Positions 1 to 51,658 of a DNA stretch of 51,658 nucleotides are shown here, in pieces (the stretch's first letter is position 1; the number at the start of each line of letters is the position of its first letter). The stretch is taken from positions 132,204-183,861 of the forward strand of contig JAIEPW010000018.1 in NCBI GenBank assembly GCA_019748195.1, read 5' to 3'. A program made the translations under genes and the position numbers. The stretch comes from Bryobacteraceae bacterium. Lineage in GTDB: Bacteria > Acidobacteriota > Terriglobia > Bryobacterales > Bryobacteraceae. The notes under the pieces were generated by a model. That model was not told where the DNA came from. It saw only the letters and a list, made by a program, of their open reading frames with translations, and did not search any database.

Positions 1-857
1 TAGGCGAAGAAGTTCAGCCACACGGTGGGCACGCCGAGCGAGAAGTTGCACTCCTCCCCCGCCAGCAGGTTATAGATGCTCTTGCCATCCAGGTGCGGGC
101 CCGGCAGCACCAGCTTGGCGCCGCACATGGCCGCGCCATAGGGGACGCCCCACGCATTGGCGTGGAACAGCGGCACGATCACCAGGGCGTTGTCCATCGT
201 ACTCAACGACAGTCCATCGCGCATGCAGACCGCGTAGGAGTGCAACACCGTGGACCGGTGCCCGTAGAGCACGCCCTTGGGATTCCCGGTGGTTCCGGAG
301 GTGTAGCAAAGGGAGGAGGCGGTTCGTTCGTCGAACACCGGCCAGGCGAACTCCGGCGTCCGCGCTTGGATCCAGTCCTCGTAGCAAATCAGGTTGGCAA
401 GCGTGGTTTGCTCGGGCATATGCTCACGATCGGTCATCAGCACGTAGCCCCGTACGCTATTCAGTTGCGGCGCGACCTTCTCCAGCAGCGGCAGGAAGGT
501 CAGGTCGAAGAAGATGAATTTGTCTTCGGCATGGTTGGCGATGTATTCGATCTGCTCGGGAAACAGGCGGGGGTTGATGGTGTGCAGCACCGCGCCGATG
601 CCGGAGACAGCGTAGTAGAGCTCCATGTGCCGGCAGGTGTTCCAGGCGAGCGTTGCGACGCGGTCGCCGGTCTGAACGCCCATCGCGATCAGCGCGTTGG
701 CGGCCTGCTTCGAGCGCCGCTGCAACTCCCGGTAGTTGGAGCGATGCAACGGGCCTTCCACGGTCCGCGTTACAATTTCGCGGTCGCCGTGAAACTCGGC
801 GGCGAAGTCGATGAGGCTCGAGATGAGAAGGGGGCGGTCCTGGATTAGAGAGAGCAT
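1..857 (-). CDS. Acyl-CoA synthetase / AMP-binding protein (3' part outside window)
   Basis: This gene starts at the ATG at 857 on the minus strand and stays open to the left edge, so about 285 N-terminal residues are visible and the C-terminus is missing. The translation carries the adenylation-domain P-loop signature [11 protein letters not shown] and a downstream PLFHANAWG segment, both typical of fatty-acyl-CoA ligases. The spacing and the PLFHANAWG form resemble the medium/long-chain (AlkK/FadD-like) group. Family knowledge: these enzymes activate fatty acids to acyl-CoA with ATP, through an acyl-AMP intermediate. Substrate chain length cannot be read from this part. The gene is divergent from the serine hydrolase at 930, with 72 bp between the starts. 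Confidence 0.93.
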
Positions 858-929
858 CCGCGTTTGATTCTATGTGATTGCCGGCCGCCAAGCAGCTAAC
901 ACTACCATCAGGGGAGCGTCTAAAGCGGA

Positions 930-2216
930 ATGAGCACGGGATGGATCGCGGGAATACTTCTGGCGTTCGGAGTCGGAGCGTACGGCTTTCAAGCGGCTCC
1001 GGCGGTGGATCGCGCGGAACTGGCACAGCGCGTGAATACCTACCTGGAGCCCTATGAGCGCGCAGGACACCTTTCCGGAGTCCTGATGATCGCCCGCGGG
1101 CCGGAACTGATCGTGGAACGAGCGTTCGGGCTGGCGAATCGCGAGCTTGGAGTCCCGAATACGCGCGACATGCGGTTCAACGTGGCTTCCATCACCAAGC
1201 CGGTCACCCAGATTATCGGCGTCAAGCTGCTGGAGCAGAGGCGGCTGGCATTGAGCGACAAGCTGTCGAAATGGATTCCCGAGTTTCCCAACGGCGATCG
1301 CATCACCGTGGAACACTTGTGGCGTCACCGCGCGGGCATACCACATCGGGTAACGGAGTTGGAAGATGAAGTGCGGCCGATGAGTCCCGCGCAAGTGGCA
1401 GCCCTCGCGGCCAAGAAGCGGCTTCAGTTCGAGCCGGGAGCTCGGGAGGAGTATAGCTCGGGCGGCTACACCGTGTTGACGCGAGTATTGGAACTCGCCT
1501 CCGGCAAAAACTACCCCGAACTGCTGCAGGAGCACGTTTTCGGACCCGCGGGCATGACCCGGACCGCGCATGTGTCCAGCATCGAGATGTTGCCGGATCG
1601 GGCTGCCCCCTTCGGCTTTGGCCCACGGGGGTTCGAAAACGCCCGCCTGATGGACTACTCCCATCTGGCGGGCGCCGGCTCGTTGTACTCCACCGCGCCG
1701 GATTTGCTCGCGCTGATGCGCGCTGTCGTGGACGGGAAGTTCGGAGCCAACGTGAAGGCGAGTCTGATGCGGGAAGCCGGGCTGGATTGGAACGGGTTGG
1801 TGAATCAGTTCCGGGCTTTCGCCCGGTACGATAAGGCAGGCGACTTCTACATCGTGTACACCGCGAATCTGTTCTCCGGCGCGGCCGATCGAATGCGCCA
1901 GGACCTTCACAAGTTGCTTCGGGGCGAGGCCGTTCCTCCTCCCCCGCGGTTTCCGCCGCAGCCCGCCGCCGTTCCGGCCACCGAGCTACGCTCGTGGGAA
2001 GGCGTCTATGACATGAATGGCGCCGCGCTCACCGTGCGGGAAGAACAGGGTTTTCTCCGGGTTAATGATCGCCTGCTCACGCCCACTGGGCCCGATTCCT
2101 TTTTCTGCCCGCAGGACTATGGCACGGTCAAGTTCAGCAAGGACGAATCGGGTAAGCCGTCCGGAATGGACTGGACGACCGGCGGCGTCGTGACTCGGAT
2201 CACCCGCAAGCCTTAG
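930..2216 (+). CDS. Secreted serine hydrolase of the class C beta-lactamase family, third motif altered
   Basis: A 428-aa protein with a hydrophobic N-terminus (about residues 5-22) that suggests export. It has the S-x-x-K nucleophile motif SITK (S87, K90) and the Y-S-S motif at 175-177 of the class C beta-lactamase/DD-peptidase-like fold, and the GAGSLYSTAPDL segment that normally follows. The usual third motif (H-x-G or K-T-G, after a conserved G-W strand) is not found. The corresponding stretch reads WNG (287-289) and about 25-30 residues appear missing before it. The last ~100 residues form a C-terminal domain like those appended to many such esterases. Activity is therefore uncertain. 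It is divergent from the acyl-CoA synthetase. Confidence 0.85.
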   Translation: MSTGWIAGILLAFGVGAYGFQAAPAVDRAELAQRVNTYLEPYERAGHLSGVLMIARGPELIVERAFGLANRELGVPNTRDMRFNVASITKPVTQIIGVKLLEQRRLALSDKLSKWIPEFPNGDRITVEHLWRHRAGIPHRVTELEDEVRPMSPAQVAALAAKKRLQFEPGAREEYSSGGYTVLTRVLELASGKNYPELLQEHVFGPAGMTRTAHVSSIEMLPDRAAPFGFGPRGFENARLMDYSHLAGAGSLYSTAPDLLALMRAVVDGKFGANVKASLMREAGLDWNGLVNQFRAFARYDKAGDFYIVYTANLFSGAADRMRQDLHKLLRGEAVPPPPRFPPQPAAVPATELRSWEGVYDMNGAALTVREEQGFLRVNDRLLTPTGPDSFFCPQDYGTVKFSKDESGKPSGMDWTTGGVVTRITRKP

Positions 2217-2261
2217 CCGGCAGCAGGGATGGTTGGCTTTTCGCTATGATTCCCTACTGCG

Positions 2262-3578
2262 ATGATCCCCCGCTACACACGGCCGGAAATGGCGCTCATC
2301 TGGAGCGACGAGAACCGCTACCGCGCCTGGCGCGACGTCGAAGTAGCGGCGTCGGAGGCTTTGGCGGAGTTGAATCAGATCCCCGCCGACGCCGCCCGCA
2401 AAATCCGGCAGTACTCCGGCTTCAAGGTGCAGCGCATTCTCGACATCGAAAAGGAGGTGAAGCACGATGTGATCGCCTTCACCACCGCGATCGCCGAGAA
2501 CATGAAAGCCGCGGGTCACGCGGAAGCCTCGCGCTGGCTGCACTACGGGCTGACGTCCAACGACGTAGTGGACACCGCGAACGCGCTTTTGGCGCGGCAG
2601 GCGTCCGGCGTGGTGATGGGCGGCTTGCGCAAGCTCTCGCAGATTCTGCGGCGGCGCGCCCAGGAGTTCCGCCACGCGGTGCAGATCGGCCGGACCCACG
2701 GCGTGCACGCGGAACCCATCACCTTCGGGCTTAAGCTGGCGTTGTGGTACGACGAAGTCCGCCGCAACACGGACCGTTTTCGCGCCTCGGCGGATGACAT
2801 GCGCGTCGGCAAGATTTCGGGGGCGGTCGGCACTTTCGGCCACATCGGCCCGGAAGCCGAGGAATTGATCTGCGAAAAGCTCGGCTTGCGCCCCGCGCCG
2901 GTGGCCAGCCAGGTGATCTCGCGCGACCGTCACGCGGCGTACCTCTCGGACCTGGCTCTGATCGCCGCGTTGTGCGAGAAGATCGCCTTGGAAGTCAGGC
3001 ACTTGCAGCGGACCGAAGTGCGGGAGGCGGAGGAGCCGTTCGCCGAGGGACAGAAAGGCTCTTCGGCGATGCCCCACAAGCGCAACCCGGTCACCAGTGA
3101 GCAAATCTGCGGGCTAGCCCGGGTGGTTCGCTCCAATGCGCAAGCCGGGTTCGAGAATATCGCCTTGTGGCATGAACGCGATATCTCACATTCGTCTGTG
3201 GAAAGGGTAATTTTACCCGATTCCACCACGCTCACTGATTACCTGCTGGCCAAAACCTGCTGGCTGGTGGAGGACCTGGCGGTTTATCCCGAGCGGATGA
3301 AGCGCAACCTGGAGTCGACGCACGGCTTGGTGTTTTCGGGACAACTCCTTCTGGATCTTACGGCTGCGGGGATGCTGCGGGAGACGGCGTACCGCGTGGT
3401 ACAGAACCATGCGATGAAAGCCTGGCAGGAGGAAGGGAACTTCCGGGAGGCCATCCGGAGCGATCCGGAAATCGCTAACTACCTGACTCCAGAGCAGATC
3501 GACACCAGTTTCTCGCTGGACAAGCAGCTAAGAAACGTCGACAAGATCTTCCTTCGCGTGTTCGGGGACGAAGATTAG
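2262..3578 (+). CDS. purB: Adenylosuccinate lyase
   Basis: A 438-aa protein, full length for the short (Bacillus/Thermotoga-type) adenylosuccinate lyases. It cleaves SAICAR to AICAR and adenylosuccinate to AMP in purine synthesis. The fumarase/aspartase superfamily signature GSSAMPHKRNP lies at 266-276 with the catalytic-loop serines. QIGRTHG (141-147) carries the conserved histidine, and LTSNDVVDT (98-105) is the first conserved block. The start ATG at 2262 matches the conserved N-terminus IPRYTRPEM. No purine gene is adjacent, so the gene seems to stand alone. Confidence 0.97.
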   Translation: MIPRYTRPEMALIWSDENRYRAWRDVEVAASEALAELNQIPADAARKIRQYSGFKVQRILDIEKEVKHDVIAFTTAIAENMKAAGHAEASRWLHYGLTSNDVVDTANALLARQASGVVMGGLRKLSQILRRRAQEFRHAVQIGRTHGVHAEPITFGLKLALWYDEVRRNTDRFRASADDMRVGKISGAVGTFGHIGPEAEELICEKLGLRPAPVASQVISRDRHAAYLSDLALIAALCEKIALEVRHLQRTEVREAEEPFAEGQKGSSAMPHKRNPVTSEQICGLARVVRSNAQAGFENIALWHERDISHSSVERVILPDSTTLTDYLLAKTCWLVEDLAVYPERMKRNLESTHGLVFSGQLLLDLTAAGMLRETAYRVVQNHAMKAWQEEGNFREAIRSDPEIANYLTPEQIDTSFSLDKQLRNVDKIFLRVFGDED

Positions 3579-3640
3579 GCGAACTGTGAGGAACGTGTGT
3601 AACGCTTTCTCCCCAGCGCCTCTCCATCAAAAATCCTAGA

Positions 3641-3667
3641 TTGAAAAAATCAGTTCTGCAGTACACT
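3641..3667 (+). promoter_or_regulatory. Possible promoter of the receiver-domain gene
   Basis: TTGAAA (3641-3646) and TACACT (3662-3667) are separated by 15 bp, about 40 bp before the ATG at 3706. The spacing is short for a sigma-70 promoter, so this is only a candidate. Confidence 0.25.
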
Positions 3668-3705
3668 AGGAAGCGAAGTCCTAAGGGCTTTGGTACGTCA
3701 GGCAA

Positions 3706-4134
3706 ATGTCACTTCAAGCTCGTAGCTCCGGTGTCGAAGTATCGCGGGTGCTGGTGGTCGACGATGACCCTACTTCGCGTCTCACTTTGAAGACCCTGTT
3801 GCAGGCAGGGGGTTACAACGTGGATTCGGCGGCGTCCGCCGCGGAAGCGGTGGACAAACTAGACAAGAAGGAATACTCTCTCGTAATCAGCGACTTGCAG
3901 ATGGAATCCCCGGAGGCGGGGCTGAAGGTTCTGGCCCACGCCCGAATGATGGACTACAAGCCTGCCACAGCGCTGGTCACCACCTATCAGAACAGTCCCC
4001 GGTCGCAAAACCACAAGAGCAAGCTGCTCATCAGCAGCGAAGATTTGCCGAACCTGCTTGGAAAAGTGGCGGACCTGATCGGACGCCGTACCGCGCGCCG
4101 GGTGGAACGCGAGCTCAGGCTCGCAGGCGCCTGA
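3706..4134 (+). CDS. Stand-alone response-regulator receiver domain
   Basis: A 142-aa protein made of one CheY-like receiver domain with no output domain. The acidic pocket VVDDD (residues 17-21), the phosphoacceptor region ISDLQM with D63, and the beta-4 threonine in ALVTTY are all present. The end of the domain is unusual: where a K-P pair is expected in beta-5, the sequence reads KLLISSEDLPNLL, and alpha-4 looks shortened. No kinase gene is adjacent. It probably acts as a single-domain signalling protein. Phosphorylation is plausible but, with the lysine displaced, the response may be altered. Confidence 0.85.
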   Translation: MSLQARSSGVEVSRVLVVDDDPTSRLTLKTLLQAGGYNVDSAASAAEAVDKLDKKEYSLVISDLQMESPEAGLKVLAHARMMDYKPATALVTTYQNSPRSQNHKSKLLISSEDLPNLLGKVADLIGRRTARRVERELRLAGA

Positions 4135-4165
4135 GAACAAAAGACAAAACAGCTAGGGTGATTGC

Positions 4166-4789
4166 CTACGGTAGCTTGAAGACCGCGTACTCCAGCTCTT
4201 CCAAACCGCCGGCGAAGAAGTGATCCCGGGCAGGGATCGCGATCAGTTGCTTGGGATCGGGCAGCGCGTCGACAACCGGGCGGAGATCCTCCAATGGCCC
4301 ATACTCATCGTTTGAGCTTTGGATGAAGTAGCGCGGGACCGTGCAGTTCTCCAGGAAGTCGCGGTCGGGATAAATGGTCGGGAAGCCGACGGGGATCAGC
4401 CGGCGAGCGCCGATGCCCGGACACCCAAGCCGGCAGATCACCCGGCTGCCGAAGCTGAACCCCGCGAGCGTAAACGGCAGGTCCGGATAGCGCCGGCGCA
4501 GCTCCGCGAGGGCGGCGCGGGCATCCTCGACCTCGCCTTCGCCCCGGTCGTAGACGCCTTCACTCAGGTTCACGCCGCGGTAGTTGAACCGGAGCACCAC
4601 ACAACCGGCATGCCGCAGGCCTCGCGCCACGCGATGCACCACTTTGTTATGCATGGTGCCGCCGTGCTGCGGATGCGGATGGCAGACCAGCGCGGCTTCG
4701 CGAGGCTCGGCGTCCTCGGGTTCCTCCAACAACGCTTCCAGCCGTCCGGCAGGACCCGTGACAAACAGCGTTTCGATCTTGCGGGCCAT
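4166..4789 (-). CDS. Alpha/beta hydrolase (COG2945-like)
   Basis: A 207-aa cytoplasmic protein with the alpha/beta-hydrolase nucleophile elbow GFSFG (S112), the conserved HPHPQHGGTMHNKVV block (37-51) and a late DHFF histidine, as in the small COG2945 hydrolases. Family members are mostly uncharacterised and the substrate is unknown. Its ATG directly follows the stop codon of the YajQ-type gene (0 bp between), so the two are almost certainly co-transcribed and translationally coupled. Confidence 0.88.
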   Translation of the reverse strand: MARKIETLFVTGPAGRLEALLEEPEDAEPREAALVCHPHPQHGGTMHNKVVHRVARGLRHAGCVVLRFNYRGVNLSEGVYDRGEGEVEDARAALAELRRRYPDLPFTLAGFSFGSRVICRLGCPGIGARRLIPVGFPTIYPDRDFLENCTVPRYFIQSSNDEYGPLEDLRPVVDALPDPKQLIAIPARDHFFAGGLEELEYAVFKLP

Positions 4790-5290
4790 CTAATTGGAGC
4801 GGTAGTTGGTGAACTGCATGTCGATGCCGAAGTCGTGCCCGCGCAACAAGGCGATGACGTCCTGCAGCGTGTCGCGATCCTTGCCGGCCACGCGAACGAA
4901 GTCGCCTTGAATGGACGCCTGAACTTTCTTCTTTGAGTCCTTGATCAGCTTCACGATTTCGCGCGCCTTCTCGGTGGAGATTCCTTGCTGGAGCGTGATT
5001 TCCTGGCGCACGGTGGCGGAGGCCGCCGTCTCGATCTTGCCGTAGGTAAGGCCCTTCAGCGGCACCTGGCGCTTCACCAGCTTGGATTCCAGAATGTCCT
5101 TCACGGCTTTCAGCTTGAAATCGTCCTTGGAATGTAGCGTGATCTTGTTGTCCTTCTCGTTCAACTCGATGGTGGAGTGCGAGTCCTTCAGGTCGTAGCG
5201 GGTGGTGATCTCCTTCATCGCCTGCTGGATAGCATTCACCACTTCGGGCAGCTCGATTTTGGAAACAATGTCGAAACTATTGTCGGGCAT
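4790..5290 (-). CDS. yajQ: YajQ family nucleotide-binding protein
   Basis: A 166-aa protein matching the YajQ family over its full usual length of about 160 residues. It has the conserved start MPDNSFDIVSKIELPEVVNAI, the ITTRYDLKDS segment, KGLTYGKIE, and the QASIQGDFVRV and DRDTLQDVI motifs. Some YajQ homologues bind cyclic di-GMP and act as transcriptional co-regulators; others were described as ATP/GTP- or tRNA-binding, so the ligand here is not certain. It is first in a two-gene unit with the downstream hydrolase and divergent from the large receptor gene. Confidence 0.95.
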   Translation of the reverse strand: MPDNSFDIVSKIELPEVVNAIQQAMKEITTRYDLKDSHSTIELNEKDNKITLHSKDDFKLKAVKDILESKLVKRQVPLKGLTYGKIETAASATVRQEITLQQGISTEKAREIVKLIKDSKKKVQASIQGDFVRVAGKDRDTLQDVIALLRGHDFGIDMQFTNYRSN

Positions 5291-5355
5291 GGGTCAGAAT
5301 CTCAGTCTCGCATAAGTTCCGAGACGCTTTCGCCGGCGCTTTGGACAAAGAACGT

Positions 5356-5385
5356 TTGCCCTCATATTCGGCTAGGAGTTATACT
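5356..5385 (+). promoter_or_regulatory. Candidate sigma-70 promoter of the first Oar-like receptor
   Basis: TTGCCC (5356-5361) and TATACT (5380-5385) are separated by 18 bp, 25 bp before the ATG at 5410. A GGGGGT ribosome-binding stretch precedes that ATG. This placement supports the ATG at 5410 rather than an upstream TTG at 5341, which would lie before the promoter. Confidence 0.5.
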
Positions 5386-5409
5386 CAACCCAGCTTCACG
5401 GGGGTGTCG

Positions 5410-8400
5410 ATGAATACGTTTTCGAAGTGGTTGTGGATCAGCCTGATGGCGGGATCCCTGGCGGCGCAGACCGTTACCGGATCGCTGGAGGGCCGCGTCA
5501 CGGATCCAAGCGGCAGTGTTCTGCCCGGAGCTCGCATCACCGTCAACAACAAGGACACGGGCCTGAATCGCGAGACGGTCACCAACAGCCAGGGCTACTA
5601 TCAGCTCACTTTTCTGCCGCTGGGCGACTACACCGTCGTCGCCGAGGCGCAGGGATTCGCGAGAACCACCCGCAACGCCATCGTCGAACTGGCGACTGTA
5701 CGCGCCGCCGACTTCCAGTTGCAGCTTTCCAGCGTCGCCACCGAGGTCACCGTCTCCGCCGACGCCGCGCTGATCGACACGGCGCGCGGGGAGGTCCGCA
5801 ACTCGCTCGATGAAAAGACGATCGAGGACCGGCCCCTGCCGTCGCGCAACATTCTGTCGCTGGTTGAGCAGATGGCGGGATTCCAGAGCTCGGGCTCGTT
5901 CGCGGCCGTGAACAACCCTACGCTGTCCTCGGGATCGTATGTTTCCTTCAACGGCACCGGCACCCGCTCGGCGAGCTTCCAGGTGGACGGGGTGAACAAC
6001 GACGACAACTCGGAAGGCACCAACCGCCAGAACGTCAACATCTCGTCGATCAAGGAATTTCAGGTGCTCACCAACGCCTACTCGGCCGAGTTCGGCCGCG
6101 CGGGAGGGGCTGTGGTGCTGGTGCAGACCAAGTCCGGGACCAACCGCTGGCACGGCGATCTGTACGAATTCCTGCAGAACGACAAGCTGAATTCGAACAG
6201 CTTTGTGAACAACGCGCTGGGACGGGACGCGAACGGAAGAGAAATCGCTCCCCGGCCCCCGATCCGGCGTAATCAGTTCGGCGGCACCGTGGGCGGGCCG
6301 ATCCTGCCGAACAAGCTGTTCTTCTTCCTGAGCGGTGAAGCGACGCAGCTTCGCCAATACACCACGATCCGCCGCTGGCTGATCCCCGCACAGCAGCTTC
6401 AGGTGGGCGAATGCCGACTGTGCCTGAATCCGGCGGAGCATCCGAATTTGGAGGCCGACCGGCAGTTTCTTCAGGGCATTCTCGATCGCTTCCCGAGAGT
6501 GGCGCCCAACGCGACCAACGTCTGCCCGCAGTGTTTTGTCGCGCTACGCCCGTCCGACTTCCCGGATCGCGATTACTCGGCGAAGCTGGACTGGATTGCC
6601 TCCGCCAAGAGCACCGTCGCCTTGCGCTACCAGTATTCGCGGCAGCGCCGCGATCCCGGGGAACTGATTCCCGGGGAGGTGGCGCGGCAGAACAACAAGC
6701 AGCAGAACCTGGGGCTGACCGCGACGCAACTGTTCACGCCGAGCCTGTGGGGCGAGTTCCGCTTCGGGCTGGGCTTGCGGACAACCACCGTGAACATCTC
6801 GGGCGGCAACGATACGCCCGTGGTGCGAATTGGCAACCCGGGACCCGCGGCCTATTCCACCACCCTGCTGGGGAACGCGAACCAGTTCCCGATCCTGCGC
6901 TACCAGACGGATTTCCAGTACGTGTACAACCTCTCCTGGATCGCGGGCAAGCACGTAATCCGCGCCGGCGTTGATTACCGGCGGCAATGGCTGGACGATC
7001 GCGCGGATCAGGCGTCGCGCGGTTTTTGGAGTTTTAACCCGACCGGTGTGCTCGGCACGGCGGGACGCTACGAAGGCTACGAGAACTTCCTGCGCGGCTT
7101 CGCCTCCAGCTTCCAGCGTGGCTACGGCAACTTCTTCACGCGAAACCGGAGCGCCGAGTTCAACCAATACATCCAGGATGACTTCAAGATAACCTCCAAC
7201 CTGACGCTAAACCTCGGGCTGCGTTACGAGTACGTGCTGGCGCCCAAGGAAGTGGATGGTTTCATCAATTACGGGTATGGAAATTACGGCGCTTTCCAGC
7301 CGCGCTTTGGATTTGCCTGGGTTCCGGTGAAGTCTAATCGCATCCTGAACCTGATCACCGGCGGCTCGCAGCAGAGCGCGATTCGCGGCGGCTTCGGCAT
7401 GTTCAACAACCGGATCTTCGGGTCGATCTTCTCGCAGCGGGCCAATCTACGCGCGCTTCCGCCCTATGGCGCGGTGCGCAGCTTCGATCCCACCTTCAAT
7501 GTCGCCGATCCTTCGAATGGCTTTGTCTTCCGTCCGGACCAGCCCGTGGGGCGCATCGATATCGCGCGCGTGGATCCGGGCTTGCGCCTTCCCTGGGTTT
7601 ACCAGTGGAACTTCACGTTCGACCGGCAGTTCGGGAAGGCGGTAACCATGTCGCTCGGCTACAACGGAACGCGCGGCATCGGACTGCTCGGATTTAATTC
7701 ACTGAACCGGGCGCAGTTTCCATTCACCGATCCGCTTACCGGCATTCGCTATGACCAGGTGGATCCGAATCCGGCGAACACGACGCCCGCGCCCGGCGTC
7801 ATTTCGCAGGCGCAGCCGAGGGTGAACAATCGCCGGCCCGATGTTCGCTACCTGAACGTCAATTTCATCACGAACAATATCTGGACCTACTATCATGCCC
7901 TGCGCGCGGAGATCCGCAAGCGCAACCGCGCGGGCTTCCACTGGTCCGTGGCCTACACTCTTTCCAAGTCCATCGACACGGGGTCGGACGCCTTCGAGGG
8001 CGATCCGATCACCGAGTTCGACGGGCCGGCCAGTAATCGCGGATTGAGTTCGCTGCACCAGTTGCATCGCATGAATCTCAACTACAGCTATGAGCTGCCC
8101 TGGTTCAAGCGGGGCATGGGGTGGAAGCGTCAGGTCCTGGGCGGATGGCAGCTCTCCGGCAACAACACGTTCGCCACCGGCAACCCGTTCACGGTAACCG
8201 CCGGGACGGACGTAAACGGCGATGGCGTACTGAACGATCGCGCGGTGCTGATCGACAACTCGTTCTTCGGAACAAGCGTGGACAACGGCCGCGTGGACCC
8301 GGCGACGGGCCGCGTGATCAGCACGCTGCAGCTTCCCGCGTCGGCCTTCCTGCCTCCGGCTACGCGCTTTTTCGATCCGGGCGGCACCGGCCGCGGCAGC

Positions 8401-8673
8401 CTGGGCCGCAACACCTTCTTCGGGCAAGGCATTACATTTTGGGACCTGGGCATCACCAAGAAGTTCGCGGTGCGGGAGGGGCACAACCTGACGTTCCGGG
8501 CGGAGATGTACAACGTGACGAATACGCCGCGCTGGGCGTTCCCGGGCCGCAACCTGAACCAGGTGTCCTTCGGTGTCATCGCCGGAACGTTCAACCCGCA
8601 GAACTTCGTGGGAGCGAGCCGTAGCGACGACCTTTCACGCATGGTTCAGCTTTCGCTGCGATACGTTTTTTAA
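5410..8673 (+). CDS. Oar-like TonB-dependent outer-membrane receptor
   Basis: A 1087-aa protein with a signal peptide (residues ~1-20, ending SLAAQ). An immunoglobulin-like carboxypeptidase-regulatory domain follows (about 22-105, starting GSLEGRVTDPSGSVLPGARITV). Next comes a plug with the SIKEFQVLTNAYSAEFGRAGG block and a long beta-barrel ending in RYVF, a typical outer-membrane C-terminus. Family knowledge: Oar-like receptors are abundant in acidobacteria and are assumed to import large ligands. No TonB box was recognised. Odd feature: two CxxC pairs (C335/C338 and C372/C375) in one predicted loop. The start at 5410 is chosen for its signal peptide and ribosome-binding site. Confidence 0.93.
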   Translation: MNTFSKWLWISLMAGSLAAQTVTGSLEGRVTDPSGSVLPGARITVNNKDTGLNRETVTNSQGYYQLTFLPLGDYTVVAEAQGFARTTRNAIVELATVRAADFQLQLSSVATEVTVSADAALIDTARGEVRNSLDEKTIEDRPLPSRNILSLVEQMAGFQSSGSFAAVNNPTLSSGSYVSFNGTGTRSASFQVDGVNNDDNSEGTNRQNVNISSIKEFQVLTNAYSAEFGRAGGAVVLVQTKSGTNRWHGDLYEFLQNDKLNSNSFVNNALGRDANGREIAPRPPIRRNQFGGTVGGPILPNKLFFFLSGEATQLRQYTTIRRWLIPAQQLQVGECRLCLNPAEHPNLEADRQFLQGILDRFPRVAPNATNVCPQCFVALRPSDFPDRDYSAKLDWIASAKSTVALRYQYSRQRRDPGELIPGEVARQNNKQQNLGLTATQLFTPSLWGEFRFGLGLRTTTVNISGGNDTPVVRIGNPGPAAYSTTLLGNANQFPILRYQTDFQYVYNLSWIAGKHVIRAGVDYRRQWLDDRADQASRGFWSFNPTGVLGTAGRYEGYENFLRGFASSFQRGYGNFFTRNRSAEFNQYIQDDFKITSNLTLNLGLRYEYVLAPKEVDGFINYGYGNYGAFQPRFGFAWVPVKSNRILNLITGGSQQSAIRGGFGMFNNRIFGSIFSQRANLRALPPYGAVRSFDPTFNVADPSNGFVFRPDQPVGRIDIARVDPGLRLPWVYQWNFTFDRQFGKAVTMSLGYNGTRGIGLLGFNSLNRAQFPFTDPLTGIRYDQVDPNPANTTPAPGVISQAQPRVNNRRPDVRYLNVNFITNNIWTYYHALRAEIRKRNRAGFHWSVAYTLSKSIDTGSDAFEGDPITEFDGPASNRGLSSLHQLHRMNLNYSYELPWFKRGMGWKRQVLGGWQLSGNNTFATGNPFTVTAGTDVNGDGVLNDRAVLIDNSFFGTSVDNGRVDPATGRVISTLQLPASAFLPPATRFFDPGGTGRGSLGRNTFFGQGITFWDLGITKKFAVREGHNLTFRAEMYNVTNTPRWAFPGRNLNQVSFGVIAGTFNPQNFVGASRSDDLSRMVQLSLRYVF

Positions 8674-8704
8674 GTTTTCTACGGCGCCGGCGCGGACGCG
8701 CTTG

Positions 8705-9673
8705 TCAGGACTCCAGGCGAAGGTGGCTGAACTCGCCGACTACCTGGAAATTCGTGCGGACGGCGTCGATGCGTTCCCCGCGCTGCTCGATATCGGATTC
8801 CAGGCTCGCTCCGAGGTGTTCGGACATCGCCAGATACTCTACCCGTGCGGGATTCAGCCCCATGATGCGGCAGCAGGTGGAATCCACCGCGCGCAGATCC
8901 GAACCCATCACCAGCACTCCGGCATGCTTGGGAGTGCCTTGGATGGGGCCGTTCCCTTCCATGCCCACGATCCCGTCCACAATGGCGAAGCTACGGGCGA
9001 AGATCCGGTTCAGCTCCACGATGGAGCGGGGGATGCCGATGTGGTGCAGCTTATTTTTGGGCCAGCCGTAAACACAGCCCGGGACCAGGCCGAAATAGTT
9101 CTTCATGCTCAGGGTGGCGCCCGCCCAGTGGTGCGTCTTCATCTTGGCGACGGAAACAATCAAATCCGCGCGCAATGCGGTGTTGGGAAGCCAGATTTCG
9201 TCTTCGTCCGCGAAGCCCTGCACGGCGCTGACGTCGTCGCGATTCAGGTCGGTGAAGCGGGCGTCAAACCTGGGGATCTCGCGGCGGTAACGGGTGAGTT
9301 CGGCCAGGTCCCAGGTGTCGCGGCGATGGCCCGGTCCCTCGCCGATGGTGACCTCCGCGGCGCCGAGCTTCTCGAACACTTCGAGAGCTGCCGCCAGAAC
9401 GGATACGTCGGTATTGATGGCGGTGGAACGGTCGAACTCCACCATGTTGGGCTTCAGCAGGATGCGTTTTCCGCGAACATCCAGTCCGCAGGCCTGGACG
9501 CCCTCCAGGATCTTCGCGGCGAGTTCAACCGAATAAGACGAAGCCTTGACGATAGCCACCGGCGAGTTGGCGCGCGGGGTTGGGCGCCGCTCGGCGAGCT
9601 TTTCGTAACCGGCGGTTCCGGCGAGTGCGCCCGCGCCCGCCACCAGCATCCAATCGCGGCGCTTCCATTTCAT
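8705..9673 (-). CDS. DUF362 domain protein with Tat-like leader
   Basis: A 322-aa protein starting at the ATG at 9673. The N-terminus KRRDWMLVAGAGALAG has a twin-arginine pair followed by a hydrophobic run, suggesting Tat export or anchoring. The rest matches DUF362: LLKPNMV near residue 74, the GEGPGHRRDTWDL block, SVAKMKTHHWAGATLSMKNYFG, and DGIVGMEGNGP. The function of DUF362 proteins is largely unknown; some carry ferredoxin domains, which are absent here. Its ATG overlaps the stop of the upstream cyclase-like gene by 4 bp (ATGA), so the pair is coupled. It converges on the receptor gene with 31 bp between the stops. Confidence 0.9.
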   Translation of the reverse strand: MKWKRRDWMLVAGAGALAGTAGYEKLAERRPTPRANSPVAIVKASSYSVELAAKILEGVQACGLDVRGKRILLKPNMVEFDRSTAINTDVSVLAAALEVFEKLGAAEVTIGEGPGHRRDTWDLAELTRYRREIPRFDARFTDLNRDDVSAVQGFADEDEIWLPNTALRADLIVSVAKMKTHHWAGATLSMKNYFGLVPGCVYGWPKNKLHHIGIPRSIVELNRIFARSFAIVDGIVGMEGNGPIQGTPKHAGVLVMGSDLRAVDSTCCRIMGLNPARVEYLAMSEHLGASLESDIEQRGERIDAVRTNFQVVGEFSHLRLES

Positions 9674-10542
9674 GCGGCTTTCAGGACCTCCGGCTTTGTG
9701 AGCGCAATCGCTTCGAGGGCGGTCACCAGGATGTCTCCTCCCGCCGGCAGTTCCGGCGCAATCGCCGCTTGGGATTCCACGCCCCAATTGCGCAGCGCGA
9801 TGGTGAGCCAGGCGGCGGCCATGCGGGAGCGCTCCTTGTAGCCGCGGGCAAAGTCCAAGGCCGGCTGCATCGCGGCCCGGTTGTGTCCCTGCAATCCGAG
9901 CAGCGCAAGAGCGGTGGTTTCGGGATAGGAAGGCAAGTCGATCTTCAGCGCCCTGGGTCCGCCGTAGTTCCAGCCTCCGTCGCTGCAGCGAACGTCCAGC
10001 AGTTGCTTTTCTCCCGTTTCGATACGGGATCGCAAGGCCTGCGACGGGACTTTCGCCGCGGCGCGTTTCAGCGCGATCAGCGCGTGCGCCGTCGGCTCCA
10101 CCCAACTGGTGGTGCCGCGCAGCCAGGGCCAGCCGGTGAGATCCACGTTGCGACCCAGGTCAACCAGGCCGGTTCGCGCCGCCAGGCGGTTGCGCCAGGC
10201 GTTTTCCTCGCCACGCGTCCCCAGCAGCCATTCCACGCCGCGCGCGAATGGCTCACCCGTTTCCCCCCGGGCGCAAGCCCAGGCGACGGCCAGCGCGGTG
10301 GTCCAGTTGGACGTATGGACGGTGGCGTTGGGACGCCACCCCGAATCGGGATTCCGCCAGGCGCGAATGCAGTTCCAGGCGCGAGCCTCCTCGGGACCAC
10401 CCAACGCCAGCGCCGCGTAATAGGTCGGCTCCAGCCAGGACCGCTTTCCGGGGAAGTAGCCCCAGCCGCCGTCGGCGTTCTGCGTGTCGCGCAGAAACTG
10501 CAAGCGCCGGGCCAGGGCGTTTGTCTCCATCACCGCTATCAT
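9670..10542 (-). CDS. Prenyltransferase/squalene-oxidase-repeat protein
   Basis: About 290 aa of alpha-helical repeats of the squalene-hopene cyclase/prenyltransferase type: ADGGWGYFPG near the start, NPDSGWRPN, TGWPW with SWVEPTAHALIAL, and CSDGGWNYGGP. At about 290 residues it is much shorter than a hopene cyclase (about 630), and the DxDD catalytic motif is not visible, so it is probably not a cyclase. The start is uncertain: ATG at 10542 or 10530, with TTG at 10548. It is translationally coupled to the DUF362 gene, a link that suggests a shared but unknown role. Confidence 0.85.
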   Translation of the reverse strand: MIAVMETNALARRLQFLRDTQNADGGWGYFPGKRSWLEPTYYAALALGGPEEARAWNCIRAWRNPDSGWRPNATVHTSNWTTALAVAWACARGETGEPFARGVEWLLGTRGEENAWRNRLAARTGLVDLGRNVDLTGWPWLRGTTSWVEPTAHALIALKRAAAKVPSQALRSRIETGEKQLLDVRCSDGGWNYGGPRALKIDLPSYPETTALALLGLQGHNRAAMQPALDFARGYKERSRMAAAWLTIALRNWGVESQAAIAPELPAGGDILVTALEAIALTKPEVLKAA

Positions 10543-10585
10543 CGGCAAAACGGCTAAGTTTCTTTATTTGCAGCGAAGCGGCCGG

Positions 10586-11284
10586 CTAGTATTCTTCACG
10601 GCGGATGATTTCGTAACACTCACACACGGCGGATTCCAACTCCTGGCGGTTGGTGACGGTCACCCGGCCATGATCGTAGGTGATGGCTCCGCGGGATTGC
10701 AGATTCAAGGCAGTGTGGGTGATGGTGGCACGGCGTACGCCCAGCATCCGAGCCAGCGACTCGTGCGTGAGGTAAAACGAATTGCCGTCCAGCCGGTCCA
10801 TATAGCCCAACAGCCAGCGAGCTACCTGTTGATCGGTGGTATGCACCGCGCGGCAGTAGGCCGCTTGCGCCAGCGTCCGGATCAGCTGCCGAACGTAGGA
10901 GTTCAACGGCGCCGAACAGGGCGCGGACGACCCCAGCACCCGTTCCAGGCCGGTGAGTTGTAGAGAGTAGATCGTACCCGGGTGCTGAACGCGGGCTCGC
11001 AATGGCGATCGGGGCTGGCCCAGGTATGCCGCCACTCCGGCAAAGCCTTCACGTCCCACCATGGCCACTTCCACCTCGCGGCCATCGAGACCGGTGGCTA
11101 GAAGAGAGATAATTGCGCTCGCGGGGAAGAAAAGGCAATCCACGTGATCGTCGATCTCGAAAAGCACATCCGGATAGGAGAAGACCACCGGCTGAACGCT
11201 CGCCCGCACCTGCTCGCCATGCGCCTCCACGAGTGCGGCAAGAGCTCTGTTTCTCTCAGGCGGGGGCACGGCCACGGCAAACAC
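10586..11284 (-). CDS. Crp/Fnr family transcriptional regulator
   Basis: A 232-aa protein with an N-terminal cyclic-nucleotide-binding-like beta-barrel (about residues 30-120, FPASAIISLLATGLDGREVEVAMVGREGF) and a C-terminal winged helix-turn-helix (about 160-225, LTHESLARMLGVRRATITHTALNLQSRG). No FNR-type cysteine cluster is seen, so it is not an oxygen sensor of that kind, and the ligand is unknown. The start is GTG with a GGAGGG stretch about 12 bp upstream. It is divergent from the receiver-PAS-kinase gene. The intergenic region holds a long perfect inverted repeat, a natural candidate for its operator. Confidence 0.93.
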   Translation of the reverse strand: MFAVAVPPPERNRALAALVEAHGEQVRASVQPVVFSYPDVLFEIDDHVDCLFFPASAIISLLATGLDGREVEVAMVGREGFAGVAAYLGQPRSPLRARVQHPGTIYSLQLTGLERVLGSSAPCSAPLNSYVRQLIRTLAQAAYCRAVHTTDQQVARWLLGYMDRLDGNSFYLTHESLARMLGVRRATITHTALNLQSRGAITYDHGRVTVTNRQELESAVCECYEIIRREEY

Positions 11285-11349
11285 CGATGTATCGTCCCTC
11301 CATAGCTAAAGCGTAACCGTAAGTTCCGCGTGCTAGATCCCTCGGTTTA

Positions 11350-11382
11350 GTACGGCTTCGTACACCTTGTACGAAGCCGTAC
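11350..11382. repeat. Perfect 15-bp inverted repeat, likely operator
   Basis: The arm GTACGGCTTCGTACA (11350-11364) and its exact reverse complement (11368-11382) are separated by CCT. There is no T tract after it, and it lies between two divergent starts, so it is better read as a regulator-binding site than a terminator. It overlaps the -35 region of the candidate promoter for the hybrid kinase. Confidence 0.7.
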
Positions 11383-11397
11383 CAACTGTGCTACAGT
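11367..11397 (+). promoter_or_regulatory. Extended -10 promoter of the receiver-PAS-kinase gene
   Basis: TACAGT (11392-11397) is preceded by TG with one base between, an extended -10 element. TTGTAC at 11367-11372 could serve as -35, with a long 19-bp spacer. The inverted repeat covers the -35 part, which suggests repression or activation at this point. Confidence 0.4.
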
Positions 11398-11425
11398 TCC
11401 ATCCAGTACGCCGGGGAGCAGCTTG

Positions 11426-12982
11426 ATGCCGGTGCTTTTGCATGTCGACGATAACGACTCAATTCGATACGCGCGGTCCCGCACGTTAAAGTCCGCTGGT
11501 TACACTGTCGTTGATCTGGAAACGGGCGAGGAGGCGCTTGAAGTCGCGACGGCTTCCGCACCGGACGGCATCCTGCTCGATGTTCGCCTGCCCGGAATGG
11601 ATGGTTTTGCGACAGCGCGGACGCTTCGTCAGAATCCCCGATTGGTGGATGCGGCGATCGTCCTGATCACCTCGGGCGCCGTAACGGAAATCAGCGAGAT
11701 CGCGGCGAACGAAGAAACCATCGATGGGTTTCTGGTGGAACCGGTGCCGCCGCAACTGCTGGCCATCACCATGGCGGCGGCGTTAAACCGTAAGCGAACG
11801 CAACGCGAGTTGCGCATCGCTACCGCCGGGCTGGAAAAGCAGTTGGAGGAAACCCGCCGGGCAGCCGAGCAGAACGAGCGGTATCGCCGCACGCTGGAAG
11901 CTCTGATGGAGTACGTTCCCGAGGGGATCACGATCGCGGAACTGCCGGAGCTGGCGATCACCTGGGTGAGCAAGCACGGCATCGAGTTGACAGGGCGTCC
12001 GGCAGAGCTGCTCCATAATCTGCCGGGTCACCAGCACGCGCAGACTTGGGGCATTTTCCATGCGGACGGAACCACGCCGGCTGAAAACGAGGAATTGCCT
12101 CTGACGCGCGCGGCGACTCGCGGGGAGGTGGTGGAGGGTGAAGAATGGATCCTGCGGCGACCGGACGGATCGCGGATCTGCTGCCTGTGCAACGCCGGAC
12201 CGGTTCGCGACTGGTCCGGAGCGATCACCGGCGGTGTGATCGCGTGGCGCGACATCACCGACCGGAAGCGGAGAGAGCGCGCCCTACAGCAAAGCAATGA
12301 GGAACTGCAGCAATTCGTGTTCTCGGTTTCGCACGATCTTCAGGAGCCGCTGCGGACGGTAACTGCTTTTGGCGAGCTGCTGCGGCGCCGGCACCTGGAA
12401 TCCCTGGGGGGTGAGGGCGATTTCCTGATCCAGGAGATGTGCGGGGCCGCCGCTCGCATGCAGCACCTGATCCGCGACCTGCTGGCCTTTTCTCAGGTCC
12501 TTCCGGAAAGCGGACGCCCCGTACAGGAGGTCAACCTGAATCAGGTGGCCGGCGAGACGATTGCCAATCTGAAAGCGGCAATCGGAGAATCCGGCGCGGA
12601 CATCGAACTGGAAAACCTGCCCGTCGTGCGCGGCGATCAGCATCGGCTGGCTCAGTTGCTGCAGAATCTTCTGGCCAATGCGATCAAGTACGCGCGGGAC
12701 GGAGTGCAGCCGCGAATCCGCTTGACCGCCGTCAGCGGCCCGTCGAAGTGGACGATCTGCATTCAGGACAACGGCCCCGGCATCCCGCCGGAGCACGCGG
12801 AGCGGGTTTTTCAGCCATTTACGCGCCTGCATGGAAGAGACGTTTCCGGCACTGGGCTGGGACTGGCGATCGCGAGACGTATCGTGGAAGGCCACGGGGG
12901 CAGAATCTGGGTGGAGCCGTCGCCGCAGGGCGGCGCCCGATTCTGCTTCACGCTGCCGGTTTCACGGTTCGCGGGGGACTAG
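11426..12982 (+). CDS. Receiver-PAS-histidine kinase hybrid
   Basis: A 518-aa cytoplasmic protein. Domain order: receiver (1-120; DD at 8-9, phosphoacceptor D52, S83), a coiled coil (~125-155), PAS/PAC (~155-285, with GVIAWRDITDRKRRE at its end), HisKA with the H-box SVSHDLQEPL (H303), and HATPase (NLLANAIKYARD, DNGPGIP, GTGLGLAIARRIVEGHGG). The conserved receiver lysine is replaced by glutamate (LVEPV, E105). ATG at 11426 has GGGGAG 7 bp upstream and is preferred over TTG at 11423. It is divergent from the Crp/Fnr gene, and its stop codon directly abuts that of the convergent gene at 12983. It has no membrane segment, so the signal is probably cytoplasmic or comes via the receiver. Confidence 0.94.
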   Translation: MPVLLHVDDNDSIRYARSRTLKSAGYTVVDLETGEEALEVATASAPDGILLDVRLPGMDGFATARTLRQNPRLVDAAIVLITSGAVTEISEIAANEETIDGFLVEPVPPQLLAITMAAALNRKRTQRELRIATAGLEKQLEETRRAAEQNERYRRTLEALMEYVPEGITIAELPELAITWVSKHGIELTGRPAELLHNLPGHQHAQTWGIFHADGTTPAENEELPLTRAATRGEVVEGEEWILRRPDGSRICCLCNAGPVRDWSGAITGGVIAWRDITDRKRRERALQQSNEELQQFVFSVSHDLQEPLRTVTAFGELLRRRHLESLGGEGDFLIQEMCGAAARMQHLIRDLLAFSQVLPESGRPVQEVNLNQVAGETIANLKAAIGESGADIELENLPVVRGDQHRLAQLLQNLLANAIKYARDGVQPRIRLTAVSGPSKWTICIQDNGPGIPPEHAERVFQPFTRLHGRDVSGTGLGLAIARRIVEGHGGRIWVEPSPQGGARFCFTLPVSRFAGD

Positions 12983-14278
12983 CTATTCGTCGCTTTCGGC
13001 GATTAACGATGCGGCGTGTTCCGCATCCTGAGCGAGAATCATAAGCTGGCGGAACTTCCCGGTGATCCCGCCGAACTCCGGAAGATCGGCGGGCGCGGGG
13101 TTCAGAACGCTGTTCCGAACGCGTACGCGCTTGCCGTCGCTGCCGCGAACAATCGTACCGGTCGAGAGATCCATCTGGTAGGAGTCAAGGTCGCCCCGAA
13201 CGAAGGCGGTTTCGCCGGAGATCTCAATGCGTCCCGAAAACTCCGGCGGCATCATCATCGCCCCGGGCGACAGGACGGAGCTCAGCGCCCGGCCGACGAG
13301 CGAATGAAACCCCGGCGCCGCCACTGGCGGCTTTACCGTGGGATCGGGATGGCCCAGAGCTTCGGCGGCGGCGCGGATGACCTTCTGGCCGTTGGCTTTC
13401 GGCGTAAACTCCACGCGAGCGATCTCCCGCGCCTTCTCGAGCAGTCGCGGATCGCGGTTAGCCTCAATCAGCCAGAGAAGCGAGCGCAGGATGAAGCTGC
13501 CCTCACGCGACAGTTTCTGTTTCACGCCCGGTTGTAGAACCTGAAACCAGCCCAGCAAGCGGTCCCGGAATGAGTCGGGGCCGATCCCGGCCGCGATGGC
13601 GGAGGCGCGCTCCACCCACTTCCCGGCGGGGCGGCCGCTTTCGTCGCCGTGGATGCTGTAGAGCAGGCGGCGCCAGCTCTCGCGCTCGGCGCCCTGCATG
13701 GCTCGATAGTCGGCGCGAACCTGCTCGCTCCAGCAGCGTTTCCGGTCGATTTCGTTCCATTCGTCGCGCCAGGCGAGCATGTCCAGCCGGGACCGGAACA
13801 ATTGCAGGCTCACCTGGTTAACGGCATAATCGAGGTCGTAAACGCGTTCCCGGAAGCGGCGAATGGCAGCCGCGAGGCCGGGTGTGAGACCGCGCTCCTC
13901 GACGTAAGCCATGACGTGCGGGACTGGCGTATACGGCGCCAGTGCGTCCGCGGCCTCCGCTGTCTCCTGCAGCAGCGCGATCAAGTCGGCCTCCGTCAGG
14001 TCCAGCGACCATTTCTCGATACGTTCGGCCAGGCCCCGCAAAGCGCTGTCGTGCCGGCCGGTGGAATGGTTCTCCTTCAACCACCGCATCCGCTCCAGCA
14101 ACGCCCTCCACGCCAGCAGTTTACGAGGCTTGTTGCGCAGGCCGTTGATCTCCTTCATCGCCGTCTGCCAACCGGCCTCCTCGACGCGGACCAGGTACTG
14201 GTTCAGGGCATGATGTCCTTCCGCAAGCGGGGAGCGGGCATCCAGCAGGTAACCGTCGGGGCAGGGAATCTGATCCAT
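12983..14278 (-). CDS. Uncharacterised 431-aa protein
   Basis: The family is not recognised. The ATG at 14278 (MDQIPCPDGYLLDARSPL) is the most likely start. A longer reading up to 14386 has a low-complexity N-terminus and is less likely. The protein is mostly helical and rich in Trp, Arg and Glu. A C-terminal part (about residues 320-420) looks beta-rich (GRIEISGETAFVRGDLDSYQMDLSTGTIVRG). There is no signal peptide or membrane segment. The segment RSLLWLIEANRDPRLLEKAREIARVEF looks like HEAT-type helices, but this is only a visual impression. It is convergent with the hybrid kinase (stops abut) and divergent from the AraC gene. Confidence 0.75.
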   Translation of the reverse strand: MDQIPCPDGYLLDARSPLAEGHHALNQYLVRVEEAGWQTAMKEINGLRNKPRKLLAWRALLERMRWLKENHSTGRHDSALRGLAERIEKWSLDLTEADLIALLQETAEAADALAPYTPVPHVMAYVEERGLTPGLAAAIRRFRERVYDLDYAVNQVSLQLFRSRLDMLAWRDEWNEIDRKRCWSEQVRADYRAMQGAERESWRRLLYSIHGDESGRPAGKWVERASAIAAGIGPDSFRDRLLGWFQVLQPGVKQKLSREGSFILRSLLWLIEANRDPRLLEKAREIARVEFTPKANGQKVIRAAAEALGHPDPTVKPPVAAPGFHSLVGRALSSVLSPGAMMMPPEFSGRIEISGETAFVRGDLDSYQMDLSTGTIVRGSDGKRVRVRNSVLNPAPADLPEFGGITGKFRQLMILAQDAEHAASLIAESDE

Positions 14279-14531
14279 GGCAAAGCTCCAATTGCGAAAT
14301 CGGCTGCGGTGAGGTCCGGCAATAGCCACCCTTGACTTTCTCAGCGTGCTGGGGCCAACCTGGAAGTCAACAACGCCCTTCGGCAAGGGAGCTGTGTCAG
14401 CTTGCCGCCCGGTTTCGGGTTCCGGAGATGTCCGTCGTCCCTCCGGTCGGGGCCGTTGCTTGCTTCTACCGCCGGCCGCCGCTTTTGGGTACTAGAATGG
14501 GCGACGGGAACTCCGGTTCCGGAATCGACTG

Positions 14532-15434
14532 ATGACGCCGGACCAAAGCGCGGCCGAATATGAACGGCGCATCAATCGCGTCATCGACTATATTGCGGAT
14601 CATCTGGATGAGACGCTGACCCTCGCCCGGCTGGCCCGAGTTGCCTGCTTTTCCGAATTTCACTTCCACAGGCTCTTCCGCATGCAGTTGGGCGAGACCG
14701 TGAATGAGTTCATCGCCCGGATGCGTGTGGAGAAAGCGCTGTTCCTCATGCGCCACTCGCCGCGGCGGACGCTGACGGACATCGCTTTGGAGTGCGGTTT
14801 CAATACGGCGGCCAACTTCACCCGCGTGTTCCGCAAGCGGATGGGCGTGACTCCGCGCGCCTTCGATCTCGACCGCTACTGGCAGGATCGCAAGATTGGG
14901 AAAGACGACGCCATTGCGTCGCTTTACTATTGCCAAAGAACTCCGCAGGGGGATGTTTCCGGGTTCCGGGTGCAGACCCGGCGCCTGCCGGATCTCGAGG
15001 TCGCCTACATACGGGTCTTCCGGTCGTACGAGGAAGGCCGCGTGCCGGCGGCATTCCGGGCGCTGGCGGACTGGGCGGGTCGCCGCCGGTTGCTGACCCC
15101 GGATGCGCGGTGGATCGGGATGTCCAAGGACGACCCGGAGATCGTGCCGCTGGCGAAATGCAGCTATGATGTGTGCCTGACGGTTCCGAAAGGAACGCCG
15201 GCGGAGGGGCGGGTCGAGGTGCGGCGGGTTCCGTCCAGCCTTTATGGCGTGCTGGAAGTTCGGGGCGATCTCGATCTGGCTGACCGCGGCTGGCACCATC
15301 TCTTCAAGACCTGGCTGCCGAGGTCCGGATTTCAGCCGGCGGCGTTGCCGGCGATGGAAGTTTTTCGCCGTTCGCCCCTGGCGGGATGGGAAGAGTTTGA
15401 TGTCGAGGAGTGCTTACCGGTGAAGACACTATGA
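14532..15434 (+). CDS. AraC family regulator with GyrI-like ligand-binding domain
   Basis: A 300-aa protein with an N-terminal pair of AraC helix-turn-helix motifs (about residues 12-115; [21 protein letters not shown] and [29 protein letters not shown]). A C-terminal GyrI-like/BacE effector-binding domain follows (about 140-297; [33 protein letters not shown]). Family knowledge: Rob/SoxS-like proteins with this domain sense small hydrophobic molecules and control efflux or detoxification genes. The stop overlaps the ATG of the next gene by 4 bp (ATGA), which suggests that the VOC protein acts in the same response. Confidence 0.94.
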
Positions 15435-15862
15435 GGACATTGGGTTTGATTCTGGCCATGCTGGCGGGCTACGGCCTGGCGGTAGCGCAACGGGGAGGAA
15501 AAATGGATCTGGGAGTTTTTTCCGTCAGCCTTACGGTGAAGGACATCGCTGCCTCGCGGGCATTTTACGAGAAGCTCGGCTTTGAAGTGATCGAGGGAAA
15601 GCAGGAACAGCGCTGGCTGATTCTGCGAAACGGCCGGGCCATTATCGGCTTATTCCAGGGGATGTTCGATCGGAACGCGTTGACCTTCAATCCCGAAGAC
15701 GTGCGCGCGATTCAGAAGCACCTGAAGGCGCAAGGAGTGAAGCTGCAACTGGAAGCCGATGAGAAGACCACGGGACCAGCGCACGCCACCCTGGTCGACC
15801 CGGACGGCAACCCGATACTCCTGGATCAGCACGAAGAAGAGTTCATGAAGAAATACCGCTAG
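15431..15862 (+). CDS. VOC (glyoxalase/bleomycin-resistance fold) protein
   Basis: 143 aa from the ATG that overlaps the AraC stop. The core from about residue 27 is a VOC domain: [41 protein letters not shown], and [13 protein letters not shown]. The N-terminal [20 protein letters not shown] looks like a signal peptide, which would make this an exported VOC protein. There is an alternative start at 15503 (MDLGVF) with a strong GGGGAGGA ribosome-binding site a few bases before it, giving a plain cytoplasmic VOC protein of 119 aa. Both products are possible. The substrate is unknown. Confidence 0.88.
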
Positions 15863-15883
15863 GGCGCGTTCGCTTGCGGCAGC

Positions 15884-16228
15884 ATGAGCCTGGGCATTCT
15901 GGTACACGGGTCAAATCATCACATCGTGCGGGGTCCCCTGCCCGATGCCGCCGCCGCCCGCGAGCTGGTGAAGCGCTGGGAGTTCGTGCAGGATCTGACG
16001 CGTCCGGCGGTCGTTCCGCCGTTGTGGCGGATCTCCACCCGCGAGTTTCGGGAGAACATCGAATGGGCGGTCGTGCTCGCCAACGGTGAGCCCCACGCGG
16101 CCGCGGTCGAAACCCTGCTTGCTGAACTTGCCTTCAGAGGCGTTCGCGTCCACCACGGGCCCGGTCCGTTCCTGCCTTTGGGACCTGGGTGGGCGGGAGA
16201 GCCATGGCCGAAATCGGCCGTTTCCTGA
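15884..16228 (+). CDS. Small hypothetical protein (114 aa)
   Basis: The family is not recognised. The translation reads like a real soluble protein (MSLGILVHGSNHHIVRG, WRISTREFRENIEWAVVLANG, FRGVRVHHGPGPFLPLGPGW) with a normal residue mix and no signal peptide. It starts 21 bp after the VOC stop on the same strand, so it may share that transcript. No function is proposed. Confidence 0.55.
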   Translation: MSLGILVHGSNHHIVRGPLPDAAAARELVKRWEFVQDLTRPAVVPPLWRISTREFRENIEWAVVLANGEPHAAAVETLLAELAFRGVRVHHGPGPFLPLGPGWAGEPWPKSAVS

Positions 16229-16300
16229 GATTCCCCGCTGCAACCTCACCTCGCCGGTCACATCTATTAGACTCCGATATATATTTGAGGAGAAGCGAAG

Positions 16301-17308
16301 ATGGCCGGAAGCGGAATGTCGATCAGCGCTAACACTAATGTTTTGTTGCAATTGCGGAATCGGAGGAATCAACTGGAATCCCTGGTCCGCAGCGTGGACG
16401 ACCCCCATGACATTCTGCGCGTCCTCCAGCAGGTGGACGCGGTTCTGGACCGGATCAAGACCGGGACCTACGGCGAGTGTTCCGTTTGCCACACATCGAT
16501 CGGCGAGGATCAGCTAGCCGACAATCCTCTTGCCGAATATTGCCTTTGCCATCTCGATGAGGCACAGCAGACGCTGCTCGGTCAGGACCTGAGCGCGGCA
16601 TGGCGGATTCAGGCAGCCCTGTTGCCCTGCCCCGATCTCGCCACCGCCCACTGGGAATCGCATTACCGCTTTCAGCCCCACGGCGCGGTAAGCGGAGATT
16701 ACTGCGATCTGATCCCCCGGGGCGACGATCTTCACTTCGTGGTCGCGGACGTTTCGGGAAAGGGAGTGGCGGCCGCCATCGTGATGTCCCACCTGAGCGC
16801 GACGTTGCGTGCTTTGATTCGCGCCGGCGCGAGCCTGCCGGAGCAGCTTTCCCGCGTCAACGATATCCTGCGCGAAAGCGCGTTCGATTCGCATTACGCC
16901 ACGGTTGTGATCGGCAAACTCGGTCCAGACGGGGAGGCGGAGATGCTGAACGCGGGTCACTGCCCGCCTCTGCTGCTTCAGGAATCGGGCGTTACACCGG
17001 TAGCCGCGTCCGGACCGCCTGTCGGCCTGCTGGACCTCGACGACTCGGCGCACGCGGTGCAGCGTTTCCATGTGCAAAGGGGCGACTCCCTGTTGCTCTA
17101 CACGGATGGCGTGATCGAGGCAATGAACGCTGAAGGCGACGACTTCGGGCTGGATCGCCTGATGCAGGTTTCCGGGCATCTGCGGGGCGCGCCGCCGAAT
17201 CAGGTGGTGTCCGCGGTGCTGGAGCATTTGCGCGCGTTTCTCCGTTCCACCCCACGAAACGACGATTTGACGGCGCTGGCCTTACGCCGGGTCCCACAAC
17301 CGGCTTAA
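16301..17308 (+). CDS. DksA/TraR-type zinc finger fused to PP2C/SpoIIE phosphatase
   Basis: A 335-aa protein. Residues 15-90 contain a helical stretch and a DksA/TraR zinc finger: IKTGTYGEC, with C60 x2 C63 x17 C81 x2 H84, where the usual last cysteine is a histidine. Residues ~105-332 are a SpoIIE/RsbU-type PP2C phosphatase: GDYCDLIPRGDDLHFVVADVSGKGVAAAIVM, LNAGHCPPLLL, YTDGVIEAMNAEGDDFG and RNDDLTALALR retain the metal-binding aspartates. Such phosphatases usually control partner-switching of an anti-sigma-factor antagonist. No STAS or RsbW gene is adjacent. A GAGGAG ribosome-binding site lies 8 bp before the ATG. The fusion could tie stress-phosphatase output to RNA polymerase or redox/zinc, but that is inference. 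Confidence 0.9.
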   Translation: MAGSGMSISANTNVLLQLRNRRNQLESLVRSVDDPHDILRVLQQVDAVLDRIKTGTYGECSVCHTSIGEDQLADNPLAEYCLCHLDEAQQTLLGQDLSAAWRIQAALLPCPDLATAHWESHYRFQPHGAVSGDYCDLIPRGDDLHFVVADVSGKGVAAAIVMSHLSATLRALIRAGASLPEQLSRVNDILRESAFDSHYATVVIGKLGPDGEAEMLNAGHCPPLLLQESGVTPVAASGPPVGLLDLDDSAHAVQRFHVQRGDSLLLYTDGVIEAMNAEGDDFGLDRLMQVSGHLRGAPPNQVVSAVLEHLRAFLRSTPRNDDLTALALRRVPQPA

Positions 17309-17319
17309 GATCGAAGCCA

Positions 17320-17877
17320 ATGAAAACGAAGATTTTCTTACTGGCTCTGGCCGCGGCGGGCCTTTGTCAGGCCCAGGACTACCTGCGCAAATGGAACGTC
17401 TACGGAGCGGCCGGCTACGGATGGACGTCGGATGACGAAGGGTCCGTCGGCAATGGATTCGCCGGCGGTGGAGGCTTGGGCTACCGCTTCAACCGGCGCC
17501 TGGAAGCAGTGTTCGATATCAGCGCGTTCCGGCATCGCCGCGAGGGTGCGTTCGCCCGCGCCGAGTTCGCCGGCACGGGGCAATACTACACGGCCAATCT
17601 GCTCTATCACTTCTCCGGTTCGCGATTTCAACCTTACGTTCTCGGCGGGGCCGGGGGCATCGCATATCAGGTGGATCGAGGCATCGATCTGCCACGCGAT
17701 ACCAGCACCGGAGGCTTCGCCATCACGTTTGGGGGCGGCGCCAAGGCTTTTGTTTCTGAGAGGTTCTCGATTCGTCCCGAAGTGCGCGTTTATGCGGGAG
17801 GGCGGGGCGCGGTGGGCGGAATCGAGCCTCCCATCGTCAACATCCGATTTGCGATCGGGTTCGGATACCACTGGTAA
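17320..17877 (+). CDS. Outer-membrane beta-barrel protein (OmpA/OmpW-like size)
   Basis: 185 aa with a clear signal peptide (MKTKIFLLALAAAGLCQAQ). The rest alternates in the style of an eight-strand beta-barrel: WNVYGAAGYGWTSDD, GGGGLGYRFNRRLEAVFDISAF, ANLLYHFSGSRFQPYVLGGAGG, FSIRPEVRVYAGG. The last residues, FGYHW, end in an aromatic residue as outer-membrane barrels do. No peptidoglycan-binding domain is present. The role is unknown. It starts 11 bp after the phosphatase stop. Confidence 0.88.
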   Translation: MKTKIFLLALAAAGLCQAQDYLRKWNVYGAAGYGWTSDDEGSVGNGFAGGGGLGYRFNRRLEAVFDISAFRHRREGAFARAEFAGTGQYYTANLLYHFSGSRFQPYVLGGAGGIAYQVDRGIDLPRDTSTGGFAITFGGGAKAFVSERFSIRPEVRVYAGGRGAVGGIEPPIVNIRFAIGFGYHW

Positions 17878-17913
17878 CCGGCGATCCGGTTCCCGCGCAA
17901 CATACAATGGATC

Positions 17914-18381
17914 ATGCGCGCCCTTTTGGTGCTGTTTCTCACGTTTCCCCTTCTGGCGGCTGATCCGCGAAAGCAATTGACCGGCACCTGGAGACTGGTA
18001 TCCTACGAGCGCACAACGCCCGCGGGAATCACGGAAGCGCCGTTCGGCAAGACGCCGGCCGGACGCCTCATCTACGACGGTAAAGGCCGCATGTCGACTC
18101 ATATGATGCGACCCGGAAGGCCCTCGTTCTCCGAACCCCAACTGAGGAACGGTACGCCCGCGGAAATCGAGGCGGCATATCGGGGCTATCTCGCCTACTG
18201 GGGCACCTATACAGTCAACGCCAGGGACAAGGTGATTCTCCACCGGATCGAAGGCAGCCTGTATCCGAACTGGGTGGGATCCGAGCAGCGCCGGCCATTC
18301 TCGTTTGAGAGAGGCCGGCTGGTGCTGATTTCCGACTCGTCGTTGGGGCGGGCGAAGATCGTTTGGGAGAAGCTGCCGTAG
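17914..18381 (+). CDS. Lipocalin-like domain protein, exported
   Basis: 155 aa with a short signal peptide (MRALLVLFLTFPLLAA). The body matches the lipocalin-like family seen in many bacteria: LTGTWRLVSYERTTPAG, GRLIYDGKGRMSTHMMRPGRP, YWGTYTVNARDKVILHRIEGSLYPNWVG and a final strand RLVLISDSS. Function is not known; members may bind small hydrophobic ligands in the periplasm. It lies 36 bp after the barrel gene, same strand, probably co-transcribed. Confidence 0.85.
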   Translation: MRALLVLFLTFPLLAADPRKQLTGTWRLVSYERTTPAGITEAPFGKTPAGRLIYDGKGRMSTHMMRPGRPSFSEPQLRNGTPAEIEAAYRGYLAYWGTYTVNARDKVILHRIEGSLYPNWVGSEQRRPFSFERGRLVLISDSSLGRAKIVWEKLP

Positions 18382-18750
18382 GAGCCCGAAGAGAGGCTTA
18401 CGGCTTCCGCCGGTCCACCCGAATGGGGCTCGAGCCAGCCATCGCTCACCCGACTGTTCCACGGAATGAGGTTGGGTTTTGCGGTGGCGGGCGACGTGCG
18501 CCCCGAGGCCGAATTCCGCAACCACGGCTCGCCGAGGTCGCGAACCTCGGCTCGCCTCAACTCGGTGCGAGGCTCCACTTTCATCTGAACCTCCATTTCC
18601 GGCCGCGGACCCCTCTCGAGACCGCCAGCGGATCACGCCGGCGGTGTGATGGGCGCCGTGCCGATCACCTTGGCTTCCATGCGCTGCCGTGGGACCCGGG
18701 ATGCCCTTGTTAAAGCGGAAACGCAAGTATGACCACTTGACGGCGCGGGG
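18382..18750. other. Intergenic region of 369 bp between convergent genes
   Basis: No gene is supported here. A hairpin GCCGAGGT-CGCGA-ACCTCGGC lies near 18530-18551 but lacks a T tract. Open frames on both strands have arginine/proline-rich, non-protein-like composition. The region may hold terminators for the lipocalin gene and the thiolase, but none is clear. Confidence 0.4.
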
Positions 18751-19938
18751 CTAGTTCGCGAGTTCGAATAACCCCGCCGCGCCCTGCCCGCCGCCGATGC
18801 ACATGGTCACCACGCCGTAGCGAGCCTTCCGGCGCTGCATTTCATTCGCGATGGTGCCCACCAGTCGCGATCCGGTCATGCCGAAGGGGTGACCAATGGA
18901 GATGGATCCCCCGTTGACGTTCAGCTTCTCCATGGGAATGCCCAGGCGATCGCGGCAGTAAACCACTTGCACGGCGAAGGCTTCGTTCAATTCCCAAAGG
19001 TCGATATCATCCACCTTCATGCCCAACCGCTGGAGCAGTTTCGGCACGGCGAACACCGGCCCGATGCCCATTTCGTCGGGATCGCAGCCGGCGACGGAGA
19101 AACCGCGGAAGATCATCTTATAGGGGATCTTCAGCTCGTCGGCGCGCTGCCGGGACATCACCAGCGTTGCTGAGGCGCCGTCGGAAAGCTGCGAGGAATT
19201 TCCCGCCGTGACGCTGCCCTTGCCGCTGGTTTTGTCGAAGACGGCTGGCAGGCCCAGCAGACCCTCCAGGGTGGTGTCGGGACGGTTGCATTCGTCCTTG
19301 TCGGCGCAGACTTCCTCCGTGCCGATTTTTTCGCCCGTTTTCTTGTCCAGGATCGCGCGCGTCACCTTGAGGGGCGCGATCTCATCCTGGAAGAAACCTT
19401 CCTGCTGGGCGCGTGCGGTCCGCTTCTGGCTCTCCAGAGAATACTCGTCCTGAGCCTCGCGGGACACGTTGTAGCGTTTGGCGACAACTTCCGCGGTGTC
19501 GCCCATCACCATGTAGATGCCGGGCAGCTTCTCCTTCAATATGGGATTGGGATCGGAATCGCGCACCATCATGGTGATGCTCTCCACGCCGCCGCCGATG
19601 GCGGCGTCAGCGCCCTCCACCAGGATGTGGTGCGCCGCCATCGCCACCGACTGCAGGCCCGAGGAGCAAAAGCGGTTCACTGTGGTGCCCGGAACCGAGG
19701 TCGGCAGCCCGGCAAGCATCGCCGCCACGCGCGCGACGTTGCTTCCCTGCGCGCCGTGGGGCTGCCCGCAGCCCAGGATCACGTCGTGGATCTCGGCGGG
19801 GTCCAGTTGCGGCGTGCGCCGCAGCACTTCCCGAATGCAGTGCGCCGCCAGATCGTCGGGGCGCGTGATGTTGAATGACCCCCGGTGGGACTTCGTAAGC
19901 GCGGTTCGCGCGCTGGTGACAACAACAGCTTCTCGCAT
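18751..19938 (-). CDS. Thiolase (acetyl-CoA C-acetyltransferase / 3-ketoacyl-CoA thiolase)
   Basis: A 395-aa protein of normal thiolase length. The acyl-accepting cysteine is in [12 protein letters not shown] (C91), and the general-base residues are in [10 protein letters not shown] (H350) and CIGGGQG (C380). The N-terminus [19 protein letters not shown] and the internal [19 protein letters not shown] block are typical. It either condenses two acetyl-CoA or cleaves 3-ketoacyl-CoA; the sequence alone does not decide between AtoB- and FadA-type. No beta-oxidation partner (fadB) is adjacent. Confidence 0.96.
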
Positions 19939-20034
19939 GGGTATCCTGTAGGTCCTTTCCGGCTAGAGTAGCATCTGGCCCGGCGGAACCGGCCCGCTGC
20001 GTAGTGGAACTGTCAAGTGAAAGATGGCCGGTGG

Positions 20035-20067
20035 GAAAGAGAAAGGCCGGGCGCGAAGCCCGGCCTT
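20035..20067 (-). terminator. Rho-independent-type terminator of the second receptor
   Basis: AAGGCCGGGC (20043-20052) and GCCCGGCCTT (20058-20067) form a 10-bp stem with the loop GCGAA. Read on the minus strand the stem is followed by TTTCTCTTTCCC. It lies 28 bp past the receptor stop at 20096. Confidence 0.8.
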
Positions 20068-20095
20068 GGTTGCCATCGGTGAATGGATCAGACCC

Positions 20096-23000
20096 TTACC
20101 ACAGGAACCGCGCGTTGATCTGGATGTTGCGCGATAGCGTGTTGGTGGCCTGGTAGTAGCCGAAGTTCGCCGGCGTGTTCAGCAGGGCTCCGGGCAGAGT
20201 GAACGACGTGTTGTTGAACACGTTGAAGATCTGGCCCTGAAGCTGGAAGCGATAGCGCTCCGTGAGGCGGAATTCCTTGCCGACGGTCCAGTCGAACAAG
20301 GTCATTCCGTTCTGCCGGAGAACGTTGCGGCCCATGTTGCCGAACTGTCCGAGCAGCGGGAAGGTCATCCCCGAGTTCGCGGCCAGGTTCGGATTGTTGG
20401 CGCCGGCGCCCGGATCGGGGCGGAACTGGAAGTTCAGCGGTCCGCTGACGTTCGGACGGATCGTATGATTCGCCACGGGATTGTTCACCCGGAGCGAAGT
20501 GTCAAGCAATCCGAGGCGTTGCCCGGTGATGACGTTCTGCGGCAGGCCCGAGTTCACCTGGAAAATGCCGGAGAACTGCCAGCCGCCCAGGGTGTGCTTC
20601 AAGAAGCCGTTATTGCTGGTCTTGAAGAACGGCAGATCCCAGACATGGCTGAGCACGAAGCGATGCGGCATGTCGTGCGCCGACACCGCGCGATTCTCGC
20701 GCCAGTTGTCGGGATTCTGGGCCACCTGAACGTCATTGATCAGGATGCCCAGCGCGTCCGACGCGTTGTCAATCGACTTGGACCAGGTGTAGGCTGCGTT
20801 GAAAGTGAAGCCCTTGGCGAAGCGCTTCTGCGCGCTGAATTGGAAGGAGTGGAAGTTGGCGTTGGCGCCGGACTCCACCAGGGTCATGTAGCCGAAGCGG
20901 GGATCCAGGCGGTTTGTGGGCGTCCCTGGACCCGGGTTGGCGCCGGCCTGGATGGCCAGGTAGCGCGCCAGGTTGGCCTGCTCCTCCGCGGGGGAATTGG
21001 ACACGGGAATCTGGCTGGACGGAACGTTGTTGGGAGTCCGGGTAAGCTGCAGGTAGTTGGACTTGGTCCCGACGTAGCCCGCGCGCATCACGATGCCCGC
21101 CAGGTCGCGCTCCACCGTGAAGTTCCACTGGTGGATCTGGGGATTGCGGAGATTCTGATCCACCGCGGCCACGGAGCCGAAGTTGCGGATGGCCGTGCCG
21201 AAGCTTCCCACAAGCCCCTGACCCGAGGCTTGGAAGGGAGCGGAGTAGCTCGCCAGCGCCGCGTACGAATTCGCGCCTTGGAACGCACTCTCGGTCAGCA
21301 GGTACATGAAGGGTGGCGCGAAGCGCAGGTTGGTGATCGGGTTCAGGAAGGCGAAGTCATAGGCCAGACCGTAGCCCGTGCGAATGGCCCACTTGCCGCC
21401 GCCGGGATTCCAGGACAACCCGACGCGAGGCGCCCAATTGTACTGATTTCTGGAGGCGCGTTGGACCGGCTCGAACGCTCCCAACGGGCCCGTTCCCGCG
21501 CCGCCCATGGCAGCCGTGCTGTTGAGGTTCAGGTTCGACAGGATGCCGTTAACCTCGGTCGCGCCGAGATTGCCCTCGAAACGGAGGCCGAGGTTGAGGG
21601 TCATCGTGCGGCTCACCCGCCAGTCATCCTGGAAGAAGGCGAAGTGACTCGACACGCGATTGCCTCGGACCGAGTTTCCGAACCGCTGCGAGTAGCTGGT
21701 GGGCGTGCCCGCGGCGAACGCCGCGAAATTGGCGAAGTTGTACTGGCCGCGCGTGACCGCTTCGAAATAGCTGTTGGCCTGAATCCGGTTGAATTCATAT
21801 CCGCCCTTGAAGGTGTGCGTTCCCAAGGTGTAGGTGACCGTGTTCAGGTACTGATAGGTATTCTGCGTGCGGCCCTGCGGTCCGCCGGTCCAGGTGTTCA
21901 GGTCAGCGGTGGCATCCAGGAAGTTGATATAAGGCTGCAGGTTCGACGCGGAAGGCGCGAAGTCCGGCGTGCTGCGGCCGTAGGACGCGAGCAAGTTGTA
22001 CACCATGCGCGGAGTGAAGGTCCGCGTATAGGACGCGGTGGCATTGGTGTCGCGGCCCGCCAGCAGCGCGCCGTTACCAAGCAGGTTGGAACTCACAAAC
22101 GTCAGCCCCGTGTTGGTGCCCGCGGTGTCGTTCTGGCCAATGCGGCCGAAGAAGCTGTCCTTCTCGGAGATGTTCCAGTTGATCTTGGCCGAATACGCCC
22201 AGGAATCGGTGAAGTTCGGCGCCTGGTTGCTGACCGTGCCGCTCGGTGAGGAAACGCCGTTGGAAGCATCCCACAGCCGGCGCGATGTCGGGTCCGTGAT
22301 GCTGGCAACCTGCGACGGTGTCGGAACGGTGGCGATTCGCGTCCCGCCCGCCCCGCGGATGTAGTTCCATTCGCCCGTTCCGAACCAGAACAGCTTGTCC
22401 TTGATGAGACGTCCGCCAAGAGCGGTCCCGAAGCGGTTGTCGCGGGTGATGGTCGCCTTGCCGGTGCGATCGAAGTAGTCGCGCGCGTTCAGCTTGTCGT
22501 TCCGGAAAAACTCAAACACGGAGCCGTGAAACTCATTGCTGCCGCTCTTGGTGATGATCTGGAACTGCGAGTTCGCGTTGCGCCCGAACTCCGCCGAGAA
22601 GTTGTTGGTGATGAAGTTGACTTCCTGAATACCGTCAAGCGGCACCGTGCCCAGACCCACCGAGCCGCTGATGCTGACGTCGGTGGCGGTGGCGTTGTCC
22701 AGCGTGATGTTGTTGCCGCGTCCGCGGCCGCCATTCACGTTGAAGTTGCCGAAGCCTTGAAATCCATTGTTGTCCTGCGGCGGGAAAGGCGAGACGCCCG
22801 GCGCCGTCTGCGCGAGCGCCAGAATGCCGGCCGTCGCCGTGTTCAGGGGCAGATTCCCCACTTCCTTGGTCGTCGTGGTGGTCGCCAACTGCGCGTTCAC
22901 CGTGTTGATCTGAACCGCGGAATCCGTCACCACTACTTCCTGCCGGGTGGTGGCGACTTCCAGTCCGAACTTCAATTCCTGCACCTGGCCGGAACTGACC

Positions 23001-23275
23001 GTCGTCTGCGTCTTTGCGCCGCCGAAGCCGCCGGCTTCCGCCTGCACTTCATAGCGTCCCGTATTCAACAGCGTGAAGCGCACGGAGCCGTCGCCGGACG
23101 TCGTCAGCGTGCGGCTCGCCCCCGTTTCCAGATTGCGTAGCGTAACCGTCGCGTTCGGAATCACAGCGCCGCTGCGATCCGTTACGGTCACGAAAATGTC
23201 GCCGGTGATCTGCGCAAACAGGCTGGTGCTTAGACAAGCCAGGATTGCCAAAATCCAAATTGTTTTTCGAGCCAT
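20096..23275 (-). CDS. Oar-like TonB-dependent outer-membrane receptor (second copy)
   Basis: A 1059-aa protein. It has a signal peptide (~1-22, LACLSTSLFAQ), a carboxypeptidase-regulatory-like domain (ITGDIFVTVTDRSGAVIPNATVTLRN), and a plug region with GIQEVNFITNNFSAEFGRNANSQFQIITKSGSNEFHG. A long barrel ends in NARFLW. It is clearly paralogous in architecture to the receptor at 5410, but the two differ throughout and this one lacks the CxxC pairs. A GGGAG ribosome-binding site precedes the ATG. The ligand is unknown. It stands alone, with its own terminator. Confidence 0.94.
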   Translation of the reverse strand: MARKTIWILAILACLSTSLFAQITGDIFVTVTDRSGAVIPNATVTLRNLETGASRTLTTSGDGSVRFTLLNTGRYEVQAEAGGFGGAKTQTTVSSGQVQELKFGLEVATTRQEVVVTDSAVQINTVNAQLATTTTTKEVGNLPLNTATAGILALAQTAPGVSPFPPQDNNGFQGFGNFNVNGGRGRGNNITLDNATATDVSISGSVGLGTVPLDGIQEVNFITNNFSAEFGRNANSQFQIITKSGSNEFHGSVFEFFRNDKLNARDYFDRTGKATITRDNRFGTALGGRLIKDKLFWFGTGEWNYIRGAGGTRIATVPTPSQVASITDPTSRRLWDASNGVSSPSGTVSNQAPNFTDSWAYSAKINWNISEKDSFFGRIGQNDTAGTNTGLTFVSSNLLGNGALLAGRDTNATASYTRTFTPRMVYNLLASYGRSTPDFAPSASNLQPYINFLDATADLNTWTGGPQGRTQNTYQYLNTVTYTLGTHTFKGGYEFNRIQANSYFEAVTRGQYNFANFAAFAAGTPTSYSQRFGNSVRGNRVSSHFAFFQDDWRVSRTMTLNLGLRFEGNLGATEVNGILSNLNLNSTAAMGGAGTGPLGAFEPVQRASRNQYNWAPRVGLSWNPGGGKWAIRTGYGLAYDFAFLNPITNLRFAPPFMYLLTESAFQGANSYAALASYSAPFQASGQGLVGSFGTAIRNFGSVAAVDQNLRNPQIHQWNFTVERDLAGIVMRAGYVGTKSNYLQLTRTPNNVPSSQIPVSNSPAEEQANLARYLAIQAGANPGPGTPTNRLDPRFGYMTLVESGANANFHSFQFSAQKRFAKGFTFNAAYTWSKSIDNASDALGILINDVQVAQNPDNWRENRAVSAHDMPHRFVLSHVWDLPFFKTSNNGFLKHTLGGWQFSGIFQVNSGLPQNVITGQRLGLLDTSLRVNNPVANHTIRPNVSGPLNFQFRPDPGAGANNPNLAANSGMTFPLLGQFGNMGRNVLRQNGMTLFDWTVGKEFRLTERYRFQLQGQIFNVFNNTSFTLPGALLNTPANFGYYQATNTLSRNIQINARFLW

Positions 23276-23291
23276 ATGTTGTCTCCCAAAG

Positions 23292-23344
23292 CGATAGTCC
23301 CGGCCGGACTGCTCGCGCGCTCCGGTGGAACCTTCGGACTATCG
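23292..23344. repeat. 9-bp inverted repeat in the leader of the second receptor
   Basis: CGATAGTCC (23292-23300) and GGACTATCG (23336-23344) are exact reverse complements, 35 bp apart, 17-69 bp upstream of the receptor ATG. They could form a stem in the mRNA leader or be paired half-sites. Confidence 0.4.
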
Positions 23345-23462
23345 AAGCACGCGAAGTGCCAGTGGCCGGACGCAGTACCGCGGGGCAGAATGCGGATTCC
23401 CGGTGCGAATCAACAGAGCCCCTCTCGATTTCGGGAAACGGTCTTTGGAAATTGGAATTCCG

Positions 23463-24641
23463 TCACGCAGCGAGTAGCCCGGCAATTGCATTTAAGAACA
23501 GCATTAGCAACGCCAGCGGGATCAGGCGCTTCCAGCCGAGGTTCATCAACTGGTCATACCGCAGACGGGGGAGCGTACCCCGTAACCAGAAAAGAAGATA
23601 GAGAACCAAGCCGAGTTTCAGGAAGAACCAAAATGGCGCAATTAGAACATGGTTGACGGCGGGGACTAGGAAGATCAGGCCAGCGCTGACCAGCGCCGCC
23701 GCCACTGCTGTCAGGAACACCCTCTGCCAGGGCCGGCGCACCTTCCTGACAAGCATCAGCGTGGCGGCGCCGGAGCCGCCAATCAGCAACACCGGGAACG
23801 CGAAGTTCAGCGGGAGCTCCAGCCACGCCACGTTCGGGAACGGGCGCAGCCATCCGCCGAAAAAGAGCACCACGGTGACGCCGCAAATCACGAAGGCGTG
23901 CGCGTATTCGCCGAGCATGAACAGCGCCCAGCGAAATCCGCTGTACTCGGTGTGAAACCCCGCCACCAGCTCGGACTCGGCTTCCGGAAGATCGAACGGC
24001 GCCCGATTCGTCTCGGCCACCGCCGCAATCAGAAAGATTCCGAAAGTCACAATCATCAGGCCATAGTTGTCGAAGACGAACCACACGCCGCGGCGTTGTT
24101 GCGCCCGCACGATCTCCACCATGCTCAGCGAGCTTGCCGACATCACCGGCGCGAGCATGGCCAGCGTCACCGCGACTTCGTAACTCACCAGTTGCGCCGC
24201 GCCGCGCAGCGATCCCAGCAGCGAGTAGTGGCTGTTCGAGGCCCAGCCGCCCAGCGTCATCCCGAGCACGCCGACGGCGCCCAGAGCGCTGATGATCAGC
24301 AGTCCGACGTTCATGTCGGCGACGTACAGCCGCTCGCCGAAGGGCAGTAGCGCGATCGCGGTGAGGCCGGTGAAGGCGGCGATCAGCGGGGCCATCCAGA
24401 ACAGCGCCTTGTCCGCGCCCGCCGGCACCACGTCTTCCTTCAGCAGCAGCTTCAGCGCGTCGGCCAGCGGCTGCAGCAGGCCGTGCGGACCCGCGCGCAT
24501 GGGACCCAGGCGCGCCTGCATATCGGCCAGAATCTTGCGCTCGATGTGCACCAGGTATCCGGTGACCAGCGGAAAGCCGAGGACGATCAGCGCCGTAAGC
24601 AATAGCGGCGTGAACAGCGGATGCGAGATCAGCTCCTGCAT
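23463..24641 (-). CDS. nuoH: NADH-quinone oxidoreductase subunit H
   Basis: A 392-aa integral membrane protein with about eight transmembrane segments. It matches NuoH: the quinone-site region ERKILADMQARLGPMRAGPHGLLQPLADALKLLLKED, and AETNRAPFDLPEAESELVAGFHTEYSGFRWALFMLGEYA. It joins the peripheral arm to the membrane arm of complex I. It is the last gene of the cluster, 2 bp after nuoN, whereas in most bacteria nuoH lies between nuoG and nuoI. The order here is a rearrangement. Confidence 0.97.
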   Translation of the reverse strand: MQELISHPLFTPLLLTALIVLGFPLVTGYLVHIERKILADMQARLGPMRAGPHGLLQPLADALKLLLKEDVVPAGADKALFWMAPLIAAFTGLTAIALLPFGERLYVADMNVGLLIISALGAVGVLGMTLGGWASNSHYSLLGSLRGAAQLVSYEVAVTLAMLAPVMSASSLSMVEIVRAQQRRGVWFVFDNYGLMIVTFGIFLIAAVAETNRAPFDLPEAESELVAGFHTEYSGFRWALFMLGEYAHAFVICGVTVVLFFGGWLRPFPNVAWLELPLNFAFPVLLIGGSGAATLMLVRKVRRPWQRVFLTAVAAALVSAGLIFLVPAVNHVLIAPFWFFLKLGLVLYLLFWLRGTLPRLRYDQLMNLGWKRLIPLALLMLFLNAIAGLLAA

Positions 24642-24643
24642 GG

Positions 24644-26113
24644 CTATCGCACCAGCGCCCCCGCCGCGAAGCGCAGAAACGGTTCCGGGAACAAGCCCAG
24701 CAGCAGCGTCGCGACCCCGGATATCGCCACGGCAACGTTCATTCCGATGCTGGAAGCAAGCGGCCCCGGCTCGCCTTGCGTCATGTACATCCCGCGCACG
24801 ATGCGGAAGTAGTAATAGAGGCTGACCGCGACGTATAGGGCCGCGATCACCGCCAGCACGGCGTGCCCGGTCTCAAGTAAGGAAAGGAAGATGTAGTACT
24901 TGCCCAGAAACCCGCCCGTGGGCGGAATTCCCGCCAGCGACAGCAGGAACACGAGCATCGCCGCCGCGTACAAAGGGTGCCGCGCCCCGAGCCCGTTCAA
25001 ATCCGACAGGTCCTCTTCCAGCATTCCGGAGGTGCGTGTTCGGATCGCGATCAGCACCATTAGCACGCCCAGGTTCGCGAACATGTATATCGCCAGGTAC
25101 ACCGCGATGCCGCGTAAGCCGGTCGTGTTGCCGGCGACCAGGCCCAGCAGCAGATATCCCGCGTGGGAAACCGAGCTATAGGCGATTAGCCGCTTCACGT
25201 TCTCCTGGGTCAGCGCGGCGAAGTTCCCGATCACCAGGGTCGCCACGGCGACGCCGGCGACCAGCGGACGCCATTCCTGATCGAGCGGCGATAAAGGTCC
25301 GTTGAAGAGACGCAGCAGCAGCGCGAACGATGCCGCCTGGGACGCAACCGACAGGTACGCGGTCACCGCGGTGGGAGCCCCCGCATAGGCGTCCGGCGCC
25401 CACATGTGGAACGGAGCGGCGGAAACCTTGAACAGCACGCCGGCCAGAATAGTAGCCATGGCCAGCGCCGTGATCGCGTCCAGGGAGCCCCGGGTGAAAA
25501 TCGCGCGGCGGATTTCCTCCAGATTTGTCGAACCGCTTAGTCCGTAGAGCAGCGAAAACCCGTACGCCAGCAGGCTGCTCGAAAAACTTCCAAGCAAGAA
25601 GTACTTGATGGCCGCTTCATTTGACCGGCGCTCGCGCTTCAGAAATCCCACCAGCACATAGAAGCTCAGGGCCATCAGTTCCAGCCCGAGGAACATCGTG
25701 ATCAGATCCGCTCCGGAGGCGAGAAAGAACATGCCGGAACACGCGAGCAGGATCAGGCCGTAGTATTCGGCGCGATGTTCGCCCTCGATCTCCAGGTAGC
25801 GGTACGAGATCAGGGTTACGATCGCCGCGGCCGCCAGGAACAGCCAGTCGAAGTACAGGGAGAAGCTGTCGATCGTGAATGAACCTGAGAAGGCGACGAT
25901 GCGGCTGCCCGGCGCGGACAGCGCCTGATGCTGCCGGAGGAGCGCGATCGCGGCCGAAGCGAGACCCAGCAGAGTGAAGCCGACCAGCCAGCGGGTTCGC
26001 GCCGGGCCCTTCGGCATCAGAAACTCGAGCAGCAGAATCGCTGACCCGAACAAGACCAGCATCAGCGCCGGCAGCAGCGCGAAATGATCCGCGGACGTGT
26101 AATAGCCGCTCAT
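24644..26113 (-). CDS. nuoN: NADH-quinone oxidoreductase subunit N
   Basis: A 489-aa antiporter-like membrane subunit with about 14 transmembrane segments. The proton-conducting domain is recognisable in FFLASGADLITMFLGLELMALSFYVLVGFLKRERRSNEAAIKYFLLGSF and in AYSSVSHAGYLLLGL. Its ATG overlaps the nuoM stop by 4 bp (ATGA). Confidence 0.97.
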   Translation of the reverse strand: MSGYYTSADHFALLPALMLVLFGSAILLLEFLMPKGPARTRWLVGFTLLGLASAAIALLRQHQALSAPGSRIVAFSGSFTIDSFSLYFDWLFLAAAAIVTLISYRYLEIEGEHRAEYYGLILLACSGMFFLASGADLITMFLGLELMALSFYVLVGFLKRERRSNEAAIKYFLLGSFSSSLLAYGFSLLYGLSGSTNLEEIRRAIFTRGSLDAITALAMATILAGVLFKVSAAPFHMWAPDAYAGAPTAVTAYLSVASQAASFALLLRLFNGPLSPLDQEWRPLVAGVAVATLVIGNFAALTQENVKRLIAYSSVSHAGYLLLGLVAGNTTGLRGIAVYLAIYMFANLGVLMVLIAIRTRTSGMLEEDLSDLNGLGARHPLYAAAMLVFLLSLAGIPPTGGFLGKYYIFLSLLETGHAVLAVIAALYVAVSLYYYFRIVRGMYMTQGEPGPLASSIGMNVAVAISGVATLLLGLFPEPFLRFAAGALVR

Positions 26114-27627
26114 CGCAGCTCCGCCTGCCGGTCCGCGAAATATCCAGGCTTCACGCGCTCCACGATCTGGTTTACCGGCCGCTCGAGAATCTCGAACAGC
26201 GGCTTCGGATACACGCCGATCCAGAACACCAGCGCGAGCAGCGGCGCCATGGTCAGCGTCTCGCGCAGGGTCAGGTCGGGAAGGTGGCGGTTCTCCTCAT
26301 GCACCAGCTTGCCCAGCATGGTCCGCTGGTACAGCCACAGCAGGTACGCCGCGCCCAGCACAATGCCGAACACCGCGAAAGCAGCCCAGGTCCGGTTTGC
26401 CTCGAATGCCCCCGCCAGGATCGTAAACTCGCCGATAAAGCCATTCAGCAGCGGCAATCCCGCGGAGCTGAGCATTGCCACGGCGAACACCGTGGCGTAC
26501 CGGGGCATCACGGAGGCGACGCCGCCGAAATCCTCGATCTGCCTCGTGTGCCTCCGCTCATATATCAATCCCACCAGTAGAAACAACAGCCCGGTGGAGA
26601 TCCCGTGATTCACCTGTTGCAGCACGCTGCCCGCGATTCCGTTCGGGTTCAATGAGAAGATCCCCAGCGTGCAGAAGCCCAGGTGGCTCACCGATGAGTA
26701 CGCCACCAGTTTCTTCCAGTCATGCTGCATCAGGCTGACGAACGCGCCGTACAAGATGGCGATGATGGAAAGCACCGCCAGCGTCTGCGCGATCCAGGGG
26801 TTCACCGACGCTTTCGGCAGCAGCGGCAGAGAAAATCGGATGAACCCATACGTACCCATCTTGAGCATCACCGCGGCCAGAATCACTGAGCCGGCGGTAG
26901 GCGCCTCCACGTGCGCGTCCGGCAGCCAGGTGTGGAACGGGAACATCGGAACTTTGATCGCGAACCCCAGAAACAGCGCCCAAAACACCCACTGCTCCAT
27001 GGCCGGCGTCATCTGCACCGCCATCAGCGCGCCGATGTCGAAGGTGTAGAACCCGAACTGCTGTTGATGCTGAAAGTACAGCGTCAGAAGGCCCAGCAGC
27101 ATCAGGACGCTGCCCGCCAGCGTATACAGGAACAGCTTCAGAGCGGCATACAACCGCCGCGGCCCGCCCCAGATGCCGATCAGGAAGTACATCGGCGCCA
27201 GCACCACTTCCCAGAACACGTAGAACAGGAAGAAATCGAGCGCCACGAACACGCCGATCATCGCCGTCTGCAGAACCAGCAGTAAAACGTAGTACTCCTT
27301 CAGCTTGTCGCGAATCGAGTTCCAGGACGACAGAACGGCCAGGAATCCGATCAGCGTTGTAAGCAGCACCAGCAGCAGGCTGATGCCGTCGATGCCCACG
27401 TGATAGGACGCCCCGATGGCCGGTATCCAGATGGCGCGCTCCACGAACTGAAAGCCCGCCGCGTCGCGATCGAACCGCATCGCCAGCGGCAGCGAAATCA
27501 GAAACCCGGCCAGGGCGATCAGGTTGGCCCACAGCTTCAGCGCAGCGTGCGCGCGACCCGGAATCATCACCAGCACCGCGGCTCCGGCCAGGGGAGTGAA
27601 CAGAACCCAGGTCAACAGATGGCTCAT
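26110..27627 (-). CDS. nuoM: NADH-quinone oxidoreductase subunit M
   Basis: A 505-aa antiporter-like proton-pumping subunit. The frame is open further upstream, but the conserved N-terminus MSHLLTWVLFTPLAGAAVL starts at 27627, the ATG that overlaps the nuoL stop (ATGA). Conserved blocks include FFLFYVFWEVVLAPMYFLIGIWGG, KVPMFPFHTWLPDAHVEAPTAGSVILA and VAYSSVSHLGFCTLG. Confidence 0.97.
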   Translation of the reverse strand: MSHLLTWVLFTPLAGAAVLVMIPGRAHAALKLWANLIALAGFLISLPLAMRFDRDAAGFQFVERAIWIPAIGASYHVGIDGISLLLVLLTTLIGFLAVLSSWNSIRDKLKEYYVLLLVLQTAMIGVFVALDFFLFYVFWEVVLAPMYFLIGIWGGPRRLYAALKLFLYTLAGSVLMLLGLLTLYFQHQQQFGFYTFDIGALMAVQMTPAMEQWVFWALFLGFAIKVPMFPFHTWLPDAHVEAPTAGSVILAAVMLKMGTYGFIRFSLPLLPKASVNPWIAQTLAVLSIIAILYGAFVSLMQHDWKKLVAYSSVSHLGFCTLGIFSLNPNGIAGSVLQQVNHGISTGLLFLLVGLIYERRHTRQIEDFGGVASVMPRYATVFAVAMLSSAGLPLLNGFIGEFTILAGAFEANRTWAAFAVFGIVLGAAYLLWLYQRTMLGKLVHEENRHLPDLTLRETLTMAPLLALVFWIGVYPKPLFEILERPVNQIVERVKPGYFADRQAELR

Positions 27628-29582
27628 ACCGGCCTCCCGAAGCTGAACCACAGCAGCGCCACCAGGCCCGCGATCAGCACCAGCGCGTAGGATTGAACCG
27701 AGCCGTTCTGCGCGAAGCGCACCGGGAACGACCCCATCTTCGCCATCGTCCCCACCGCTCTCACTGCCCCGTCGATCACCCAGCGATCCCAGAACATGGA
27801 CAGGCGCGACAGCCCGCGCGTGAACGCAGCCGCGCCGTTCACGCCCCCGTCCACCACCAGGCGATCGAAATGGCCCAGGTAATATCCGCCCCGGTGCGCG
27901 ACGCCACGCACGATCACCGTGTGATAGAGCTGATCGACATACCAATGATTGCGAAGCAGGTTCGCGAGCGGGCCGTGCCACCTGCGATCATGGAAACGCC
28001 ACGCCAGCCAGATGCCCGCAACGGCCACCAACACCGCGACCCCCGCCAGCCATCCCGCCTTCACTTCCTGGTGCGGGCCCAGAGCCGGCTCCAGCCAGTT
28101 CTGGAAAGTCTGAAAAAGCGGTCCCGCGGCCCAGGCCTCCGGAAGTCCCAGCCAGCCCACGATCACGCTCCCTCCGGCCAGCACGACCAGCGGACCGGTC
28201 ATCGACAACGGGGATTCGCGCACCTCGCGCGCATGCGCCGGCTTGGCGTAAAAGGCGAGCTGCATCAGCCGCCACATGTAAAACGCCGTCATCAGCGAAG
28301 TGAGAATCCCGATCAGGTACAACGCCGGCGATCCCGTGCCGTAAAGTTGCGCCAGAATTTCATCCTTGGAGAAAAACCCCGCCATCCCGGGCGCTCCCGC
28401 GAGGGCCAGTGCGCCGATCAGCATCGTGGCATGCGTCACCGGCATCTTGCGAAACAGGCCCCCCATGCGGTGCAAGTCGTGTTCCCCATGAAGCGCATGA
28501 ATGATGCTGCCCGCGCCGAGGAACAACAACGCCTTGAAGAACGCGTGCGTGAACAGGTGAAAAATGGCCACCCAGTAAGCCCCCACGCCCAACGCCAGGA
28601 ACATGAACCCGAGCTGGCTGATGGTGGAGTACGCGAGCACCCGCTTGATATCGTCCTGCGCCAGCGCGACCGACGCCGCGAAGATCGCCGAGATCGCGCC
28701 CACCAACGCCACGAGATTCGCCACATCGGGAGACGCCGTGAATACCAGGTTCGATCTGGCGATCAGGTACACGCCCGCCGTCACCATCGTCGCCGCGTGA
28801 ATCAGCGCGGACACCGGCGTCGGGCCTTCCATCGCGTCCGGCAGCCAGACGTGAAATGGGAATTGTGCCGACTTCCCCATTGCGCCGATGAGCAGCAGCA
28901 AGGCGATCGTCGCGGCCCAGGGTCCCGCCGCCAGATCCAGAAACCGCACGCTGCCGCGCGTAAAAAAGATGGCCAGGATGCCCAGGATCAGCGCGGCATC
29001 GGCGATACGATTCGTCAGGAACGCCTTGTTGGCCGCGTCTCCAGCCGCCTTGCGATCGAAAAAGAATCCGATCAGTAGATAGCTGGCCAGGCCCACGCCT
29101 TCCCATCCCGCGAACAGCAACAGGTAGTTGTTCGCCATTACCAGCAGCAGCATGAAAAAGACGAACAGATTCAGGTAGCCGAAGAAGCGGTAGTAGCCGC
29201 CCGCGGAGGCCATGTAGCCGGTGGCGTAGACATGGATCAGGAAGCTGATGCCCGTCACCACCAGGATCATCACCGCCGACAGCGGATCCAGCAGGAAGCC
29301 CCAGTCGGCGCGCAGATGGGCCAATCCCCCGCCGGCCAGCCGGAACTGTAACCCGGGCTCCCACCGGAACTTCACAACTTCGAAGCTGCGCTCCACGCTT
29401 TGCGACAGTTCGAAAACCGCTCCAGCGGACCACAGCAGCGATAACAGAACGGCGGCGCAAGCGATGAATCCGATCAGCGCGCGGGCGCGCTTCTCCAACA
29501 TCGGGCCGAACACCATCAGCAGCGCCGCTCCCGCCAGTGGAAACAAGGGAATCCAATGGAGCTGATCGAGGAAGCTCACCAT
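27624..29582 (-). CDS. nuoL: NADH-quinone oxidoreductase subunit L
   Basis: A 652-aa subunit, the largest of the membrane arm, with the antiporter-like core and the long C-terminal lateral helix region. Conserved blocks include LLFAGWEGVGLASYLLIGFF, AQFPFHVWLPDAMEGPTPVSALIHAATMVTAGVYLIAR and LAYSTISQLGFMFLALG. The start ATG at 29582 lies inside the nuoK 3' end, giving a 7-bp overlap. An upstream extension of the same frame is not conserved-looking. Confidence 0.97.
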   Translation of the reverse strand: MVSFLDQLHWIPLFPLAGAALLMVFGPMLEKRARALIGFIACAAVLLSLLWSAGAVFELSQSVERSFEVVKFRWEPGLQFRLAGGGLAHLRADWGFLLDPLSAVMILVVTGISFLIHVYATGYMASAGGYYRFFGYLNLFVFFMLLLVMANNYLLLFAGWEGVGLASYLLIGFFFDRKAAGDAANKAFLTNRIADAALILGILAIFFTRGSVRFLDLAAGPWAATIALLLLIGAMGKSAQFPFHVWLPDAMEGPTPVSALIHAATMVTAGVYLIARSNLVFTASPDVANLVALVGAISAIFAASVALAQDDIKRVLAYSTISQLGFMFLALGVGAYWVAIFHLFTHAFFKALLFLGAGSIIHALHGEHDLHRMGGLFRKMPVTHATMLIGALALAGAPGMAGFFSKDEILAQLYGTGSPALYLIGILTSLMTAFYMWRLMQLAFYAKPAHAREVRESPLSMTGPLVVLAGGSVIVGWLGLPEAWAAGPLFQTFQNWLEPALGPHQEVKAGWLAGVAVLVAVAGIWLAWRFHDRRWHGPLANLLRNHWYVDQLYHTVIVRGVAHRGGYYLGHFDRLVVDGGVNGAAAFTRGLSRLSMFWDRWVIDGAVRAVGTMAKMGSFPVRFAQNGSVQSYALVLIAGLVALLWFSFGRPV

Positions 29583-29884
29583 TTCAGCAGGTTCACCTCG
29601 TCGGCTTGCACCGTCTCCTGGTTGCGGAACAACGCGATCAGAATGCCCAGCCCCACGGCGGCCTCCGCTACCGCGACGGCGATGATGAAGATCGCGAAGA
29701 CCTGCCCGGTGACATGCTGGTAGTGCCGGGAGAACGTGACCAGGTTGATGTTGACCGCGTTGAGAATGATTTCGATCGACATCAGAATCACCACCAGGTT
29801 GCGCCGGGTGAGTACGCCGAAGACGCCGATCACCAGCAGGATCGCGCTCAGCGCGACGTAATGGTACAGCGTCACCGGATGCAT
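29576..29884 (-). CDS. nuoK: NADH-quinone oxidoreductase subunit K
   Basis: A 102-aa protein with three membrane helices. The conserved NuoK pattern GVLTRRNLVVILMSIEIILNAVNINLVTFSR carries the two glutamates used in proton transfer. FAIFIIAVAVAEAAVGLGILIALFRN follows. The start ATG at 29884 overlaps the nuoJ stop by 1 bp (TGATG). Confidence 0.97.
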   Translation of the reverse strand: MHPVTLYHYVALSAILLVIGVFGVLTRRNLVVILMSIEIILNAVNINLVTFSRHYQHVTGQVFAIFIIAVAVAEAAVGLGILIALFRNQETVQADEVNLLKW

Positions 29885-30390
29885 CAGCGCGCGTCCTCCC
29901 GCTGCGCCATGACGATCGCGCCGACAATGGCCACCAGCAGCAGCACGCTCGCCACCTCGAACGGCAGCAGATATTCCCCGAACAGAACCGTCGCGATCTG
30001 CTGAACGTTGCCCGCCGCGGCCTCCGGCGCCGGCCGCGGCGCCGGCAGCCGGATGCCTTCCTCCAGGCTGCGCGCCAGTCCCGCCGCCAGCAGCAGCACT
30101 CCCGCCAGCGCGATCGGCCAGCGCTTGCGCATTTGGCGTTCCCGCGCTGCCGCCTCCAGGTTCACCAGCATGATGACGAATAGGAACAGCACCATGATCC
30201 CGCCCACGTACAGCACGATCTGCGCGGCGAACAGGAACTCCGCCTGCTGCATCAGGAACAGGCCCGCCGTACCCAGCAGGCTGGCGATCAGCCAGACCGC
30301 GCAATGCACGGCGCTGCGCATGGTCACCGCCAGCGCTGCGCCGGCCACCGTCAGCAGTGCGAAGGCGTAAAAGAAGAACGTATCCAGCAT
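29884..30390 (-). CDS. nuoJ: NADH-quinone oxidoreductase subunit J
   Basis: A 168-aa membrane protein with five predicted helices. The family block FLFAAQIVLYVGGIMVLFLFVIMLVN is intact. The stretch PAPRPAPEAAAG before the last helix is a proline-rich linker. ATG at 30390 overlaps the nuoI stop by 1 bp (TGATG). Confidence 0.96.
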   Translation of the reverse strand: MLDTFFFYAFALLTVAGAALAVTMRSAVHCAVWLIASLLGTAGLFLMQQAEFLFAAQIVLYVGGIMVLFLFVIMLVNLEAAARERQMRKRWPIALAGVLLLAAGLARSLEEGIRLPAPRPAPEAAAGNVQQIATVLFGEYLLPFEVASVLLLVAIVGAIVMAQREDAR

Positions 30391-30842
30391 CAGCGGTAAG
30401 GCGAAGGCCGCGGCCCCTCCTCCAGCATCTGCCGGTCCCAGATCTGGCCCTCGCGCGTGAAGCTGGCCAGCTCGAAATCCTGCGTCAATTCCAGCGCGTC
30501 CACCGGACAGGCGTCCTCGCACAAGCCGCAGAACATGCATCGTGACAGGTCATAGGTGAACGTGGTCAGCTCCTTGCGGCGCGTCTCTGGATTGCGTACG
30601 CTGCCCACCACGATCAGGTTCTCCGGACAGGCGATCGCGCACAAATCGCAAGCGATGCATAGCGTCTCGCCGTTTTCCGGATTGATGTTCAGCCGGGGGG
30701 CTCCGCGATAGCGCTCCGCCACGCGCGGACGCTCCTCCGGGTATTGCTCCGTGTTGATGTACTTCGGATGCTGCGTCCGGAAAGTGACCAGCATGCCCTG
30801 GATCAGGTCGATCAGAAGAAAACGGCGGAGCCACTCCGGCAT
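30390..30842 (-). CDS. nuoI: NADH-quinone oxidoreductase subunit I (two 4Fe-4S clusters)
   Basis: A 150-aa ferredoxin-like subunit of the peripheral arm. Two CxxCxxCxxxCP motifs are visible: C62/65/68/72 (LCIACDLCAIACPENL) and C102/105/108/112 (RCMFCGLCEDACPVDAL). These hold clusters N6a and N6b. The start ATG at 30842 overlaps the nuoD stop by 1 bp. Confidence 0.97.
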   Translation of the reverse strand: MPEWLRRFLLIDLIQGMLVTFRTQHPKYINTEQYPEERPRVAERYRGAPRLNINPENGETLCIACDLCAIACPENLIVVGSVRNPETRRKELTTFTYDLSRCMFCGLCEDACPVDALELTQDFELASFTREGQIWDRQMLEEGPRPSPYR

Positions 30843-31951
30843 CAGCGATCCACCTCTCCCAATACGATGTCGATCGTCCCGATAATCGCCACCACGTCCG
30901 CCACCAGCGAACCCTTCGCCATCACTTCCAGGGCCTGCAGGTTTAGAAACGATGGCGGCCGGACCCGCACCCGGTACGGATGAATGCTGCCGTCGCTGAC
31001 GATGAAATATCCCAGTTCCCCCTTGGGGGCTTCGATGGAAACGTAAGCCTCGCCAACCGGAGGCTTGATCACCTTCATGCCCTTGGCCATGATGGCGCCT
31101 TCCGGAATCCGCTCCACCGCCTGCCGGATAATTCGCACGCTCTGCCGCATCTCCTCGATGCGTACCAGGTAACGGTCGTAAGTATCGCCGCCGCTCCGTG
31201 TCGGGACCTCGAATTCGTACTGCTCGTATCCGGAGTACGGCTGCGCCTTGCGCAAATCCCACGCTACGCCCGCCGCGCGCAGCACCGGTCCAGTGACGCC
31301 GTAATCCTTGCACTGCTCCGCGGTCAACAAGCCCACGCCGATCAGGCGGTCCCGCCAGATGGGATTGCCGGTCAGCAGCGTTTCATACTCGTCCACGTGA
31401 GCCGGGAAGGTGTCGCAGAAGCGCTTCACCTGCTCCTCGAATCCGCTGTATGTCTCGTACTGCAGTCCGCCGATGCGGAATGCGTGCGTGGTCAGGCGGG
31501 CCCCGCAGTAGTTCTCGAAAATCGCCAGGATCTCTTCCCTTTCGCGAAAGGTGTAGAACAGCGGAGTGATCGCGCCGATGTCCAGCGCGTGCGTGCCCAG
31601 CCACAAAAGGTGGCTGGCGATCCGGTTCAACTCCGTCAGAATCACCCGCACCGCCCGCGCCCGCGGCGGCGCTTCCGCGTTCAGCAGCTTCTCCACCGCA
31701 AGGCAGTATCCGAGCCCGTTCGATACCGCCGAGATGTAGTCCATCCGGTCGACATACGGTGCGAACTGCGCGTATGTCCGGTGCTCCGCGATCTTCTCCA
31801 CGCCGCGATGCAGATACCCGATGACGCACTCCGTGCCGAGCACCTTCTCGCCGTCCAGTTTCAGGATCACCCGCAGCACGCCGTGCGTGGAGGGATGCTG
31901 CGGTCCCATGTTGAGAACCAGTTCCTGCGCGTCTAGAAAGGTGTCGGCCAT
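30842..31951 (-). CDS. nuoD: NADH-quinone oxidoreductase subunit D
   Basis: A 369-aa subunit that forms the quinone-binding site with NuoB. Conserved parts include [84 protein letters not shown] and the C-terminus [28 protein letters not shown]. The ATG at 31951 ([16 protein letters not shown]) is chosen; the open frame upstream is not conserved-looking. It is separate from nuoC, not a C-D fusion. Confidence 0.97.
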
Positions 31952-31956
31952 CGCCT

Positions 31957-32511
31957 CTACTGCCCGCTCTCGATCCCCAGGTTGTCCTTCACCCAGGCCT
32001 GATCCATGCCCAGGATCGAAGAGTCCTTGCGCAGCGGAAATCCGGTCCATTCCTCCGGAAGCAGGATGCGGTGCAGTCCCGGATGGCCGTCGAACACGAT
32101 GCCGAACATGTCGTAGACCTCCCGTTCCAGCCAGTTTGCGCCCGTGAACACCGCGGTCAAGGTCCGCGGGCGCGACGCCGCTCCAATGCTCGTCTTCACC
32201 CTTAGCCGCTGGTTCCGGGCATGGCTGTAAACGATGTAGATCAGTTCAAACCGGGCTTCCCGGGATGGGTAGTCCACCGCCGTGATGTCCACCAGCGCGT
32301 CGAATTGCTCGCGCTCTTTCAGGTACCGCAGCACCGCGACCGCGGCATCCGGCTTGCAGACTACGTAGGGCTGCCCCGCATACTGAGACGTCTCCGGAAC
32401 GTCTTCGGAAAACTGCGTTCTCAGGTTCTCCGGTAGTTCGCCCGCCCAAGGCTGCGATTCCATCACAGCCGCTGGCTTCGGCGCGGCCTTGCTAGGCTGC
32501 TGTTCGGACAT
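31957..32511 (-). CDS. nuoC: NADH-quinone oxidoreductase subunit C
   Basis: A 184-aa protein. The C-terminal half is the 30-kDa subunit domain: [77 protein letters not shown]. The N-terminal ~35 residues ([16 protein letters not shown]) are a flexible extension. The start at 32511 is preferred to an upstream possibility at 32589. It is the first gene of the cluster; nuoA and nuoB do not precede it. Confidence 0.95.
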
Positions 32512-32704
32512 GGGGTATAAACCTGAATTATCCCACGCCCGGCCCCATTCCCGAGTCTTTTGTGTCGAAGTGCGCCGTTTGCGGCTCAAACTGATGCGGA
32601 GCGGCTTTGAGGGCGGGCGCCGCCCTTGGAAACAGGATCAAGGATGTGGTACAGTTTCCCGCGCCGCGGCAGGCGATTGCCCCTCCGGACACAAATCCCG
32701 CATG

Positions 32705-32721
32705 GTGGCGTATTATGCCAC
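32705..32721 (-). promoter_or_regulatory. Dyad over a candidate -10 for the nuo cluster
   Basis: GTGGC (32705-32709) and GCCAC (32717-32721) flank a CATAAT hexamer read on the minus strand (32712-32717), with a TG one base upstream as in extended -10 elements. If used, the leader to nuoC would be about 200 nt. The -35 is weak. Confidence 0.3.
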
Positions 32722-32810
32722 TTCTTGGAGGGTCGCGGGAAACGCCTTTTTTGAGCCCAATAAAACCATTGTTTTCAATCGCTTAAAGGGCGGGCACGCG
32801 GACGCCGTAC

Positions 32811-32839
32811 TTCACTTCTCTGGGTCCGCGTGCGATACT
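32811..32839 (+). promoter_or_regulatory. Candidate promoter of the ATP-grasp-like gene
   Basis: TTCACT (32811-32816) and GATACT (32834-32839) are 17 bp apart. The -10 is preceded by TG plus one base (extended -10). The ATG follows at 32865. Confidence 0.45.
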
Positions 32840-32864
32840 GGCCTCTAGAAAGACCAATCAAGCA

Positions 32865-34220
32865 ATGACGCAGTTGGGCGAGGCGATTGCCCGCTACCAC
32901 AAGCTGATCGAATCCGGCGACTATCGTGACCTCGCCTGGGCGGCGGAGTTGGAGTCCCAGATCAAGGGGTCCAGCCTGACCGGCGGCGGCCGCATGGTGT
33001 CGCCCGTGTTGCGTCCGCACTTCCTTTCCCGCCGCCAGTACGACAACCTCGTGAAGGCCGCCGAGTCGCTGCACGCCGCCATCAGCCGCATGGAAAAAAT
33101 GGTCCTCCAGGCGCCGCAGTTGATGACCCGTATGCAATTGCTCCCCGCCGAGAAAATGCTCGCGGCGCTGGACCCCGGCTATTCCTATCCGTTCGTCACC
33201 TCGCTGCTCGATACGCACCTGAACAACGGCACGTTGCGCTTTGTGGAGCACACCGCCGAAACGCCCGCTGGTGTCATCTACGGCGAAGCCATCGCCGACC
33301 TGTTCTACGAAACTCCTCCCGTTCGCGAGTTCCGGAAGAAGTACAAGCTGAGCAAGCTGGGTAGTTTGAAATATCTGCTGCAGGCGATGCTGAAGTCCTA
33401 TCGGGACTTCGGCCACAAGAAGGAAAAGCCGCACATCGCGATTTTGGAGTTCCGCGCGCCTTTCCAGAAGACGAACGTAAGCGAGTTTGCCGCGCTGGCG
33501 AGATTCTTCACCGAAAACGGCTGCCCCACTCAGATCGTATCGCCGGAACAGTTGGAGTATCGCAACGGGGTCCTCCGCCACGGCGACTTCACCATTGACC
33601 TGATTTACCGCAAGCTGAAGGTACAGGAATTCCTGGTCCGCTACGATCTGAGCCACGCCCTGGTTCGCGCCTACAAGGATCGCGCCGTTTGCATCGTCAA
33701 CAGCTTCCGCTCCGAGCTGGCGCAGAAAAAGGCGATGTTCGACCTGTTGACCGATTCCGCGATCACTGCTCAATTTCCCGCGGCGGAGAAGAAGGCCATC
33801 CGCGAGTTCATTCCCTGGACTCGCCTGGTGACCGCCGCCAAAACCACCCATGGCGATGAATCGATCGACCTTCCGGATTACATACTCAGGAATCGGGAAA
33901 AGCTGGTGATGAAGCCCAACGACGATACGGGCGAGCTACCCGTTTTCCGCGGTCCGGACATGGACGACACCGCCTGGGAACGGGCGCTGCGCCAGGCCAT
34001 GCGTTCGCCTTACGTCGTCCAGGAGATGGTCGAGACGCACCGCTCCGTGTTCCCGCTGTATCAATGGGGACATCTGGAGTACAAGGAGCTGGGAATCGAC
34101 GTGCATCCGCACTCGTTCCTCGGCAAGGTTCATGGCGCTTCCACCTGGTTGTCCGCTCCGTCAGGCGGCTTCTCCACGGTAACCGGCCTCGCCCCCACTT
34201 TCATTCTGGAAGGCAAGTAA
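32865..34220 (+). CDS. Circularly permuted ATP-grasp-like protein
   Basis: A 451-aa protein without signal peptide. The segment LRFVEHTAETPAGVIYGEAIADLFYETPPVREF resembles the metal/substrate region of circularly permuted ATP-grasp ligases, where an F-x-E-x-N-x-E-S-P-x-G pattern is common. REKLVMKPNDDTGELPVFRG (about residues 344-363) resembles the K-P-S-D-D lysine strand. The C-terminus GGFSTVTGLAPTFILEG is also in keeping. Such enzymes often ligate amino acids or modify peptides, but no peptide or partner gene is next to this one. The final 60 bp overlap the convergent esterase gene. Confidence 0.7.
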   Translation: MTQLGEAIARYHKLIESGDYRDLAWAAELESQIKGSSLTGGGRMVSPVLRPHFLSRRQYDNLVKAAESLHAAISRMEKMVLQAPQLMTRMQLLPAEKMLAALDPGYSYPFVTSLLDTHLNNGTLRFVEHTAETPAGVIYGEAIADLFYETPPVREFRKKYKLSKLGSLKYLLQAMLKSYRDFGHKKEKPHIAILEFRAPFQKTNVSEFAALARFFTENGCPTQIVSPEQLEYRNGVLRHGDFTIDLIYRKLKVQEFLVRYDLSHALVRAYKDRAVCIVNSFRSELAQKKAMFDLLTDSAITAQFPAAEKKAIREFIPWTRLVTAAKTTHGDESIDLPDYILRNREKLVMKPNDDTGELPVFRGPDMDDTAWERALRQAMRSPYVVQEMVETHRSVFPLYQWGHLEYKELGIDVHPHSFLGKVHGASTWLSAPSGGFSTVTGLAPTFILEGK

Positions 34221-35147
34221 CTCCCCGGAAAACGCGCGGCGCAATTCCCGCGCCGCCACGTCGATCGCCGCTCGCGCCGCTGGCGTATCCGACAGCGCGT
34301 CCAGCAGGACAAAATCATGCATCGTCCCGAGGAACCGGACCGCCACCACCGGAACACCGGCTTCGCTCAGCCGCTCGGCGTACCGTTCTCCTTCGTCGCG
34401 CAGGACGTCGTTTTCCGCCGTGATCACCGTTGCCGCGGGCAGGCCGCGCAGCACGTCGGAATCGGCCCGCAGCGGGCTCACCATCCAGGAGTCGCGGTTC
34501 CCCGGCGGCGTGTAAGCGTCCCAGAACCACTTCATCGACGCGCGGGTCAGCCAGGGTCCGTTCTCGAATTCCTGGTAGGACGCGGTGTCCATCGCCGCGT
34601 CCGTCACCGGATAAAACAGCACCTGGCTCAGCAGCCGCGGGCCGCCCCGCTGCTGCGCCATCATCCCGACCACCGCGGCCATGTTGCCTCCCGCGCTGTC
34701 GCCGGCAATCGCCATTCGCGTCCCATCCACCTTCAACTCCGCCGCGTGTCCCGCGACGTAAAGTGCAGCTTCATACGTTTGCTCGATCTGGTGCGGGAAG
34801 CCCTTCTCCGGCGTGCGATCATACTCGATGAAGACCACCGTCGCGCCCGCGGCGTCGGCCAGCGTGCGGGCCAGCCGCTGGTGTGTCCCGAAGCTGCCCA
34901 GCATCCAGCCGCCGCCGTGACAGTACAACACCACCGGCGTCGCGGAGCTGTCGCCCGCCGGACGCACCAGCCGCAAGTGCGGGCCGCCGTGTACCTTGAC
35001 CGTTTCGGCGTCAACCTCCGGATCGCGATCGCGCTGCGCATTCTCCAGGAGATCCCGAGCCTGCGCCGCCGTCAATTCATGCAGCGGCGGTCCGCCCTTC
35101 GCTGCCACCTCACTCAGGAACTGCTGGGTAACCGGGTCGATTCGCAT
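34161..35147 (-). CDS. HSL-family alpha/beta hydrolase (esterase/lipase)
   Basis: A 328-aa protein of the hormone-sensitive-lipase family. The oxyanion motif HGGG is at 77-80 (LYCHGGGWMLGS) and the nucleophile elbow GDSAGGN at 149-155 (S151). The acid is probably the aspartate in AENDVLRDEGE, and the histidine is in TMHDFVLLD. The start MRIDPVTQQFL at 35147 is typical of the family; a longer frame to 35189 is less likely. There is no signal peptide. The last ~20 codons overlap the end of the convergent gene. Confidence 0.93.
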   Translation of the reverse strand: MRIDPVTQQFLSEVAAKGGPPLHELTAAQARDLLENAQRDRDPEVDAETVKVHGGPHLRLVRPAGDSSATPVVLYCHGGGWMLGSFGTHQRLARTLADAAGATVVFIEYDRTPEKGFPHQIEQTYEAALYVAGHAAELKVDGTRMAIAGDSAGGNMAAVVGMMAQQRGGPRLLSQVLFYPVTDAAMDTASYQEFENGPWLTRASMKWFWDAYTPPGNRDSWMVSPLRADSDVLRGLPAATVITAENDVLRDEGERYAERLSEAGVPVVAVRFLGTMHDFVLLDALSDTPAARAAIDVAARELRRAFSGELLAFQNESGGEAGYRGEAA

Positions 35148-35170
35148 GGTCCAGCGTAGGGCTAACCATC

Positions 35171-35185
35171 GGGACGCCGCGTCCC
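35171..35185 (-). repeat. Small hairpin between uvrC and the esterase gene
   Basis: GGGACG and CGTCCC are separated by 3 bp in the 60-bp gap after the uvrC stop. No T tract follows on the minus strand, so termination is doubtful. Confidence 0.3.
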
Positions 35186-35207
35186 GCAAACGCGGTACGG
35201 CGCCGCT

Positions 35208-37022
35208 TCAATCCACAATCGGAAACAGGGGCTTGGCGAAATGGTCCCGAATCCGGCGAGCTGCCGCGCGACCCGCCACCTCGATCAGCTCGCTTTCAGT
35301 GGCGCCCTTCACTCGCTCCAGGCTGCCGAAATGCTTCAGCAGCTTTTGCACCGAGCGCTCGCCGACGCCGGGCACCTCGCTCAACTCGCTCGTCATCCGC
35401 GAGGCGTTGCGGCGCGTGCGGTGGAACGTCACCGCGAAGCGATGGGCCTCGTCCCGCACCTGCTGCGCCAGGTGCAGCACCGGCGAGAACTTATCCAGAA
35501 TCACGGGCTCATCTTCCTGCCCGTACACGTAGATCCATTCCTCGCGCTTGGCGATGGACGCCAGCGGCTGGTTGGTCATCCCTAACGCTTCCAGCGCCTC
35601 CGCCGCCGCGTGTAGCTGTCCCAGCCCGCCGTCCACCAGCACCAGCCCCGGCATCGGCGAGCCTTCCTGCTTCAGGCGTCCATACCGCCGGGTGATCACT
35701 TCCCGCATCGACGCAAAGTCGTCGTTCCCCTCCACGGTGCGGATCACGAACTTGCGGTAGTCGGCCTTCTTCATCCGCCCGCCTTCCCAAACCACCATGC
35801 TCGCCACCTTGTCCGTGCCCTGAATGTGGGAGATGTCGAAACACTCGATCCGCTTCGGCGCGGTCTCCAGGTTCAGCGCATCGCGCAGCGCTTCCTGAAT
35901 GGCTTGGGAGGAGGGTTTCAACACGCGGAAGCGCTGTTCGAAGCTGTGCTTCGCGTTGGTCCCCGCCAGGTCCAGCATCGCCTTCTTTTGACCGCGTTGC
36001 GGCGTGTGGATCTCCACCCTGCGGCCGCGCCGCTCGCTCAGAAGTTCTTCCAGCGCCTCGCGATCTTCGAAGTCCGCCGGGGTATGAATCAGCGCCGGGA
36101 TGTACTTCTCGTCAAGGTACACCTGCTTCACCAGCGCGGAAAAGAACTCCCGCGGGTCCCATTCCTGCTGATCCTCGAAAAAAAACTCGCGCCGGTCCAC
36201 GATGTGTCCCCGCCGCAGGTGAAAGAGATTCACGGCCACGAAGGGAGGCTCGGCATGATAGGCGAAGATGTCGGTGTTGTTATCCTCGGCGGCGGCCATC
36301 TTCTGTTTCTGATCCAGTTCCTCTACCGTCGCGATCAGGTCCCGCAGGGAGGCGGCTTCCTCGAACCGCGTGTTGCTGGCAGCCTCTTCCATGCGAGCCC
36401 GCAGATCCCGGATCAGCTCCCGCGTGCGGCCTTCCAAGAACATCCGGACATTCTCCACCGCCTTGGCGTACTGCTCGTCCGTGGTCAGCCCGCTCACACA
36501 CGGCCCCCAGCAGCGATGGATATGGAACTCCAGGCACGGGTGCGTATGCTTCCGGTTGAAGTCGATCTTGCAGGATGGCACTTTGAAGTAGCGGTGAATC
36601 AGGTGCACCAGGCGGTGCGCCAGGTTGCCCGGAAAATACGGGCCGTAGTAGCTCGATCCGTCCTTGCGCAGCCGCCTGGTCACGTGCACGCGCGGGTACT
36701 TCTCGCCCGTCATCCGGATGTACGGATAGGTCTTGTCGTCGCGCAGCAGAATGTTGAAGCGCGGCTTCCACTGCTTGATCAGGTTGTTCTCGAGCGCCAG
36801 CGCCTCCTTCTCATTGTCGACCTGAATGAAGTCGATGTCGCTCGCCTCGCGGATCAGCGATCCCGTCTTGGCGTCCGCCAGCCGGTCGTCATTGAAGTAG
36901 CTCCGCACCCGGCTTCGCAGGTTCTTCGCCTTCCCGACATACAACACCGCGCCTTCCGCGTCCTTGTACAGGTACACGCCCGGCAACAGCGGCAAAGCGG
37001 CGGCTTTTTCCCGAAGATCCAT
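35208..37022 (-). CDS. uvrC: Excinuclease ABC subunit C
   Basis: A 604-aa protein making the two incisions in nucleotide-excision repair. The N-terminal GIY-YIG nuclease (LPGVYLYKDAEGAVLYVGKAKNLRSRV, residues ~12-38) makes the 3' incision. A UVR/UvrB-binding helix pair (~210-245, RFEEAASLRDLIATVEEL) and the RNase-H-like 5' nuclease follow (ECFDISHIQGTDKVASMVVWEGG, VLVDGGLGQLHAA). The C-terminal helix-hairpin-helix is EVPGVGERSVQKLLKHFGSLERV. Complete and normal in length. Confidence 0.98.
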   Translation of the reverse strand: MDLREKAAALPLLPGVYLYKDAEGAVLYVGKAKNLRSRVRSYFNDDRLADAKTGSLIREASDIDFIQVDNEKEALALENNLIKQWKPRFNILLRDDKTYPYIRMTGEKYPRVHVTRRLRKDGSSYYGPYFPGNLAHRLVHLIHRYFKVPSCKIDFNRKHTHPCLEFHIHRCWGPCVSGLTTDEQYAKAVENVRMFLEGRTRELIRDLRARMEEAASNTRFEEAASLRDLIATVEELDQKQKMAAAEDNNTDIFAYHAEPPFVAVNLFHLRRGHIVDRREFFFEDQQEWDPREFFSALVKQVYLDEKYIPALIHTPADFEDREALEELLSERRGRRVEIHTPQRGQKKAMLDLAGTNAKHSFEQRFRVLKPSSQAIQEALRDALNLETAPKRIECFDISHIQGTDKVASMVVWEGGRMKKADYRKFVIRTVEGNDDFASMREVITRRYGRLKQEGSPMPGLVLVDGGLGQLHAAAEALEALGMTNQPLASIAKREEWIYVYGQEDEPVILDKFSPVLHLAQQVRDEAHRFAVTFHRTRRNASRMTSELSEVPGVGERSVQKLLKHFGSLERVKGATESELIEVAGRAAARRIRDHFAKPLFPIVD

Positions 37023-37094
37023 ACGGACAAGGCGGCAGGCTTGGGTTTCGATTTATTGTGACACGCACCCGGTGGCGAGCGTCATAATGAAAGC

Positions 37095-37499
37095 GTGACG
37101 CGGTTTCTTCTTCTTTGGATGCTGGCTTCCGCGGTTGCGTTGCCGCAGGAGAAGCCTCCCGCCAAGCCAGTGCCTCAACAGGTCGAACCTCCCGAAGAGG
37201 ACGAGGCCTTGAAGGAAAAGATCTACGAATTCAACCCTCTCCAGGCTCAAAAGGAGTTCTCGGCGGGCAACTTCTACATGAAGAAAGGCAGCTACAAGGC
37301 GGCTGCCCTGCGCTACGCGGAGGCAACTCGTTGGAATCCCACTTGGCCGGAGGCGTTCCTGAAGCTCGCTGAAGCCGAAGAACGGCGCAAGGAGTTCGCG
37401 GCCGCCCGCGAAGCGTACCGCAAATACCTTGAAGTGGCGCCCGAGGCCCGCAACGCTTCTGAAATCCGCAAGAAGATGGCCAGCCTCCCCTCCAAGTAA
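37095..37499 (+). CDS. Exported TPR-repeat protein (134 aa)
   Basis: It starts with GTG; an ATG at 37087 is in another frame and ends at once. A short signal peptide (TRFLLLWMLASAVALPQ) and a proline/glutamate-rich linker precede about two tetratricopeptide repeats: PLQAQKEFSAGNFYMKKGSYKAAALRYAEATRWNPTWPEAFLKLAEAEERRKEFAAAREAYRKYLEVAP. It is probably a periplasmic adaptor, perhaps a lone BamD/YfgC-like repeat fragment. Function is not known. It is divergent from uvrC. A CATAAT hexamer at 37083-37088 would place the transcript start near the GTG itself. Confidence 0.8.
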   Translation: MTRFLLLWMLASAVALPQEKPPAKPVPQQVEPPEEDEALKEKIYEFNPLQAQKEFSAGNFYMKKGSYKAAALRYAEATRWNPTWPEAFLKLAEAEERRKEFAAAREAYRKYLEVAPEARNASEIRKKMASLPSK

Positions 37500-37661
37500 A
37501 CTTTCCTGGCGGCCGATCCGATCGTCAGGTCTGCCGTAAGTGCCTTTCGTATGAATCCGTTGGGATGTTTCGTCGCCCGGGCCAAACGCGGCTGCCTCCA
37601 TTTCCACGGCGGATCGAAAAGCGGTCCGGACGGCTCTGGAGCCCTGGCGCCGATCGAGAAC

Positions 37662-38234
37662 TCACGTGCTTTCCGCAAGCTGCTTCAGGCAGCGCCCGGC
37701 CATCGCCTTGCGAATGGCCTTCACCACGCGCGCGACGCCCCGGTCGAAATCGGGGAACAGATCCACGTACTGCAGCCGGGAACGGATCGGCCGTGGGATC
37801 TCGCAGTTCTCCAGGCGGACCGGGATGATGAACGTCTCCTCCAGCGGCATGCGCGACGCGCAGTCCAGCGCCCACCGCAGCTCCGCCTGAAACTGCCCTC
37901 GCTTCACCACGGATCTCGCCGAGAAGCACCCCAGAAAGAAATCCGACAGGTCCAGCGCTCGCTCGATCGCGCGCGGCCAATTCTGGCCCGGCAGCAGTTG
38001 CTCTTTGTCGAGCCAGGGAGCGAACCCGCCGCGGCGCAGCGCGTCGCAGAGGCGGCGCACGGGTTCCAAGTCCTCTTCCACGTAACCGAGGAACACCCGA
38101 GGCTCAGCCGGCGCGCGAAACAGGATGCGATCCCCGTCTCCCAGGCGCATGCTGCCCACGCCCTCGATCTCCACCGGCTGCCCCGATTCCAGGTAGCGTC
38201 TCAGCAGCCTGCCCGCTCGCAACTCCCCTTTCAT
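37662..38234 (-). CDS. TIR-domain protein with HU-like N-terminal segment
   Basis: A 190-aa protein. Residues ~45-165 are a TIR (TIR_2-like) domain: PRVFLGYVEEDLEPVRRL, GFAPWLDKEQLLPGQNW, the helix with the probable catalytic glutamate (KRGQFQAELRWALD, E118) and FIIPVRLENCEIP. Bacterial TIR domains of this type often cleave NAD+, commonly in anti-phage defence. Residues ~10-42 (LLRRYLESGQPVEIEGVGSMRLGDG) resemble the beta-hairpin half of HU/IHF proteins. The ATG overlaps the stop of the small HU-like gene (ATGA). The reading frame is also open across that whole gene. No ThsA/Sir2, Argonaute or CBASS gene is near. Confidence 0.87.
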   Translation of the reverse strand: MKGELRAGRLLRRYLESGQPVEIEGVGSMRLGDGDRILFRAPAEPRVFLGYVEEDLEPVRRLCDALRRGGFAPWLDKEQLLPGQNWPRAIERALDLSDFFLGCFSARSVVKRGQFQAELRWALDCASRMPLEETFIIPVRLENCEIPRPIRSRLQYVDLFPDFDRGVARVVKAIRKAMAGRCLKQLAEST

Positions 38235-38407
38235 TTCCGCACCGCCGGAGGAGGTGAGACCTTTCCCAAACCCGGAATGCGGACCGGCTTTCCCGCCCGA
38301 ATCTGCGCCGCGATTCGGTGCATGAGGCGGTCCACCTGATCGGCTGCTTCTCCCTGCGAAATGCCGGCCTGAGCGGCTAGATTGTGGGCGATCTCCTGCT
38401 TTTTCAT
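38231..38407 (-). CDS. 58-aa HU/IHF-like DNA-binding protein
   Basis: This short gene was found by reading the minus strand upstream of the TIR gene. The product starts MKKQEIAHNLAAQAGISQGE and continues to PVRIPGLGKVSPPPAVRK. It aligns by eye with the helical half and first strands of HU (compare MNKSQLIDKIAAGADISK and VALVGFGTF of E. coli HU) but stops before the DNA-binding arm. It is therefore a half-HU. Its TGA overlaps the ATG of the TIR gene. The heptamer TTTGGGA, positioned T-TTG-GGA in its frame (38264-38270), fits the X-XXY-YYZ pattern of -1 frameshift sites. The TIR frame is the -1 frame at that point, so a fused HU-TIR protein could be made. Confidence 0.75.
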   Translation of the reverse strand: MKKQEIAHNLAAQAGISQGEAADQVDRLMHRIAAQIRAGKPVRIPGLGKVSPPPAVRK

Positions 38408-38487
38408 CCCGACCGGAATCTAGCACGCGTCCCGCCCGGCCGGCATCCAGCATTTTGCGGAAACGTTTGATAGGGAAGGGAATCGGG

Positions 38488-38501
38488 CGCCGCTCGCGGC
38501 G
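38488..38501 (-). terminator. Weak hairpin after era
   Basis: CGCCGC and GCGGCG with a 2-bp loop, just after the era stop, followed on the minus strand by CCCGATTCCCTTCCC. It is possibly a weak terminator separating era from the HU-like/TIR pair. Confidence 0.3.
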
Positions 38502-38505
38502 TGAC

Positions 38506-39414
38506 TCACCCTCCCGACAGGCTCCGCCAATCGGACTCGGCCAAGAATTGCGGATCCTCCCGCCAGTTTTCCTTCACTTTCACGAACAGTTTCAAGAATA
38601 CTTTCTGGCCCAGCATGCTCTCGATCTCCTGCCGCGCTTCCGTCCCGATTTCCTTCAACATCGCGCCCTTGGCCCCGATCAGAATCGCCTTTTGCCCCTG
38701 CCGCTCCACGTAGATCGTGGCCGCGATGCGGGTGATCTTCGGCTCCTCCTCCCAGCCCTCGATCAGAACCGCCACCGAATGCGGCACTTCCTGCCGCGTT
38801 TTGCGCAGCGCCTGCTCGCGAATCAGCTCCGCCGCGAGAAAACGCTCCGGCTGGTCCGTTACATGGTCCGGCGGAAAGTATCGCGGACCCTCCGGCAGAT
38901 GCTTTACGATCTCCGCCAGCAGCACGTCCAGCCCGTCGGCGCGAGAGGCCGAAATGGGCACAAAAGCGGCGAATTCGTGGCACTTCCGCAGCCGCTCGAT
39001 TCTCGGCAGCATCAGCACCTTGTCGCTGAGCAGATCGGCTTTGTTCAATACCGCGATGGCCGGCGTTTCCACCCGCTTCAACAGCGCGATGGCATGCTCA
39101 TCGGACTCGCCGAAACCGTGTGACGCGTCATGCACGAACAGGAGCACGTCGCGATCCTCCAGCGCCGTCCGGACATCCTCCATCATGCGCTTGTTCATCA
39201 GCGAATCCGTCTTGTGAATGCCTGGCGTGTCGACGAACACGATTTGCGCGTTGTCCAGCGTCACCACGCCCTGGATCGCGGTACGCGTGGTCTGAGGCTT
39301 GTTCGACACGATGGCGACCTTCTGGCCCACGAACGCATTCAACAGCGTCGACTTACCCGCGTTCGGCCGCCCCAGAATCGAAACCAAACCGGAGCGGTGC
39401 TTGTTTTCAGGCAT
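38506..39414 (-). CDS. era: GTPase Era
   Basis: A 302-aa protein needed for 16S rRNA maturation and 30S assembly. The G1 loop GRPNAGKS (15-22), G3 DTPG (62-65) and G4 NKAD (124-127) are intact. The C-terminal KH domain contains the GAKGAMLKEIGTEARQEIESMLGQKVFLKLFVKVKENWR signature that binds the 3' end of 16S rRNA. The start MPENKHRSG at 39414 is chosen over a longer frame to 39507. It overlaps corC by 8 bp. Confidence 0.98.
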   Translation of the reverse strand: MPENKHRSGLVSILGRPNAGKSTLLNAFVGQKVAIVSNKPQTTRTAIQGVVTLDNAQIVFVDTPGIHKTDSLMNKRMMEDVRTALEDRDVLLFVHDASHGFGESDEHAIALLKRVETPAIAVLNKADLLSDKVLMLPRIERLRKCHEFAAFVPISASRADGLDVLLAEIVKHLPEGPRYFPPDHVTDQPERFLAAELIREQALRKTRQEVPHSVAVLIEGWEEEPKITRIAATIYVERQGQKAILIGAKGAMLKEIGTEARQEIESMLGQKVFLKLFVKVKENWREDPQFLAESDWRSLSGG

Positions 39415-40660
39415 GAGCCTCAACCTTCGAGATCTGCACCAGGTCCACGCGCAGGTCGCTCCCCGCCAGGACCTTGAAGCGCAACCCGTCGCGTTCGGTG
39501 GATTCACCCGCCGCCGGGACGTGTCCCATCCATTCGGCCACCAGGCCGCCGATGGTCGTGGATTCGGTGCCCTCGGGAGGGCGGAAATCCAGCAATTCCG
39601 TCAAGCGGTCGACGTCGAAGCTGCCGGCCACCACGAAGCTGCCGTCAGGCTCGGCGTGCACGTCGCGATCGGGTTCATGCTCGTCGTGGATCTCGCCCAC
39701 GATCACCTCCACCATGTCTTCCATGGTCACCAGGCCCGCCGTATTGCCGTACTCGTCGATCACCACCGCCATGTGCGCGCCGGATTGCTGCATCTCCCGC
39801 ATCAGGTCGTGTACCGCCTTCGTTTCGGGCACCAGCCGGATGGGACGCTTCACGTCGAGGAGCTTCTTGGTGGCCCGGTCCTGCTCGTCCAGCTCGAACA
39901 TGTCCCGCACGTGAACAAACCCGGTGATGTTGTCGATCGAACCCTGATAAACCGGGATTCGCGAGTACTGCTCGTGAATCAGGAGCTGGCGCAGATCCTC
40001 GAGCGAGCTTTCCTGATCGATGGCGACGATGCGCGGGCGCGGCGTCATCACCTCCCGCACCGTCTTGTCTCCGAACTCGACAACGGATTGAATCAGGCGC
40101 TTGTCGGTTTCCTCCAGGATGCCTTCTTCCTCGCCCGCCGAGATCAGCGCTTCGATGTGTTCGCTGGGCGAGGCCGGCTCGTCCACTGCCTCCGCCGGCT
40201 TGGCCAGGTCGAACAGCGAATGCAGGAAGTTCAGCAGCCCCGTAACCGGCTTCACCAGTACGATCAGAAGCCTGAGAAGGGGGACCATCGGCGTCAGCCA
40301 GCGCCCGGATCCGCGGCGGTAAACGATCTGCGGAAACAGGTAGCCGAGCATCACCAGCGTGAACATCCCGGTCAGCGCCGCCGCCAGCGCTGCTTCCCCC
40401 ACATTGCCGCTGCGCATCGCGATGGCGAAACTCGCCACCGTCAGCAGGATCATCGCGGTGTGCTTCAGGAAGGAAAAGACCAGGGCCCCCTGCTCGGCGG
40501 AGCGGCCCAGCCGGTCCTGAACGTGCTCCTTGAAATACGTCAGCGAAGCGGTTTCCCGCGCCAGCAGCCGCATGGATTCCAGGTACAACGTCTGCACGCA
40601 CGCGGCGAGGGTCATCAGCACGGCCAGCGCCGCGGCCGCGACGATCAGGGAAATCAGCAT
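39407..40660 (-). CDS. CorC/HlyC-type CBS-domain membrane protein
   Basis: A 417-aa protein. It has an N-terminal CNNM/DUF21 membrane domain (about three to four helices within residues 1-150), a CBS pair (~200-325; VREVMTPRPRIVAIDQESSL, MAVVIDEYGNTAGLVTMEDMVEVIVGEI) and a C-terminal CorC_HlyC transporter-associated domain (~340-410; GSFVVAGSFDVDRLTELLDF, GGLVAEWMGHVP). Family knowledge: these proteins take part in magnesium/cobalt export or its control. It overlaps ybeY by 7 bp and era by 8 bp, so it belongs to the phoH-ybeY-corC-era operon common to many bacteria. Confidence 0.95.
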   Translation of the reverse strand: MLISLIVAAAALAVLMTLAACVQTLYLESMRLLARETASLTYFKEHVQDRLGRSAEQGALVFSFLKHTAMILLTVASFAIAMRSGNVGEAALAAALTGMFTLVMLGYLFPQIVYRRGSGRWLTPMVPLLRLLIVLVKPVTGLLNFLHSLFDLAKPAEAVDEPASPSEHIEALISAGEEEGILEETDKRLIQSVVEFGDKTVREVMTPRPRIVAIDQESSLEDLRQLLIHEQYSRIPVYQGSIDNITGFVHVRDMFELDEQDRATKKLLDVKRPIRLVPETKAVHDLMREMQQSGAHMAVVIDEYGNTAGLVTMEDMVEVIVGEIHDEHEPDRDVHAEPDGSFVVAGSFDVDRLTELLDFRPPEGTESTTIGGLVAEWMGHVPAAGESTERDGLRFKVLAGSDLRVDLVQISKVEAHA

Positions 40661-41091
40661 GAGGCCCTCTCGATCAGCCCCGCCGGCAAACCGAACTCGC
40701 GCCGCCAGCGGCGCTCGGCCCGCGACATCTCCCCGCGATCCCGTTCGTGATCCATTCCCGTCAGGTGCAGCACGCCGTGCAGCATAAGGATACGCAACTC
40801 CGCGTCCACGCTGTGGCCGTACTCCCGCGCCTGCTCGCGAGCGCGATCCACTGAGATCGCGATCTCCCCCAGTTCGCTCCCGTCCCCAGGAAACGAAAGC
40901 ACGTCCGTGGCATAGTCCTTGCCCCGGAACTGCCGGTTCAGCCGTCGCAGCTCTTCATCGCCGTCCAGCACGCAGGTGAACGGCCGGCCCTTGGCGACGC
41001 GGCTTTCCAGCAATCGCGCGAAGGTTCGCAGCGGACGCCGTTTCAATGTGCGGGGGGCCGACCTTACGATCAGACTACTGCCGGGTTCCAT
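40654..41091 (-). CDS. ybeY: Endoribonuclease YbeY
   Basis: A 145-aa zinc-dependent RNase with the family motif HGVLHLTGMDH, whose histidines H105, H109 and H115 bind the metal. The preceding blocks NRQFRGKDYATDVLSFP and GEIAIS are also typical. It acts in 16S rRNA 3'-end maturation and quality control, matching Era in the same operon. It begins 6 bp after the phoH stop. Confidence 0.97.
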   Translation of the reverse strand: MEPGSSLIVRSAPRTLKRRPLRTFARLLESRVAKGRPFTCVLDGDEELRRLNRQFRGKDYATDVLSFPGDGSELGEIAISVDRAREQAREYGHSVDAELRILMLHGVLHLTGMDHERDRGEMSRAERRWRREFGLPAGLIERASC

Positions 41092-41097
41092 AACGGG

Positions 41098-42192
41098 CTA
41101 GGCTGCCGGAGCGCTCTCCGGTCCGGGATTCGCGCCGGCGGCGGCCGGCGGCGCTTCCGGGGTTGGCTCGTTCAGTCTCAGCGACATCTGCCGGTTGGCG
41201 CCGATCAGATCGTTGTAGCGCTCGTACGCCCGCACGATCTTCTGAACCAGGTTGTGACGGACAACATCCTTGTCGTCGAATGCGACAAACGCGATCCCCT
41301 CGATGTTCTTCAGAACCTCGGTGACTTCCAGTAAGCCGCTCCGCTGGGCGCTCGGAATGTCGATCTGCGTCAGGTCGCCCGTCACCACCATCTTGGAATT
41401 GAATCCGGTGCGCGTCAGCACCATCTTCATCTGTTCCGCGCTGGTGTTCTGCGCCTCATCCAGGATGATGAAACTGTCGTTCAGCGTGCGCCCGCGCATG
41501 AAGGCCAGCGGGGCCACCTCGATCACGTTCTTCTCCAGCAGCTTCTCCACGCGCTCCACGTCGATCATGTCGTACAGCGCGTCGTACAGCGGGCGAAGAT
41601 ACGGATCCACCTTCTCCTGCAGCGTGCCGGGCAGGAACCCGAGCCGCTCTCCGGCTTCCACCGCCGGACGCGTCAGAATGATGCGGCTCACCCGCTTGTT
41701 CAGCAGCGCCGCCACCGCCATCGCCACCGCAAGGTAGGTCTTTCCGGTGCCCGCCGGGCCGATGCCGAAAACCAGGTCGTTCTTTTCAATCGCGTCGATA
41801 TAACGGCGCTGATTCACCGTCTTCGGCGCCAGCACCTTCTTGCCGAACGTCCGCTGACGCCCGCTTTCCACCAGGCCCCGCAGCGTGATCGTCGCGTCCC
41901 CCGTGACCACCCGCAGGTAGCTGTTCAGGTCGCCGTTGCGGAACTGGTGACCCTCGCCCACCAGGGCGACGTAGTCTTCCAGGATACTGGCCGCCCGAAT
42001 CACGTTCGGTTCCTCGCCTTCGATTTCCAGCGAATCGTTCAGAAGACGCGTTTTCACCGCCAGCCCGGATTCGAGAAGGCGCATGTTTTCATCGCGAGTT
42101 CCGAAAAGGGATTCGATGCCTCGGCTGATATGTACGCTTAGTTTCATCCAGAACGGGGTTGTTTGCAGGTCCGAAGAGGAGTCCGGAAGCAT
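41098..42192 (-). CDS. phoH: PhoH-like ATPase
   Basis: A 364-aa protein with the Walker A motif GPAGTGKT (145-152) and the Walker B strand FIILDEAQN, and the conserved [32 protein letters not shown] block. An N-terminal KH-like region precedes it. PhoH-like ATPases are linked to RNA metabolism in the operon with ybeY and era. The start is the ATG at 42192; a second ATG at 42147 ([10 protein letters not shown]) is also possible. The C-terminus is a low-complexity Ala/Pro tail. Confidence 0.96.
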
Positions 42193-42259
42193 CGCGCGTT
42201 CCGGCCAGGCTGGTCACTCTGATTCCGCGTTCGCGGAAGCGGTTTGAACATCTGCCCTC

Positions 42260-42287
42260 ATCATAGCAGAATGGCCGTGCCGCACAA
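42260..42287 (-). promoter_or_regulatory. Promoter of the phoH-ybeY-corC-era operon
   Basis: Read on the minus strand: TTGTGC, 16 bp, TATGAT, with TGC directly before the -10 (extended -10). It ends about 70 bp before the phoH ATG. Confidence 0.55.
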
Positions 42288-42347
42288 GAGAAATCTGCGC
42301 TACCGCGAAGCGGGTAGGTCTCCGTAACGTAATGGAAACAAAAGCGA

Positions 42348-42968
42348 TCAGGCCAGTAGAGTGGCCGCACCCGTGCGCGCGCCGTAGTGCTTCTCCATCC
42401 GCGTCCGTAACTCCAGACGGGCCCGCAACAGCCGGCTTTTGGCCGCCGCCACCGAGATCCCAAGCTTCTTGGCGACTACCGGCATCTCGAGCTGCTGGAC
42501 GTCGCGCAGCAAAAACACATTGCGAAGCAGCGGCGGAATCCGGTTGATCTCTTTTTGCAGCACTTCCGCCACTTCCGAGCGTCCCACGGCCACTTCGGGC
42601 GTTGCGGTGGTATCAGGCAGTTCCAGCGTCTGCACCTCCTCGCCCACCTGAACGTCGTCGAGGTACAGGAAGCGGGCGCGGCGCGCCTGGCGAAGCTTCA
42701 TCAGGCACTGGTTCACCACGATCCGGGTCAGCCACGTGGAGAACTTGGCGTCGCGATTGAACTGCCCGATATGCTCGAACGCCTTCCAACATGCGTTTTG
42801 AACCTCGTCCTCCGCATCCTGCTTGTCGCGCAGGATGGACACGGCCAGTTTCAGGCAGGAATTCTGATGGCGCTGGATCAGTTCCGCGAAGGCGCCATGG
42901 TCGCCGGATTGGGCTTTCAGGACCAGCTCGTCGTCTGGGAATGCTGCGAATGCGGGGTTCTTGCTCAT
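42348..42968 (-). CDS. ECF-type RNA polymerase sigma factor
   Basis: A 206-aa sigma-70 family protein of the RpoE/ECF group. Region 2 (about 25-95; FAELIQRHQNSCLKLAVSILRDKQDAEDEVQNACWKAFEHIGQF, FSTWLTRIVVNQCLMKLRQ) and region 4 (about 135-190; IPPLLRNVFLLRDVQQLEMPVVAKKLGISVAAAKSRLLRARLELR) are both complete. Sigma region 3 is absent, as expected. No anti-sigma gene is adjacent: the neighbours are the divergent XRE-cupin gene and phoH, so its control must lie elsewhere. Confidence 0.95.
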   Translation of the reverse strand: MSKNPAFAAFPDDELVLKAQSGDHGAFAELIQRHQNSCLKLAVSILRDKQDAEDEVQNACWKAFEHIGQFNRDAKFSTWLTRIVVNQCLMKLRQARRARFLYLDDVQVGEEVQTLELPDTTATPEVAVGRSEVAEVLQKEINRIPPLLRNVFLLRDVQQLEMPVVAKKLGISVAAAKSRLLRARLELRTRMEKHYGARTGAATLLA

Positions 42969-43057
42969 GTTGTTTTCGGCGATGTTCGATCCGCCTGTCT
43001 CAAACTAACAGGAGTCAGGGCTCACTTAAAGGCTTAGAAGAAAACGAGTTAAGTGTG

Positions 43058-43074
43058 CTTTCAATTGTTGAAAG
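43058..43074. promoter_or_regulatory. Palindrome 1 upstream of the XRE-cupin gene
   Basis: CTTTCAA-TTG-TTGAAAG, a perfect 7-3-7 palindrome, centre 43066. It is probably one of two operators for the XRE regulator. Confidence 0.55.
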
Positions 43075-43077
43075 AAA

Positions 43078-43094
43078 TTTCAGTCATACTGAAA
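43078..43094. promoter_or_regulatory. Palindrome 2 upstream of the XRE-cupin gene
   Basis: TTTCAGT-CAT-ACTGAAA, a perfect 7-3-7 palindrome, centre 43086, exactly 20 bp (about two helix turns) from palindrome 1. It ends 7 bp before the ATG at 43102, so a bound protein would block translation start or RNA polymerase. Confidence 0.6.
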
Positions 43095-43101
43095 CGAGAT
43101 T

Positions 43102-43716
43102 ATGGCCGCGATTCCGGAGTCCAGCGAACAGACCATCCAGCGGATCCTCGGCGCCTACGACCTGGGCGTCAAACTACGCCAGATCCGGCTGCGCAAGAAG
43201 ATTGCGCTGGCCGACCTGGGCAAACATACCGGCTTGTCGGCCTCGCTGCTGTCACAGCTTGAGAACGGCAAGCTGATCCCCACCCTCCCCACCCTGGCGC
43301 GAATCGCTATGGTGTTCGACGTCGGGGTCGACTACTTCTTCGCTGACCGCAAGAAACGAAAGCCTTTCTCGATTGTCCGCGAGTCCGACTGCATCCGCTT
43401 CCCGGACCGTCCCGACACCGCCGCGCCCAACTACTTCTTCGAGGTTCTGGCCTACTCGGCTCACGAAAAAGGCCTGCATGCCTACAAGGCGGAGTTTCCC
43501 AAGCGCAGCCCCAAGGAGGCCGAGTTGCACTTCCACGACGGCGCGGAGTTCATTCATGTTCTGGAAGGCTCGCTGGAGATCGTGTATCAAGGCGAAACAC
43601 ATATCCTGCGCGCCGGGGACAGCGGCTATTTCGACTCCTCCGAGCCGCACTCCTACCGCAGCGTCGGCAAGGACAACGCCAAGGCGCTGGTGGTCACCGT
43701 ACCGCCGCGCGTCTGA
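43102..43716 (+). CDS. XRE-family regulator with C-terminal cupin domain
   Basis: 204 aa. A helix-turn-helix of the XRE/lambda-repressor type lies at about 17-72 (GVKLRQIRLRKKIALADLGKHTGLSASLLSQLENGKLIPTL). A cupin_2 domain covers about 130-200 (LHFHDGAEFIHVLEGSLEIVYQGETHILRAGDSGYFDSSEPHSYRSVG), with metal-binding histidines in the H-x-H-(x)n-E pattern. Such regulators commonly sense a small metabolite and control catabolic or efflux genes. Two palindromes lie directly upstream, so autoregulation is likely. It is followed 20 bp later by the TPR gene. Confidence 0.94.
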   Translation: MAAIPESSEQTIQRILGAYDLGVKLRQIRLRKKIALADLGKHTGLSASLLSQLENGKLIPTLPTLARIAMVFDVGVDYFFADRKKRKPFSIVRESDCIRFPDRPDTAAPNYFFEVLAYSAHEKGLHAYKAEFPKRSPKEAELHFHDGAEFIHVLEGSLEIVYQGETHILRAGDSGYFDSSEPHSYRSVGKDNAKALVVTVPPRV

Positions 43717-43736
43717 TTCGGGGCGACAATAGGATT

Positions 43737-45410
43737 ATGCGCGTCGCGCTTCTGGTATCGCTCTGCGGCACTCTGGCCTTCGCCGGGGATCAGTGGATCG
43801 AGTACCGGTCCGGCCCGTTTTTCGTCTTCAGCAATGCCGGCGACAAGATCGCGCGGGAACGGCTCACGTACCTGGAGCAATTCCGGCATTCCCTGGGAAC
43901 TTTGCTGGGCAAACCCGCGCTGACCACGCGCTGGCCGGTCCACGTGGTGATCGCGCGCGATGCCAAGCCGCTCCCGTTCGTGGAAGGCCGGGCCGCGATC
44001 CTGGCGGCGGAAGCCGCGGGCGTCCCGGCGTCACCCGCGCAGAATGCCGCGCTGGCGCGGCTGCTGATGGAACAAAACATCCAGCGGCTGCCGGAGGGGA
44101 TCGAAGCGGGATTGACGCACCTTTTCTCAACGTTGCAGGTGGCAGGCACCCGGATTACGGTGGGCGAGCCTCCCGCGCCCGAACACCGGGGCCGGGATTG
44201 GGCCCGGATGCACCGGCTGGCTACCACGCCCGAGTTCACGGCCCGGATGCGGATTTTCGTGTCCAACCTGGCGCAGGGCGCCGATCTGAATACGGCGGCG
44301 AAGAACGCGTTCGAGCGGCAATGGAAGGAACTGGAAGCGGGCGTGGATGCCTATGTCGCGGCCGGTCAGTTCGGAACGGCGCCCCTCTCTGGTTTCCCAG
44401 TGAACCCGAACAGGGATTACGTAGAGCTGCCGGTGACTTCCGACGCGATCCGGCTGCTGCTGGCCGATGCCGCCCTGGCGGACCCGGAGCGCCTGGCGGA
44501 AGCTCGCAAGGCTTATGAAGCCTTGCGCGGGCCGGAGGCGGACGAAGGCCTGGGGCTGGTGGCGTTGCGCGAAGGGAACGCAAGCGAGGCGCTGCGGCAC
44601 TTCACGGCGTCCACCGCCGCCGGCTCGCGGAGCGCTCGAGCCTGGATGGAACTGGCGACCCTGGAAAAAGATCAAGCCAAGGCGCGATCCGCGTTCGAGA
44701 AAGCGACGCAACTCAATCCGCAATGGGCGGAGCCGTGGCGGCGCTGGGCGGCGATCGAGACGGACGCCGGACGCAAGGCCGCCGCGCTGAAGGCCGCCGC
44801 CTCGCGCGACCTGCGCAACTCGGCCCTCTGGCAGGAAACGGCGATCGCGCAGGAAAAGGCGAATCAGTTCGCCGAAGCGGGGAAGAGTTGGGCGGCGGCG
44901 TTAAAGGCGGCCGATTCGGCCGCGGGCCGCGAGAAGATCGCGGATTTGCGCCGCGCGATGGAGGAGCAGAAAGCCGAGTTTTTGATCGCCGAGAAACGGC
45001 GGCAGCGGGAAGAGGAAGAACGCGAGTTGCAGAAACTGAAGGACGCCGCGACGGCGGAAATCCGCGCGGCGGAACAGGCGGCGAATCAGCGGCTGAGCGG
45101 CAACCGCCCGCGCGATCCCAACGCCAGGGTGGAGCAGTGGTGGGACGACTCGAAGGGCGACCGGAGTATCACGGGGGTGATCGAGCGCGTGGATTGCACC
45201 GGAGGCGTTATGCGCGTTTTGATCCGCGATGGAGCGCGCCAGGTACATTCGCTGCTGCTTCGAAATCCAAAGCAGGTGACCATCAAAGGCGCAGGCGAAC
45301 TGACGATCGCCTGCGGTCCGCAGAAACGCAATGCAACGTTGTATTTCACGGCGGCGCGCGACGCGCGGTTCGGGACCGCCGGGGAGATCGTGACGATCGA
45401 GTTGAAGTAA
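43737..45410 (+). CDS. Exported protein with TPR-like repeats (557 aa)
   Basis: Not assigned to a named family. It has a signal peptide (MRVALLVSLCGTLAFAG) and an N-terminal domain (WIEYRSGPFFVFSNAGDKIARERLTYLEQFRHSLG) resembling the start of DUF1570-type peptidase-like domains. TPR-like helices follow at about 250-400 (EGNASEALRHFTASTAAGSRSARAWMELATLEKDQAKARSAFEKATQLNPQWAEPWRRWA). Then come a charged coiled coil (~400-450, EKRRQREEEERELQKLKD) and a C-terminal beta-rich domain (GVIERVDCTGGVMRVLIRDGARQVHSLLLRNPKQVTI). No HExxH motif is seen, so peptidase activity is not supported. It has its own AGGA ribosome-binding site and may be cotranscribed with the XRE gene. Confidence 0.8.
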   Translation: MRVALLVSLCGTLAFAGDQWIEYRSGPFFVFSNAGDKIARERLTYLEQFRHSLGTLLGKPALTTRWPVHVVIARDAKPLPFVEGRAAILAAEAAGVPASPAQNAALARLLMEQNIQRLPEGIEAGLTHLFSTLQVAGTRITVGEPPAPEHRGRDWARMHRLATTPEFTARMRIFVSNLAQGADLNTAAKNAFERQWKELEAGVDAYVAAGQFGTAPLSGFPVNPNRDYVELPVTSDAIRLLLADAALADPERLAEARKAYEALRGPEADEGLGLVALREGNASEALRHFTASTAAGSRSARAWMELATLEKDQAKARSAFEKATQLNPQWAEPWRRWAAIETDAGRKAAALKAAASRDLRNSALWQETAIAQEKANQFAEAGKSWAAALKAADSAAGREKIADLRRAMEEQKAEFLIAEKRRQREEEERELQKLKDAATAEIRAAEQAANQRLSGNRPRDPNARVEQWWDDSKGDRSITGVIERVDCTGGVMRVLIRDGARQVHSLLLRNPKQVTIKGAGELTIACGPQKRNATLYFTAARDARFGTAGEIVTIELK

Positions 45411-45422
45411 GATTCCGGCCTT

Positions 45423-45462
45423 GGCGAGCCTAAAGGCTCGCACCGCCTGAAGGCGGTTCTAC
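45423..45462. repeat. Left REP-like repeat (two hairpins)
   Basis: A 40-bp repeat with the hairpins GCGAGCC-TAAA-GGCTCGC and ACCGCC-TGAA-GGCGGT, ending in TCTAC. Its exact reverse complement is at 46070-46109. Confidence 0.85.
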
Positions 45463-45489
45463 GATCGCCCTTCCGGCACCGGACTTACC

Positions 45490-46020
45490 CTACCACTTTG
45501 GGTTGGCGCTTGACCATGCGAACTCCTCGGGTTGCAAAGCCAGTTTTGCTTCAACGGGGTTTCGCTCGACGTACAACTTCAAGGCGGCAAGCGATTCCTC
45601 GTTTCGCGGGCAGTGGTCGTCGTACTCCCGCTGCCAAAACGGCCTCCCCACGCGGCCGAGAATCTGATTCGCAGTTCGCGCCGTTCGACCCTTCAGCAGG
45701 TTCATCATGCGGGAAACCGGCACCACTGGCGTGACAATCCAGTGCACGTGGTTCGGCATAACAACCCACGCGTGCAAGCGATACAGCTCGCCATCCGCAT
45801 CGAGGATTGCTTGACACACCACCGTCGCGATTTCTGGCATTCTCAGCCAAAACGGACCGAAGTAGGCCCGATCTAATTGTCTATCCAGAAGTGCGAAAGC
45901 TGCAGGCGTGGGCTCGCGCGGAAACGCGTACGATTCCGGCAAACTGCCCGCAAGCCGGAAGGTGATGAGCAGCGGGCGGGATTCCGGTTGGAGGTGCGGC
46001 AGGGGCCTTCGATAGAACAC
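45490..46020 (-). CDS. REP-associated tyrosine transposase (IS200/IS605-like Y1)
   Basis: 176 aa. The family start MFYRRPLPHLQPESRPLLITFRLAGSLP is typical of RAYT proteins. The HxH metal motif is in VMPNHVHWIV (H91, H93), and the candidate catalytic tyrosine is Y150 in LKLYVERNPV, following REYDDHCPRNEES. These single-stranded-DNA transposases act on REP sequences. The gene appears intact and is flanked by inverted REP units. Confidence 0.93.
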   Translation of the reverse strand: MFYRRPLPHLQPESRPLLITFRLAGSLPESYAFPREPTPAAFALLDRQLDRAYFGPFWLRMPEIATVVCQAILDADGELYRLHAWVVMPNHVHWIVTPVVPVSRMMNLLKGRTARTANQILGRVGRPFWQREYDDHCPRNEESLAALKLYVERNPVEAKLALQPEEFAWSSANPKW

Positions 46021-46069
46021 ACAAGGTAAGTGGGTGTGCTCGTCTGAATTCTCACCGAATGTCCTCGGG

Positions 46070-46109
46070 GTAGAACCGCCTTCAGGCGGTGCGAGCCTTT
46101 AGGCTCGCC
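46070..46109. repeat. Right REP-like repeat (two hairpins)
   Basis: A 40-bp exact reverse complement of the repeat at 45423-45462, carrying the same two hairpins in the opposite order. It ends just before the holA stop. Confidence 0.85.
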
Positions 46110-46122
46110 CAAGAGGATCCTC

Positions 46123-47196
46123 TTACCCCGACGTCAGCGCGAACACCAGCTTCTCCATCACCACGCGATCGTCGGGGCGGGCGTCCCGCAAGCCGCGATC
46201 AGTTTCAAAGATCGCCTGCAGCGCGGATTCCAGTCTCGTCTTCGTGAACGCCGTCGCGGTGGCATGTACTTGATCCGCGCGATCGCGCCACATCCGGGCG
46301 CCCAGCTTGGTGAAGTGCGCCTGAATCGCCTGGCTGCTCGCGAGCCGCGCCTCGCGCGCCGCCAGCGCATAGCGGAACTGCGTGGCGAGGAACGTCAGCA
46401 CCAGCGGCAGATACTCGCCTTCCCGAACCACCGCGTCGAGAATTCGCAGCGACCCGGCCCGGTCTCCGCGCCCCAGCGCGTTCACCAGCGCGAAGATGTT
46501 CGAGGCCTGCGCGTTGGGCACCAGCGCGAGAATGTCTTCCGCCGTGATCCGGCGCGTGCCGCCGGAAAACAGGCTCAGCTTCTCGATTTCCACGCTGATG
46601 CGGGCCGCATCGCCGCCGGTGGCCTCCACCAGCAGCCCCAGTTCGCCCAGGCCGATCTGCAGACCCTTTTCGCGCGCCAGTTTCTGCGCAAGCATCCGCG
46701 ACTGCTCCACCGCGAAGGGCCGAAACTCCACCACGTTGGGCACGGCCGCGTAGAATTTCTGCACGCGCTCGATTCTGGCCTTGTCGTCGCCCTCGAACTC
46801 GTAGCGGCTGGACTCGAACACCACCACTGTTCCCTCGGTGGGCCGGCGAACGTAGTCGGCCAGGTTGCCGGCGTCGCCCTTGGCGCCGCCCTCCTCGTCA
46901 TCACCCGCCGCGGCGGCGGTGAGGCGCTTCGGCAGCGCGGCTTCCGCGGCAGAGATCCACAGCAGGCGGCGGGGCGCGAACAGGGAATAGGACCGCGCGT
47001 CGTCGAGCGCGACGCTCAGCGGCGTTTCGCTCAGGTCCATACGGGTTAGTCCGTCCTCCCGCAACTCCGGAGGCAGCGCCGCTTCGATGAGCGCGCGGCG
47101 GCAGCGATCCCGTTGAAACGGCTCCGGCCCCAGGAACAGATACACCGGAGCGGGACCGCCCTTGGACAGCCGGTCGAGAAACTGCTCCGGCGTCAT
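46123..47196 (-). CDS. holA: DNA polymerase III subunit delta
   Basis: A 357-aa clamp-loader subunit. N-terminal PVYLFLGPEPFQRDRCRRALIEAAL and the later TVVVFESSRYEFEGDDKARIERVQKFYAAVPNVVEFRPF are HolA-like. The lid domain (GDAARISVEIEKLSLFSGG, ITAEDILALVPNAQASNIFALVNALGRGD) and the collar helices LPLVLTFLATQFRYALAARE follow. It overlaps the lptE stop by 1 bp (TGATG). Synteny lptE-holA is common in bacteria and supports both calls. Confidence 0.95.
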   Translation of the reverse strand: MTPEQFLDRLSKGGPAPVYLFLGPEPFQRDRCRRALIEAALPPELREDGLTRMDLSETPLSVALDDARSYSLFAPRRLLWISAAEAALPKRLTAAAAGDDEEGGAKGDAGNLADYVRRPTEGTVVVFESSRYEFEGDDKARIERVQKFYAAVPNVVEFRPFAVEQSRMLAQKLAREKGLQIGLGELGLLVEATGGDAARISVEIEKLSLFSGGTRRITAEDILALVPNAQASNIFALVNALGRGDRAGSLRILDAVVREGEYLPLVLTFLATQFRYALAAREARLASSQAIQAHFTKLGARMWRDRADQVHATATAFTKTRLESALQAIFETDRGLRDARPDDRVVMEKLVFALTSG

Positions 47197-47705
47197 CAGA
47201 AGCCTTCCAGGATCGCGCTGACCACGGACCGTGCCACGGATCGCGACACGCGCTCCAGCGCCGCGTCACTTTCGTCAAAATAGCGCTCGGGCTGCACGCT
47301 GATCTCGTACCGCTCGCGCACCTGAAAATTCGGGTTGGACCACAGCACCTTGCCGCTGGACCGCTCCACCAGTTGCAGGCTGAGCGTGGCGAAAAAGCTG
47401 ACGCCGGAGGAGCGTCCGGTGGCGGCGTCGAACACCTGCGGGAACGGGAAGTAGCTGACCAGGGTTCCGCGCAGGATCGCGTCGGATTCGTCCATGTTCT
47501 GCACCACGCGATAGCGGGTTCGCGCGATGAATTCGCGGGTCAGGTCCGACGCCAGCCGGTCCGTCAGCTTGTAGCGCGTCGTGGAATTGCCGAACGCGGG
47601 GATGGCGATGGACTGAATCGTCCTGGGGAGCGTGTCCGCCTTGCCGGCCACGTGATAGCCACAGCCGGCGAGCATCGCGCCGAGAACCGCCACAACCGCC
47701 CTCAT
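47196..47705 (-). CDS. lptE: LPS-assembly lipoprotein LptE
   Basis: 169 aa. The lipobox LAGC (residues ~12-15, MLAGCGYHVAG) marks a lipoprotein. GKADTLPRTIQSIAIPAFGNSTTRYKLTDRLASDLTREFIARTRYRVV is the LptE-like fold. Family knowledge: LptE plugs LptD and helps insert lipopolysaccharide in the outer membrane. ATG at 47705 overlaps the Asd-like stop (ATGA). Confidence 0.93.
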   Translation of the reverse strand: MRAVVAVLGAMLAGCGYHVAGKADTLPRTIQSIAIPAFGNSTTRYKLTDRLASDLTREFIARTRYRVVQNMDESDAILRGTLVSYFPFPQVFDAATGRSSGVSFFATLSLQLVERSSGKVLWSNPNFQVRERYEISVQPERYFDESDAALERVSRSVARSVVSAILEGF

Positions 47706-48709
47706 AACAGTTCCTCCGCCACCCGCGCGGCGTTTTCCGCGAGCAGCATGTAGTTGTCGGCCACCATCCAGAACCAGCACGCGCGCGGATTGTTGCGATC
47801 CGCGGTGATGGCGCCCACGTTGATGCCTTTGTCGCCGGCGACGCCGATATTCGACGGCGCTTCCTCCCCCGCGTTTCGCACTTCGACGCCGGGCGCGCTC
47901 AGAGCGCGCGCCGCCGCGTCCACGCCGTGGTTGTCCTCGAATTCCACCCAGATCGAGAAGCTGTAGCCGTGAAAGACGGGCGCGTGCACCAAGCGGATGG
48001 AGGGCATCGGGATTCGCGGCCAGGGACCCAGCAGGGTGGCGAGATTGCGATCGATCCTGGCCTCGACATCTTCCAGGGGCTCGCGAGCTTCGTCGCCGTA
48101 GCGCGGCAGCATACTGAACGCCACCTGCGTGTCGTAGACTTCGCGTTCCATGTCCTGCAGGGACAGCAGCGCCACGGTCTGCTGCTGCAGCTCGTCCATG
48201 CCGTTCTGACCGCGTTCGCTGGCAGGTTCGAAAACATGAACCAAGGCGCGCCGGATCTGTCCCAGCGAATCCAGCCGTCCGAAGAACATCGCCAGCGCGA
48301 TGGCCGCCGGATGCGCGATGACATGAACATGCTCCCGGGTCAGCTTTTCGGGCTCATGCTCCACCATGGGGGCGCGCAGGCGGGCGTTGGGAAGGTCCTC
48401 CAGCGCGCCGGTGAGATCGACCAGTACGGGTGAGCCGGGCTTGGAAGCGATCTTGTGCGCGCGGCGGCTGGATGCCTGCGATCCGGCCAGCATCGCCACC
48501 GAGGACAGCTTCAGGCTCTCCTCCGTCAGCGCCCGCATGATGACGGCTTCGCCTTCCTCTTCGGTCAGGATGGTGCTCTGCTCGCTGGCGGAGACCAGTT
48601 CGATCAGGGGGGCTCGCGGGCGCTCCGCCAGCGCGTCCCGAACGTCTTTCGCTTTCAAGGTTTCCGCGCCGATGACCGCCACCACCGCGCGATTCGAGAT
48701 ATCAGCCAA
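47702..48709 (-). CDS. Aspartate-semialdehyde dehydrogenase-like protein without catalytic cysteine
   Basis: A 335-aa protein with the fold of aspartate-semialdehyde dehydrogenase (N-terminal Rossmann VAVIGAETLKAKDVRDAL, dimerisation domain APVFHGYSFSIWVEFED). Where true enzymes read GNC(T/S), this sequence reads HPAAIAL (133-139), so the nucleophilic cysteine is replaced by alanine. The glutamine that normally follows in the Q-A-A-S-G motif appears as E in FEPASERG, and the third glycine of the NADP loop is missing. It is therefore a pseudoenzyme like Usg. It overlaps pssA (8 bp) and lptE (4 bp), so it is in a lipid/envelope operon. Confidence 0.88.
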   Translation of the reverse strand: MADISNRAVVAVIGAETLKAKDVRDALAERPRAPLIELVSASEQSTILTEEEGEAVIMRALTEESLKLSSVAMLAGSQASSRRAHKIASKPGSPVLVDLTGALEDLPNARLRAPMVEHEPEKLTREHVHVIAHPAAIALAMFFGRLDSLGQIRRALVHVFEPASERGQNGMDELQQQTVALLSLQDMEREVYDTQVAFSMLPRYGDEAREPLEDVEARIDRNLATLLGPWPRIPMPSIRLVHAPVFHGYSFSIWVEFEDNHGVDAAARALSAPGVEVRNAGEEAPSNIGVAGDKGINVGAITADRNNPRACWFWMVADNYMLLAENAARVAEELL

Positions 48710-49595
48710 CTTGATGCTCCGGTTGCGCGGACCCCGACTTCATCCGCCGCCGAACGATGCCGCCCACCCGGATTGCGATTCCGCTGCCGACGTAAGTGAT
48801 CGTAAGCGCCAGGAGCACGGGTTGCGAGTAATTCCAAACAAGATAAATCAGGCTGCCGATGGCGATCAGCGTGAGCGGGGAACGAGGCCGCCCCAGATGC
48901 AACTCCTTGAAACTGGGATACCGCCAGGTGCTTACCATCAGGAACGCCAGCAATCCCACCATGCCCAGCCACAGCACGGAGATGATCCAATTGGTAACCG
49001 GCACGCTGTCCATGGCGTAAATGATCGCGGCGATCATCGCCGCGCCGGCGGGGATCGCCAGCCCGGCGAAGTACTTGCGATCCGGCCGGCCGGGGTTCTT
49101 CAGCACGGGATTCTTCTGGACGTTGAAGCGAGCGAGTCGCGCTGCGCCGCACAGCAGGTACAGGAACGAAACGAAGTAGCCGGCGCGCCGCAGGTGCTCC
49201 AGAAACTGGCCTTCAAACGGGGGCGGCACAAACTGCACGCCCCAGGCGTAGGCGAGCACGGCGGGGGCGATGCCGAAGGTGATGACGTCGGCGAGCGAGT
49301 CGATTTCCTTGCCGAACTCGCTGGTGGTGTTGGTCATGCGGGCGATTCGCCCGTCCAGGCCGTCGGCGAAAACGGCGGCGCCGATGGCCAGCGCCGCGCG
49401 CTCGAAATGCGCGTTCGGACCGAGGGATCCGGTCACGGCGGTCATCACGCCCTGGAAAGTTTCCAGGATTGCGTAGAAGCCCAGGAACACGTTGCCCGCG
49501 GTAAACAGGGTCGGCAGCGCATAAGCGGCGCGGCGCGGGCTGCGATCCGGCGAATTGGGGTCGATCAGGCGTTCCCGCAGGCTTCGTGAGCCCAT
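48702..49595 (-). CDS. pssA: CDP-diacylglycerol-serine O-phosphatidyltransferase
   Basis: A 297-aa integral membrane enzyme that makes phosphatidylserine. The CDP-alcohol phosphatidyltransferase signature D-G-x2-A-R-x8-G-x3-D-x3-D is exact: D81 G82, A85 R86, G95, D99, D103. Hydrophobic helices follow to about residue 290. It lies 1 bp after psd and is coupled to the Asd-like gene. Confidence 0.96.
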   Translation of the reverse strand: MGSRSLRERLIDPNSPDRSPRRAAYALPTLFTAGNVFLGFYAILETFQGVMTAVTGSLGPNAHFERAALAIGAAVFADGLDGRIARMTNTTSEFGKEIDSLADVITFGIAPAVLAYAWGVQFVPPPFEGQFLEHLRRAGYFVSFLYLLCGAARLARFNVQKNPVLKNPGRPDRKYFAGLAIPAGAAMIAAIIYAMDSVPVTNWIISVLWLGMVGLLAFLMVSTWRYPSFKELHLGRPRSPLTLIAIGSLIYLVWNYSQPVLLALTITYVGSGIAIRVGGIVRRRMKSGSAQPEHQVG

Positions 49596-49596
49596 G

Positions 49597-50205
49597 TCAG
49601 TTCCCCCTTCTCCGGGCCAGGATGCTGGACCCAGCCTTCACCCGTTGTCCGGGGCTGACAGCGATCTCCCATTCGGGACCCAGGAACACATCCACGCGGG
49701 AGCCGAACTTGATCAGGCCGATCCGCTGCCCTGCCGTCAGCACATCGCCGGGCCGCACGTAGCAGATGATCCGCCGGGCGATCAGGCCCGCGATCTGGCT
49801 GAACTTCACGGTGGTGCCGTGGTTCTCCACGGTGATGAAGTTCTGCTCGTTGTGGGTGGTGGCGCCCTCGCCGCTGGCCACCAGGAACTTGCCCTTGCGG
49901 TATTCGACCTTGGTGACCGTGCCCGGGATCGGCGTGCGGTTCACATGAACATCAAAGACGTTGAGAAAAATGCTGATTCGGCTATGCCCTGGGGCGGTAG
50001 GGAGCACCGCGACCACCTTGCCGTCGGCCGGAGAGACGCAGAATGGACCGTCCGGAATCTCGCGGTCCGGGTCACGGAAGAAGTTGAAACAGAAGAGTGC
50101 GCCCAGGTACAAGGGCAGGCCCCACCACGCGGATCCGGCCAGCCAGGCAAGCACCAGGCCGCCCGCCAGGAACCCTCCGCCATAGTAGTAGCCGTACTTG
50201 ACCAT
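49597..50205 (-). CDS. psd: Phosphatidylserine decarboxylase (short type)
   Basis: A 202-aa proenzyme of the short PSD-A type. The autocleavage site that forms the pyruvoyl group is in KFGSRVDVFL (G168-S169). RDPDREIPDG, VSPADGKVV, ISIFLNVFDVHVNRTPIPG and the NHG segment (GTTVKFSQIAGLIARRI) are conserved. An N-terminal membrane segment (~8-40) anchors it. It turns the PssA product into phosphatidylethanolamine. It is the first gene of the operon. Confidence 0.96.
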   Translation of the reverse strand: MVKYGYYYGGGFLAGGLVLAWLAGSAWWGLPLYLGALFCFNFFRDPDREIPDGPFCVSPADGKVVAVLPTAPGHSRISIFLNVFDVHVNRTPIPGTVTKVEYRKGKFLVASGEGATTHNEQNFITVENHGTTVKFSQIAGLIARRIICYVRPGDVLTAGQRIGLIKFGSRVDVFLGPEWEIAVSPGQRVKAGSSILARRRGN

Positions 50206-50330
50206 CGCTTCATTGTCGCAAAGCGGTGAGCAGCCGCGCGGGTTAATCCCGTCGAGCCAAGGCAGCAGGCGCGGCCCTCAGGCTCGCCGAAGCCGCGAAT
50301 CGCGGCACGTACTGGCGCTCATACTGGCGC

Positions 50331-50990
50331 CTACTTGGGCTGCGCGACCACCCGCAGATACGGCTTCAGCGTCCGGAAACCCTCCGGATACTTGGCGCGA
50401 GCCTGCTCGTCCGATACCGAGGTCGGGATGATGACATCGCCGCCGGGCTGCCAATTCGCGGGTGTGGCCACGGTGTGTTTCGTGGTGAGCTGAATCGAAT
50501 CCAGCGCGCGCATGATCTCGGCGAAATTGCGGCCCGTGCTCATCGGATAGGCCATCATCAACTTCACCCGCTTGTCGGGCCCGATGATGAATACGGTGCG
50601 TACAGTGGCGTTGTCGGCCGGTGTGCGGCCTTCGCAGGAGTCTCCCGAGTCTCCCGGCAGCATGTCGTACAGCTTGGCGACATGCAGGTCCGTGTCGCCG
50701 ATGATGGGATAGTTTACCTTGTGTCCCTGCGTCTCCTCGATATCGGCCGCCCACTTGCCGTGGTTGCTCACCGGGTCCACGCTGAGGCCGATGATCTTGC
50801 AGTTCCGTTCGGAAAACTGGCCTTCCACGCCGGCCAGGTAGCCGAGTTCGGTGGTGCAGACGGGCGTGAAGTCCTTGGGATGGGAGAACAGCACCACCCA
50901 GCCGTCTCCGATGAACTCATGAAAGCGGATGCGGCCTTGTGTCGTGTCGGCTTCAAAGTCGGGTGCAAGGTCATTGATGCGAAGACTCAT
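50331..50990 (-). CDS. 1-Cys peroxiredoxin (Prx6/AhpC-TSA type)
   Basis: A 219-aa protein starting at 50990 (MSLRINDLAPDFEADT). The peroxidatic cysteine is C45 in the conserved PVCTTE. The C-terminal 1-Cys domain (PANWQPGGDVIIPTSVSDEQARAKYPEGFRTLKPYLR) is typical. No resolving cysteine pair was identified, so it belongs to the 1-Cys group. A longer frame up to 51062 is not conserved-looking. Role: peroxide detoxification. No redox partner gene is adjacent. Confidence 0.95.
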   Translation of the reverse strand: MSLRINDLAPDFEADTTQGRIRFHEFIGDGWVVLFSHPKDFTPVCTTELGYLAGVEGQFSERNCKIIGLSVDPVSNHGKWAADIEETQGHKVNYPIIGDTDLHVAKLYDMLPGDSGDSCEGRTPADNATVRTVFIIGPDKRVKLMMAYPMSTGRNFAEIMRALDSIQLTTKHTVATPANWQPGGDVIIPTSVSDEQARAKYPEGFRTLKPYLRVVAQPK

Positions 50991-51145
50991 ACAAACGGGC
51001 TCCTCTGTCGTTTCTGGTTTCTGATTGCTCCGCCGCGGCGCGGGAAGGTAGCGCTCCGGCAAAGGTCGTTCTGGAAGCTATCCTGATATTTTAGTACGGC
51101 ACGAAGGTCTCTTGGGCTTGAGACTGAGGAATGAAATCGGCGGAC

Positions 51146-51223
51146 TGGCGTCCCCAAGGGGATTCGAACCCCTGTTATCGCCGTGAAAGGGCGGTGTCCT
51201 AGGCCAGGCTAGACGATGGGGAC
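51146..51223 (-). tRNA. tRNA-Glu (anticodon TTC), CCA encoded
   Basis: Read on the minus strand: GTCCCCA acceptor arm, a D arm, the anticodon loop CTTTCAC (anticodon TTC), T-arm GGTTCGAATCC, then TGGGGAC, discriminator G and an encoded CCA at 51146-51148. The acceptor stem pairs fully over 7 bp. The 75-nt body is 51149-51223. Confidence 0.95.
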
Positions 51224-51243
51224 GCTCTCAGACTACTTTTTCG

Positions 51244-51271
51244 AGTATAGCAGAGACTACAGAGTTTTCAG
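51244..51271 (-). promoter_or_regulatory. Promoter of tRNA-Glu
   Basis: Read on the minus strand: CTGAAA, 16 bp, TATACT with TGC before the -10 (extended -10). The start is predicted about 14 bp before the tRNA. It overlaps the end of the cytochrome gene. Confidence 0.6.
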
Positions 51272-51577
51272 GTACGCGAGCACATGCCGGCGTTCTTCAT
51301 CGGACAGGATGTCCGAGTAAGCGGGCATGGTTTCCACGCCTTCATTGATCACCTTCATCACGGCGGCGTCGGTCACCTTGGCGCCGCTGTTCAGCTTGTC
51401 GCGCTTGTACAAGCCTTTCAGGCCGGGACCCGTTTTCTTAACGTTGTTATCCGCGTTGTGGCATACGACGCAGTTCGCCGCGAAAACTTCCTTGCCCTTG
51501 CCCGCATCGCCGGGCTTGTCGGCCGCCATCAGCATCGAAGCCGCCAGAACAGGGGCGGCAAATGCAACAATCTTCAT
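51257..51577 (-). CDS. Small exported cytochrome c
   Basis: 106 aa with a signal peptide (MKIVAFAAPVLAASMLMAA). One heme c site, C36-V-V-C39-H40, follows GKGKEVFAAN. A methionine in ETMPAYSDI probably provides the sixth iron ligand. It belongs to the class I cytochrome c family, a periplasmic electron carrier. The ribosome-binding site AGGAGG lies about 14 bp upstream. It is not part of the complex I cluster. Confidence 0.95.
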   Translation of the reverse strand: MKIVAFAAPVLAASMLMAADKPGDAGKGKEVFAANCVVCHNADNNVKKTGPGLKGLYKRDKLNSGAKVTDAAVMKVINEGVETMPAYSDILSDEERRHVLAYLKTL

Positions 51578-51619
51578 CTGTTTGGACCCTTCCTCCTGAA
51601 ACAGTCTACAATCTTTTCT

Positions 51620-51650
51620 TGTATAGCGTCAGCTTGACAGTTTTCGCCAA
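51620..51650 (-). promoter_or_regulatory. Possible promoter of the cytochrome c gene
   Basis: Read on the minus strand: TTGGCG (51645-51650), 19 bp, TATACA (51620-51625), about 45 bp before the ATG at 51577. The spacing is long, so confidence is low. Confidence 0.35.
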
Positions 51651-51658
51651 GGCGCCGG

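Follow-up and report, generated by a model that had tools for sequence, protein, structure and literature searches.

The gene at positions 16301 to 17308 on the forward strand of the window (the whole 51,658-nucleotide stretch of Bryobacteraceae DNA analyzed here) joins a zinc finger of the DksA/TraR type to a phosphatase of the SpoIIE type, and raises the question of what a transcription-factor fold is doing at the head of such an enzyme. The first-pass annotation suggested that one protein could couple the state of transcription to a sigma-factor switch. The 335 aa open frame begins with an ATG preceded by GAGGAG. A weak sigma-70-like promoter match, based on consensus only, is located upstream at 16257–16285 (+), and there are two promoter-like sites in the region 15800–18500 as compared with a mean of 0.5 (sd 0.6) in shuffled sequences. 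From N to C terminus the domain order is a short helical hairpin, a DksA/TraR-type zinc finger, a linker helix, and a complete SpoIIE/RsbU-type PPM (PP2C) phosphatase domain.

Profile searches recognize the two ends of the protein to different extents. The Pfam SpoIIE profile (PF07228) matches residues 141–330 at E 2.4e-44 and extends over nearly its full length (profile positions 2–191 of 192). The zinc finger that the first-pass annotation had placed within residues 40–90 is confirmed, though profile models see it weakly in this protein taken alone. Pfam zf-dskA_traR (PF01258) matches residues 55–82 at E 0.01 with 16.3 bits, below the cut-off of 24.9, and the window protein is absent from the PF01258 matches in a search of its own genome. 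The NCBIfam models DksA_like (1.7e-7, residues 41–82), yteA (TIGR02890, the YteA-type DksA relatives of Bacilli; 3.8e-7, residues 40–88) and dksA (2e-6) all match the finger, with scores far below the curated cut-offs of those models. Sequence matches in the PDB are to A. tumefaciens DksA for residues 42–81 (0.0013), and to the RsbU domain of Rv1364c (9.2e-22), SpoIIE and P. aeruginosa RssB. When the same Pfam search (E 0.01) is applied to 21 aligned homologues, SpoIIE is found in all 21 and the finger in 20, the window protein being the sole miss. A match to EAD7 at residues 4–32 (E 0.0039, below cut-off) was set aside, as it occurs in one of the 21 homologues, the window protein itself.

The presence of a finger and a complete PP2C domain in one protein, as originally read, is not peculiar to this genome, and the fusion recurs across genomes of the phylum. 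Within its own genome there are 10 SpoIIE-domain matches, and a protein search aligned the finger in the window gene alone, the eight other matches starting at residue 86 or later. With the N-terminal 133 residues as query, 22 of the 200 genomes searched in the order give strong matches (E ≤ 2.4e-11, own genome included), followed by a gap to the next matches at 6.8e-7; one of these 22 loci (L071) is cut off by the end of its contig ahead of the phosphatase. When the N-terminal part is searched as a profile, at least 57 of the 396 phylum genomes give strong matches (E < 1e-14, own genome included), a lower bound because in most genomes the 12 best candidates were scored; the tally at E ≤ 1e-8 is 265 of 396, mostly separate DksA-like frames. 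Fifty of the 57 strong loci were read, and in every one the frame continues into PP2C motifs, including one that runs off its contig (L134) and a 155-aa frame with one PP2C motif (L143). The seven left out of the reading are those of G314, G242, G224, G252, G341, G442 and G330, the last of which sits at a contig edge. Two copies appear to be broken, the 155-aa frame of L143 (genome G220) and the G242 match on contig C121, which contains internal stops. The recurrence in open frames, mostly of 310–500 aa, in dozens of genomes rules out a chance match or an artefact of frame or assembly.

Wider searches were of three kinds. First, a whole-protein scan of 84,980 species genomes, which finds close relatives only, returned 60 loci with no fusion by a finger-motif check that would miss variants; the check recovered one separate 147-aa DksA-like frame. 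Second, 39 genomes outside the phylum search, reached from 40 of these 60 loci and not a random sample, contain a single fusion (L176). This is in an Anaerolineales record, which we take to belong to the Chloroflexota, and has an N-terminal profile match at 6.2e-15, a SpoIIE domain after it, and a finger read as C..C..C..H; Pfam at E 0.01 finds its SpoIIE domain and misses the finger (PF01258). Third, no fusion of the finger to other domains was seen among 14 weaker profile matches that were fetched, and by eye no phosphatase part follows the finger in them. In these the finger lies at the C-terminal end, either of an ordinary DksA-like protein or of a frame that was extended too far (stop-to-stop frames of 161–553 aa; open frames of 298–572 aa by the search). 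In a quick tree of 69 rows (L071 being too short to include, and L147 and L155 being sisters) 28 of the 66 inner branches are open, and the window protein forms a long branch (1.26) of unsure placement. One clade of eight fusions (L166, L167 and L170–L175), seven of them from family f26, has a cysteine at position 84 (WGxC...C..C) together with SGDHVD for SGDYCD. Among the papers listed by literature searches aimed at the fusion none describes it, although database annotations may exist, and a term search of a paper on the myxobacterial phosphatome (PMC2887360) met neither zinc nor DksA. The fusion thus recurs as a version of a well-known type of switch phosphatase, set apart by an unusual putative sensor.

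The finger itself occupies residues 58–84 (16472–16552, +), as located by NCBIfam, alignments and fold matching, with C60, C63, C81 and H84 as its proposed ligands. First, all four residues are invariant in the 21 aligned homologues, and in the wider alignment of 58 relatives every sequence keeps the three cysteines named in the first-pass annotation. Second, the histidine that had been noted in place of the final cysteine proves to be the majority state of the family: position 84 is H in 49 of 71 fusions, C in 13, D in 6, R in 2 and E in 1. Most fusions are thus CCCH, in contrast to the CxxC-17-CxxC (C4) finger of DksA/TraR, of which the window protein keeps C60, C63 and C81 and has histidine as the fourth. 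Histidine at this place is not unique to the fusions, since the finger of a Paenibacillus DksA-like protein (L183), which may be YteA itself, ends in CVEH; that protein differs from the fusions in its longer stretch before the finger, and its 260-aa frame shows no PP2C motif by eye. Third, H, C or D is present at position 84 in 68 of 71 fusions, and the three exceptions all have Cys83. Cys83 is otherwise found in one fusion only, the window protein, which has both Cys83 (16547–16549, +), a neighbor that the first-pass annotation passes over, and H84. The association of Cys83 with the loss of H, C or D at position 84 (Fisher p 7e-5, sequences treated as unrelated) suggests, uncorrected for kinship, that the predicted metal site is under selection and that its fourth ligand can hop to position 83. 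The finger would be expected to bind metal.

Does the N-terminal domain resemble DksA in more than its finger? The AlphaFold2 model of the full protein (mean pLDDT 89.2) has helices at residues 8–29 and 36–54, the finger, a helix at 87–107 and a PPM fold, and the N-terminal domain modelled alone has a pLDDT of 88.1. The first two helices, of 22 and 19 residues, form the hairpin (16322–16462, +), which looks like a truncated DksA coiled coil. In a PDB fold search with the N-terminal model the six best entries among the matches listed all belong to the DksA family, namely 6ptg of C. trachomatis (Z 11.7), 4ijj (P. aeruginosa DksA2; 10.7), 5vsw, 7khi and 1tjl of E. coli (9.7, 9.6 and 9.5), and 2kq9 of A. 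tumefaciens (8.6), with the next row at Z 6.5, and the first eight rows of a Foldseek search are DksA chains; families absent from these lists may still resemble the domain. The predicted domain has the hairpin, zinc finger and C-terminal helix of the DksA fold, and its likeness to DksA in sequence extends over N-terminal profile positions 33–86. Alignment with E. coli DksA (1tjl) pairs 93 residues (model 1–95) across a 121-residue stretch (31–151). The profile aligns gap-free with 1tjl from the second helix through the finger, and the 26–28 missing residues are therefore placed in the hairpin, which falls short of the full-length coiled coil of DksA and TraR by that amount.

It is unlikely that this domain acts on RNA polymerase as DksA does, because the hairpin is short and lacks the DxxDxA tip, and most of the residues that bind ppGpp have been exchanged. 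DksA and TraR are described as needing the aspartates of DxxDxA, at the tip of the coiled coil, in order to function, although DksA does not need them to bind RNA polymerase (PMC9239242). A Dxx[DE]xA sequence upstream of the finger is found in one of 58 relatives, where it lies in helix 1 rather than in the loop; DxxD is found in six of 58, among them the window protein with D34-P-H-D37 (DPHD) in its loop, and the loop columns (30–37) are unconserved. The DksA residues reported to bind ppGpp at site 2 are R91, L95, K98, R129 and K139 (PMC7676912). When mapped through the profile alignment to 1tjl, the window protein differs at all five (D37, V41, Q44, N75 and L85). Across the family the K98 place is Glu in 42 of 58, the R129 place Asp or Asn in 57 of 58 and the K139 place Leu in 56 of 58, the R91 place (position 37) is variable, and the L95 place, the sole one kept, is Leu in 57 of 58 and Val in the window protein. 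The lack of a C4 finger does not by itself exclude DksA function, because P. aeruginosa DksA2 is described as functional without a zinc finger (PMC9239242).

These observations bear on two readings that retain the polymerase. The fusion might be a DksA-like factor that inserts into the secondary channel of RNA polymerase and carries the phosphatase as an added activity, for which the DksA fold, the leucine at the L95 place and the DPHD loop of the window protein can be cited. We consider this very improbable, given the shortened hairpin, the scarcity of the tip motif and the replaced ppGpp residues, and the own genome has separate small DksA-type proteins: five PF01258 matches score over the cut-off, and the four that were read are small proteins with full C4 fingers. 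A variant of the idea, to which we attach equally little probability, is that the mini-DksA docks on the rim of the secondary channel, short of the active site, and tethers the phosphatase there, such that sigma would be freed from its anti-sigma factor beside the polymerase and the redox or metal state of the finger would set the docking. Of the coupling between transcription state and a sigma switch envisaged by the first-pass annotation, the fusion of a DksA-type fold to an intact phosphatase stands, and the action on RNA polymerase is not supported by the hairpin, tip or ppGpp residues.

The remainder of the protein points instead to a phosphatase with an exchanged sensor. The PPM/PP2C domain (residues 112–330; 16634–17290, +), defined by Pfam, alignment and fold matching, retains D133, D150, D269 and D322, which are invariant in 21 of 21 homologues and correspond to the catalytic metal-binding aspartates of this phosphatase family. 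Among the matches listed, its fold is closest to the RsbU domain of Rv1364c (Z 27.3), SiaA (27.1), SpoIIE (24.6) and P. aeruginosa RssB (24.5 for 3f79 and 23.6 for 3eq2). The predicted linker helix (residues 87–107; 16559–16621, +) aligns with the pre-phosphatase helix of RssB and SiaA, whose structural alignments begin at model residues 85–88 and so include the linker; within it Asp96 is conserved in 58 of 58 relatives and Gln104 in 55 of 58, and LLP at 107–109 is nearly invariant. The catalytic domain, the four metal aspartates and the helix leading into the domain are thus shared with the family of RsbU, P. aeruginosa RssB and the Rv1364c RsbU domain. RsbU-type phosphatases are described as being switched by exchangeable N-terminal sensors, for which PAS, response-receiver, GAF and HAMP domains are named, acting through a linker whose coiled coil brings two PPM domains together as a dimer (PMC12143880), and specificity is attributed to three surface loops (PMC11418112). 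Where those proteins have such a sensor, or the four-helix domain of RsbU, the fusion has a DksA-like finger.

A cysteine within the phosphatase provides a further distinguishing feature. Cys135 (16703–16705, +) lies in the sequence SGDYCD, near the catalytic Asp133, and is present in 57 of 69 fusions (Val in 10 and Phe in 2; two of the 71 rows, L071 and L091, lack the motif) and in none of 62 unfused control PP2Cs, of which eight are own-genome paralogues and two have a gap at this place. The association of this cysteine of the GDYxD motif with the fusion has p 1.6e-25, sequences being treated as unrelated. It cannot be essential to all fusions, because 12 of the 69 have Val or Phe, and the Chloroflexota fusion L176, which is outside this count, has Phe. 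A cysteine so close to a catalytic metal ligand is a hint that activity may be controlled through thiols.

We therefore think it probable, though by no means certain, that the fusion is an RsbU-type serine/threonine phosphatase with a miniaturized DksA, consisting of the short hairpin and CCCH finger, as its N-terminal regulatory domain, and that it acts on an unlinked STAS protein. The mini-DksA would occupy the position taken by the sensor in other RsbU-type phosphatases and, by analogy with RsbU and RssB, would control pairing of the linker helix, and hence dimerization and activity of the PPM domain. The finger would be the input, such that loss or gain of metal, oxidation of thiols or binding of a partner alters the hairpin and linker; on the sequence evidence a metal or thiol state is the signal we favor. 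Once active, the phosphatase would remove the phosphate from a STAS anti-anti-sigma protein whose gene lies elsewhere, leading to release of a sigma factor or of another RsbW client.

The finger could, however, be purely structural, that is, a cap or dimerization module without sensing, with regulation by a partner protein docking on the hairpin in the way that RsbT engages RsbU. The drift of the fourth ligand between H, C and D suits a structural site, and the N-terminal domain of RsbU is described as a dimerization and partner-binding module (PMC12143880). The Cys135 pattern suggests more than a structural role for the fusion, and we regard this alternative as possible but rather unlikely. 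The own genome contains a cluster of RsbR/RsbS/RsbT-like genes that fits a partner-regulated structural finger, but it lies on a different contig, next to a hybrid histidine kinase, and no partner gene was found linked to the fusion. The cluster is on contig C153 (locus L224, G000:C153:36500-46500, about 2271-6690) and comprises an RsbRD_N-STAS gene, a second STAS match, an RsbT-like HATPase and a frame with SpoIIE and HATPase matches; the adjoining hybrid histidine kinase itself contains a HATPase_c_2 match, and the cluster may be a stressosome-like module feeding a two-component system.

If the regulatory reading of the mini-DksA is correct, where is its partner? Anti-sigma and STAS genes, whose co-occurrence the first-pass annotation proposed as a check, are indeed present in the own genome, which has six STAS matches, four STAS proteins with a DSTG, DSSG or DSAG motif, and on contig C146 an RsbW-like gene with a STAS gene after it. 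HATPase_c_2 (RsbW-type) matches occur in all 20 further fusion-bearing genomes checked (of 77), and also in six of 14 control genomes, so that the presence of this domain adds little weight. No HATPase_c_2 match (E ≤ 1e-8) lies within 350 kb of the fusion on its contig in those 20 genomes, mostly drafts, and 18 of them have such matches on other contigs only. Nor was a conserved neighbor gene found in 32 usable contexts with crude gene calling, the largest recurring neighbor cluster containing six genes from five contexts. The survey covered 41 contexts (the window and 40 loci, from 78 genomes with strong matches), and this absence carries little weight because the target gene was missed in nine of the 41 and, in the window, an antisense frame was called in place of the outer-membrane gene. 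A sigma-factor switch is plausible from the class of phosphatase, and the link to it stays an inference because no partner gene was found beside the fusion. With 10 SpoIIE-domain matches in the own genome, there are several candidate substrates.

In the immediate neighborhood, a gene for an outer-membrane beta-barrel (17320–17877) begins 11 bases past the stop codon of the phosphatase; it has the same orientation and may be co-transcribed, and a lipocalin-like gene comes next, at 17914. A receiver-PAS-HisKA-HATPase protein is encoded upstream in the same orientation, at 11423–12982. The barrel gene has a bearing on the output, as the phosphatase might act on a target other than a sigma pathway, such as an envelope, metabolic or biofilm pathway, in the manner of SiaA; this concerns the output only and is compatible with a sensing as well as a structural finger. 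SiaA ranks near the top of the structural matches listed above, and NCBIfam labels it a biofilm regulation phosphatase. We give this output a limited chance, comparable to that of a structural finger, considering that the crude gene calling disclosed no conserved neighbor and that the own genome encodes STAS and RsbW-like proteins.

If the sensor role is correct, then a transcription-factor fold has been cut down and reused as a sensor, and a DksA-derived finger adds a metal- or thiol-sensitive input to the PAS, response-receiver, GAF and HAMP sensors described for RsbU-type phosphatases, suggesting that a stress switch is controlled through such a finger. The family is spread through the phylum, includes natural variants of the fourth ligand, and in most members has a cysteine beside the catalytic metal site, so that the idea of a redox- or zinc-to-sigma connection is directly testable.
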